Below are positions 1 to 41,768 of a stretch of 41,768 nt of DNA, in pieces. Under the pieces are notes generated by a model. That model saw only the letters and a program-made list of their open reading frames with translations. It was not told where the DNA came from and did not search any database. Both the position numbers and the translations under genes were made by a program. Position 1 is the stretch's first letter. The number at the start of each line of letters is the position of its first letter. Source of the DNA: Euryarchaeota archaeon (GTDB lineage: Archaea > Thermoplasmatota > SW-10-69-26 > JACQPN01). The DNA lies in assembly GCA_016207515.1 (NCBI GenBank), contig JACQPN010000024.1:1-41768 (forward strand). The letters run 5' to 3'.

Positions 1-55
1 ACGATCTCCATCTTCTCGCGCGCTGTCCATTTCCGCTTCTGTTCGTTTTCCATTC

Positions 56-898
56 GTGTTCCCTTCCCGCTTGGTCAGCGGGGTGGGAACCGTTCAGAAA
101 TCAGAAGACCTTTTTGTCCCAGTTTCGCTGAAACATCTCAGAATAGCTATTGAAGTCTGGAACGTGTCCAAAAGCTTCGCGATACGAAGCAATTTCATCC
201 ACAATGGGAGTCGTTTCGACGAGAACCAGACACCAGCCACGGGATCGCATGGAATTGACGTGAGAGTGAGGTCAAGCGACGGGCGCCTACCTAGTGACAT
301 GACTCTAACGGGACAAGTATTCCAGATAGGCAGAAACCACCTAGAAGGCTTCATGGCCGCAATTCGGATTGGCGTCGATGTGGGCGCGTTGGAAAACACG
401 ATGACAGGCCACACTTATCGATTGATCAGCAACAATACAATCGAAAGCAATGATCAAGGAATTGTTCTAGGGCTATCTGCAACTCTCTCGAACAACTCGA
501 TCCAGAATTCCTCTGCCGCGGCCGTATGGCAATCAGCTTCGACCGCCACCTCCGCCCTGTTGGGCAACGAGATCCGAAACACGCCCCTCGGGTTCTCCCC
601 GTTCCACTCCTGCGCTGGGATTCCGGTCTATCCGATTGTCGAGTTCAATAACTTCGTCAATACAACGGATTGGGCCATTTTGCAAGGAGGATGTACCGCC
701 ATCGTGCCGGCGGCTAACAACTACTGGGGCCACCCTGACGGTCCCACCTACAACCGCGGCGACAACGCTCTCGATCCGATTCTCGACCCCATCGTGCCCG
801 AGGAGATTGGTTACGGGGGCCGGGTCACCTTTGGCGTGGTCTTCGCGCCATGGTTGACGGAGCCGAACCCGCACGCCGGGCCGGTGCCCGAAAACTAG
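56..898 (+). CDS. right-handed beta-helix (NosD-like) surface protein, probably 5'-truncated
   Basis: The protein has Asn-rich turns spaced as in parallel beta-helix repeats (ISNNTIESN, LSNNSIQNS, EFNNFVN) and a C-terminal NNYWGHPDGP motif. That motif is typical of NosD/pectate-lyase-like beta-helix proteins of archaeal cell surfaces. The frame has no stop between the window edge and the GTG at 56, and no signal peptide is visible, so the real start is probably upstream of the window. The first ~500 nt look more AT-rich than the genes that follow. Substrate and function are unknown; a carbohydrate-binding or structural extracellular role is an inference from the fold. Confidence 0.7.
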   Translation: MFPSRLVSGVGTVQKSEDLFVPVSLKHLRIAIEVWNVSKSFAIRSNFIHNGSRFDENQTPATGSHGIDVRVRSSDGRLPSDMTLTGQVFQIGRNHLEGFMAAIRIGVDVGALENTMTGHTYRLISNNTIESNDQGIVLGLSATLSNNSIQNSSAAAVWQSASTATSALLGNEIRNTPLGFSPFHSCAGIPVYPIVEFNNFVNTTDWAILQGGCTAIVPAANNYWGHPDGPTYNRGDNALDPILDPIVPEEIGYGGRVTFGVVFAPWLTEPNPHAGPVPEN

Positions 899-1195
899 AC
901 GGCTGACCTCCTCGTCGGAAGCATGCGCATCATCACGGCGCGCGCTTGGCGGCGAACACAAAGCGTCCGTTTGACTGTCTGGCATTGACGATAAACTCCC
1001 GTTCCAGGGGATCGGCGCACCCATCCCATCCTTAGGCCGACTGTTCGTGCACCGGTTATCATTCGGTTTTTCGTCATGGCCCACGAGGATTTCCTTCGAG
1101 GCGGAGAGCACTAGGAGGAAACCGTATTTTTGACGGCCCGCCATCCGTCGCGTCTTGTTCGCGTCTTTCGCCCACATGTACTTCTATATCCGACG

Positions 1196-2671
1196 ATGTG
1201 CCTGCATCAAGACAAAGGCGAGGCAAGCCGGTTGAAGTTCGACCACTACAAGACCGACGGATTCTATGATGAGATGTTCACGGCCGACGGCAAACCCCGT
1301 GAGGGCGCCTCTGTGCTCGTCGACGCCCTCGAGGGCTTCAGCGACGAGGAGATGCGCCGGCGCCAGCAGGCGGCCGACGTCGCCTTCCTCAACCAGGGCA
1401 TCACCTTCACGGTCTACGGCGACAAGGAAGGCCGGGAGCGGATATTCCCGTTCGACATCGTCCCACGGATCGTGCCCGCAAGCGATTGGGCCGTCCTGGA
1501 ACGCGGCCTCCAACAACGCATCAGGGCGCTCGACCGTTTCGTCGACGACGTCTACCACGACGCCCACATAATCAAAGACGGCGTGATCCCGGAAGCGGTC
1601 GTCCGGACGAGCAAGGGGTTTCGCGACCAATGCATCGGCCTCGACCCGCCGAAAGGCATCTGGTGCCACATCTCCGGCATCGATTTTGTCCGCGACGGAG
1701 ACGGGCGGTATTATGTGCTCGAGGACAACCTGCGAACCCCCTCCGGCGTGTCCTACGTCCTGGAGAACCGGGAGGTCATGAAGAAAGTCCTCCCGGAGAT
1801 AATGGGCAGGATGAGCATCAAGCCCGTGACCCAGTACCCGATACAGCTCCTGGAGACGTTGCAGCACCTTTCAGGGAAAAGCGACCCCACCGTCGTCCTC
1901 CTCACGCCTGGCATCTACAACAGCGCCTACTTCGAACACTCGTACCTCGCCCAGAAGATGGGCATCGAACTCGTCGAGGGAAGCGATCTCATCGTCGACG
2001 GCGGCGAAGTGAAGATGAGGACGACGCGCGGCCTAAGGCGCGTGGACGTGATCTACCGGCGCATAGACGACGATTTCCTCGACCCGGCGGCGTTCCGGGG
2101 CGACTCGCTCCTAGGCGTTCGCGGCCTCATGGACGTCTACCGCGCGGGAAACGTAGCGCTCGCCAACGCCCCCGGCACCGGGGTCGCCGACGACAAGGTG
2201 GTCTACCCGTACGTCCCGTCCATGATCGAGCACTACCTGCAAGAGAAGCCGATCCTCCCAAACGTGCCGACGTTCGTGTGCTGGGACGACAAACAACGCG
2301 AGCACGTGCTCGGCAACCTCGACAAGTTGGTCGTCAAGGCCGCGAACGAATCCGGCGGCTACGGGATGCTCATCGGTCCCTCCGCATCGAAAGAGGAGCG
2401 CGAGGCCTTCGCCGCGAAGATCCGCGACAACCCGCGTAACTACATCGCGCAGCCCACCCTCGCGCTTTCCCGGGTCCCCACGAGGATCGGGAACGGCTTC
2501 GAGGGACGCCACGTGGATCTACGCCCCTACGTCCTCAACGGGAGATCGATCCATGTGCTCCCCGGGGGCCTCACGCGTGTGGCGCTCCGGAAGGGCTCGC
2601 TTGTCGTGAACTCGAGCCAAGGCGGCGGCAGCAAGGACACGTGGGTGCTTGCCGACAACGGAGGCCAGTGA
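1196..2671 (+). CDS. circularly permuted ATP-grasp protein (COG2308, DUF404/DUF407)
   Basis: Family blocks are easy to see: FYDEMF near the N-terminus, FLNQGITFTVYGD, ERIFPFDIVPRI, LEDNLRTPSGVSYVLENR, and a late KAANESGGYGM stretch that belongs to the permuted ATP-binding part. The family is predicted to form amide bonds (peptide-like ligation) with ATP, but its substrate is unknown. The start is uncertain. ATG 1196 is given; TTG 1130 lies behind an AGGAGG at 1113, and TTG 1232 would give a protein beginning MKFDHYKTDG with GAGG about 9 nt before it. It is first in an operon with the alpha-E and transglutaminase genes, a set that is also linked in bacteria. Confidence 0.9.
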   Translation: MCLHQDKGEASRLKFDHYKTDGFYDEMFTADGKPREGASVLVDALEGFSDEEMRRRQQAADVAFLNQGITFTVYGDKEGRERIFPFDIVPRIVPASDWAVLERGLQQRIRALDRFVDDVYHDAHIIKDGVIPEAVVRTSKGFRDQCIGLDPPKGIWCHISGIDFVRDGDGRYYVLEDNLRTPSGVSYVLENREVMKKVLPEIMGRMSIKPVTQYPIQLLETLQHLSGKSDPTVVLLTPGIYNSAYFEHSYLAQKMGIELVEGSDLIVDGGEVKMRTTRGLRRVDVIYRRIDDDFLDPAAFRGDSLLGVRGLMDVYRAGNVALANAPGTGVADDKVVYPYVPSMIEHYLQEKPILPNVPTFVCWDDKQREHVLGNLDKLVVKAANESGGYGMLIGPSASKEEREAFAAKIRDNPRNYIAQPTLALSRVPTRIGNGFEGRHVDLRPYVLNGRSIHVLPGGLTRVALRKGSLVVNSSQGGGSKDTWVLADNGGQ

Positions 2672-2723
2672 CGTTGGCCCGCTCGACCACGTCACCGACT
2701 CTTCCCCGCGGGGGTGGCCGCTG

Positions 2724-3710
2724 ATGCTCTCTCGGGTAGCCAACGCGGTCTATTGGATGAACCGCTACATCGAGCGGGCCGAGAACGTGGCGCGCTTCGT
2801 GGACGTGAACCTCAACTTGACGCTGGACCTTCCCGAGGGCCACGCGGACCAATGGGAGCCCCTCGTCATCACGGCGGGCGACAGCCTCGTCTTCAAGAAG
2901 CGCTTCGGTCCCGCCACGAAGGAGAACGTCATCCATTTCCTCACCTTTGACAGCGTGAACCCGAATTCGATCCTCTCATGCCTTCGCCAGGCCCGTGAGA
3001 ACGGACGCAGTGTCCGCGAGATCATCTCGTCCGAGATGTGGCAGCAAGTGAACCGATCCTACCTTTACCTCCAGGACGCCATAGCGAGCGGCACGGCGAT
3101 CCAGAGCCCTCACGAGTTCTTCGCCCGCGTCAAGATGGATTGCCACCTTTTCACCGGCATCATGGACGCGACGATGTCGCACGGCGAGGCATGGCATTTC
3201 GGAAGGATGGGCCGGCTCCTCGAACGCGCGGACAAGACATCGCGCCTTCTTGACGTGAAGTACTTCATGCTCCTACCTCGCCCCACGGACGTGGGCTCGG
3301 CGGTCGACGATCTCCATTGGCAGGCGGTCCTCAAGTCAGCGAGCGCCCTCGAGATGTACAGGAAGGACCGCCGACGGCGCATCACGCCGTGGGACGTCGC
3401 GGACTTCCTGATACTCGACCGCCAGTTCCCGAGATCAATCAGGTACTGCGTCACGAAGGCGGAGGAATCGCTGCAGGTCATCGGCGGAAAACCCGGCAGG
3501 GCCTTCCACAACAAGGCGGAGAAGCGGTTGGGACGACTCCGCTCCGAACTCGACTACATCGACCTCAAGGACGTCTTCCAGAAGGGTTTCCACGAGTTCC
3601 TCGATGGGATCCAAACGGAAATCAATTATGTCGGCGACGGGATCCACGACACGTTCTTCGCCGCGATCACTGTAGATGAAACGGCGCCGGTGAGCGGGGG
3701 CCCGCAGTAG
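2724..3710 (+). CDS. alpha-E domain protein (COG2307, DUF403)
   Basis: The protein is all-helical and begins MLSRVANAVYWMNRYIERAE, the standard N-terminus of the alpha-E family. This fixes the start at ATG 2724, behind a G-rich Shine-Dalgarno-like stretch at 2711-2717, although the frame is open further up to 2649. Other family marks are REIISSEMWQQVN, the HFGRMGRLLERADKTSRLLDVKY block and the C-terminal EFLDGIQTEINY. No enzymatic activity is established; in most genomes it is encoded next to the permuted ATP-grasp protein, as here (52 bp gap). It probably acts as a partner of that enzyme, which is an inference from gene order. Confidence 0.92.
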   Translation: MLSRVANAVYWMNRYIERAENVARFVDVNLNLTLDLPEGHADQWEPLVITAGDSLVFKKRFGPATKENVIHFLTFDSVNPNSILSCLRQARENGRSVREIISSEMWQQVNRSYLYLQDAIASGTAIQSPHEFFARVKMDCHLFTGIMDATMSHGEAWHFGRMGRLLERADKTSRLLDVKYFMLLPRPTDVGSAVDDLHWQAVLKSASALEMYRKDRRRRITPWDVADFLILDRQFPRSIRYCVTKAEESLQVIGGKPGRAFHNKAEKRLGRLRSELDYIDLKDVFQKGFHEFLDGIQTEINYVGDGIHDTFFAAITVDETAPVSGGPQ

Positions 3711-3721
3711 GCACCGAACCA

Positions 3722-4588
3722 ATGATAATCGAGACAAGTCACGAAACGTCGTACAGGTACAATTCCGCCGTCCGGCTCGACCTTCAGACCATACGGTTGA
3801 AGCCCCGCGCCGACGCACGCCAGAGGATCCTGCACTTCGACCTTCACGTCTCCCCGGATCCGACGTTCCGCAGCGAGGGCATCGACGAGGATGGGAACGT
3901 GATGGTCTGGGTCCGCATCGACGGAAGCCTGGACCGCTTCGACGTGAAGACTTTCTCCCGAGTAGAGACGACGCCCTCCCGGCCCGAAATCGAGATGCTC
4001 TCGCGAGGAGTTCGGAAACTGCCGATGGAACTTCCGGGCGACGAGGGCGTGAGGCTTCAGCGTTACTTCGTTCCCCCCTGGGTCGGACCCGAGGTCAAGG
4101 AGTACTCCGAGCGCATCGCCGATTCGACGCACAGGAACACATTGGATTTCCTGGAGACGCTCGCGTTCCGCATCCACAAGGACCACGCGTACCGGGCGCG
4201 TATCGAGGGCCCTCCGCTCACCCCGGACGTGACGCTCGCAAGACGCGAGGGCAGTTGCCGCGACTTCACGGTCCTCTTCATGGAAAGCTGCAGGGCGCAG
4301 GGGATCGCGACGCGGTTCGTGAGCGGTTACCACGTGAGGCAACGCGACAATGCAGGCCGGGAACTGCACGCGTGGACGGAAGCCTACTTGCCGGGCTTCG
4401 GGTGGCAGGGCTACGACCCGACCATCGGGCAGATCGTGCTCGAAAGACACGTGCCGGTCGCGACGGCGTCGAACCCCAGCGGGGCGGCGCCTGTCACGGG
4501 AAGTTTCTGGGGCAACAACGTCACCTCCACGCTCTTTTTCAAGGTAGACGCGCGGATCCTCACCGCGAACCCGCCCGCCACGTTCTGA
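3722..4588 (+). CDS. transglutaminase-like cysteine peptidase (COG1305) with N-terminal BTLCP domain
   Basis: Residues 1-140 form the beta-rich N-terminal domain found in bacterial transglutaminase-like cysteine peptidases (start ETSHETSYRYNSAV). The catalytic triad is visible: Cys179 in GSCRDFT, His216 in ELHAWTEAYLPG and Asp232 in GYDPTIG. No signal peptide is present, so it should act in the cytoplasm. It starts 11 bp after the alpha-E gene and closes the operon. Known family context: this peptidase accompanies the ATP-grasp and alpha-E proteins and probably cleaves or trims the peptide-like product they make (inference). Confidence 0.93.
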   Translation: MIIETSHETSYRYNSAVRLDLQTIRLKPRADARQRILHFDLHVSPDPTFRSEGIDEDGNVMVWVRIDGSLDRFDVKTFSRVETTPSRPEIEMLSRGVRKLPMELPGDEGVRLQRYFVPPWVGPEVKEYSERIADSTHRNTLDFLETLAFRIHKDHAYRARIEGPPLTPDVTLARREGSCRDFTVLFMESCRAQGIATRFVSGYHVRQRDNAGRELHAWTEAYLPGFGWQGYDPTIGQIVLERHVPVATASNPSGAAPVTGSFWGNNVTSTLFFKVDARILTANPPATF

Positions 4589-4667
4589 AAGCCGCCGGCA
4601 TGGCGACGCTCATCCACCGTAGCATTTACATTCCGCCCCGTGTCGGTGGTTCCCGCCACCCTCACGT

Positions 4668-4674
4668 TTTATTA
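4668..4674 (+). promoter_or_regulatory. TATA element of the zinc microprotein gene
   Basis: TTTATTA lies about 26 nt before the ATG at 4697, the spacing expected for a leaderless archaeal transcript. It stands in the non-coding gap after the transglutaminase gene. Confidence 0.55.
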
Positions 4675-4696
4675 ACCGTGGCGGATTCGCACGTAC

Positions 4697-4867
4697 ATGG
4701 CCCAATGGAGCCCCGCCTGCCTATGCGGGCAGATCGGCGTCAACATGATAGTGACCGGCAACGACATCGGCCCCGAGGGCGCATACTTCGGGCCTGGGGC
4801 GACGATGAAATGCCCCGCCGGCCACGAGATAGAGCTTGGCACGTGCCGATGGGCGCGGACAGGGTAA
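4697..4867 (+). CDS. 56-residue zinc-binding microprotein
   Basis: The reading frame encodes a 56-aa protein with a CxC pair (ACLCGQ, residues 8 and 10), a Cys-Pro-Ala-Gly-His motif (residues 39-43) and a last Cys at 50. This is a plausible Cys/His zinc knuckle. The ATG sits 26 nt downstream of a TATA element, which supports expression from a leaderless mRNA. I recognise no family. It lies between the peptide-modification operon and polB, and a role with either is speculation. Codon use resembles the neighbouring genes. Confidence 0.5.
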   Translation: MAQWSPACLCGQIGVNMIVTGNDIGPEGAYFGPGATMKCPAGHEIELGTCRWARTG

Positions 4868-5037
4868 GCGCGGACAGCTTCTCCAACGTGATCAGCGTTC
4901 GACCTCGCGACCCGGTCGCGCCGGCAAGAACGATGCGTTCAGCCTTTGAGGTGCCCGGTTTTTTCCCAAGACGGCAACCAAATCGCCTTTCGCACGCGGG
5001 GCCCCAGCGCGAATAAGCCTATGTACCGACGAGGCGT

Positions 5038-7470
5038 TTGCCAGTCGTGGTCTCCGAATCCGGCCTCCTCTTCGACGCCGACTACGTGACGGTCGACGGC
5101 CGGGCCTGGGTCCGCCTCTGGGTGAAGTCGGGCGGGCGCGTCATACGCGTCCTCGACCCCACCTTCGAACCGTACTTCTACCTCGTCCCCGACGGAGTCG
5201 ATTCGCTTGACAAGCTCCGAGCGGCTGCGGCGAGGCTCTCTGACGGGAATGCCCGCGTCGAGAAGGCCATCGAAGTTGAGGTGAAGGAAGGCCTGAGACC
5301 CGTACGGGTCGTGAAACTGGTTACTCACCACCCTTCCGATGTCCCGAAGCTACGCGAGCGCGCCGCACAACTTCCGGGCGCCGTCGCGTGGCGAGAAGCC
5401 GACATCCTGTTCCGCAACCGCTACCTCATCGACCGCGACCTCGTCCCAATGAACGGGGTCACGTTTGAGGGTGAATGGCGCGACAAGGCCAAAGGCGAGT
5501 TCGTCGCGACGAAAGTGGAGGCCGCGCCGCCACCAAAAGATGAGGCCCTTCGCCTACTTGCTTTCGACCTCGAGGTCCACAACCCCAAGGTGGTCCCCGA
5601 TCCCGGGAAAGACGAGATCGTCATCATAGCGATCGCCCGCTCGGACGGAAAGGTGCAATCGCTCGAGAGCAAGACAGGGGACAAAGCACTCATCGAGGCT
5701 TTCGTTCGCGAGATCCATGACTTCGACCCGGACGTCCTCGTGACGTACAATGGTGACAACTTCGATTGGCCCTACCTAGTCGCGCGTGCGGGAGCCCACG
5801 GGATCGGCCTCGGCGTGGGGCGCGACGGCTCGGAGCCCGACGTCCTGCAGCTCGGGCCCGCGAAGACCGTGCGCATAACGGGTCGTGCCGGCGGCGACCT
5901 GTACAAGATCGCGCAACGGGATCTGCCGGACGTCAAGGTCAAGACGTTGAAGAACGTCGCCGAGCACCTCAAGGTGAAACTCAAATCCGAACGCGTCATG
6001 ATCCCGAAGGAAGAGATCTGGAAATACTGGGACGATCCCGAGAAAAGGAAGACGTTGGTGGCCTACGCCCGTGACGACGTGACCTCCACTCTCGACCTCG
6101 CAGCAAAACTCCTCCCCATGCAAGTAGAACTCGCCCGCCTCATCCGCCAGCCCCTCGACGAGGTCGTCGGTATGGGCCGCGGCCGACAGGTGGAGTGGTT
6201 CCTCCTCTCGGAAGCCCACCACCTGGGGCTCATCGCGCCGAACAAGCAGTTCAGCGAGGACGAGGCGTACGAGGGAGGCGTCGTATTGGACCCGAAACCC
6301 GGCATCTACGACGACGTCGTGGTCCTCGACTTCTCCGCGATGTACCCGAGCATCATGATAAGCTACAACATCTCGCCCGACACGGTCTTGCTCCCCGGCG
6401 AGGACACGCCCCACTTCACGGCGCCCGAGGTAGGTTACCGTTTCCGCAAGGAGCCCGACGGGTTCTTCAAGAAGATCCTTCAGCGGCTCGTCGACGAGCG
6501 ACGTTCCATCAAGGCCGACATGAAGAAGACGGCCCCCGATTCGGCCGAGCACGCGTATCTCGACATCCGGCAGAAGACCGTGAAGGTGCTCACGAACTCG
6601 TTCTACGGTTACACCGGTTGGGCGGCCGCGCGTTGGTACAAACGCGAATGCGCCGATGGAACCGCGGCGTGGGGGCGTAACCTAATCATGCAAGTGGTCG
6701 ACAAGGCCAAGGCGAGGGGCATCAACGTGATCTATGGCGACACCGACTCGCTGTTCGTCACGAACACGCCCGACATCGACATGTTCGCGGCCGAGGTGAA
6801 CGCGGAGCTTCCGCTCGAACTCGACCGGCAGGAGGAGTTCGAATCCATCTTGTTCACGGGCGCGAAGAAACGTTACGCGGGCCTCACGAAGAAGGGCGCC
6901 TTGGTCGTGAAGGGCCTCGAAGTGAAGAGGGGCGACTGGTGCGCTCTCGCCCAACGCATCCAGGAGGAATGCCTGGAACGGGTCTTGCGGGACCGCGATC
7001 CCGGTGCCGCCGCGACGTTCGTGAAGGCCACCGTCGCCCGGCTGCGGGCCGGGGATTTTACGCTCGATGAGGTGACGATAAACAAGGGGCTCACGATGAG
7101 TCTCGCAAGCTACAAGACGAAAGGCGCGCACGTCCTTGCGGTGGAACGGGCCATTGCGGAGAACCCCGGTTACAAGCCGCAGATCGGCGCGAAAGTCAGT
7201 TTCGTCATCGTGAAACCGGGGCCGGCCGAAAAGAGTTCGAGCAAGGCGAAGGTCCCGAGCGACTCGCTACTACGCGACCGCGCCCGACTTGTCGAATTCC
7301 TGAAACCGGGCGAGGAGCCGGACCCAGAATACTACGTCGAAAAGCAGGTCGTCCCGGCGGCGGTCCGGATCTTGGAACAGTTCGGCTTCGACGCGGAATC
7401 GCTCCGCGGAGGCCCGGCAGGCGGAAAGGCAACGCCGAAGAAACAACCGAGCTTGCAGGATTGGTTCTGA
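5038..7470 (+). CDS. polB: family B replicative DNA polymerase (PolB)
   Basis: This 810-aa protein carries the whole set of family B motifs. Exonuclease motifs are Exo I FDLE (Asp177, Glu179), Exo II VTYNGDNFDWP (about 235-245) and Exo III YARDDV (343-348). Polymerase motifs are A DFSAMYPSI (from Asp431), B KVLTNSFYGY (about 515-525) and C YGDTDS (566-571). Both activities should be intact. The last eight residues, QPSLQDWF, form a canonical PIP box for binding the PCNA clamp. No intein interrupts the motifs. The start is TTG 5038 (GTG 5047 possible), about 24 nt after an AATAAG element. It acts in chromosome replication and repair. Confidence 0.97.
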   Translation: MPVVVSESGLLFDADYVTVDGRAWVRLWVKSGGRVIRVLDPTFEPYFYLVPDGVDSLDKLRAAAARLSDGNARVEKAIEVEVKEGLRPVRVVKLVTHHPSDVPKLRERAAQLPGAVAWREADILFRNRYLIDRDLVPMNGVTFEGEWRDKAKGEFVATKVEAAPPPKDEALRLLAFDLEVHNPKVVPDPGKDEIVIIAIARSDGKVQSLESKTGDKALIEAFVREIHDFDPDVLVTYNGDNFDWPYLVARAGAHGIGLGVGRDGSEPDVLQLGPAKTVRITGRAGGDLYKIAQRDLPDVKVKTLKNVAEHLKVKLKSERVMIPKEEIWKYWDDPEKRKTLVAYARDDVTSTLDLAAKLLPMQVELARLIRQPLDEVVGMGRGRQVEWFLLSEAHHLGLIAPNKQFSEDEAYEGGVVLDPKPGIYDDVVVLDFSAMYPSIMISYNISPDTVLLPGEDTPHFTAPEVGYRFRKEPDGFFKKILQRLVDERRSIKADMKKTAPDSAEHAYLDIRQKTVKVLTNSFYGYTGWAAARWYKRECADGTAAWGRNLIMQVVDKAKARGINVIYGDTDSLFVTNTPDIDMFAAEVNAELPLELDRQEEFESILFTGAKKRYAGLTKKGALVVKGLEVKRGDWCALAQRIQEECLERVLRDRDPGAAATFVKATVARLRAGDFTLDEVTINKGLTMSLASYKTKGAHVLAVERAIAENPGYKPQIGAKVSFVIVKPGPAEKSSSKAKVPSDSLLRDRARLVEFLKPGEEPDPEYYVEKQVVPAAVRILEQFGFDAESLRGGPAGGKATPKKQPSLQDWF

Positions 7471-7543
7471 CCAAGACCCGCCGCACTCTGGGGGAGACCG
7501 AGTCCGGCAGCGTCCGCTCACGACGCGTTCCCACGCACAGAAC

Positions 7544-7603
7544 CTTTAAGTACCAGACCTTTCATCATCATTATCGCTGCTTTTGAAGCGCCCCTTTTGA
7601 GGG
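7544..7603 (+). promoter_or_regulatory. psmB promoter and ribosome binding site
   Basis: TTTAAGT at 7544-7550 is a good TATA element, placing transcription start near 7573. GAGGG at 7599-7603 is a Shine-Dalgarno sequence 6 nt before ATG 7610. Unlike many neighbours, this gene would have a leader of about 37 nt. Confidence 0.6.
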
Positions 7604-7609
7604 AAGTTT

Positions 7610-8281
7610 ATGCAGGAAGCTTTGACACCAAAGTCCTTCGACGAGCAGGTTAAGGCCGTCTCGACCGGCACGAGCACCATCGGCATCGTTTGCAAGAACG
7701 GTGTGGTCATGGCGACCGACATGAGGGCCACTTCGGGCCACATGATAAGCCACAAGACGACCCAGAAACTCTTCAAGATCAGCGACAAGCTCGGTCTCAC
7801 GGTGGCCGGCCTTGTGGGCGACGCCCAGGTGCTTGCCCGCTGGCTCCAGGCCGAGGTCGAACTCTACCAAGTGAAGCGCGGCAACGATATCTCCGTCAAG
7901 GCCGCCTCCACGTTGATGGCGAACATCCTCAACGGGCGCAAGTTCTACCCGTTCTGGGTGCAACTCTTGATCGGCGGCGTCGACAAGGACGGGGGTTGGA
8001 TGTACAGCCTCGACGCGGCGGGCGGCAACATCCCGGACAAGTACGTGTCCACGGGAAGCGGCTCCCCATTCATCTACGGTGTCCTTGAGGACCACTACAA
8101 GGACGACATGACGACGGAAGAGGGCATCGACCTCGCGATACGCGGCCTCAACGCCAGCATGAGGCGCGACAGTGCGTCCGGCGACGGGATACTCCTCTGC
8201 GTCATCACCCAGAAGGACGGCTACAAGGCCATCGACGCAAAAGAGATCGAGAAGCGCAGGAAGAAGATGAACCTCCCCTAG
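7610..8281 (+). CDS. psmB: 20S proteasome beta subunit
   Basis: The 223-aa protein has a 20-residue propeptide ending in Gly20, followed by TSTIGIVCKNGVVMATD. Autocleavage would expose Thr21 as the N-terminal nucleophile. The conserved Asp (ATDMRAT) and Lys (HKTTQKLFKI) of the active site are present, as is the family block VAGLVGDAQVLARWL. It forms the proteolytic inner rings of the cytoplasmic proteasome; the alpha subunit gene is not in this window. aCPSF1 follows 70 bp downstream. Confidence 0.97.
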   Translation: MQEALTPKSFDEQVKAVSTGTSTIGIVCKNGVVMATDMRATSGHMISHKTTQKLFKISDKLGLTVAGLVGDAQVLARWLQAEVELYQVKRGNDISVKAASTLMANILNGRKFYPFWVQLLIGGVDKDGGWMYSLDAAGGNIPDKYVSTGSGSPFIYGVLEDHYKDDMTTEEGIDLAIRGLNASMRRDSASGDGILLCVITQKDGYKAIDAKEIEKRRKKMNLP

Positions 8282-8288
8282 GGTTCTG

Positions 8289-8303
8289 CTTTTTCTCTTC
8301 GTT
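8289..8303 (+). terminator. pyrimidine-rich tract after psmB (possible termination region)
   Basis: Just after the psmB stop, GCTTTTTCTCTTCGTTC gives a T-run at 8290-8294 in a pyrimidine-rich stretch with no stable hairpin. Archaeal termination commonly uses such U-rich RNA 3' ends. Evidence is composition only. Confidence 0.3.
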
Positions 8304-8351
8304 CAAGTCTCTTCGATTTCACGCTCCAGATTTCAATCGAGTTGACCACCC

Positions 8352-10262
8352 ATGGGTGTAGAAGACCTACTGAAACAGATCCGCGAGGAAGTCAAGTCAG
8401 AGCTTCCGCCGGAAGTCATCGTGACGGACATCGAGTTCGAGGGCGCCCTTCTCGTGATCTACACGAAGACGCCGGAGAAGTTCGCCGACGACGAGGACAT
8501 GGTGCGTCGGCTCGCGAAACGCGTGAGAAAGCGCGTCATCATCCGCCCCGACCCCTCGGCGATGGCGGAGATAGAGGTCGCCAGGAAAAGAATCGAGGAG
8601 TTCGTCCCGGCCGACGCGGAGGTCACGGAGATCTATTTCGAACCCGACTCGGGCGAAGTGACCATCGAGGCGAAGAAGCCCGGCCTCGTCATTGGCCGCC
8701 ACGGTTCGACGCTCAATGACCTGAAGCGCGCGATAGGCTGGGCGCCGAAGGTCACGAGGACCCCGCCGATCGCCTCGAAGACGATCAAGGAGATCCGCGA
8801 CTACCTGCGCTCCGTCTCGGAGGAAAGGAAGGACCTTCTGCGGAAAGTGGGTCGCCGCATCTACCGTGGAAGCACGGGGAGGGACCCGATAATCCGGTGG
8901 ACGAGCCTCGGCGGCTACAGGGAGGTCGGCAGGTCCTGCCACCTGTTGATGACGCAGGAATCGAAGGTCATGATCGATTGCGGGGTCTACTTCGCAAGCG
9001 ACGACTCCGGGACACCTTACCTTCAATCGCCGGAGGTCTCGCCGTTGAACAGCATCGATGCGGTCGTCCTCTCGCACGCCCACCTCGACCACTCGGGGCT
9101 TGTGCCACTGCTTTTCAAGTACGGTTACGACGGGCCGATCTACGGGACGGCCCCGACCCGCGACCTCACGGCTCTTCTTTGCATGGACTACCTGAAGGTC
9201 GCCGCCGCCGAAGGACGGAAGATGCCGTTCGAGAGCGAACACATCCGCGAGATGGTGAAACATTACATCCCGTTGAAGTGGGGCGACACGACCGACATCG
9301 CGCCGGACATCAAGCTCACTTTCCAGAACGCGGGCCACATCATCGGTTCATGCGTCTCGCACTTCCACATCGGCGATGGCGCCCACAACATCGCCATCAC
9401 GTCCGACATGAAGTACGAGAAGACGTGGCTTTTCAACCCCGCGGTGAACAAGTTCCCGCGGCTTGAGACACTCATAATCGAATCGACATACGGAGGGCGC
9501 AACGACTTCCAGCCTTCGAGGATCCAGGCGGCCGAGCAGATGAAGGAGATCTGCAACCGTGTGGCGGGGCGGGGCGGGAAGATGGTCGTACCTGTCTTCG
9601 CGTTGGGGCGCTCCCAGGAGGTCATGATCGTCCTCGAGGAGCTCATGAGGACGAAGCAGATCCCGACCGTCCCGGTGCATCTTGACGGCATGATCTGGGA
9701 AGCCACCGCAATCCACACGGCCTACCCGGAGTTCTTGAACAACAAGCTCCGTCAACAGATCTTCCACGAGGGCGAGAACCCGCTCCTTTCCCCCATCTTC
9801 GAGCGGGTCGATTCGCAGGACAAGAGGAGGAGCATCCTCGCATCCAACGAACCCTGCATCGTCCTAGCGACCTCCGGGATGCTCAACGGCGGCCCCGTAA
9901 TGGAATACTTCAAGGAATGGGCGCCGGACGAGCGTAACGCCCTCGTTTTCGTCGGCTTCCAGGCAGAAGGGACCTTGGGCCGCCGGCTCCAAAAAGGCTG
10001 GGGCGAGATACCGTTCACGGAACAGGGGAAGTCCCGCGTCGTCAAGGTAAACCTCTCGATCGAGATAATCGACGGTTTCTCCGGCCACAGCGACCGGCGG
10101 CAGCTGATGAATTATCTCAACAACATCAGCCCGAAACCCGACCGCGTCATCGTGATGCACGGCGAAGAGTCAAAGTGCATCGACCTCGCGTCAAGCATCT
10201 ACAAGAAGTTCAGGATGCAAACGCACGCGATGGCGAACCTTGAGACCGTGAGACTCAAGTGA
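8352..10262 (+). CDS. KH/beta-CASP ribonuclease aCPSF1 (FttA), transcription termination factor
   Basis: The N-terminal ~140 residues are the archaeal KH-domain pair (VTDIEFEGALLVIYTK and LVIGRHGSTLNDLKR). The metallo-beta-lactamase domain follows, with the zinc motif SHAHLDHSG at about 241-249. Beta-CASP landmarks are VFALGRSQEVM, ATSGMLNGGP and the late VIVMHGE. The length (636 aa) fits archaeal CPSF1. The family is an endonuclease that also acts as a 5'-3' exonuclease and terminates transcription at U-rich sites. It follows psmB in the same direction, possibly co-transcribed. Confidence 0.96.
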   Translation: MGVEDLLKQIREEVKSELPPEVIVTDIEFEGALLVIYTKTPEKFADDEDMVRRLAKRVRKRVIIRPDPSAMAEIEVARKRIEEFVPADAEVTEIYFEPDSGEVTIEAKKPGLVIGRHGSTLNDLKRAIGWAPKVTRTPPIASKTIKEIRDYLRSVSEERKDLLRKVGRRIYRGSTGRDPIIRWTSLGGYREVGRSCHLLMTQESKVMIDCGVYFASDDSGTPYLQSPEVSPLNSIDAVVLSHAHLDHSGLVPLLFKYGYDGPIYGTAPTRDLTALLCMDYLKVAAAEGRKMPFESEHIREMVKHYIPLKWGDTTDIAPDIKLTFQNAGHIIGSCVSHFHIGDGAHNIAITSDMKYEKTWLFNPAVNKFPRLETLIIESTYGGRNDFQPSRIQAAEQMKEICNRVAGRGGKMVVPVFALGRSQEVMIVLEELMRTKQIPTVPVHLDGMIWEATAIHTAYPEFLNNKLRQQIFHEGENPLLSPIFERVDSQDKRRSILASNEPCIVLATSGMLNGGPVMEYFKEWAPDERNALVFVGFQAEGTLGRRLQKGWGEIPFTEQGKSRVVKVNLSIEIIDGFSGHSDRRQLMNYLNNISPKPDRVIVMHGEESKCIDLASSIYKKFRMQTHAMANLETVRLK

Positions 10263-10271
10263 GTCTTCCTG

Positions 10272-10360
10272 GACGGCTTCGCCGTCGACTACGGCCTCGA
10301 TTCTGCGTAGCTGGGGGAGGTCCGGCTATGGTAAGAGGGTCTCGCGACCCGGATCCGGGT
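10272..10360. repeat. inverted repeats in the aCPSF1-vapB intergenic region
   Basis: The 241-nt gap between aCPSF1 and vapB has no convincing gene. It holds a GACGGC-TTC-GCCGTC hairpin at 10272-10286. At 10337-10350 GGGTC-TCGC-GACCC forms a second hairpin, whose right arm overlaps the perfect 14-bp palindrome ACCCGGATCCGGGT at 10347-10360, so two pairings compete. No T-run follows either hairpin. Function unknown. Confidence 0.45.
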
Positions 10361-10473
10361 TTGTGGCCGCGCGCCGACGCTCACGAATGAACCCTTTCCT
10401 AAGGCGCCACGACCAGGAAATCTGCGTCCCACATCTAAGACACACGTGTAGTCCATCCCCCTAGAAAAACCAC

Positions 10474-10503
10474 ATATACGCCGTAAACGTATACTGACTA
10501 TAC
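10474..10503 (+). promoter_or_regulatory. vapBC promoter with inverted-repeat operator
   Basis: ATATA at 10474-10478 stands about 28 nt before vapB ATG 10504, giving a leaderless transcript. Two interleaved inverted repeats cover it: TATACG (10475-10480) with CGTATA (10488-10493), and GTATA (10489-10493) with TATAC (10499-10503). The latter ends directly at the start codon. This is the layout expected for autorepression by a VapB or VapBC complex. Confidence 0.6.
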
Positions 10504-10713
10504 ATGACCAAGCTCGTCCAACTTTCTGATGAAGCGTATCGTCGTCTCAAGAACCTGAAGCGAGGCCGCGAAAGCTTCAGCGATGTAGTCAACCGCGTGA
10601 CCCGGAAAGGCGACCTGAGCGGCCTATGGGGTCTGCGTTCCGGCGCCGAGATCGACGCGCACGAAAAAGCCATCCGCGAGGTCAGCGACCGGGATCGACC
10701 GGAGACCCATTGA
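10504..10713 (+). CDS. vapB: VapB-type antitoxin
   Basis: The 69-aa protein starts MTKLVQLSDEAYRRLKNLKR and continues ESFSDVVNRV, the typical N-terminal DNA-binding segment of archaeal VapB (DUF217-like) antitoxins. The C-terminal half is charged and probably wraps the toxin. Its stop overlaps the toxin start by one base (TGATG at 10711-10715), so translation is coupled. It should neutralise the VapC RNase and repress its own promoter through the inverted repeats upstream. Confidence 0.9.
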   Translation: MTKLVQLSDEAYRRLKNLKRGRESFSDVVNRVTRKGDLSGLWGLRSGAEIDAHEKAIREVSDRDRPETH

Positions 10714-11093
10714 TGGTCGTCCTGGACACCTCGTTTCTCATCGCATTCGAACGACGCGAACCGAACGCCGTCGCCTTACGGGACACTTTCATCGAAGACG
10801 CCGAAACACTTCGCATCCCGGCCGCGGCTTGGGTCGAATTCCTTTACCGATTCGGCCCTAAGGAGCGTCGTGAGGCCGCGCGCGTCCTTTCGGAGGCGAC
10901 GAGCTTCGAGGCCTTCACGCAGGAATTGGCCCACGAGGCGGCCGAGATCCAGCATGAACTGGAGAAACGGGGCCGCACACTTGCGTGGCACGACCTTCAG
11001 GTCGCTGCCACGGCCACTACCTTCAGGGAACCGTTGGTGACGCGTGATCTGGCCTTCGACCGGATGCCCGGTCTGGAAATAGTCCGCTGGTGA
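10713..11093 (+). CDS. vapC: VapC toxin, PIN-domain ribonuclease
   Basis: This 126-aa PIN-domain protein keeps the four acidic residues of the metal site: Asp5 (VVLDTSFLI), Glu42 (AWVEFLYRF), Asp94 (WHDLQVAA) and Asp112 (VTRDLAFDR). Family members cleave tRNA or rRNA and stop growth when the antitoxin is lost. The ATG overlaps the vapB stop codon. All catalytic residues are present, so it is probably active. Confidence 0.92.
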   Translation: MVVLDTSFLIAFERREPNAVALRDTFIEDAETLRIPAAAWVEFLYRFGPKERREAARVLSEATSFEAFTQELAHEAAEIQHELEKRGRTLAWHDLQVAATATTFREPLVTRDLAFDRMPGLEIVRW

Positions 11094-11325
11094 CGCGGGG
11101 CCTACGCCCGGGCAGGCCGGCGACTGCGGGCCTCCAAAGAATGGATGCGGCGGGAGGCGTCCTTCGAAGGGGGCGCGTCCAGTTGCGGCGGTCCCGTCCA
11201 ATCACACACGATTCCTCCACTTTCTTGCGTCTACAGGCCAGGGCGGCAAGTTTCGGCCCGATCTCCTGGAGGGGCAGTACGCATAAGGCCAGACCTCGAT
11301 GGCATGCCCTCGGTCGGCCCGAAAT
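11094..11325. other. convergent intergenic region without visible gene
   Basis: These 232 nt lie between the ends of vapC (plus) and the surface protein gene (minus). Plus-strand frames here are Arg/Pro-rich, without start signals or family similarity. I see no promoter, strong terminator or RNA gene. Confidence 0.4.
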
Positions 11326-12156
11326 TCATGTGCGGCGGCGCAACGCTAGCGCGCCAAGGAGGATCGCCACCGGGACAAACAAAGCAGGCATCGGCGTCTT
11401 GGCTTCCGGCGCGATGGTCGCGGACGGTCCGTCTGCCGCGTCGCTTGAATCGGTCGATACGGGATCGCGGCCCGAGGCGCCTTGGTCGCTTGACACGACC
11501 CCGCCGCCGGTCACGTTCCCCGTTTCCACGGGCTCCTCCGGAGCGGCCGCGGTCGGCGGCGGCCTAAGCACGTAAGTCGCGTTGCTCCTCGCAACGTCGT
11601 TGGCGCAGCCAATGACAAGGCACCCGTTCCCCTTGATCTCCCATGAATAGGCCGTAAGGCCGGAAAGTGTCAGATTCCCGCGCGTGGACGCGGGCAGCGT
11701 GAGGTTCTCCTCGAGGAACCTCTTCGGGAAGGTAATCGACAGGTACCCAGGACTGCCGTACCTGAATTCGCCCTTCGTTTCGTTTCCTTCGAACTTCTCG
11801 AACGTTTCCTTTTCGTACCTGTTCACGTTGAAACCGGTGCTCCCGTCGGGGCCGATGAACGCGAAGAGGCTGTAACCGTAGCCCCGGTAGACGAAGTCGA
11901 ACCTGTAGCTCGATTGACGCGCCGCCGCGGCGTCGAGTGTCTTGTACTTGATGTTCGCGTTGAACGTGCCGTCGGTCTCCTTGTCTATCCACGCTTCGAG
12001 GATGTCGCCATAGAAAGCACCCGTCGGGAAAGCCGGGTCCCCTTCGGCGTCCTTTATCTCCGGCTTGGCCTCCGTGCCGGCGAACGCGCCTTGAGAAAGC
12101 GCCCCGGCTATTGTGAGCGATGCCATGATGAGAACATACCCCGCCCGCACCGACAT
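11326..12156 (-). CDS. exported protein with C-terminal membrane anchor, function unknown
   Basis: Starting at ATG 12156 the protein has a signal peptide (MSVRAGYVLIMASLTIAGAL, ending near AFAG) and an ectodomain of about 200 residues. That domain is rich in Asn-Xaa-Ser/Thr sequons (NETK, NLTL, NATY). A Ser/Asp/Gly-rich linker follows, then a hydrophobic tail PALFVPVAILLGALA and RRR. This is the usual build of archaeal surface proteins held by a C-terminal span. The start is chosen over TTG 12183 because a TATA element (CTTATTT on the minus strand) lies 28 nt upstream of it. No domain is recognised. Confidence 0.75.
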   Translation of the reverse strand: MSVRAGYVLIMASLTIAGALSQGAFAGTEAKPEIKDAEGDPAFPTGAFYGDILEAWIDKETDGTFNANIKYKTLDAAAARQSSYRFDFVYRGYGYSLFAFIGPDGSTGFNVNRYEKETFEKFEGNETKGEFRYGSPGYLSITFPKRFLEENLTLPASTRGNLTLSGLTAYSWEIKGNGCLVIGCANDVARSNATYVLRPPPTAAAPEEPVETGNVTGGGVVSSDQGASGRDPVSTDSSDAADGPSATIAPEAKTPMPALFVPVAILLGALALRRRT

Positions 12157-12181
12157 CGAGCCGTTGAGTGGAGCGTGCCAC

Positions 12182-12188
12182 AAATAAG
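12182..12188 (-). promoter_or_regulatory. TATA element of the exported-protein gene
   Basis: CTTATTT on the minus strand is centred about 28 nt before ATG 12156, fitting a leaderless transcript, and lies after the end of the DUF1801-like gene at 12227. Confidence 0.55.
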
Positions 12189-12226
12189 GTTTGGGGCAGC
12201 AGCCTTGACCAGGAGGTGGATGAGTG

Positions 12227-12673
12227 TCAGCGTGCCGCGGCGTTTATCAGACGTCGGATCGCGGCGACCGGATACTCGGTCTTCTTCGAGAACCGGAGGC
12301 AGCCGACCATCACCTTGAAACCAGCCGCTTCCAACGCGACCTTCTCCCGTTGGAGCAGGCCGGATTTCGGAGGGCACCAGAAGTGGAGTGTCATCCCGGA
12401 TTTCCCCTCCACCATCATGATCGCGAACTTGAAGGGGTCCATCGTCCCACGCATCATCTCTGGAGGCGGCGCCCATTCGATACCGACGACCCAACCGGGC
12501 ATATCGAACATGTGGGTCGGCCTCGCCGCCGGAAACGCCGACTTGAAGGCGCGGCCGATCCCTTGGAAGGCTTTGCGAAACCGCGGTGAGGCGCCCTCCA
12601 GGTACGCGCGCCTTGCCTCCGCGTCGTAAGAAGCGGGCCAAGTGGTCCGCGGCGTGCGCGGCGTGGCCTTCAT
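12227..12673 (-). CDS. DUF1801/YdhG-like small protein
   Basis: The 148-aa protein from ATG 12673 shows a body (MPGWVVGIEWAPPPEMMRG, FKFAIMMVEGKSGMTLHFW) and an ending (VGCLRFSKKTEYPVAAIRRLI) that resemble DUF1801 proteins, where a late 'GKGCIRF..' block is typical. Similarity is moderate and the function of the family is not settled. It begins 19 bp after the stop of the fatty-acid oxidation gene and is probably co-transcribed with it. The longer open frame up to 12829 overlaps that gene and is Arg-rich, so it is not used. Confidence 0.65.
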   Translation of the reverse strand: MKATPRTPRTTWPASYDAEARRAYLEGASPRFRKAFQGIGRAFKSAFPAARPTHMFDMPGWVVGIEWAPPPEMMRGTMDPFKFAIMMVEGKSGMTLHFWCPPKSGLLQREKVALEAAGFKVMVGCLRFSKKTEYPVAAIRRLINAAAR

Positions 12674-12692
12674 GACGGCTTTGGCCACCGGC

Positions 12693-14582
12693 TCACGTGC
12701 CCTTGAAGTCCGCCTTCCGTTTCTCGATGAACGCCCGCATCCCCTCGCGTATGTCCCCCGTCGTGAAGCAAAGGGCCGCAGTCTCAAGCTCCAACGCGAG
12801 CCCCGAGTCGATGTCGGATTCGAGGCCACGGTCGATCGCTGCCTTGGCCAACGAGACGGCTACGGGCGCGTTCGCGGAGATCCGTTCGGCGAGCGCCACG
12901 GCCGCCCCCAGGAGTCCGGCCGCGGGGACCACCTTCAGGACCAGGCCGATCCGTTGCGCCTCGTTCGCGTCGAACTTGTCACCGGTGAAGATGAGCTCCT
13001 TGGCCTTCGCCTTCCCGACGAGGCGCGGGAGGCGTTGCGTGCCGCCAAAGCCCGGGTGAAGACCGAGGCCCACTTCGGGAAGCCCGAAGGTCGCGTTGTC
13101 TGCCGCGACGATGATGTCGCACGAGATCGCGAGCTCCATGCCGCCCCCGAGCGCAAACCCGTTGACGGCGGCTATGACGGGCACGGGCAGCGTCTCGATC
13201 TTCCTGAACACGCGTTGGCCCATCGCGGTGTATCGACGCGCTTCGAGCGGCGTAAGGGCCACCATCTGCTTGATGTCGGCACCGGCGGCGAACGACCGGC
13301 CTTCCCCTGTAAGGACCACGGCGCGAAGCGTCTTGTCCATTGGGAGCGTGTCGATAGTGGCCTCAAGATCGGACAACACCTCGCCGTTCAAGGCGTTCAA
13401 GGCGTCCGGTCGATCGAGGCTCACGATGGCCACACGGCCCTTGCGCCGCACGTTCACTCTTCGAAGCGTCCACGGGGTGTTCTTCCCACCATGCGCTTGA
13501 AGGTTCGCGGCGACGGGGAAGGCGGCCCCATGGCGAGCGTGGATCGCCTCGACGAGTCGAAGCGCTTTCCCCGTGCCGATGCGGTTCATGAGGGCGAACG
13601 GCCCGGTCGCCCACCGTAGCCCGGTCGTTGCGGCCTTGTCCGTGTCCTCGGCCGTGGCGACACCTTCGTCGACCAACTTGGCGGCGATGCCGAGCGTCAC
13701 GCCGAGGAGACGCTCGGCCACGGCCTTCGTCGCTTCAGGCTCGATCCTGCCCGCTATGTCGAAAGGCGTTCCGGCCTTGAACGCCCTTTCCAAGACGGCG
13801 CTAGGCTTGTAGAACGGACCGAACGCCTTGTGGAGGCTCTCCTGACTGTGGTAGGCGATCGGTATGCCCGTGAAGTTCATCAACTCGAACGGCCCCATCG
13901 TGATGCCAAAAGCCTCCTTGGCCGCCGCGTCGATGGTCGCGGGGCTAGCAAGGTCTTCTTCGACGATGCGGCAGGATTCATTGAGGAGGGGCACGAACGC
14001 CCGGTTCACGGCGAAGCCGGCACTGTCCGCGGTGCGCACCGGTAGTTTTCCGAGCGTCCTTGAGAACGTGGTGAGCGTCTCGACGGTCTCCTCACTCGTC
14101 TCATTCCCCGCCACCACCTCGACGAGGAGGTTCACGGCCGCGGGGTTGAAGAAGTGGAGGCCGCCGAAACGTTCCGCCCTCTTCGTGGCCTTGGCCATCT
14201 CGGTGACCGAAAGGGACGACGTGTTCGTTGCGAAAACCGTCGTCGCCGGGCAAAGGCGGTCCAATTCGCCGAAGACCTCGTTCTTGACCTTCATCTCCTC
14301 GAAGACCGCTTCGATGACGAGGTGCGCGCCTTCGGACAGTACCTTTAGGTCCGTCGTCGGCTTTATCCTCGAAAGGGTCGCGTCCATTTCCGCCTGTTTG
14401 AGTTTTCCCTTCTCGACGCGCTTCTTGAGCTGCGTCGCGATGTTGTCCATCCCGCGCCTCACGAGTGCCTCGTTCGTGTCGCGTAGCACCACGTCGAATC
14501 CCGATTGGGCGCACGCGAGCGCGATCCCAGAACCCATGTTCCCGGCACCGACCACGGCCACCTTTCGTATCTCCAAAGTCAC
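12693..14582 (-). CDS. 3-hydroxyacyl-CoA dehydrogenase / enoyl-CoA hydratase fusion
   Basis: The N-terminal ~380 residues are the NAD-dependent dehydrogenase: Rossmann motif VAVVGAGNMGSGIAL, then FATNTSSLSVTEMA, GLHFFNPA and the C-terminal helical domain (NRIGTGKALRLVEAI). The C-terminal ~240 residues are a crotonase: GRSFAAGADIKQM oxyanion segment, with both catalytic glutamates in GGGMELAIS and GLPEVGLG, then GFGGTQRLPRL. It catalyses two steps of beta-oxidation. This domain order is reversed from bacterial FadB and is usual in archaea. The start is GTG 14582 behind GAGG with 8 nt spacing. The thiolase and acyl-CoA dehydrogenase genes are not in the window. Confidence 0.95.
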   Translation of the reverse strand: MTLEIRKVAVVGAGNMGSGIALACAQSGFDVVLRDTNEALVRRGMDNIATQLKKRVEKGKLKQAEMDATLSRIKPTTDLKVLSEGAHLVIEAVFEEMKVKNEVFGELDRLCPATTVFATNTSSLSVTEMAKATKRAERFGGLHFFNPAAVNLLVEVVAGNETSEETVETLTTFSRTLGKLPVRTADSAGFAVNRAFVPLLNESCRIVEEDLASPATIDAAAKEAFGITMGPFELMNFTGIPIAYHSQESLHKAFGPFYKPSAVLERAFKAGTPFDIAGRIEPEATKAVAERLLGVTLGIAAKLVDEGVATAEDTDKAATTGLRWATGPFALMNRIGTGKALRLVEAIHARHGAAFPVAANLQAHGGKNTPWTLRRVNVRRKGRVAIVSLDRPDALNALNGEVLSDLEATIDTLPMDKTLRAVVLTGEGRSFAAGADIKQMVALTPLEARRYTAMGQRVFRKIETLPVPVIAAVNGFALGGGMELAISCDIIVAADNATFGLPEVGLGLHPGFGGTQRLPRLVGKAKAKELIFTGDKFDANEAQRIGLVLKVVPAAGLLGAAVALAERISANAPVAVSLAKAAIDRGLESDIDSGLALELETAALCFTTGDIREGMRAFIEKRKADFKGT

Positions 14583-14672
14583 ACTGAACGCCTCAAAAGT
14601 GAACCGGCCGAGCGGTAAAGCCGTTTCCGGTCTCCCACAGGAGGAAGGATACCTCTTCGCCCACGAAAAGCG

Positions 14673-14711
14673 TTATAAAGAGGTTCTGCCTTGTCACGAA
14701 CCCCGGAGAAG
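14673..14711 (+). promoter_or_regulatory. TATA element and Shine-Dalgarno of the 37-residue zinc peptide
   Basis: TTATAAA at 14673-14679 predicts a transcription start near 14702. GGAG at 14705-14708 lies 8 nt before ATG 14717. Both signals stand in the gap between the divergent fadB-like gene and the microprotein. Confidence 0.6.
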
Positions 14712-14716
14712 AACGG

Positions 14717-14830
14717 ATGCCAGCGAGAAACATGTGTTGGAGATGCGGCAAGAAGTACCGGCAGGAAAGCCACATCTGCCAGCCAAGCGCCATGGCGAAG
14801 GCGAAGCTGCACGGGCAGCCGCGGCCGTAG
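14717..14830 (+). CDS. 37-residue zinc-finger peptide
   Basis: The frame encodes 37 residues starting MPARNMCWRCGKKYRQESH and ending in a basic tail. Cys7, Cys10, His19 and Cys21 form a CxxC...HxC pattern that fits one zinc site. A TATA box and a well-spaced Shine-Dalgarno precede the ATG, which supports a real gene despite its size. It runs divergently from the fatty-acid oxidation gene and convergently to tryptophanase. No family is recognised; nucleic-acid binding is possible because of the basic C-terminus. Confidence 0.55.
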   Translation: MPARNMCWRCGKKYRQESHICQPSAMAKAKLHGQPRP

Positions 14831-14884
14831 CGCACTCTTGTTTTCTGGTCTTCGGGCACCCGCTCGACACTTGGCCCACCGGCT

Positions 14885-16255
14885 TTAGGCCATTTCGAAC
14901 CTGCTCGTGAAGTGCCTCAAGGTCCTCGATTCCTTGGCGAACCGCACTCCCCGGATCTCGGCCTTGTGCCTCGCCACTTCCCTGAACGCGTCCGCGACAT
15001 AGTCGAGGTGCGCGGTCGAATAGACGCGCGCGGGGATCGCGAGCCTAAGCATCTCCACGGCCGCGCCTGTCTCGTCACCGGTCTTCGGGTCGCGCCCGGC
15101 CATGAGTGTGCCGATCTCGACGGCCCGGACACCGGCCTCGACGTAGAGGGCCAAAGCCAAGGCGTGCCCCGGGTAGTTCTTCGCCGGTATGTGCGGCAGA
15201 AAAGCGCCGGCGTCGACGAACACTGCATGGCCCCCGGGCGGCGTGATGACCGGTACACCGGCGGCCACGAGTTTCTCCGCGAGGTATTCTACCTGTGCCA
15301 CGCGGTGCCTTAAGAAATCCTCGTCGGCCGCCTCTTTGAGGCCCACCGCCATCGCGGCGAGGTCGCGACCTGCGAGTCCGCCGTAAGTGAGGAAGCCCTC
15401 GTGGAGCACGGCAAACGGGGCGAATCGCTCGTACAAGTCGTCCGATTGCGTGAGGATCAATCCACCGATGTTCACGAGCGCGTTCTTCTTGGCACTCATG
15501 AGCCCCGCGTCGGCAAGGCTGCTCATCTCGTGGGCTATCTCGACGACCGACCGTTTCCCGTAGCTAGGTTCCCGTTCCCTGATGAACCAGCAGTTCTCCG
15601 CGTACCTCGCCATGTCGAGAAACAGCGGAATGCCGTGGCGCTTCGTGGCCTCGCGCACCGCGCGGAGGTTCGCCATCGAAACGGGTTGGCCACCGACCGT
15701 GTTGCAAGTGACGGTCACGAGGACGTACGGGATGTTCTCCTTGCCATGCCGCTTGACGGCGGCTTCGAGCTTCGCGATATCGACGTTTCCCTTGAACGGT
15801 TCCTTCGAGTCACGCACGCGCGCCTCGTCGATCGTGCAGTCGACGGCGGCCCCTCCCTTGTGCTCGATCTGGGCCTTGGTGGTGTCGAAGTGGGCGTTAC
15901 CCGGGATGACGCTTCCCGGTCTGATCACGGCCTCGGCGACCACGCGTTCCGCGCCGCGACCTTGATGGACGGGGATCACGCGTTTGAAGCCCATGACCTC
16001 GCGAACGGCTGCCTCGAGCTCGTAGAAGCTTCTCGATCCCGCGTACGCCTCGTCGCCTCGCATGATCGCGGACCACTGTTCGTCGCTCATGGCGCCCGTG
16101 CCGCTGTCGGTGAGCAGGTCGATGTAAACGTGTTCGGCGCGAAGGAGGAATGGGTTGAACCCCGCGTCCCGGATGAGTCGAGCGCGTTCTTCCCGTGTCG
16201 TGAGCCGGATCCTCTCGACGGTCTTCACGCGGAAGGGCTCTGGCGGCGGGCGCAT
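14885..16255 (-). CDS. tnaA: tryptophanase (beta-eliminating lyase, PLP)
   Basis: The protein aligns end to end with TnaA and tyrosine phenol-lyase: PEPFRVKTVE start, NPFLL, DLLTDSGTGAMS, MRGDEAYAGSRS, PVHQGRGAE, PLP lysine in SAKKNALV (Lys257 from this start), TYGGLAGRD and HIPAKNYPG. Two residues separate the families: the position that is Arg381 in tyrosine phenol-lyase is Ile here (AVEIG), and the Phe448 position is His (LRHF). Both match tryptophanase. It should split L-tryptophan to indole, pyruvate and ammonia in the cytoplasm. The start at ATG 16255 is chosen from family length; ATG 16282 is possible. No tnaC-like leader or Trp permease gene lies nearby. Confidence 0.9.
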   Translation of the reverse strand: MRPPPEPFRVKTVERIRLTTREERARLIRDAGFNPFLLRAEHVYIDLLTDSGTGAMSDEQWSAIMRGDEAYAGSRSFYELEAAVREVMGFKRVIPVHQGRGAERVVAEAVIRPGSVIPGNAHFDTTKAQIEHKGGAAVDCTIDEARVRDSKEPFKGNVDIAKLEAAVKRHGKENIPYVLVTVTCNTVGGQPVSMANLRAVREATKRHGIPLFLDMARYAENCWFIREREPSYGKRSVVEIAHEMSSLADAGLMSAKKNALVNIGGLILTQSDDLYERFAPFAVLHEGFLTYGGLAGRDLAAMAVGLKEAADEDFLRHRVAQVEYLAEKLVAAGVPVITPPGGHAVFVDAGAFLPHIPAKNYPGHALALALYVEAGVRAVEIGTLMAGRDPKTGDETGAAVEMLRLAIPARVYSTAHLDYVADAFREVARHKAEIRGVRFAKESRTLRHFTSRFEMA

Positions 16256-16359
16256 ACAAGGTGGACGTATAACTTTGTACATTACACTTTTGGGCGATCC
16301 TTCATGGGCCGCGCCGTCTTGACGCAAGGTTTGAAGCGACGGCCACCGTTTTGCACGCC

Positions 16360-16893
16360 GTGCGTCGAAGATCGTCATTCGCGACCGTTTTCGTCCTGAT
16401 GGCCGTCATCCTTGGGCTCGCCGCGGTCCAGGTGGCAACGGCGAAAACGGCACACGTCGGGTCCTTCACGATACAGCCCGGCCGGTTCGGTGAGACGGAC
16501 CTGAACCTGTCGCGCGGAGATGTGATCGAGTACGAGTGGAGCACCTCGCCCCCGACCGTGATCGGTTTCAACGTGCATACGCACCGCGACGACAAGACCA
16601 TCGAGTACAACGAAGCGCGAAACGTCTCCGGGAAGGGCGCCTACACTGCGCCCGAAACGGGCACCCACTCCATCCTTTGGGACCCCGATCCGCCTGCGAC
16701 GCGCTCCTTCAACGTGACGTTCCGCCTTGGCGGAAACTACGCGTGTCTCTCGTCCGTCCCGGAAGGCCTCTGCGCGATGACGGCGCCCTCGGACGGAAGC
16801 CGCCTCGCATCACCCGGGGCCGGTGTCACGGTCATTGGCCTGTTGGTCGCTGCTGCCGGGGTGGTCGCGATCGGAAAACGGCGTCGCCCATGA
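16360..16893 (+). CDS. exported protein with C-terminal membrane anchor, function unknown
   Basis: From GTG 16360 (TTG 16351 is an alternative) the protein starts MRRRSSFATVFVLMAVILG, a signal peptide ending near VATA. A beta-rich ectodomain of about 110 residues follows, with the segment FNVHTHRDDKTIEYNEA and TAPETGTHSILWDPDPP. This pattern of a charge-rich strand and 'G-T-H/Y-x-x-x-W' strand recalls GOLD-like beta-sandwich domains, a weak match. It ends with a hydrophobic span (TVIGLLVAAAGVVAIG) and KRRRP. It probably sits on the cell surface. It is divergent from tryptophanase. Confidence 0.7.
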   Translation: MRRRSSFATVFVLMAVILGLAAVQVATAKTAHVGSFTIQPGRFGETDLNLSRGDVIEYEWSTSPPTVIGFNVHTHRDDKTIEYNEARNVSGKGAYTAPETGTHSILWDPDPPATRSFNVTFRLGGNYACLSSVPEGLCAMTAPSDGSRLASPGAGVTVIGLLVAAAGVVAIGKRRRP

Positions 16894-16991
16894 CGCAGCA
16901 CGAAGGCTGATCCGAGATCCACAGGAGGAGAGGAGTGACGCGGGTCCTGTGACCGCCATCATGGGCGGCGGGGCGTCGAACAACATAGTCG
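16894..16991. other. convergent gap with small hairpin
   Basis: A CCGCC-ATCATG-GGCGG hairpin (16953-16968) lies between the ends of the exported-protein gene and the second antiporter gene. It could help terminate either transcript, but no clear T-run follows it. Confidence 0.25.
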
Positions 16992-18770
16992 CTACTTTTC
17001 CCCTTCACTGGGCCCTGTTTTGTGGCGGGGTGGATGGCCGGTGTCGCGCGCGTCCTCGAAGAACCCAACGTGGAGCTGACCTTCGAGCGCTTCATGGAGA
17101 CGCGTGACGAACCCCCAAAAGAGCACGGCGAAAGCGAGGACCACGATGCCGACACCCAAGAGAAGCTCCCGCGAAACCGCCGCGCGGGAAGCGAAAAAGA
17201 CCACGATGACGACTGTGAAGACGAGCGCGACGAGGAGCAGGACCGCACCAGCCGCGCTTCGGAGAAGTCGCGCGCGCTCCCCCTCGGGTCTCACGAGCAG
17301 CGAATAAAGCGTCTGGAGACTTGTGAAGAGGGAGAAGAACGCGGGGATCGAAAGAAGCGTCGCCCCCACCCACACGATGAGAAGCGCGTTGGTGCGATTC
17401 TGGGCCGCGACGAGTCCCGGCACTATCCGGGCGAGAAGGACCGTGAGGTTCACGAGTATCGCAAGAAAGAGCGCTGAGACGAAAACGCGCCGAAGGACCG
17501 ACCGCGCTTTCCTGCCGGAGGGCGAGTCCGCGGCGATCCTTGCCCGGGCCCTTCCGACCCACGCCGCGTAGTACCCGGAGAGTAGATGCAGCTCCCTCGG
17601 AGCCCGGTTATGGAGGGCGATGGCGCCCCTTGCCACACCCGCTGCGTACGGGGGGGCGACGATACTCGTGATGAGACAGAGGCTCGTTCCCGCTGCAAAA
17701 ACGAGGGCGCCCTCGCTCGTTGCCTGACCGAGGACGGTCGAGAGCACGATCGCGAACGTCCCGTAGCGTCCCATCGTCGCGCCGATCCTCACGCTTTCGA
17801 CTGCGCTTCGCCCTGCGAGGAAGAAACCGGATCCTGCCCCGATGGTCTTCGCTAGCATCGCAACCGCCACGATCGCCCCGATCGCCGGCAGGTTCGAAAG
17901 CGCAACACCGGGATCCATGAGAAGCCCCATGGAGATGAAAAAGAGGCCGAGCGCGGTCTCGCGGCCCATCTCGACGACGCGACGGAGCCGCTCTCCGCCT
18001 ACCGATTGGGCGACTGCGGCCCCCATCACGAAAGCGCCCAGGGCCGGTGAGAAGCCGAGCTCCGAGCTCGTCACCGCCGCCGCGACGGCGAGCAGCGACG
18101 CGGCGACCCCGATCGGCCAATCGCGTCGCGATCGGACCAAGGCGCGCATGATGTAAGGTGCCGCGATCGCAGAGAGGCCGACGAGGACCAGCATGAGAAG
18201 CGCCGTCTGCCCCATCGCCTCCGTCACCTCCACGGCGGAGAAGGAGCCGGAAAGGATAAGCGCCGAGAAGACGGCGAGGAGGGCCGCGGCGGCGACGTCT
18301 TCCATGAGGAGCACGCCGACGACCACGTCCTTTGAAGGGAGGTCACGGTTCTCCCGCCGGAAGGAATAGAGGACCAGCGTGGTGCTGCTGATGGACATGA
18401 CCGCTCCCAAGACGCCGCTTGCGATAGGCGAAAGGCCGAGCGCCTGGCCCAGGGTGAACCCTAAGACCAGGACGACGAGGACCTCGATCACGGTTATGAA
18501 CGCCGCGACACCGCCGGTCTTCGTGACCTCTCGGATGGAAACATCGGTGCCAAGGGCGAAAAACGCGAGGACGATGCCGCCGAGGGCCACGAACTGCGCC
18601 ATCTCAAGGCTGATCGGTTGAACCGGGCTCGGTCCCCCGCTTGCGAACACCACGCCGACGACGAGGTATAGGGTCGTCGGTGGAAGCCCTACTTTGCGAG
18701 CGATGCGTTCCGTGACGAGCGCGGCGCTCGCGATGAGGATGCTAGCGAGGATGACGTCTTCGCCTGCCAC
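16992..18770 (-). CDS. CPA2-family (Kef-like) monovalent cation:proton antiporter, paralog 2
   Basis: The protein has the full exchanger domain of the CPA2 family: about 11-12 spans with FALGTDVSIREV, SISSTTLVLYS, LLMEDVAAAALL and GFSPALGAFVMGAAVAQS. A second membrane region of about four spans follows from ~residue 430. It lacks the C-terminal TrkA-C domain of its upstream paralog. Start GTG 18770 is chosen because it gives exactly the paralog's distance to the conserved P-P of the first span; GTG 18809 is open too. It probably exchanges K+ or Na+ for protons at the membrane. It is last in the run of minus-strand genes with two ArsA-like ATPases. Confidence 0.88.
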   Translation of the reverse strand: MAGEDVILASILIASAALVTERIARKVGLPPTTLYLVVGVVFASGGPSPVQPISLEMAQFVALGGIVLAFFALGTDVSIREVTKTGGVAAFITVIEVLVVLVLGFTLGQALGLSPIASGVLGAVMSISSTTLVLYSFRRENRDLPSKDVVVGVLLMEDVAAAALLAVFSALILSGSFSAVEVTEAMGQTALLMLVLVGLSAIAAPYIMRALVRSRRDWPIGVAASLLAVAAAVTSSELGFSPALGAFVMGAAVAQSVGGERLRRVVEMGRETALGLFFISMGLLMDPGVALSNLPAIGAIVAVAMLAKTIGAGSGFFLAGRSAVESVRIGATMGRYGTFAIVLSTVLGQATSEGALVFAAGTSLCLITSIVAPPYAAGVARGAIALHNRAPRELHLLSGYYAAWVGRARARIAADSPSGRKARSVLRRVFVSALFLAILVNLTVLLARIVPGLVAAQNRTNALLIVWVGATLLSIPAFFSLFTSLQTLYSLLVRPEGERARLLRSAAGAVLLLVALVFTVVIVVFFASRAAVSRELLLGVGIVVLAFAVLFWGFVTRLHEALEGQLHVGFFEDARDTGHPPRHKTGPSEGEK

Positions 18771-18835
18771 GAGAATGGTCCAGCCGGCCGGGAAAAGCCG
18801 CGTCCCCACATTTACAGTTTGCCAGACGTTGAGCG

Positions 18836-20896
18836 CTAAGGGCTCCCGCGTCCGCCTTCATCGACGGCGCCTCCGCGTCCGTCCCTTCTTCGTGCCTTGC
18901 CGCCAGCCTCGTCTTCCTCTGCCCCTTCGAAGGCAAGGAGTATCACGTCGCCCTCCTCGATCTCCGACGAGCGGGAAAACGTCGCGATCGGCCTGCCTGA
19001 TCGCCTTATGCCGATCACGGTGGAACCCTGGAATTGATCGTCAAAGCCCCTGGCGATCGATAGGCCCACGAGTCCGCTTCCGGCCGTCGCGACGATGCGC
19101 CTCATCTCCACGCCCTCGGGGTGGGCGTGGAGGAGCCTCTCGACCAGGGCCTCCTCATCGGGTCCCTCCTCCTCGCCACCGAAGAATGATTCATGCAGCG
19201 CGTACTCCAACGAGCGGTGGAACGAATCGATGGACCGCCACAGGACGAGCGCCGTGACGACGACGATCAAGCCAACGCCACCGACGACCTCCACGGGCGC
19301 GAGTCGCCCGGAAGAGAGCAAGAGCGCCATGACGCCCACGAAGGCGACGACCGAGAGGACAAGGAGCCGCGCGATCAGCCTCTTGAGGAGCACGGCTTCC
19401 CCGCCGGTCGGTCGGAAGAGAAGACGGAAAAGACTCACCGCCGACGCCGCCATCGACAAGAGCCCCGGAACCGCCAGTAACGCCGTGGCGAACCAGATAC
19501 CCATGGCCGCGTCGTCGTGGCGAACGTTGCCTCCAAGAAGAGGCGGGACGACCTTCGTGGCGATGAGGCCGAGGTTCACCATCACAGCGACCAAGACGGC
19601 GGACACGAAGATGCGCGCCATGAGGTGGCGGGCCTGACGGCCGGCCGCCGAGGTCGCCGCCGCGCGGGATCGCGCCCCCCTCATCCAACCGCGATAAGCG
19701 GACGAGAAGGACTTGACCGATCGCGGCGCCCCGCGCTCCAGCGCGCCGACGAGCGCCGACGTGGCCGCCCCCAACGGGCGGGCGGAAAGCGTCGACGCTA
19801 TGCAAAGTCCGGCCGCCGCCGCAAAGAGGACCGCCCCCTCGGTCGTCGTGGTCCCGATGACGCCGGCCAAGACGACGGAGAACTCCCCGAACCGCGCAAG
19901 ACGCGTCCCGGTGAGGCTCGCATCACGCACCGTCTCCCCGAGAAGGAACATCGACGTGGTCGCGGCAAGGGTCTTGCCGACGATCGCCACCACGGCGATC
20001 AAGAGGATGAGGGGAAGGTTGACGAAGAGCACGGTCGGTGACACGAGGAGGCCTATCGTCACGAAGAAGAAGGCGACGACGGCCTCGCGTAACCCCTTTG
20101 CGACTACGACCATATGCCGTGCGGCGTCCGACTGTGCGGCGGCGGCGCCCATGATGAAGGCGCCGAGGCCCGGCGAGAACCCGAGGAGAGTCCCTGCCCC
20201 GGCGGCCGTGGCGGTTACGGCGGCCGTCCCGATTATCGCCGGATAGTCGCCGCGGGGCCGGCTGAGAACACTCAAGAGCCGCGGCGCCACGAGCACGGCA
20301 AGGGCCGTGAAGACGAACAGCAGGATGACCGCGCGCCCAAGGGCACTTACGACCTCTCCGGCGGAGAACGAACCCGAAAGGCCCACGGTCGAATATAGTC
20401 CGATTAGGGTCGCGGCCGCGACGTCCTCCACCAAGGCGACGCCGAGAAGCACGCGCCGCGCCTCGTCGGACATTCGCTCCTCGCGAGTGGAATGAAGAAC
20501 TAGTGTCGTGCTGCTTATCGCCACGACGCCGCCCAAGACGGCGCTCGAAAGCGGGGAGAGACCGATGGCGCGACCTGCGGCGAATCCCACACCCGTCATG
20601 AAGACGACGCCTGTCGCCCCGGCAAGCGCCGCGACACCGCCGACGTTCACGATCTCGCGCACCCGGAATTCGAGGCCTAGGAAGAAGAGGGCAAGGACCA
20701 TCCCTATGTCGAAAAGGATCCGCGCGTTCTCCGGTCCGAGGAACTGCCCTGCGAAAGGCGTCTCGGGGCCGATGAGGATGCCTGCCGCGACGTAGAGAGC
20801 GACAGGGGGCACCTTCGTCAACACGGCGGCGCCTCGCGCGGCCGCACCGACCAACGCGACCATGGCACCGGCGACGACGAGTCCTTCAACCTCCAC
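18836..20896 (-). CDS. CPA2-family (Kef-like) cation:proton antiporter with TrkA-C domain, paralog 1
   Basis: The exchanger domain shows FFLGLEFRVREI, AISSTTLVLHS, ALVEDVAAATLIG and GFSPGLGAFIMGAAAAQSD. A four-span extra membrane region follows. Near the C-terminus GSGLVGLSIARG...STVIGIRRSGRP...EIEEGDVILLAF is a TrkA-C (RCK_C) regulatory domain, which in relatives binds a small ligand such as a nucleotide. A charged tail ends the protein. Start GTG 20896 has GGAGG six nt before it and lies inside the end of the upstream ATPase gene (11-bp overlap), so the two are translationally coupled. Paralog 2 follows after a short gap and was probably made by tandem duplication. Confidence 0.92.
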   Translation of the reverse strand: MEVEGLVVAGAMVALVGAAARGAAVLTKVPPVALYVAAGILIGPETPFAGQFLGPENARILFDIGMVLALFFLGLEFRVREIVNVGGVAALAGATGVVFMTGVGFAAGRAIGLSPLSSAVLGGVVAISSTTLVLHSTREERMSDEARRVLLGVALVEDVAAATLIGLYSTVGLSGSFSAGEVVSALGRAVILLFVFTALAVLVAPRLLSVLSRPRGDYPAIIGTAAVTATAAGAGTLLGFSPGLGAFIMGAAAAQSDAARHMVVVAKGLREAVVAFFFVTIGLLVSPTVLFVNLPLILLIAVVAIVGKTLAATTSMFLLGETVRDASLTGTRLARFGEFSVVLAGVIGTTTTEGAVLFAAAAGLCIASTLSARPLGAATSALVGALERGAPRSVKSFSSAYRGWMRGARSRAAATSAAGRQARHLMARIFVSAVLVAVMVNLGLIATKVVPPLLGGNVRHDDAAMGIWFATALLAVPGLLSMAASAVSLFRLLFRPTGGEAVLLKRLIARLLVLSVVAFVGVMALLLSSGRLAPVEVVGGVGLIVVVTALVLWRSIDSFHRSLEYALHESFFGGEEEGPDEEALVERLLHAHPEGVEMRRIVATAGSGLVGLSIARGFDDQFQGSTVIGIRRSGRPIATFSRSSEIEEGDVILLAFEGAEEDEAGGKARRRDGRGGAVDEGGRGSP

Positions 20897-21959
20897 TCGC
20901 CGCCTCCAGGCAACGTGCAAGCCGCCTTAGGGATCGGAGGTCCTTCACGCTCTCGCCAAGATCCGGGACGATGATGGGGCGGACCGAGAAGCTGTGCTCG
21001 AGCAAGGCCATGGCCCGTTCCTCTTCCTCGAGGATGCGCGCATGGAGCCGGGCGCTGCGGTCGATGCCGCGCACGAAATCGGCGCGATCATCGCCGGCAA
21101 GGCCCATGGACGGCCCTCCGTCAGAAAGGCGGTGCATGGCCGATGGGTCCGACCGCGGGATGACACGGTTCACGACGACGCCCGACGTCTTGAAGGCCAA
21201 CCGGGTCATCGACACCTCCAATTGCAAGGCGGACTCGATGGCCTGCCGCTCCGGGTTCGTGACGATGTAGTACGCCGTCTTCTCGGGGTCGCGAAGCAAC
21301 GCGTCCATCCTCCTTGACCGTTCTTCCAGGTCGACGAACATCTGGTCGAAGTTGTTGATGAACTCGGCGGCCTCATGGAGGAACCTTTGCGACGTCCATC
21401 GTGCGGCCGCGTCCGCGAAGCGGCCCCCCGCAAGGCGCACGATGCGGGACGGCTTGAAGAAGAACCGGACAAGGCCGGATTCGAAGACGCGCACCAGCCG
21501 CGAGGACGCAGAGAGGAAATCTATCGCGTGCGTCCTAGGTGGCGTATCGACCACCACGAGGCCGTAGCGGTCTTCCGCGAGGATACTGTCCAAGGTGCCG
21601 ACGGCCACGAACTCCTCGCTCCCCGCGAAGGCGTCGGAAAGGTGGCTGTAGAACGTGGACGCGAGCACCTTCTCGCGCACTTCATCGCTCGGGGCGTACC
21701 TTCGGACGAGTTGATCGAGGGCGGATTTCGTGTCGAGCATCAGCGCCGAGAGGTCGCCTGTGACCTCGTGCTCCGCCCCCCCGAGTCCTACGCCCATCGC
21801 GTCCGCGAGGCGTCTTGCCGGGTCTACCGTCATCACGAGGGTCTTTCGATGCCTCGACGCCGAAAGCGCGGCCGCCGCGCTGAGCGTCGTCTTGCCGACC
21901 CCGCCGGGCCCAAGGAAGACCACGAGCCGTTTCGATTCAAGGTCTCCCTTGAGGCTCAT
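20886..21959 (-). CDS. ArsA/Get3-family ATPase, subunit with GPGGVGKTT P-loop
   Basis: The protein starts MSLKGDLESKRLVVFLGPGG and carries the P-loop GPGGVGKTT. It lacks the intradimer signature lysine of standard ArsA/MinD P-loops, which is Pro here. Switch I reads VDPARRLADAMG rather than the DPAHS of Get3/ArsA; switch II is VVDTPPRTHAIDF. The arsenite-binding cysteines of ArsA are absent; the only Cys is near the C-terminus. It therefore resembles the second member of the paired actinobacterial ArsA-like ATPases (Rv3679/Rv3680 type). It overlaps the upstream ATPase gene by 4 bp (ATGA) and the downstream antiporter gene by 11 bp. Confidence 0.9.
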   Translation of the reverse strand: MSLKGDLESKRLVVFLGPGGVGKTTLSAAAALSASRHRKTLVMTVDPARRLADAMGVGLGGAEHEVTGDLSALMLDTKSALDQLVRRYAPSDEVREKVLASTFYSHLSDAFAGSEEFVAVGTLDSILAEDRYGLVVVDTPPRTHAIDFLSASSRLVRVFESGLVRFFFKPSRIVRLAGGRFADAAARWTSQRFLHEAAEFINNFDQMFVDLEERSRRMDALLRDPEKTAYYIVTNPERQAIESALQLEVSMTRLAFKTSGVVVNRVIPRSDPSAMHRLSDGGPSMGLAGDDRADFVRGIDRSARLHARILEEEERAMALLEHSFSVRPIIVPDLGESVKDLRSLRRLARCLEAASGG

Positions 21960-22813
21960 AGGAGCCCCTCCACGGTACTCGAGAGTTTCTCGGCCTTCGA
22001 ATCGCCAAAGACCATGGGCGCCTCGACGAGCGGCAGACCTATGTCGCGAAGCAGTTGCGCCTGTTCCTGCTGCGACTTTGAACGGGCAAGGATCACGACG
22101 AGCGCCCTCGCCGCCTCTTCCACCGCCGTGTCGCTTGCACGCGGCTGTCCTCGTGCCAGCTTCAAGAGTGTCGCCTGTGACCTTCGTCGTTCGAACATCG
22201 GGGGGATGTTCTTGTTCACGACGATCGCGCGGACCGTCATCGCCGCTTCGCGTAGCCTCAGGAGGAGGTCGGCCGTCTCGCGGACCGCCACCTCCTCGGG
22301 TGTTGTGACGACGACGACGCGCGTCACCGATGGGTCCTCCAGCATGACCCGTATCGCGCGGCAGCGGTCCTTGAGCTTCCCGACGAGCATCGCCTCGCTC
22401 TTTCCGGGCGCTTCGAAGAACGCCGCCCCGTGCCCCGTGGCGAGGCCGTCGACGACGATCTCGTCGTGGCGTCCAGCGAGTCCTATGTCCCTCAGTCGGT
22501 TGAGGACCGCCATCTCCTTGACGCCGGGCGCGACATCGACGAAGCTGTCGTAGGCGGCGCTTCCCGTCACCATGTGCGAGACGAGCGGGAACTTGAGGAA
22601 ATTGTGGAAGGCCTCGTCGACGAGGAGGCGCGGCTTGAATTCGAGGTGCTCGAACGGCTCCGCCGCGGCGCGTTGGCGCGTGGCACGGTGTTGGAGGGAA
22701 AAAAGGAGAGTCTTCCTTCCGGCGAGGCTCGCGCCGAGCGCGAACGCCTCCGAGATGGTGGTTTTTCCAGTTCCCCCTTTTCCCGTGAAGAACGTTATCC
22801 GGGGCCGCGCCAC
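21956..22813 (-). CDS. ArsA/Get3-family ATPase, subunit with GKGGTGKTT P-loop
   Basis: The P-loop TGKGGTGKTT contains the signature lysine that completes the partner's site across an ArsA-type dimer. The usual switch I Asp-Pro motif is replaced by SLQHRATRQ, and FVDVAPGVKEMAVLNRL is like the first member of the Rv3679/Rv3680-type pair. Conserved VVTTPEEVAVRET and a VVNKNIPP segment (the N-K nucleotide base motif) complete the fold. It probably forms a heterodimer with the next gene product, in which one subunit supplies the signature lysine (inference). There are no arsenite-type cysteines. Confidence 0.88.
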   Translation of the reverse strand: MARPRITFFTGKGGTGKTTISEAFALGASLAGRKTLLFSLQHRATRQRAAAEPFEHLEFKPRLLVDEAFHNFLKFPLVSHMVTGSAAYDSFVDVAPGVKEMAVLNRLRDIGLAGRHDEIVVDGLATGHGAAFFEAPGKSEAMLVGKLKDRCRAIRVMLEDPSVTRVVVVTTPEEVAVRETADLLLRLREAAMTVRAIVVNKNIPPMFERRRSQATLLKLARGQPRASDTAVEEAARALVVILARSKSQQEQAQLLRDIGLPLVEAPMVFGDSKAEKLSSTVEGLL

Positions 22814-22912
22814 GGAAGCAGTACGGCGGCGGCGCTTAACAGTTTTTTGCAGAACCGGACGCCCGCATGGGTCCCGCTTGCCGCGCGCGAGTGCATTGCT
22901 TGGGCGATGCGT

Positions 22913-23752
22913 TCAAAGGGGCGTGATTCCGAGGACGTCCATGGCCGAAACGGCCTCACTGGGAAGATCGCGTGGGTCGACGACCGCTCGCCTTGAGCCC
23001 GTAAGTTCAGCGGCGAGCGTCAACGCCCGCACGGGGTCGGACTCCAAATGGTGCCTGGCCAGCATGTGGCCGATGTTTGCCCGCCCCAGACGGACCGCGT
23101 CCGTCGGACGTGGAGAATAGTGGCCGCCCCCCACGCCAAGGCAAGTGGGAAGATCCATGCCCGCGGTCTCTTCGCCGAGGCCCATGATGGTGCGGGCGAC
23201 GGCCGCGGCCGCCTCCTCGTCGCCCCATCGCTCCTCGCTGCTTCCCACTTCAATGAAGAAGGACGGCGCACGCATCTCGGGCCCGTGGTGGGTCGCCTCG
23301 AACGAAACGTCGTAAGGCAGTCCCGCGGCGTTCTTCATCAAGAGGCGGAGTGCTTTCGACTGTAATGCCGCCGGCGCGGGGGCGAGCGTCCAAGGCTTTC
23401 CACCGTATTTCGCCTCGGCGAAGTTTCCGATGGGGTGGACCGTGAGTGTGTGCTTACGCGATGCCGCCTGGTGCCTTGACGCGAACATGAAGGCGGCGGG
23501 AACGATGCCTGTCTCGGTGCGAAACCCCAGGTCCAACCTTTCGTGATAGATGTGCAGGTCCTCGATCTTGCAGAGGATCAGCCGACCGTACCGAAGGACG
23601 TCACGGCCCCCAAAAGACCCGATCCTTTCCCACGACGCCGCGTCGTGGAGCGCGCGGCCGATGGTGACCGACGCCACATCGGGTTCGGATACCACCACCA
23701 CATAAGGAGGCGACGCGGAAGCGGAATCGTCCGTGGGGCCGTTTCGGGGCAT
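22913..23752 (-). CDS. dtdA: D-aminoacyl-tRNA deacylase, archaeal type (DtdA)
   Basis: Archaeal/plant DtdA motifs are clear: SRHQAASRKHTLTVHPIGNF, VSFEATHHGPEM, SFFIEVGSSEERW, LGVGGGHYSPR and NIGHMLARHHL. The His and Glu residues in these blocks bind the two zinc ions of the family. It removes D-amino acids wrongly loaded on tRNA. The start is ATG 23752, which has AGGGG about 6 nt upstream; an in-frame GTG at 23782 overlapping the TRAM stop is an alternative. It lies between the TRAM gene and the ATPase pair on the same strand. Confidence 0.93.
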   Translation of the reverse strand: MPRNGPTDDSASASPPYVVVVSEPDVASVTIGRALHDAASWERIGSFGGRDVLRYGRLILCKIEDLHIYHERLDLGFRTETGIVPAAFMFASRHQAASRKHTLTVHPIGNFAEAKYGGKPWTLAPAPAALQSKALRLLMKNAAGLPYDVSFEATHHGPEMRAPSFFIEVGSSEERWGDEEAAAAVARTIMGLGEETAGMDLPTCLGVGGGHYSPRPTDAVRLGRANIGHMLARHHLESDPVRALTLAAELTGSRRAVVDPRDLPSEAVSAMDVLGITPL

Positions 23753-23781
23753 CGTGTCCCCTTTGGCGCCCGTCGGCGCCA

Positions 23782-24165
23782 CTATTGGTCGTCTTCTTCC
23801 TTCGCCCAGACGCCCTCGTCCTCAAGTTCCTCGTCGTCGCCCGCGTCGGTCTCGGGTCCGTCGACGTCGCCAGCGCCCTCTTCCTCGGCGGGCGCGGGGC
23901 CTTTCGTTTCGGCTTCGACCGCGCTCACGGGGCCGCCGGCCTTGACGACCTCGGCGAAGGCGAGTTTGCGAAGCACCCGGGTCACTCGGACCTGCACGGC
24001 TTCCCCCACTTTCGTGTTCGGGACGAAAATCACGAAACCGTTGATACGAGCGATGCCGTCGCCTTCCTTGCCGACGTCCTCGATCTTCAGCTCGTACAGG
24101 TTCCCTTCCTTTACAGGCGGCGGCCTGGGGGCACTTTTCGCCGGAGCGCGGTTTCCGAAAGCCAA
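23782..24165 (-). CDS. stand-alone TRAM-domain RNA-binding protein with acidic tail
   Basis: The TRAM domain occupies about residues 17-75 ([43 protein letters not shown]). It is followed by an acidic, low-complexity tail ending EEDDQ. Archaeal single-TRAM proteins are thought to act as RNA chaperones or accessory factors in RNA metabolism. The start used is TTG 24165, nine nt after CAGGAG; TTG 24198 is also open. It is the first gene of the minus-strand run that continues into dtdA. Confidence 0.88.
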
Positions 24166-24258
24166 TCTGGTCAACTCCTGGTCTCTAGCCGCCCCCAACC
24201 GCTAATCGCCAATGCGATTACGCGGCCGCAGCGACTCTTCGCGCTAATCCGAGCAGAC

Positions 24259-24268
24259 TATAAATAGA
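24259..24268. promoter_or_regulatory. TATA element between the TRAM and HD genes, readable on both strands
   Basis: CTATAAATAG is centred 30 nt before ATG 24294 of the HD gene, a leaderless layout. Read on the other strand it is CTATTTATAG and could start the TRAM transcript near 24237, giving a leader of about 70 nt. Confidence 0.55.
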
Positions 24269-24293
24269 TTCGTCAGCTGCTCGTTCGGACCAC

Positions 24294-24905
24294 ATGGCGG
24301 CCCGGACACGCAACAAATCTCAACGGGCAAAGGACGCGAAGCGGCGCCTCGACCCGGGCGTCGTGGAGGTCGTGCTGTCCGCGGGTCGCCTCAAGAGCCG
24401 CGAGCGACGCGGTTGGCGGCAGGCAAGGTTGACGGCCCGACGGTTCGAGAGCGTCGCCGATCATTCGTGGCGTGTCGCATTCATGGCGTTCCTCGTCGCC
24501 CCGCCTCGCATCCGCCGACGAGCGATTGAACTTGCGCTCCTTCATGACCTCGCCGAGGCGGAGTGCGGCGACATCACGCCGCGAGACGGAGTGCCGGCCA
24601 AGGCGAAGCGACGTATCGAGGCCGCGGCGCTTGAAACCGTCCTCGCCGGGCTGCATGCGCCCATCGCGTCGCGCGTCCGCCGCGCTCATCAAGAATACTC
24701 GTCGGGAAAGAGCGTCGCCGCGCGCCTCGTGAAGTCGCTCGACAAGGTCGAGATGGCGATCGAGGCTTTGGCGTTGGAGCGGGAGGGCGCGGACCCCGAG
24801 ACGCTTGAGACCTTCTGGAGGTCGGCGCGACGTGCCGCCACCACGAAGACCGGGCGCGGCCTCATGAGCGGACTTGAGAAGGCGCGAAGGACCGGCGGTC
24901 GTTAG
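24294..24905 (+). CDS. HD-domain phosphohydrolase (YfbR/HDDC2-like)
   Basis: The 203-aa protein follows the HDDC2/YfbR pattern: LKSRERRGW, then SVADHSWRVAFMA (His57), LALLHDLAEAECGDITP (His84, Asp85) and a distal KSLDKVEMAIEAL (Asp150). These are the metal ligands of the HD fold. Known relatives are 5'-deoxynucleotidases acting on dNMPs. A basic N-terminal extension of about 20 residues is unusual. It is transcribed from a leaderless promoter divergent from the TRAM gene. Confidence 0.9.
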   Translation: MAARTRNKSQRAKDAKRRLDPGVVEVVLSAGRLKSRERRGWRQARLTARRFESVADHSWRVAFMAFLVAPPRIRRRAIELALLHDLAEAECGDITPRDGVPAKAKRRIEAAALETVLAGLHAPIASRVRRAHQEYSSGKSVAARLVKSLDKVEMAIEALALEREGADPETLETFWRSARRAATTKTGRGLMSGLEKARRTGGR

Positions 24906-24979
24906 CCCGGCGGCGCCACGACCAAGTCGTAAGTATCACGGACTCCGGGGAGAAAACCGGGGAACGGGAGCGCGCCCGT

Positions 24980-26017
24980 CTACAGCTTCTTGAGCGTGTC
25001 GCCCTCGTACTTCATCGTGAGGCGCTTTCGCCCCGCCCACGCCTTTCGCTTCGCCATGAGGGCGCCGACGATCATCGGAAGGCCCAACGAGACATCGACG
25101 TAGCATTGCGCCTTCTTCGCGTCCTTCGCGATCTTGCCCCAGCTCTGCGCTTCCTCGAAAGTGCACCCGGAAAGGCCGCCCCAGTGCGGGCTGTCCATCG
25201 TCAACTGTATGGCATAATGGTGCCCGCCAGGTTCGTAGCCGAGCACTTCAGAGATGACCTCGGTCTGTTGTATGTAGTTCTTGCTGATGCCGCCCGCGAT
25301 GTAGATGACACCGGTCTTCTTGGAAGTGTACTTGATCTGGGACAGTTCGTATGCATCCCGTATCGGGTCGATGGTCGGGTACGCCTCGCCCCTCTTCCTC
25401 GCCTTGACGTACTGCGACACCATGCCTATGCCGATGGAGGAATCGTTGAGGGCCGGGGCGAATATCGGCGTGTTCGTCCTCGCGGCCTCGGCGACCCACG
25501 AGGCCTCGTCGTCGAGCTGTTCGCCGAAGAACTTGAGGATCTCCCGGCTCGAATACCCTCGCGTCTCGAGCTTCCCGAAGAGCTTGCCGAGGTACTCGTC
25601 GGTCTCACGGAACTTCTCCTCGTCGACGATCGTGTCGTAGAGGCGGTCGAGGAAATGTTCCCTGAGCTCGAGGTCGTCGACATCCGGCGACGACCTCCAG
25701 AAGTCGTACCCGCGTGCCGCGTAGATGTCCTGGTACGGCTGCGAGCCTACGGTGACGATCACGTCCACAAGGTTGTACTTGATGATGTCGCGAAGCACTT
25801 TCCGAAGGCCCGCGGCCATGAGGCTCCCCGCAAGCCCCATGACGATCGTCGGGCGCTCCTTGTCGGTGAGCATGTTCTCCCAGATCTGGGCGCAAGTGCC
25901 GAGGTTACGGGCCTGGAAGCTCGCGCCCTTGTAGGCGTCGATGAGGTCCTCGATGGTCTTCATCTTCTCAAGGTCGACCTGCGTTATGGGCGTGTGGAGA
26001 AAATCCTTCTTCGTCAT
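24980..26017 (-). CDS. deoxyhypusine synthase family protein
   Basis: The C-terminal half is clearly of the deoxyhypusine synthase family: YIAGGISKNYIQQTEV and EEAQSWGKI, with the lysine that carries the aminobutyl group (Lys295) in place. True DHS joins spermidine's butylamine to a lysine of aIF5A. One deviation: the usual 'TTAGGxEED' NAD-site stretch reads VTVGSQPYQDIYAARGYDFW, as in DHS-like/homospermidine synthase-like paralogs. The substrate is therefore less certain than the fold. The start is ATG 26017 (TTG 26026 possible); AACTTAAAA lies about 45 nt upstream. Confidence 0.87.
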   Translation of the reverse strand: MTKKDFLHTPITQVDLEKMKTIEDLIDAYKGASFQARNLGTCAQIWENMLTDKERPTIVMGLAGSLMAAGLRKVLRDIIKYNLVDVIVTVGSQPYQDIYAARGYDFWRSSPDVDDLELREHFLDRLYDTIVDEEKFRETDEYLGKLFGKLETRGYSSREILKFFGEQLDDEASWVAEAARTNTPIFAPALNDSSIGIGMVSQYVKARKRGEAYPTIDPIRDAYELSQIKYTSKKTGVIYIAGGISKNYIQQTEVISEVLGYEPGGHHYAIQLTMDSPHWGGLSGCTFEEAQSWGKIAKDAKKAQCYVDVSLGLPMIVGALMAKRKAWAGRKRLTMKYEGDTLKKL

Positions 26018-26113
26018 CTTGGCCAAGGGAAACGCCGTCCACGGTTACGCAGGATTCGCGTTTTAAGTTTTGCGGGCCCCCTTCGCGTCGAAGGACGCCC
26101 CCGTGTGTCGGGC

Positions 26114-28246
26114 CTACGCGACCTGAACGCGCACCGAATTGTTGGCAAGGTACGCTTCCCATTTGAACGTGACCGTCATCCTGCGTTCGCCCCTGATCGC
26201 GAGTACCTTCTGATCCCGTAGTTTCTCGTTGACGATCAAGCGCACCGCGATGCCGCCCGCGTCCTTTTTCGACGTGTTCTCAAGCGTGATGGTCGTCGTG
26301 ACGATCTCCCCTCGAACGACCTCCTCGGGCTCGTTCTTCACCTCTAAGATGTGGACGTCCTCGAAACCGGAAGGCGCCCCTGGTATCGCTCCGCTCGGAA
26401 GGCCCGATTCCAACTCCTTCTCTATGAGCGGTCGCTCGGCGGGTGTCGGCAGGTCCGGAAGCTCCCCCTCGGGCAGCGACTCGTCCTCCCCCATCTCGGC
26501 CGAAAGGGAGAACACGTCTTCCTTCGGGCCGGGCCTCGCGATGGGCTCTTTCGGCCCCTGGCGGCCCTTTTCGCGCACCGGCCTCACGCGCTTCTCCTTC
26601 GCAGGGCGTGCCGCTTTTCCTTTCCGAACCACGATGACCTTGGCCGTGACGGAGCGCTCGTACTTAGGGCGCCGTTTCGAACGAAGGACCACTTCGACGG
26701 TCTTTCGCGACGGCGCTGGCCAATCCTGCGGCGGCTTGAGAAGAAGGCCGAGCGTCACCGTCTCCCTGGGGTCCAACGTGAATTCCGTGCGCGCAAGGCT
26801 TGCGGCCCAAGCGCTCGGAAGCGGTTCGAGGCCGAGTTGGACGTACTCCGGCAGGCGGCCCTTGTTCGTCACCACGATATCGAGAAGGCGTGCCTTTCCG
26901 GGCTCGACCATGAGGCGGGCGGCCTTCAACTTGAGCAGGATTTTCGGCCTGGTCGAAAGGCTACCGAGCACGATGACCAAAATGATGAGAAGGAGCAGGA
27001 GCAAGAACACCATAGACAGGGCATCGGCGTTGTCACGAAGCGTAGGAACGCTCGCGAACATGGACCGGAAGGAATCCGCGACCGGGCGAAGCGGATTGAA
27101 GGGTTGCGCGAACTGGCCGTCCGGGCCGTCGTTTCCGCCCGTATTGTTCCCCGTCTCGTTGTTACCCGCAGGACAATCCCCGACGCTCGGTCTCAGGGAA
27201 CCATCGGGACAGGTCTCCCCGACGGGCGGCCCCTGACCAGTGGAGACACGAGCGAGAAGGTCGGCGACGTCGGTTGCGCCTCGAGCCGAAACCGCGTAGA
27301 TGGCGACGGCCTGCGTCTGCCCCGCCGGCGGGTTCGGAGGGGCAACGACCTCGACGGTGAAATTGGCGCTCGCATTGCCTTCCATCCGGAAGCGGAACGG
27401 CGTGATGATCACGTCCCACCCGGGAAGAAGCGTGGAATTGGTGATGTTTATCGTGTCCTGAAGGTCACCGAGGTTCTGGAGCGTCATCGAGAAGTTGACG
27501 CTGTGACCTGGCTCGACCACGAGGTCGCGCTCGGCCGCGATGAGCTTCACCTTCGCGACGGTGGCGGTCTCGTACGTGAAGTTGATGTACGACGGGTGCT
27601 GCTCCGAGTCGTAGATGAGGCGGAATTCGTTTGCGGTGGCCTCCGGAGGCACCTCCGGGGGTGTGGGGGGGACCAGTTCGTTCGCCGCGATCGCCGTGAA
27701 CCCAACGGCTATGGAATGTCCTCGCTCGATCACGGGGTTCGTGAGGTTTCGCGTGGGGATAACGAAGACCTTGCTCGGTTTTGGTGCAAGCGGGTGGAGA
27801 CTTGATCTCGCTTCGAGTTCTATTTCCTGGCTCTCCTCACCAATCTTGATCAAGGTCCCATTCGGCGGGAGATCGTAAAGCGTCATGTTCACGAGCTTGA
27901 CAGCCGCGACGGTCGCGTTGGTATCGTACCAAATGACGCCCTGGACGTCGTTCGAGATCTTGAAGGACTCGGCGGCGCCGAGTTCAAGGTCCAAGACCCA
28001 CGCGTTCGGGTCGTAACCGATGTCGATGATCGAGTCTGCCGGGCTCGTCGGTCTGAACGCGTCCATCGTCCTTTGGTCGACGCGGCCTAGGAACGATTTC
28101 GTCTTGTTGTGGAGGAAAAGCTGCGACTCGACCGTCACGACGGCCTCTGCCGTGATCGGCAGGAGCGCTATGGAGGAAAGCAGGAGGCCGACGAGCAAGA
28201 CCGCGCTGTAGCGGCCAGGTCTCGTCAAGGGGTTCGTTTCAGCCAA
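26114..28246 (-). CDS. large one-span surface protein with Ig-like (NEW3/CARDB-type) domains
   Basis: The 710-aa protein starts with a signal peptide (YSAVLLVGLLLSSIALL). Its ectodomain of about 370 residues includes a NEW3-like block (VEPGHSVNFSMTLQNLGDLQ, PPNPPAGQTQ) and many N-glycosylation sequons, then an NETGNNTGGND linker. A strong span follows at about 405-430 (MVFLLLLLLIILVIVLG). Unusually, another 280 residues come after it. They contain a second NEW3-like unit (VTNKGRLPEYVQLGLEPLP), a Lys/Arg/Pro linker and a CARDB-like end (VVRGEIVTTTITLENTSKKD). TTG 28246 is 27 nt after a TATA element. Role unknown. Confidence 0.8.
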   Translation of the reverse strand: MAETNPLTRPGRYSAVLLVGLLLSSIALLPITAEAVVTVESQLFLHNKTKSFLGRVDQRTMDAFRPTSPADSIIDIGYDPNAWVLDLELGAAESFKISNDVQGVIWYDTNATVAAVKLVNMTLYDLPPNGTLIKIGEESQEIELEARSSLHPLAPKPSKVFVIPTRNLTNPVIERGHSIAVGFTAIAANELVPPTPPEVPPEATANEFRLIYDSEQHPSYINFTYETATVAKVKLIAAERDLVVEPGHSVNFSMTLQNLGDLQDTINITNSTLLPGWDVIITPFRFRMEGNASANFTVEVVAPPNPPAGQTQAVAIYAVSARGATDVADLLARVSTGQGPPVGETCPDGSLRPSVGDCPAGNNETGNNTGGNDGPDGQFAQPFNPLRPVADSFRSMFASVPTLRDNADALSMVFLLLLLLIILVIVLGSLSTRPKILLKLKAARLMVEPGKARLLDIVVTNKGRLPEYVQLGLEPLPSAWAASLARTEFTLDPRETVTLGLLLKPPQDWPAPSRKTVEVVLRSKRRPKYERSVTAKVIVVRKGKAARPAKEKRVRPVREKGRQGPKEPIARPGPKEDVFSLSAEMGEDESLPEGELPDLPTPAERPLIEKELESGLPSGAIPGAPSGFEDVHILEVKNEPEEVVRGEIVTTTITLENTSKKDAGGIAVRLIVNEKLRDQKVLAIRGERRMTVTFKWEAYLANNSVRVQVA

Positions 28247-28269
28247 TGGGTAATGTGAGAGGGCGACCG

Positions 28270-28277
28270 GTATTTAA
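28270..28277 (-). promoter_or_regulatory. TATA element of the large surface-protein gene
   Basis: On the minus strand GTTAAATA lies 27-28 nt before TTG 28246, supporting that start and a leaderless transcript. Confidence 0.6.
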
Positions 28278-28377
28278 CTTTCCGAAAACGGGGAAGAGAT
28301 ATCGCCCGAATCGCGAGGCCGTGACCGGCGTCCCCTGGTCGAAACCGCGTCGGCGGGCCTTCGCTCCAGCCCAGCAC

Positions 28378-28387
28378 CCTTATAAAC
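28378..28387 (+). promoter_or_regulatory. TATA element of hisS
   Basis: CCTTATAAAC is centred about 30 nt before ATG 28412. It lies in a 165-bp gap shared with the divergent surface-protein promoter. Confidence 0.65.
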
Positions 28388-28411
28388 GGCGGGGCGGTTC
28401 AAGCGCCCTGG

Positions 28412-29704
28412 ATGGAGAAGGAGAGAAGCGAAAGGTTCGCGCGGCCGAAAGGCACCCGTGATTTCTGGCCGCACGAGATGGAACGGCGGCGCCGGGCCGA
28501 GAGCACGCTACGGGACCTTTTCCACCTCTACGGCTACCGCGAGGTCGCCACCCCGACGTTCGAGAACCTGGACCTTTTCACCAGAAAATCGGGGGAAGGC
28601 GTGAAGAATCAACTCTACGCCTTCAAGGACAAGTCGGACCGGGACATCACCCTGAGGCCCGAACTCACGGCGCCGGTCTTGAGGTTCTACGTGAACGAAC
28701 TATCGCGCGAGCCGAAGCCTCTCAAACTCTACTATTTCGGGAACTGCTTCCGCTACGAGGAACCGCAAAGCGGTAGGTACCGGGAGTTCTGGCAGTTCGG
28801 CCTCGAACTCATAGGACCGCGTGGGCCCGAGGCGGACGGGGAGGTCATCGCGATCGCGGCCAAAGCCGTGGAATCGCTAGGACTGTCGGACGCCGAGCTA
28901 CGGATCGGCCACATCGGGATACTTCGTGAACTGATCGGCGCGCTCCCCATCGATGAAGCGAAAAAGGCGGAGGCGCACCGCAAGATCGACAAGAAGGAAG
29001 CGGGCCTTGCGTGGTTCCTGGAGGACGCGGGTGCCTCAAGCGCCGAAGCGGGGCTCTTGGAGGAAGTGGCGGGAACGACTGGCGGCCCGGATGTTCTGAA
29101 GACGGCCGCGGACCTTCTTTCCGGGAGACCGAACGCCCACAAAGCCGTCCAGGAACTGACGCGCCTCGCGGAGATCGTCGCGCTCCACGGCGTCAAACGC
29201 TTCCACATCGACCTTGGCGTGGTGCGCGGTCTTGACTACTATACTGGCGCCGTCTTCGAGATCCATTCACCGTCCCTTGGCGCCGAGTCCCAAGTATGCG
29301 GCGGCGGAGCGTACTCCCTTGCAGAGATGTTCGGCGGGGAGAGCGTGGGATCGAGCGGTTTCGGCCTCGGCTTCGACCGCGTGCTGCTTGCGAGCGCGCC
29401 GAAGACGGAAGTGAAGAAGGGACGTATCGACGCGTTCATCGTCCCCGTGGGACCCGAAGCGCGGGGAAAGGCCATCGAGGTCGCCGTGGGCCTGCGCGCT
29501 GCCGGGATCTCCGCCGACTCCGACCTGATGGATCGTTCCATCTCCAAATGCCTCGACTATGCGAACGCGATAGGGGCAAGACGTGTCGTCATCATCGGGA
29601 AGAAGGAGCTTGAATCAGGGTCGGTCACCGTGAAGAACATGGAGACGGGCGCCCAGGAGAGCGTCAGGCTTGGAGACGTCGCCAAGCACCTCAAGGCCGC
29701 GTGA
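28412..29704 (+). CDS. hisS: histidyl-tRNA synthetase
   Basis: Class II motifs are present: GTRDFWPHEM at the N-terminus, motif 1 region GYREVATPTFENLDLF, RPELTAPVLRFY, motif 2 GNCFRYEEPQSGRYREFWQFG, and the histidine-binding signature GVVRGLDYYTGAVFE. Motif 3 is GFGLGFDRVLL. The last ~95 residues are the anticodon-binding domain (DAFIVPVG, KCLDYANAIGARRVVIIG). Length (430 aa) is normal. It charges tRNA-His in the cytoplasm. Confidence 0.97.
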   Translation: MEKERSERFARPKGTRDFWPHEMERRRRAESTLRDLFHLYGYREVATPTFENLDLFTRKSGEGVKNQLYAFKDKSDRDITLRPELTAPVLRFYVNELSREPKPLKLYYFGNCFRYEEPQSGRYREFWQFGLELIGPRGPEADGEVIAIAAKAVESLGLSDAELRIGHIGILRELIGALPIDEAKKAEAHRKIDKKEAGLAWFLEDAGASSAEAGLLEEVAGTTGGPDVLKTAADLLSGRPNAHKAVQELTRLAEIVALHGVKRFHIDLGVVRGLDYYTGAVFEIHSPSLGAESQVCGGGAYSLAEMFGGESVGSSGFGLGFDRVLLASAPKTEVKKGRIDAFIVPVGPEARGKAIEVAVGLRAAGISADSDLMDRSISKCLDYANAIGARRVVIIGKKELESGSVTVKNMETGAQESVRLGDVAKHLKAA

Positions 29705-29747
29705 CGGCCACTCGATCCGTGGATGTGCGGGCGCCGGCTCGCCAAGG

Positions 29748-30479
29748 TCATGTTCCGGCCATCCAATCCGTCACGATCCTTGGGACGCGCCTCAGGTCCC
29801 GCACCTTCTCGACGTCCACGTTCCTCGCGTCGTGCCGATCCACGAGGATCACGTGGGCTATCCCCGCCGCCATGGCCCCCTCGATGTCCCGCCCGAAACT
29901 GTCCCCGATCATCGCCGCTTCCCCCGGGCGGACGCCGGCCTTCTTCAAGGCGGCCTCGAATATCGCCGGATGCGGCTTCGGGAAGCCCACCTCCTCCGAA
30001 CAGGTGACCGCGTCCACCCATGAGGCGGCCCTGAGTATCGGCAACGCTTCGCCGGCGAGGTACCGGTCGGCATCCGTGACCACGCCGACGTGAAGGCCCA
30101 TGCCCTTGACCTCCTTCAGCGCGTCGGCCGCTTCCGGGTAGAGTCGCCATGATCGTCGCTGTATGTCGAGGTAGCGGCCCCAGAACCAATCGACATCGGC
30201 CCGATCCACCCTGAAACCGAAGGCGTCCATCATCTCGACGAAGACGTCTCGCGCGGCCTTTTCGAACGGGACGTACTCGGCCGGCAGGCCGTCGTCTGCG
30301 GCCTCACCGTGTATCATGTCCATGATGGCGAGGCTGAATTCGCCCGAAAGGTCGGACACGGGTCGCTCAAGGCCGTACTTGTCCCGCACTTCCCTCATCA
30401 CGGTATCGAGGGCATCGTAGTCGCTTCGCTCGTCGAGGATCGTCCCAAGCAGATCGAAAAGGACGGCTTTGAGAGCCAC
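29748..30479 (-). CDS. HAD-superfamily hydrolase, subfamily I
   Basis: From GTG 30479 the protein starts MALKAVLFDLLGTILDE. Motif I keeps the nucleophile Asp and the Gly-Thr. The second Asp of DxD, the general acid of phosphatases, is Leu (DLLGT), a pattern closer to haloacid dehalogenase-type members. The C1 cap follows. Motif II is GVVTDAD, motif III FPKPHPAIFEAALKKAG, and motif IV IGDSFGRDIEGAMAAG. The substrate cannot be told. It is convergent with hisS. The frame is open up to 30557, but the extra N-terminus is Arg/Cys-rich and unlike the family. Confidence 0.88.
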   Translation of the reverse strand: MALKAVLFDLLGTILDERSDYDALDTVMREVRDKYGLERPVSDLSGEFSLAIMDMIHGEAADDGLPAEYVPFEKAARDVFVEMMDAFGFRVDRADVDWFWGRYLDIQRRSWRLYPEAADALKEVKGMGLHVGVVTDADRYLAGEALPILRAASWVDAVTCSEEVGFPKPHPAIFEAALKKAGVRPGEAAMIGDSFGRDIEGAMAAGIAHVILVDRHDARNVDVEKVRDLRRVPRIVTDWMAGT

Positions 30480-30684
30480 GGGTCGCCAACGACGCCTGTA
30501 TGCCAAAACCTTCCGGTGGCAGGTCCGTTCGCTGACGCAAGAAGGGACAGAGTCCATGCTTACAGGTCAACGCCAAAGGGGATCCAAGGAACCGCTTCCG
30601 CCATGTTCCATACCGCTCAAACATGAGGCTTCAGGGTGCGTCCCGTAGTGCTACAGTCCATCCCGGCGGCGTCTTAGTGGCAGG

Positions 30685-30692
30685 ATTATTTA
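30685..30692 (+). promoter_or_regulatory. TATA element of the exported FKBP-like gene
   Basis: ATTATTTA is centred about 32 nt before ATG 30721, and this spacing favours that start over TTG 30709. The remaining gap back to the HAD gene shows no other clear signal. Confidence 0.55.
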
Positions 30693-30720
30693 CCAGGCAC
30701 GCGGCTCCTTGCAACCGCAG

Positions 30721-32001
30721 ATGACCGCCCCCGTCGGTAGCCGTGTGCTGGCAGCGATCGCGTTTGTCGCGGCGCTCGGCGTCGTGTTGATCGCGGCCCA
30801 AAGCGAGTTCGGCCCCCACGCAACACCCGAGCGCCGTCTATCGCTCGTGACCCCGTTCGACACGCTGACGGGCGCGCCGGAGACTTTCATCACGCTCCCG
30901 CTCATCGTCCGTAACACGGGCGACGTGGAAGAAACGGTGAACGTGACGGTGCGAAGCGTCCTTGAAAGCGAGGTCCGCCTCTCCGGTCCTTCGATCATCG
31001 GACCCGGGAACGCTACGGGCGTGTTCGTCGTCTTCCACATCCCCCCGGAAGGCGCCGACCACGTCGAAACGAAGATCTCGGCGCGTAGCGGCGGCGCCGT
31101 CGCCAACCTCGACCTCGTCGTCAACAAACTACGAGCCCTTGGTCTCGTGAACGCGGGCGACACGGCGGTCGTAGATTACGTGGCGCGCCTCGACGACAAC
31201 ACGGTGGCCGAGACCAACAACGCGTTCGTGGGCGGGAACGCCGCGTTCAGGAGGGCGGGCCCGCCGAGGTTCGAGGCGCTTTCGCCTCTCAACGTGACCG
31301 CCGGCGGCGCCTCAGACATCCCCGGCCTTGGCGCGGCCGTCGAGGGGATGCGCTCAGGCGAGAGCCGGACGTTCCTTTTCACGCCCGCCCAAGCGTTCGG
31401 CGAAAAGAACGCGAGCCTCGAACGGGAACGCAGGACCATGATAGATCGCTCCTTTACGCTCGACCGGACCGTTTCTGGACCCCGCTTCGCCTTCAGGCTC
31501 GTCAACGAATCGAGCGCCGTGGGGGATGTCATCCGGCTCGAATCGGGTCGAAACGTCTTCGTCTACAGGATAGTGGCGCTCGACGCCGTGAACGCGACGC
31601 TCTCATTCGAGGCATCGACAGGCGATACTTTCACCCTCATCTTGACGCCGGAAGGCTTCGTGTACCCGGATTTCTGGACGAACGAGACGATAGTGACGGC
31701 GGTGACCGAGACCAACGTGACCTTCACGGTGTTTCCGACTCCCGGCCCCGACTTCACCTGGTTTCCTTACTGGCCGGATTCATCCAGACTCTACGCGATC
31801 AACGACGAGTCCATCGTCGTGGAGCACGATCCGCCTATCGGCCTTAAGTACCGGGAAGCGTCCGGCGGCCGCGCGATAGAGGCGACCGTGGCCGACGTGG
31901 CGGATGACGTGATCACCGTGACGGTCGCGAATTCGAACCCCTTGGCCGGCGTCCCGGTGTTCTTCGACATCTACGTGCGCGGTGTCGTGCACGAGACCTG
32001 A
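30721..32001 (+). CDS. exported, membrane-anchored FKBP-type peptidyl-prolyl isomerase
   Basis: An N-terminal signal anchor (VLAAIAFVAALGVVLIAA, residues 9-26) is followed by a beta-rich domain with NEW3-like features (LIVRNTGDVEETVNVTV). An FKBP core follows at about 146-230: AGDTAVVDYVARLDDN, the loop IPGLGAAVEGMRSGE (Ile200-Pro201-Gly202-Leu203) and PAQAFGE (225-228). As in SlyD-type archaeal FKBPs, a further beta-rich region follows, here with a long C-terminal extension to residue 426. It should fold proteins outside the cytoplasm. Such exported FKBPs fused to a NEW3-like part are not common. Confidence in the FKBP call is good; the rest is unassigned. Confidence 0.8.
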   Translation: MTAPVGSRVLAAIAFVAALGVVLIAAQSEFGPHATPERRLSLVTPFDTLTGAPETFITLPLIVRNTGDVEETVNVTVRSVLESEVRLSGPSIIGPGNATGVFVVFHIPPEGADHVETKISARSGGAVANLDLVVNKLRALGLVNAGDTAVVDYVARLDDNTVAETNNAFVGGNAAFRRAGPPRFEALSPLNVTAGGASDIPGLGAAVEGMRSGESRTFLFTPAQAFGEKNASLERERRTMIDRSFTLDRTVSGPRFAFRLVNESSAVGDVIRLESGRNVFVYRIVALDAVNATLSFEASTGDTFTLILTPEGFVYPDFWTNETIVTAVTETNVTFTVFPTPGPDFTWFPYWPDSSRLYAINDESIVVEHDPPIGLKYREASGGRAIEATVADVADDVITVTVANSNPLAGVPVFFDIYVRGVVHET

Positions 32002-32097
32002 CAGTTACGGGCACCGTGGCGACACGCGGGATGCTGCCGCGTACTCCTCGTCACGCAAGAAGTGCGTCGCGCGCGGATCAAGTGCCTGCCAGAAGGC

Positions 32098-32601
32098 TCA
32101 TCGGCGCGCTTCCTCGAGCAAGTGCCCCAACTCCGGGAGGACGATCCTTTCCATCGCGAGCGAGACGGCCCGCGTGGAGCCCGGAAGGAGCACGAGAAGC
32201 TTCCTGGCCGCCGTGATGCCGGCCGTCGCCCGGGACATGATGCTGGCGCTTCCGATCTCTACGTGCGAGAGGATCCTGAAGAGTTCGCCGAAGCCCGGCA
32301 GCTCCTTGGCGAAAAGGGGGCGTAACGCCTCAAGGGTGACGTCTCTGGAGGATATCCCGGTGCCGCCGGTGAAGATGACCACGTCGCTACCAAGCGCCGA
32401 CGCCGTCATCGCCGCCGCCACGATGTCCTTCGCGTCGTCTTTCACGATGGACGTCGAGACGATCGAATGCCCCGAGCGGACAAGACCTTCCTCGATCATC
32501 TTGCCGCTTGCATCGGTCTCGGGCGTGCGCGTATCCGACACCGTCACGATCGCGACCTTGATCCCGACGGGTGCTTTTTCACGGTGTTCGCGATGGCTCA
32601 C
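32098..32601 (-). CDS. moaB: MoaB/MogA-type molybdopterin adenylyltransferase
   Basis: The 167-aa protein has the MoaB/MogA motifs VAIVTVSDTRTPETDASG, VVIFTGGTGISSRDVT, MSRATAG and LLVLLPGSTRAVSLAM. It activates molybdopterin by adenylation before metal insertion. The start is GTG 32601, which overlaps the moaC stop by 4 bp (GTGA). It is the last gene of the moaDE-moaC-moaB operon. Confidence 0.94.
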   Translation of the reverse strand: MSHREHREKAPVGIKVAIVTVSDTRTPETDASGKMIEEGLVRSGHSIVSTSIVKDDAKDIVAAAMTASALGSDVVIFTGGTGISSRDVTLEALRPLFAKELPGFGELFRILSHVEIGSASIMSRATAGITAARKLLVLLPGSTRAVSLAMERIVLPELGHLLEEARR

Positions 32602-33080
32602 ACGCCACCCTTCCGTTTCCTCGTGACACGGATGGAGCGGATCTTGGCTACGGGGTATTGACCGTCGTCGTCCTTCTCCAACGGTTTCGTCATGTCCCAC
32701 ACGGTGAGAAGAGCGGCCGCCACCCCGGCAAGGGCTTCCATCTCGACGCCGGTCTTGTAATCCGCCTCGACGGTGACTTGCACCCTGATGCAGTCACGAA
32801 GGACCGTGAACTTGACCGAGACGCCGGTCACCGGTATGGGATGGCACAAAGGGATGATGTCCGGCGTCGCCTTCACGGCGCGGATGGCGGCGACCTCGGC
32901 CACGGTGAGGACATCGCCCTTATGGATGCGCTTCAGCGCCACCGCGCGGATGGTGCGGTTTCGTAGCGCGATCTCGCCTTGCGCGATGGCGATCCGGCGG
33001 ACCACAGGTTTCTCCCCTATGGACACCATGCGCGCCCCACCCTCGCGGCCACGCTTGCCAGGCCCCGCGCGCCTGCCCAC
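32598..33080 (-). CDS. moaC: cyclic pyranopterin monophosphate synthase MoaC
   Basis: MoaC signatures are RMVSIGEKPVVRR, HKGDVLTVAEVAAI, DIIPLCHPIPVTGV (catalytic-site His), VEADYKTGVEMEAL and VWDMTKPLEKDD with the active-site Asp and Lys. It makes cPMP, with MoaA, from GTP; moaA is not in the window. GTG 33080, five bases after the moaDE stop, gives a normal family length, while ATG 33029 would cut the usual residues before the MV motif. The gene is coupled on both sides. Confidence 0.94.
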   Translation of the reverse strand: MGRRAGPGKRGREGGARMVSIGEKPVVRRIAIAQGEIALRNRTIRAVALKRIHKGDVLTVAEVAAIRAVKATPDIIPLCHPIPVTGVSVKFTVLRDCIRVQVTVEADYKTGVEMEALAGVAAALLTVWDMTKPLEKDDDGQYPVAKIRSIRVTRKRKGGV

Positions 33081-33084
33081 TGCC

Positions 33085-33783
33085 TTAGCGACCGTGTCGA
33101 GCGCCCTCCACCCAATGGGTCCCGGAGACCGTGGCCTCTTTTTTCCAGATCGGGGCGAAGACCTTGAGCTCCTCGATGAGGAACTTCGTCGCCTCGAAAC
33201 CCTCTTCGCGGTGCGGTGATGCGACGCCAATGAAGACGATCCGTTCGCCCGGCCGAAGGGTCCCGACACGATGGACGACGAGGGCGTCGACGAGTCCCCA
33301 TTTCGCCATCGCCCGAGCCACGAGTCGTTCGAGTTCCACGACGGCCATCGGCTCGTAGCATTCGTAGGTGAGCGTCTCCACCGCTTCTCCCCTGGCCTCG
33401 GTGCGGACGATTCCGATGAACGTGACCACGGAGCCTGCGCCTCGTCGTTCAAGCGCCTCCGTGAGCGCCCCGACGTCGAAAGCCTCTCCTTGGATCCTGA
33501 CCCGGCTGTGCGAGCCGCCGGAGACAGGTGGAAGAAGCGCCAATTCGTCGCCCGGCGCCACTTTCGCGCCAAGGCCGCAGTATTCAAGGTTCAATCCCAC
33601 CGCGAGATGCCCCTTGAAACGTGCGAGGCGCGGGTATTCAGTGAAGAGCATCTGGAGGAGCGTTTCCACGTCGGCACCTTCCGGCAACTCGATCTCGATC
33701 CTTGATGCGCCGACTATCTCCCGCGGCTCCGCAAAGAGGAGTACACTCGCCTTGAACCTTTTTCCGGGGCCTTCGTCCGCCAT
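33085..33783 (-). CDS. moaDE: MoaD-MoaE fusion (molybdopterin synthase)
   Basis: Residues 1-90 are a MoaD ubiquitin-like domain (LFAEPREIVGASRIEIELPEG) ending in LPPVSGG, which is the MoaD C-terminus with Gly89-Gly90. Residues 91-232 are MoaE, with Arg127 (GIVRTEARGE), SPHREEGFEATKFLIEELK (Lys207) and IWKKE (Lys214/215). The Gly-Gly tail must normally be free to carry the thiocarboxylate sulfur, so the fusion implies cleavage after Gly90 or an unusual mechanism. MoaX of mycobacteria is a known parallel. ATG 33783 is the operon's first gene start, with TTTTAAG about 36 nt upstream. Confidence 0.93.
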   Translation of the reverse strand: MADEGPGKRFKASVLLFAEPREIVGASRIEIELPEGADVETLLQMLFTEYPRLARFKGHLAVGLNLEYCGLGAKVAPGDELALLPPVSGGSHSRVRIQGEAFDVGALTEALERRGAGSVVTFIGIVRTEARGEAVETLTYECYEPMAVVELERLVARAMAKWGLVDALVVHRVGTLRPGERIVFIGVASPHREEGFEATKFLIEELKVFAPIWKKEATVSGTHWVEGARHGR

Positions 33784-33852
33784 GTTCCGCAAGCGTTCAA
33801 ATCGCGCCTGTGCCTTAAAAGCTCGCCGCACGCCGGCCAGGGCCCACAACAA

Positions 33853-33859
33853 CGTATTT
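33853..33859 (+). promoter_or_regulatory. TATA element of the M14 lipoprotein gene
   Basis: GTATTTG lies about 31 nt before ATG 33887. It marks the true start, well inside a longer open frame that runs through the divergent moaDE gene. Confidence 0.5.
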
Positions 33860-33886
33860 GGCGCGGCAGGCACAATCCAGCAGCCG

Positions 33887-35221
33887 ATGGAAAGAACGGT
33901 GGCCCTGCTACTCACGGCGATACTCGTTGCGGGGTGCCTTGGTCCAACGGTCGAGCCCGAGAACGTGAAGGAGAACGCGCCGCGTGTCCGGGTCAAGGGA
34001 ACGATTCCCTACGATGTGACGCTCGCGACCGTGCTCTCAGCGATTCCCTCCAACGTCACCTCGGTCGATGACATCGTCAATCGGACCCTGCGCCTCAAGG
34101 CAAGCGAACGCGCCACGATCTTCCTCGAAGGGCGTTCGGGCCTTGGGCGACCAATCCTCTCCGTGGCCATTGTCGAGAACAACACGGCCGGCAAGGCCAC
34201 GATCCAGATCACGGGAAGCCAACATGGAAATGAGCCAAGCGGGAGCGACGCGGCCCTCATGTTGATGGAACTTTTCGCGTTGGGCGCGGGAAGCGACGTG
34301 TATCCGATCCTATCGCGCGTGAACCTCGTGTTCGTGCCGAACGCGAACCCCGATGGCCGCAACCTCGATCGACGCGGGAACGCGACGGGCATCGACATCA
34401 ACCGCGACCACATGAACCTCGAAAGCCCGGAAGGCAAGATACTACATGAGGTCTTCAACCGCCATCAGCCGGCGGCGATCCTCGACCTCCACGAGTTCGG
34501 CGGCCTCCAAGGCGCCCCCGAGCAATCGCCTGACAATGTGCATTTCGAGATCGGCGGCCCCCAGAATCCGCTCGTGCACCAGGAAGTCGCCCGGGCCGCC
34601 TACGACTTGGAGACCGTTGCGCAGAACGCCGTCAACGAGGAATTCGGGCCCGGGTGGGCCGGCATCTACCCGCCGACCGATTCGAGCCAAGGGTCGGACA
34701 TCCACCGCAACCACTATGCGATGCACAACAGCGCAAGCCTCCTTTTCGAAACCGACGGATCACTTGGCAGCGGGGACGGCTACAAGACACGCGTAAGAAT
34801 TCATTTCATCGCCACCATGGCGGTGATCAAGGCCGTGGCCGCCGATCCTGCACGGTTCATTACGGCGTCCGCGACGGCCGGATCCGACCAGGAGAACGCG
34901 ACGAAGGCGTTCTTCGTCTACGAGCCACAGTCCTACGCAGGGCAATTCACGAGGCTACTCGAAACGCACGGGCTCGAACTCGACGTGGCGGCCACGCCCA
35001 TGATGACGACGGCGCTCGGCTCGTCCGCATCCACCGAACCGGTGAAGACGTCGTTTGCGGCGGGGTCGGTCAGGGTCTGGCTGAACCAGAGTGCGGGACG
35101 TAGCGCCGCCGAGATGTTCGAAGTGTCGAACGCGCAAGACCCGTTCTACAGGGCGGGGCCCAAGGACAATGGGCTGATGTATTACCGGGGGGGCGAAAGC
35201 CCGACGCCAGCCTCGTCGTGA
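33887..35221 (+). CDS. M14-family zinc carboxypeptidase, lipoprotein
   Basis: The protein starts MERTVALLLTAILVAGC; LVAGC is a lipobox with Cys17, so it is probably lipid-anchored outside the cell. The M14 site is complete: His113 and Glu116 in SQHGNEPSG, Arg173 in DINRDH, His202 in LDLHEFGG and the catalytic Glu288 in LLFETDGS. The NPDGRNLDRRGNATG block is also typical. It should trim amino acids from peptides in the environment. It is divergent from the molybdopterin operon. Confidence 0.93.
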   Translation: MERTVALLLTAILVAGCLGPTVEPENVKENAPRVRVKGTIPYDVTLATVLSAIPSNVTSVDDIVNRTLRLKASERATIFLEGRSGLGRPILSVAIVENNTAGKATIQITGSQHGNEPSGSDAALMLMELFALGAGSDVYPILSRVNLVFVPNANPDGRNLDRRGNATGIDINRDHMNLESPEGKILHEVFNRHQPAAILDLHEFGGLQGAPEQSPDNVHFEIGGPQNPLVHQEVARAAYDLETVAQNAVNEEFGPGWAGIYPPTDSSQGSDIHRNHYAMHNSASLLFETDGSLGSGDGYKTRVRIHFIATMAVIKAVAADPARFITASATAGSDQENATKAFFVYEPQSYAGQFTRLLETHGLELDVAATPMMTTALGSSASTEPVKTSFAAGSVRVWLNQSAGRSAAEMFEVSNAQDPFYRAGPKDNGLMYYRGGESPTPASS

Positions 35222-35266
35222 TACGCGGATCAGGGCCTCGACCCGCTCGTCCCGGTCATTGGCGAA

Positions 35267-35569
35267 TCAATGGTCGTGAGGCGCAACGATGAGTGTCTCC
35301 AATCGCTTCACGCCAGGAAGTTCGAGGAGGCCCTTTGCGACCTCCATGCTTTTCTCGAAGGATTCCGCCTTGATCGCGATCGCCCCATCATAGCGTCCAA
35401 GCGTCACCACGACCATGCTGACGCCCTTGGTCTTGGTGGCGGGGTCGAACCACGCAGGCTTTGGGAGGCCTCGCGTCGGAGACCGTCGCTGCACGCCCCC
35501 CTGGTCGCTCTTGAGATGGATCGCTGCGTCGCTGTTTTGCACAAGTGCGATCAGCTTCCAATGCCTCAA
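35267..35569 (-). CDS. Lrp/AsnC ligand-binding (RAM)-like protein, second of pair
   Basis: The 100-aa protein begins at TTG 35569, overlapping the stop of the upstream gene (TTGA). The second half, VVVTLGRYDGAIAIKAE then VAKGLLELPGVKRLETLIV, fits the effector-binding domain of Lrp/AsnC regulators (or the related GYD fold). The first half has an insertion-like loop (residues about 20-48) that is unusual. No helix-turn-helix is present. Stand-alone RAM proteins in archaea bind amino acids and can tune partner regulators; the ligand here is unknown. Confidence 0.65.
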   Translation of the reverse strand: MRHWKLIALVQNSDAAIHLKSDQGGVQRRSPTRGLPKPAWFDPATKTKGVSMVVVTLGRYDGAIAIKAESFEKSMEVAKGLLELPGVKRLETLIVAPHDH

Positions 35570-35817
35570 TCTGGCCGCCCCCTCTCGTATTCGATGCCCA
35601 ATCCCGCAAGGACCTCCGCGCTCTCGACGGCCGGATGATCCTTCACTTGCTCGGTGATGCGCTCCAGGTCAGCCAGGTTCGAGGCTTCGGCCTCCAAGAC
35701 CGCGTCGACGCTTCCAAAGACCGGCTCGTAGCTTGTCAAGCCGCCGACCGTCCTCAAGTGTGCCACGACTTCCGCCCATTTTGATTGCTTTGCCTTCAGA
35801 AGGATGAGTGATTTCAC
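35566..35817 (-). CDS. Lrp/AsnC ligand-binding (RAM) domain protein, first of pair
   Basis: From GTG 35817 the 83-aa protein MKSLILLKAKQSKWAEVVAH continues as GGLTSYEPVFGSVDAVLEAEA and a LADLERITEQVKDHPAVESAEVL helix-strand. This is the beta-alpha-beta-beta-alpha-beta fold of the Lrp/AsnC ligand-binding domain without its DNA-binding part. The start has GGGGG about 8 nt upstream, and an AATTAAG TATA-like element lies about 45 nt before it. The next gene overlaps its stop, so the pair is co-translated and may form mixed oligomers. Confidence 0.75.
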   Translation of the reverse strand: MKSLILLKAKQSKWAEVVAHLRTVGGLTSYEPVFGSVDAVLEAEASNLADLERITEQVKDHPAVESAEVLAGLGIEYERGRPD

Positions 35818-35989
35818 AGGTCTTCCCCCGATCCAGGAATGCTGCGGTCGACGCTTAATTGTTATCACGTGGCGCAACCAAGGGTGGATGCTGCGAGGCC
35901 GATCGATTGGGGCCCCAACGATCCTTGCGCCGGGCCGGCAGACCGACGGCGTCGGCGACCGGTTTTGGGCAGGCAGCGACACTTCGAAC

Positions 35990-35997
35990 GTATTTTA
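35990..35997 (+). promoter_or_regulatory. TATA element of the TerB-tailed membrane protein gene
   Basis: GTATTTTA is centred about 29 nt before GTG 36023. It supports this start over the earlier codons of a frame that opens at 35804 and overlaps the divergent RAM gene. Confidence 0.55.
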
Positions 35998-36022
35998 CGG
36001 GGCCGTCTGCATCCGCGTACCC

Positions 36023-37336
36023 GTGCACGATTGGACGGCCCAATCCCCACAGCTTGCCGCAGTGGCTCTCGTTCTCGCCGTGGCCGCCACGCTCGCCTTC
36101 TTGAGCCCCTACAACCGGGCCGTGCGGGCCTTTGTCGTGTTATTGGCGCTACGCGCCCTCACGGGCCTGGGTCACGCGATGGCGAACATAGCCGACAGTC
36201 CGGCGGATGCCGACTTCTGGTGGCGCCTTCATCCCTATTTTATGCTGCCCCTGGCGTTTGCCGCATTGTACTTCGCGTCGGTTTTCCCGCGTCGCCGTGT
36301 GCTCCAGGGGGTTCCCGGTGGCACGGCAGCGCTTGCCGTGGCCGGAACAGTGGTGGCGCTGACGGCCTACGTTTTCGATCACCGCCTGTTTTGGGACCTC
36401 GGATCGGTCGCCGCCGGCGAATCTCCGACCATGAACGCGACCACAGGGCCGCTCTTCGTGTTCGAAGGGATCTTTCTTCTCGCCTACGCGATCATAGTCT
36501 ACACGTGTGCCCGGGACTTCACCCTGTCCAGCCCTGGGCCTGCCCGCCAATCCATGCTCATCGTCGGCCTTGGTTTCGGGGTCGTTTCGCTCTACGACGG
36601 ACTTAGTTTCCTGACGCTCGAGAGCGGCGCGGTCTGGCGACACCAACCATTGGTCTCGTACGGACTCGCGGTCTCATTCGTCGGTGCCATCATCGTCGTC
36701 TGCGCCGCGGCGTGGATCCTGTACCGGAACATGCGACGGGAGGATTCCACGCAGACGCGGTCGACGACCCGGCGTTTCCTCTTCGGTCTAGCTCTTGCCC
36801 CGGTCTCGCTCGGGATCCTGGCCCTTACCGGAACAAACGGCCCGGGCGCCGAGCCACTTTCGATGGTATTTGCCGCGTTCTGGCGCGTGGCGCTCCCCCT
36901 GCTCGTCGCATACGGGCTCGTCCGCCACCACATCTTCGACATCGACGTGAAGCTCAAGTGGACGATCGGGAGCGGGACGCTCGCGGGTTTCTTCCTTGCG
37001 GTGTTCTTCGTGGTCGCCCAATTGGTCCAGAACGCCCTCGGTGAGGTCTATGGTTGGCTCGTCGGTGGCGTTGCGGCCGGTCTACTCCTCTTCGCCCTGT
37101 CGCCTTTGCAACGGATCGCCGAGCAGGTCGCGCACGCAGCTTTACCGGGGGCAAAACCCATCGCGGCGATGAACCGCGACGAGAGACTGCTGGTCTATCG
37201 CGATACGGCCCGCGTCGTCTGGGCGGACGGTGCGATCGACCGCAACGAACGGGCGATGCTCGACAAACTAAGGGAGACGTTGGGTCTCACGAGGGAGGAG
37301 GCGAGCGTCATCGAAAGCGAGGCCGCGAGCGCATAG
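36023..37336 (+). CDS. multi-span membrane protein with C-terminal TerB-like domain
   Basis: From GTG 36023 the protein has about 8-9 spans in ~370 residues (for example LAAVALVLAVAATLAFL, FVVLLALRAL, LAGFFLAVFFVVAQLV). The arrangement resembles the membrane sensor part of archaeal histidine kinases, but there is no kinase domain. The last ~57 residues read VYRDTARVVWADGAIDRNERAML...LGLTREEASVIE. This is the TerB/DjlA-like signature, with the metal-binding ADGxxDxxE at 401-409. A sensor or scaffold at the membrane is an inference; no relatives are named. Confidence 0.75.
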   Translation: MHDWTAQSPQLAAVALVLAVAATLAFLSPYNRAVRAFVVLLALRALTGLGHAMANIADSPADADFWWRLHPYFMLPLAFAALYFASVFPRRRVLQGVPGGTAALAVAGTVVALTAYVFDHRLFWDLGSVAAGESPTMNATTGPLFVFEGIFLLAYAIIVYTCARDFTLSSPGPARQSMLIVGLGFGVVSLYDGLSFLTLESGAVWRHQPLVSYGLAVSFVGAIIVVCAAAWILYRNMRREDSTQTRSTTRRFLFGLALAPVSLGILALTGTNGPGAEPLSMVFAAFWRVALPLLVAYGLVRHHIFDIDVKLKWTIGSGTLAGFFLAVFFVVAQLVQNALGEVYGWLVGGVAAGLLLFALSPLQRIAEQVAHAALPGAKPIAAMNRDERLLVYRDTARVVWADGAIDRNERAMLDKLRETLGLTREEASVIESEAASA

Positions 37337-37389
37337 GGGAACGGCAGCGCGCAGGGCCCAGGACGGATACCCACGCCGCCTCTGGCGCC

Positions 37390-38040
37390 TCACGGGTTCT
37401 TCGGTACCTTCTCCCAATCCTTGAGGAACTGCTGGATCCCCCTGTCCGTCAATGGGTGCTTCACCATCTGCTCCAAAACCTTCCACGGAAGCGTCGCTAT
37501 GTGCGCTCCGGCTTCTGCGGCCTCGACCACGTGTATCGGGTGCCGCACGCTTGCGACCAGGACCTGCGTCTTGTAACCGTAGTTCCCGTAGATCTTGAGG
37601 ATCTGCCGGATGAGGTCCATCCCGTTGTGGCTCATGTCGTCGAGCCTGCCGACAAACGGGCTCACGATGAAGCCGCCAGCCTTGGCGACGAGAAGGGCCT
37701 GTGTCGGACTGAAGCAGAGCGTCGTGTTCGTACGGATGCCCTTCGCCTCCAGCCGCTTTACGGCTTTCAGCCCCTCGGCCGTCATGGGGACCTTCACCAC
37801 GATGTTTTCGTGGATTTTTGAAAACACAACACCTTCACGCACCATCCCCTCATGATCCTCTGCGATCGTCTCGGCGGAGACCGGCCCGTCGACGATGGAG
37901 CAGATCTCCTTGAGCGCCGAAGGGTAGTCGCGGCCCTCCTTCATGATGAGGGTCGGGTTCGTCGTCACGCCATCGAGGATGCCCCACGCGGCGGCTTCCT
38001 TGATCTCTTTCACGTTCGCAGTGTCGAGGAATATCTTCAA
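37390..38040 (-). CDS. tal: transaldolase (TalC/MipB type)
   Basis: The short (216-aa) transaldolase subfamily is shown by [38 protein letters not shown] with the Schiff-base lysine, [16 protein letters not shown] and SPFVGRLDD. It moves dihydroxyacetone units between sugar phosphates in the non-oxidative pentose phosphate route. TTG 38040 is preferred over TTG 38046 because GGGGGAG lies six nt before it and MKIFLDTAN is the family start. It follows the transketolase half-gene by 40 bp on the same strand, so the two form an operon. Confidence 0.94.
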
Positions 38041-38080
38041 TTCCAACTCCCCCGTTTCGATATGAATCCCGCTCCCGGCT

Positions 38081-39013
38081 TCATCTCTTTAGCACCCTCT
38101 TTGCGGCATCCGCAATGTCTTGGGCCACTATATGGTACTTCTTCATCAATTCGCTCGCGTCGCCGGATTCGCCGAACGTATCACGCACACCCACGCGTTC
38201 CATCCGCACGGGATACGTCTCGACCAGGACCTCGGCCACGGCGCTACCAAGACCGTTGTAGATGTTGTGCTCCTCGGCCGTGACGACGGCCCCCGTGTCT
38301 CGCGCCGCCTTCTCGATCGTGGCGCCGTCGATGGGCTTGATGGTGGGGCAATTGATGACGCGCGCCTCCACCCCTTCCTCGTGGAGAAACGCCGCGGCGA
38401 CGAGGGCCTCGTACACCTCGAGCCCACAGGCGATGAGCGAAACGTCGGTCCCGTCGCGAAGCACTTGCGCTTTCCCTAATTCGAAACCCCTGACCTGCTC
38501 GAGAAGCGGCGAGTCCTCGCGGCCGCATCGGACGTAGAACGGACCGTACTCGTCGGCGATGAAATGTATGACCGCCTCCATCTGGTTGGCGTCGGCCGGG
38601 ACGATGACACGCATGTTCGGAAGTCCCCGCATGAGGCCTATGTCTTCGAGCATCTGGTGCGAGGCGCCGTCGCCGCCGACCGATATCCCAGCGTGGGTGG
38701 CGACAATCTTCACGTTGAGGTTTGGGTAGCAGATGGATTGCCGTATCGGGTCATACGCCCGGCCGGTCGCAAAGACCGCGAAGGTGGAGGCAAAGACGGT
38801 CTTGCCGCACGAGGCGAGCCCGGCGGCGGTACCCATCATCCCCGCCTCCGCTATCCCCATGTCGAAGAAGCGGTCCGGGTACAGGGTGCCGAAGCGCTTC
38901 GTCTTCGTAGAGAGCGCGAGGTCCGCGTCCAACACGACGACGTTCGGGTTCTTCTTGCCGACCTCGATGAGCGCCTGACTGTAAGCGTCGCGGAGGTTAC
39001 GCATCTGGGCCAT
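38081..39013 (-). CDS. transketolase, C-terminal subunit
   Basis: From ATG 39013 the 310-aa protein covers the pyrimidine-binding and C-terminal domains: [36 protein letters not shown] with the catalytic Glu that activates thiamine, [26 protein letters not shown] and FYVRCGRED. In archaea transketolase is usually split and the N-terminal (diphosphate-binding) subunit gene lies next to this one. Here it does not: upstream is the divergent fdhD and downstream is transaldolase. The partner must lie elsewhere in the genome. Confidence 0.93.
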
Positions 39014-39042
39014 GTGTTGGACGTGCAAGCGCCGTGTGGGTG

Positions 39043-39049
39043 ATAAATA
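39043..39049 (-). promoter_or_regulatory. TATA element of the transketolase-transaldolase operon
   Basis: TATTTAT on the minus strand is centred about 33 nt before ATG 39013. It supports this start over upstream codons in the open frame. Confidence 0.55.
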
Positions 39050-39214
39050 CACCGCCGGCACCGCATGCCGCTTTGACCGCTCCTCTCCTCCGCTAGGACC
39101 ACCTGGTTTCCAACTCGTCACGTGGGAGGACCCGTGCGGGCGAAGCCTCATACGGCCGCGCCTGCTTTTTGCCTCGTGCGGCGCGCCTCCATATGCAGGT
39201 ACAAGGAAGGATGC

Positions 39215-39979
39215 ATGAGCCGCGTCAAGGACTCGATCGCCGAAGAAGCTCTATTGCACCTTGAGATCAACAAGGAGGCGGCGTTCGACACGATATGCAC
39301 GCCGACCGACGTGAAGGAGTTCGCGGTCGGGAACCTCTTTGCGGAAGGGTTCATCCGATCCGTAGATGAGATCATGTCGATCAAACGCAAGAAGAAGAAT
39401 GACGCAATCTACGTGGACGTCACCTTGCGCCGGTTCGACCAGAAAAAGACCTTCCTCAAGAAGAACTACAACATCATATGGACCGAGTGCGGCCCGCCCG
39501 TCAATTTCCGCAAACGCATCGGCGACCGGCTGAAGAACGCGGAGGCCCCGTTCACCCTGACACCCCGCGCTCTGTTTGACGCGCAGGAGAAGGTGATGAT
39601 GCACAGCCGGGCGTTCCAGGAGACGGGCGCAGAACATTACGCGTTCCTGTTCGACCCGAGCGGGCGGCTGCTCACGTGGTCGATGGACGTCGGTCGCCAC
39701 AACGCCGTCGACAAGGTGATCGGCAAACATCTCCTGGCGAAACGGTCCTTCGCCGACACGTGGCTTTTCTCCACGGGACGCCTTTCCTCCGATCTCGTCT
39801 TCAAGGCCCTTCGCGCGCGGATCCCTCTGGTCGTGAGCAAGTCGGCGCCGCTTGCTTCCGCCGTGGACATCGCCCGTGAGTACGGTCTAGGGCTTATCGG
39901 GTTCCTGCGGGGCCAGCGATTCAACCTCTACAGCGGCGAGAAGATGATATCGCTAGAACGGGGTGGACGGTCCGCCTGA
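39215..39979 (+). CDS. fdhD: FdhD-family sulfurtransferase for formate dehydrogenase
   Basis: The FdhD body is plain: EFAVGNLFAEGFI, MMHSRAFQETGAEHYAFLF, DVGRHNAVDKVIGKHLL, FSTGRLSSDLVFKALRARIPLVVSKSAP and GFLRGQRFNLYSG. FdhD passes sulfur to the molybdenum cofactor of formate dehydrogenase. The usual CGxCG loop reads TECGPPVNF, so only one cysteine (Cys92) remains. It starts at ATG 39215, after an AAGGAAGG purine stretch ending 4 nt before. No formate dehydrogenase gene is in the window; the molybdopterin genes lie 6 kb away. Confidence 0.93.
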   Translation: MSRVKDSIAEEALLHLEINKEAAFDTICTPTDVKEFAVGNLFAEGFIRSVDEIMSIKRKKKNDAIYVDVTLRRFDQKKTFLKKNYNIIWTECGPPVNFRKRIGDRLKNAEAPFTLTPRALFDAQEKVMMHSRAFQETGAEHYAFLFDPSGRLLTWSMDVGRHNAVDKVIGKHLLAKRSFADTWLFSTGRLSSDLVFKALRARIPLVVSKSAPLASAVDIAREYGLGLIGFLRGQRFNLYSGEKMISLERGGRSA

Positions 39980-39989
39980 GGGCGACACG

Positions 39990-40613
39990 TCATTTACGCC
40001 CGACGAAGCGCAGGATCTCGCGCACCACCTTCTCCCCGCGCACCTTCTTCACCGTCTCGCCGCGTTCGACGTCCACCGACGCGAAGCCGGAGAGAAGACG
40101 ACGCAACTCGCCCTCCGTGAAGTAATAATAAGGGATCCCCTCCTTGACGACGAAGCGGTCCTTGGCGCGAAGGTCGTTGTGGCTGAACACCTCGCCGATG
40201 AAGAGTCCTGCTGGTTTGAGCACGCGGTGCGCTTCCGCCACCGCGGCCGGCCGTCCCCGTTCGCTAAGGTGCGTCAGGACGAAATTCGAGATGACGACGT
40301 CGGCCATGGCCGCCGCGGCCGGGATTTGTACAACGTCCGCGACGACGAAGTCCGCTTCGGGGTTCTTGGCCCGCGCCCCGAGGACACCGGCCCGTGCGTA
40401 GTCAACCGCGAACACCCTCGCGCCTTTTGAGATCAGTGAGGCCAATGTCTTTCCCCCGCCACAACCCGACTCCAACACCACATCACCCTTGCGCACGAGG
40501 TCAAGAAGGGGCGATCTCCAAGTCCCCCGCCAAGGCAATGGTTCGCGCGCGTATTTCATCTCCCAAGCCCGCCGGGCAGTGGTGTGGACAGTCACTTTGG
40601 GCGGGTCTGGCAC
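39990..40613 (-). CDS. class I SAM-dependent methyltransferase
   Basis: The 207-aa protein has the AdoMet motif I VVLESGCGGGKTLASL, a following acidic strand end (VFAVDYA), motif II-like ADVVISNFVLTHL and post-motif HRVLKPAGLFIGEVF. A tail with YYYFTEGELRRLLSGF is typical of small-molecule methyltransferases. The substrate cannot be read from sequence. It starts at GTG 40613 and is convergent with fdhD, 10 bp apart. Confidence 0.88.
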   Translation of the reverse strand: MPDPPKVTVHTTARRAWEMKYAREPLPWRGTWRSPLLDLVRKGDVVLESGCGGGKTLASLISKGARVFAVDYARAGVLGARAKNPEADFVVADVVQIPAAAAMADVVISNFVLTHLSERGRPAAVAEAHRVLKPAGLFIGEVFSHNDLRAKDRFVVKEGIPYYYFTEGELRRLLSGFASVDVERGETVKKVRGEKVVREILRFVGRK

Positions 40614-40702
40614 GCAGAATGGACCGCGTTTCGCATCTAAGTGTACTAGTAAACGCTTGCTTCCGGTCGAGTCTTCGACACGCCGCGGCGCTGCTCGCTA
40701 CG

Positions 40703-40710
40703 TTTAAATA
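40703..40710 (+). promoter_or_regulatory. probable rRNA promoter TATA box
   Basis: TTTAAATA is the best TATA box in the 670 nt before 16S rRNA, predicting transcription start near 40733. Directly downstream the only ATG frame stops after six codons, so the box does not serve a protein gene. Confidence 0.55.
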
Positions 40711-40732
40711 GGGGTTGTGACTTGTATGCCAA

Positions 40733-41287
40733 GCCGACCGGCATAGAACCGGTTGATGCAATCGGCTGCTTTTGACCCGGCATAAAGGTGCCGGCGAGGT
40801 AGGGAAGACGCTTCCTGACTTCGCGCGTCCTTGCTCGTAAAAGAGCATCCGCCTTCTCGCGGACGACGCGACGTGGCAGCCGAGGCAAGCCGCGATCGTA
40901 ATTCGCCCGAGGACCTTGTGTCCATTGAACGGCGATATCCAAGTCGCGGAAAAACGGCAAGCGTCGCCGCAAAAAGTGCCCAAAAGGGCTCTTCGATTCA
41001 TGGAGAGCCGAGAAACCCGATGCGTACAACCTACGCAGCGTGACCTCTCGCCTCTGACGAGGAAGACCAATATCGCTGTTTGAACAAACAGCGTGGATGG
41101 TGAAACTTGAAAGTCCCGCGGAAGTCGCAAACGTGCGACTTCCTGAACGAATAATGTGTATTCGTTCGCAATTCCTAATCGGAAAAGTACTTTCCCCAAA
41201 ATCACTGCGATTTTGGGAATAACGATTCCGTGCGGAGCAACATGATTGCGAGGTGGCAGAGCCTCTTACGGCGCTGCGACTTCGTTA
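40733..41287 (+). ncRNA. hairpin-rich 5' leader of the pre-16S rRNA
   Basis: About 555 nt lie between the presumed promoter and 16S. Simple stem-loops follow one another: 40777-40794 (CCGGCA/TGCCGG), 40803-40815, 40833-40846, 40987-41009 (GGCTCT/AGAGCC), 41021-41037 (TGCGTA/TACGCA), 41051-41062 and 41074-41093 (CGCTGTTT/AAACAGCG). Then come 41121-41142 (GAAGTCGCA/TGCGACTTC), 41145-41167 (GAACGAATA/TATTCGTTC) and 41195-41217 (CCCAAAATC/GATTTTGGG). Open frames here are not protein-like. The region may guide pre-rRNA processing or hold a separate small RNA. Confidence 0.5.
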
Positions 41288-41768
41288 ATTCCGGTTGATC
41301 CTGCCGGAGACCACCGCTATTGGAGTTAGCTTAAGCCATGCGAGTCGAGAGGTGTAAGACCTCGGCAGACGGCTCAGTAACACGTGGAGAACCTACCCTA
41401 AGGTGGGGGATACTCTCGGGAAACTGAGAATAATACCCCATAGATCACGGATGCTGGAACGCTTTGTGATCCAAACTTCCGGGGCCTTAGGATGGCTCTG
41501 CGGCCTATCAGCTTGTAGTCAGGGTAACGACCTGACTAGGCTACGACGGGTACGGGCGTTGAGAGACGTCGCCCGGAGATGGACTCTGAGACACGAGTCC
41601 CGGCCCTACGGGGCGCAGCAGGCGCGACAACTCTGCAATGTGGGCAACCACGACAGGGGAACTCCCAGTGCCGGCACTTTGTGCCGGCTGTTTTCATGCC
41701 TAAAAAGCATGGAGAGTAAGGGCTGGGTAAGACGGGTGCCAGCCGCCGCGGTAATACCCGCAGCCCAA
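41288..41768 (+). rRNA. rrs: 16S ribosomal RNA, 5' part (cut by window end)
   Basis: The sequence starts with the archaeal 16S 5' end ATTCCGGTTGATCCTGCCGG. It continues with conserved landmarks: AAGCCATGCGAGTC, GGCTCAGTAACACGTGG, the CTGAGACACGAGTCCCGGCCCTA helix region and GTGCCAGCCGCCGCGGTAA near the edge. About the first 480 nt are in the window. The look of the 5' domain fits Thermoplasmatota, but this needs a database comparison. Confidence 0.98.

Follow-up and report, generated by a model that had tools for sequence, protein, structure and literature searches.

The A-B-N1-N2 locus

The window, i.e., the whole stretch of 41,768 nucleotides that was analysed, is one entire contig (C24) of an archaeal genome of 2.67 Mb that is 98% complete. 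Two genes for ArsA/Get3-fold ATPases, here called A and B, are followed in it by two genes for cation/proton antiporters, N1 and N2, and preceded by a gene for a tRNA deacylase, for which no membership in the A-B machine is claimed. In the direction of transcription the features are as follows:

DtdA, 22913..23782, minus strand: D-aminoacyl-tRNA deacylase
A, 21956..22813, minus strand, 285 aa: BagA/Rv3679-like ArsA/Get3-fold ATPase
B, 20886..21959, minus strand, 357 aa: BagB/Rv3680-like ArsA/Get3-fold ATPase
N1, 18836..20896, minus strand, 686 aa counted from the GTG at 20896: CPA2 cation/proton antiporter
N2, 16992..18809, minus strand, 605 aa: CPA2 antiporter, paralogue of N1

The first-pass annotation had placed A, B, N1 and N2 at these coordinates as four overlapping or closely spaced genes, and both the open reading frames and a codon-usage gene caller, whose training set consisted partly of these same genes, agree with it. 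The A and B frames share 4 bp (21956-21959). The overlap between B and N1 amounts to 11 bp if N1 starts at the GTG at 20896, which is the start picked by the gene caller (the longest N1 frame starts at 20920), and N1 is separated from N2 by a gap of 26 bp. The B/N1 overlap and the short N1/N2 gap make co-transcription likely. Since the GC level is even across the gene junctions, there is no sign of a chimeric join. A-B-N1-N2 is probably a real transcription unit in this genome.

Both antiporters contain the Na_H_Exchanger domain (PF00999; 116.1 bits for N1 and 117 bits for N2, cut-off 26.2), and they are sister paralogues that share 37% identity. N1 is composed of a CPA2 core, about four extra transmembrane helices and a truncated TrkA_C-like C-terminus, which stays below the Pfam threshold (23.9 vs. 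a cut-off of 27). In the structure model of N1 the core is closest to NapA and KefC, and the extra helical region is modelled at low confidence. The extra transmembrane region is present also in N2, which has no TrkA_C. The NCBIfam equivalog models for KefB/KefC give N1 and N2 at most 53.6 bits vs. cut-offs of 752-804, and TrkA_N is absent from both proteins.

Family identity of A and B

Membership of A and B in the ArsA_ATPase family is clear from Pfam (71.9 bits for A and 112.3 bits for B, cut-off 24.3). The best PDB match of B, over its full length, is the Rv3680 chain of a Mycobacterium tuberculosis structure (6bs3_B, E 2e-44), and A matches the Rv3679 chain of the same structure (6bs3_A, E 1.4e-11). 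Among NCBIfam models BagB is the top family for B, and BagA the second for A. Nevertheless, the scores lie below the equivalog cut-offs (A, 61.1 vs. 400 in NF053622; B, 182.8 vs. 521 in NF053621), so that the window pair is to be regarded as a relative of BagA/BagB and not as an equivalog. These cut-offs are also missed by other bacterial A/B pairs, and both are narrow mycobacterial equivalog models. In a maximum-likelihood tree A groups with bacterial A proteins (support 93) and B with bacterial B proteins (support 100), Get3 being separate (support 100), and the window proteins fall each inside its own archaeal subgroup. The two window proteins belong with the mycobacterial Get3-like A and B (Rv3679/Rv3680, BagA/BagB) as their archaeal relatives; this kinship, which the first-pass annotation had already suggested, is borne out by the tree and by the structural matches.

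Two other identities were considered for the pair. A canonical Get3 was rejected, since both proteins score below the TIGR00345 cut-off of 135 (A, 67; B, 97.1) and B is devoid of the signature lysine. The same genome encodes, on contig C12, a Get3-like protein that passes this cut-off (180.9 bits); the A/B pair is therefore additional to Get3. Membership in ArsA was rejected on the absence of arsenite-binding cysteines. Each protein has a single cysteine (Cys151 in A, Cys350 in B), which leaves no room for a CxxC motif or for the arsenite cysteines, whose absence the first reading of the sequence had already stated, or triads of them, and no arsenite carrier (ArsB/Acr3) was found among the window genes examined.

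Division of catalytic residues between A and B

The P-loop of A (GKGGTGKTT) contains the signature lysine and that of B (GPGGVGKTT) lacks it; this initial observation stands. In B the Walker lysine, switch I (DPARR) and switch II (DTPP) are all intact, and in A the switch-I DPA is replaced by FSLQHRA. The same division emerged when 52 A and 68 B proteins were compared. The signature lysine was found in 52/52 A and 0/68 B proteins, and the switch-I motif DPA[KR] in 63/68 B proteins (at least one of the five others reads DPSR) and in no A. The Walker lysine is kept in every B and changed to arginine in 19/52 A proteins. The window A still has it, and the ATP-binding motifs of both subunits are reportedly needed in M. 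tuberculosis, so A may still bind nucleotide. Moreover, all 23 aligned B proteins, and none of the 21 aligned A proteins, carry a helical insert of 47-70 residues, which measures about 50-60 aa in the window B.

The two genes lie side by side in all seven genomes of the archaeal class. Among 42 B loci from genome contigs, 29 have A immediately 5′ of B and one has the two genes fused; the B proteins of the 12 loci without a linked A are likewise devoid of the signature lysine. The genes upstream of six such lone B were considered as divergent A partners, and five turned out to be unrelated enzymes; the sixth (at locus L073) had no match to anything.

Natural A-B fusions were found in three genomes of one actinobacterial order, in which A adjoins B in nearly all remaining loci fetched. 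A fusion was modelled from an alignment 16 sequences deep (pLDDT 75, pTM 0.65). As a mixed alignment of A and B proteins placed every row on one half of the fusion, four paired rows were added by reading through the single stop (as Q) between in-frame A and B genes; these rows are an alignment device that provides paired depth and do not represent proteins. The top PDB matches of the model, covering both halves, are two-domain ArsA structures (E 3e-17, TM 0.53 by query length, rmsd 9.2 A), followed by 6bs3_B (E 1e-15) and TRC40.

The paired genes, the split catalytic residues and the natural fusions make it very probable from sequence that A and B form an obligate heterodimer, and this part of the first-pass annotation is well supported. 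The split residues, together with the fusions and the ArsA-like fusion model, point to one composite ATP site, located in B.

Gene neighbourhoods of the A-B pair

It was originally proposed that the pair is coupled to the CPA2 antiporters, which it would drive, gate or help to insert. The neighbourhood survey, a check put forward with the proposal itself, did not uphold it. Within the archaeal class, comparison of the window genome with six others (G001-G006), by PF00999 placement and gene maps, revealed a CPA2 gene beside A-B in 0/6 of the other genomes. The nearest relatives of N1 and N2 are single genes in G002 (contig C102) and G004 (contig C45), on contigs that do not contain the pair. 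Tandem CPA2 genes are present in G005 and G006; their orthology to N1-N2 was rejected, because the tree shows separate duplications.

In addition, about 95 other B loci were covered in sets that overlap partly and include some loci ending at a contig edge. Since phmmer searches with N1 and N2 alone miss divergent CPA2 proteins, an HMM was built from 27 CPA2 sequences; it recovered 29/29 control loci, which were mostly the source of its training sequences, so that this recovery is not an independent check. With this HMM no CPA2 gene was found near the pair in the set of 42 genome-contig loci. Counted by flank length, CPA2 was present in 0/38 other loci with up to 8 kb and, with 1.5 kb, in 0/29 actinobacterial loci (27 B loci and two fusions) and 0/28 loci of a Bdellovibrionota-type phylum, from which two re-fetched loci were equally negative. 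The adjacency of N1-N2 to A-B is a local arrangement seen in no relative examined, and the operon that contains the antiporters is not a conserved system. The window family is represented by one genome, so that a real coupling confined to this family may still exist.

The conserved archaeal neighbour of A-B is DtdA, placed upstream, on the side opposite to N1-N2. The order DtdA-A-B is found in G002 and G004 and probably in G003, in which a terminal contig fragment has a DtdA match (E 8e-8). Most simply, N1-N2 would have arrived beside a conserved DtdA-A-B block in the lineage of the window.

A different order was found in the Bdellovibrionota-type phylum, to which the Silvanigrella-like genome G391 belongs and where B is present in 44/58 genomes. 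In 29 of 30 loci A lies upstream of B, and in 29 of 30 an MlaE gene lies downstream, usually directly, the remaining locus stopping at a contig edge. A TatA-like gene is placed upstream of A in 23 of the 30. Pfam confirmed TatA_B_E and MlaE on example loci, and the longer loci contain MlaF- and MlaD-type genes further on. No description of the order TatA-A-B-MlaE was found in the literature searched, which took in few subscription journals and not the main mycobacterial reports. The neighbours of A-B vary widely in actinobacteria, spirochaetes, myxobacteria and the archaeal class, and in many cases they are not membrane proteins. A general membrane role of the pair is plausible, and gains some support from the MlaE and TatA-like partners in one phylum; of the original idea, it is the specific link to CPA2 that found no support.

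Proposed mechanism, rival explanations and relation to known systems

The explanation that we consider likely is that A and B constitute an archaeal Get3-like heterodimer with a single site in B and with CPA2 neighbours that are specific to the lineage. It builds on the family membership, the pairing, the split residues, the fusions and the missing conserved link to CPA2. ATP binding and cleavage would rest with B as the sole hydrolysing subunit, through its Walker lysine, switch-I aspartate and switch II. The signature lysine would be supplied in trans by A, as the established structures of Get3 and ArsA suggest by analogy, and ATP would be sandwiched at the A-B interface, the own site of A being degenerate. 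The dimer may open and close with ATP cycling and in this way hold, and then release, a client that is hydrophobic or associated with membranes. The helical insert of B sits where the client-binding region of Get3 is found; as the insert is present only in B, the client chamber, if there is any, would be one-sided. The pair probably became co-transcribed with a duplicated CPA2 antiporter by a lineage-specific rearrangement downstream of DtdA-A-B, and such co-transcription would not imply functional dependence.

The original proposal, that the pair energises, gates or inserts both antiporters in the fashion of ArsA and ArsB, draws on the probable co-transcription, on the extra transmembrane helices and TrkA_C-like domain of N1, which could receive a regulator, and on the adjacency of a membrane transporter gene, MlaE, to the pair in another phylum. 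It is very unlikely in view of the survey, which placed no CPA2 gene next to A-B at any of the other loci examined, and the homologues of N1/N2 in G002 and G004 on contigs without the pair; moreover, CPA2 antiporters are driven by ion gradients and require no ATPase. A possibility to be taken seriously, although we would not expect it to prevail, is that the pair is a general ATPase of membrane-protein or membrane-lipid maturation, the clients of which vary by lineage (MlaE-type transporters there, CPA2 antiporters here). It is favoured by the Bdellovibrionota-type gene order, with MlaF and MlaD next where the sequence allows, and by kinship to Get3, which helps to insert membrane proteins and targets tail-anchored ones. 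Insertions in mgtE and bagAB came from one M. smegmatis citrate-tolerance screen; the authors of the screen, however, attribute the bagAB hits to glycerol toxicity and growth rate (PMC10597346). Further, the neighbours in the other groups are diverse and gene order is no proof of a client relation.

The phenotypes cited in that paper for the mycobacterial genes (PMC10597346), which concern glycerol and nitric oxide sensitivity of bagAB mutants, would rather suit an ATPase of stress or metabolite protection that has no membrane client, so that every adjacency to a transporter is incidental, and the conserved archaeal neighbour is, after all, a tRNA deacylase. This reading is doubtful, because the near-invariant adjacency to MlaE across one phylum is hard to call incidental. 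It would be bolder still, and somewhat less probable, to see in A/B a widespread single-site ATPase, derived from Get3, with a role in the assembly or control of multi-subunit membrane transporters, i.e., MlaEFD with a TatA-like helper in one phylum and CPA2 antiporters here. To return to the preferred reading, the Get3-like heterodimer with lineage-specific neighbours, A-B is a genuine archaeal representative of a family already described. No client of Get3-like A/B pairs was reported in the literature searched, in which a crystal structure and scattered phenotypes exist. bagAB mutants were obtained in the M. smegmatis citrate-tolerance screen (PMC10597346) and, in a transposon screen of M. 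tuberculosis, Rv3679/Rv3680 mutants had a fitness advantage under streptomycin (PMC12216072); the available parts of both papers identify no client. With the survey, the range of the pair comes to include an archaeal class and several bacterial phyla, and a simple residue rule predicts one active site built from both subunits. Through this rule, the natural fusions and the near-invariant TatA-A-B-MlaE order, the search for a client becomes open to experiment in cultivable bacteria; the importance of the finding does not lie in the antiporter link.

Among known systems, the Get3-like A/B pair of M. tuberculosis (Rv3679/Rv3680, BagA/BagB; PDB 6bs3, 6bs4, 6bs5) likewise has two neighbouring ArsA-fold genes, A first and then B, with the signature lysine in A and not in B, whereas the window pair is distant, archaeal, linked to DtdA and flanked by antiporters in this genome only. 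Get3/TRC40 has the fold and nucleotide motifs in common with the pair, and B keeps switch I, switch II and the helical insert; yet Get3 is a homodimer with the signature lysine in each subunit, which B lacks. ArsA of the ArsAB system also contains two unequal ATPase halves, and the actinobacterial A-B fusions are similar to it in layout and modelled fold. However, both ArsA halves have the signature lysine, unlike B, and the pair has neither the arsenite-binding cysteines nor an ArsB/Acr3 partner among the window genes examined. N1 and N2 share the PF00999 core with CPA2 antiporters such as NapA and KefC and score below the TIGR00932 cut-off; where KefC has the TrkA_N (KTN) domain, they have instead the extra four-helix region and a partial or missing TrkA_C.

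MlaE-linked pairs in one bacterial phylum

Within one bacterial phylum, the genes of the paired ArsA/Get3-fold ATPases A and B are found in the conserved order TatA-like, A, B, MlaE, with MlaE downstream of B in 29 of 30 loci and, in the longer loci of this type, followed by MlaF and MlaD. The same order recurs in L085, L091, L092, L096, L098, L104, L158-L183 and L185.
L087:6599-12351, TatA-like, A, B, MlaE block

Other neighbours and the window's archaeal class

In the archaeal relatives G005 and G006, a gene downstream of B codes for a product of 1065-1072 aa that combines FAD_binding_4 and 2Fe-2S (Fer2) domains. Both genomes, of the window's class, also carry tandem CPA2 pairs, duplicated independently of the window's paralogues N1-N2. 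In spirochaete genomes (mostly Leptospira-type) the protein encoded upstream of A-B is large and carries a TCAD9 domain together with phosphotransferase-like and phosphatase domains (related loci L097, L099, L102, L107).
L068:10651-13869 and L067:1682-4879, FAD_binding_4/Fer2 protein genes
L060:8629-12261 and L061:2513-5840, tandem CPA2 pairs
L100:4639-6939, spirochaete protein before A-B
window:26114-28198, predicted, probably cell-surface protein of 694 aa that contains CARDB and Ig-like domains

The MAGs L066 and L069, titled Proteobacteria and Halobacteriales in GenBank, both match genomes of this archaeal class, and their records are probably mislabelled.

Lone B genes and A-B fusions

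Twelve B genes occur without a linked A (L070, L072-L076, L079-L081, L084, L086, L093), and there too B lacks the signature lysine. In three actinobacterial genomes A is fused to B in a single ORF.
L106:6999-8882, fusion ORF
L129:1498-3363, fusion ORF
L130:1498-3513, fusion ORF

The actinobacterial fusion protein resembles the two-half layout of ArsA.
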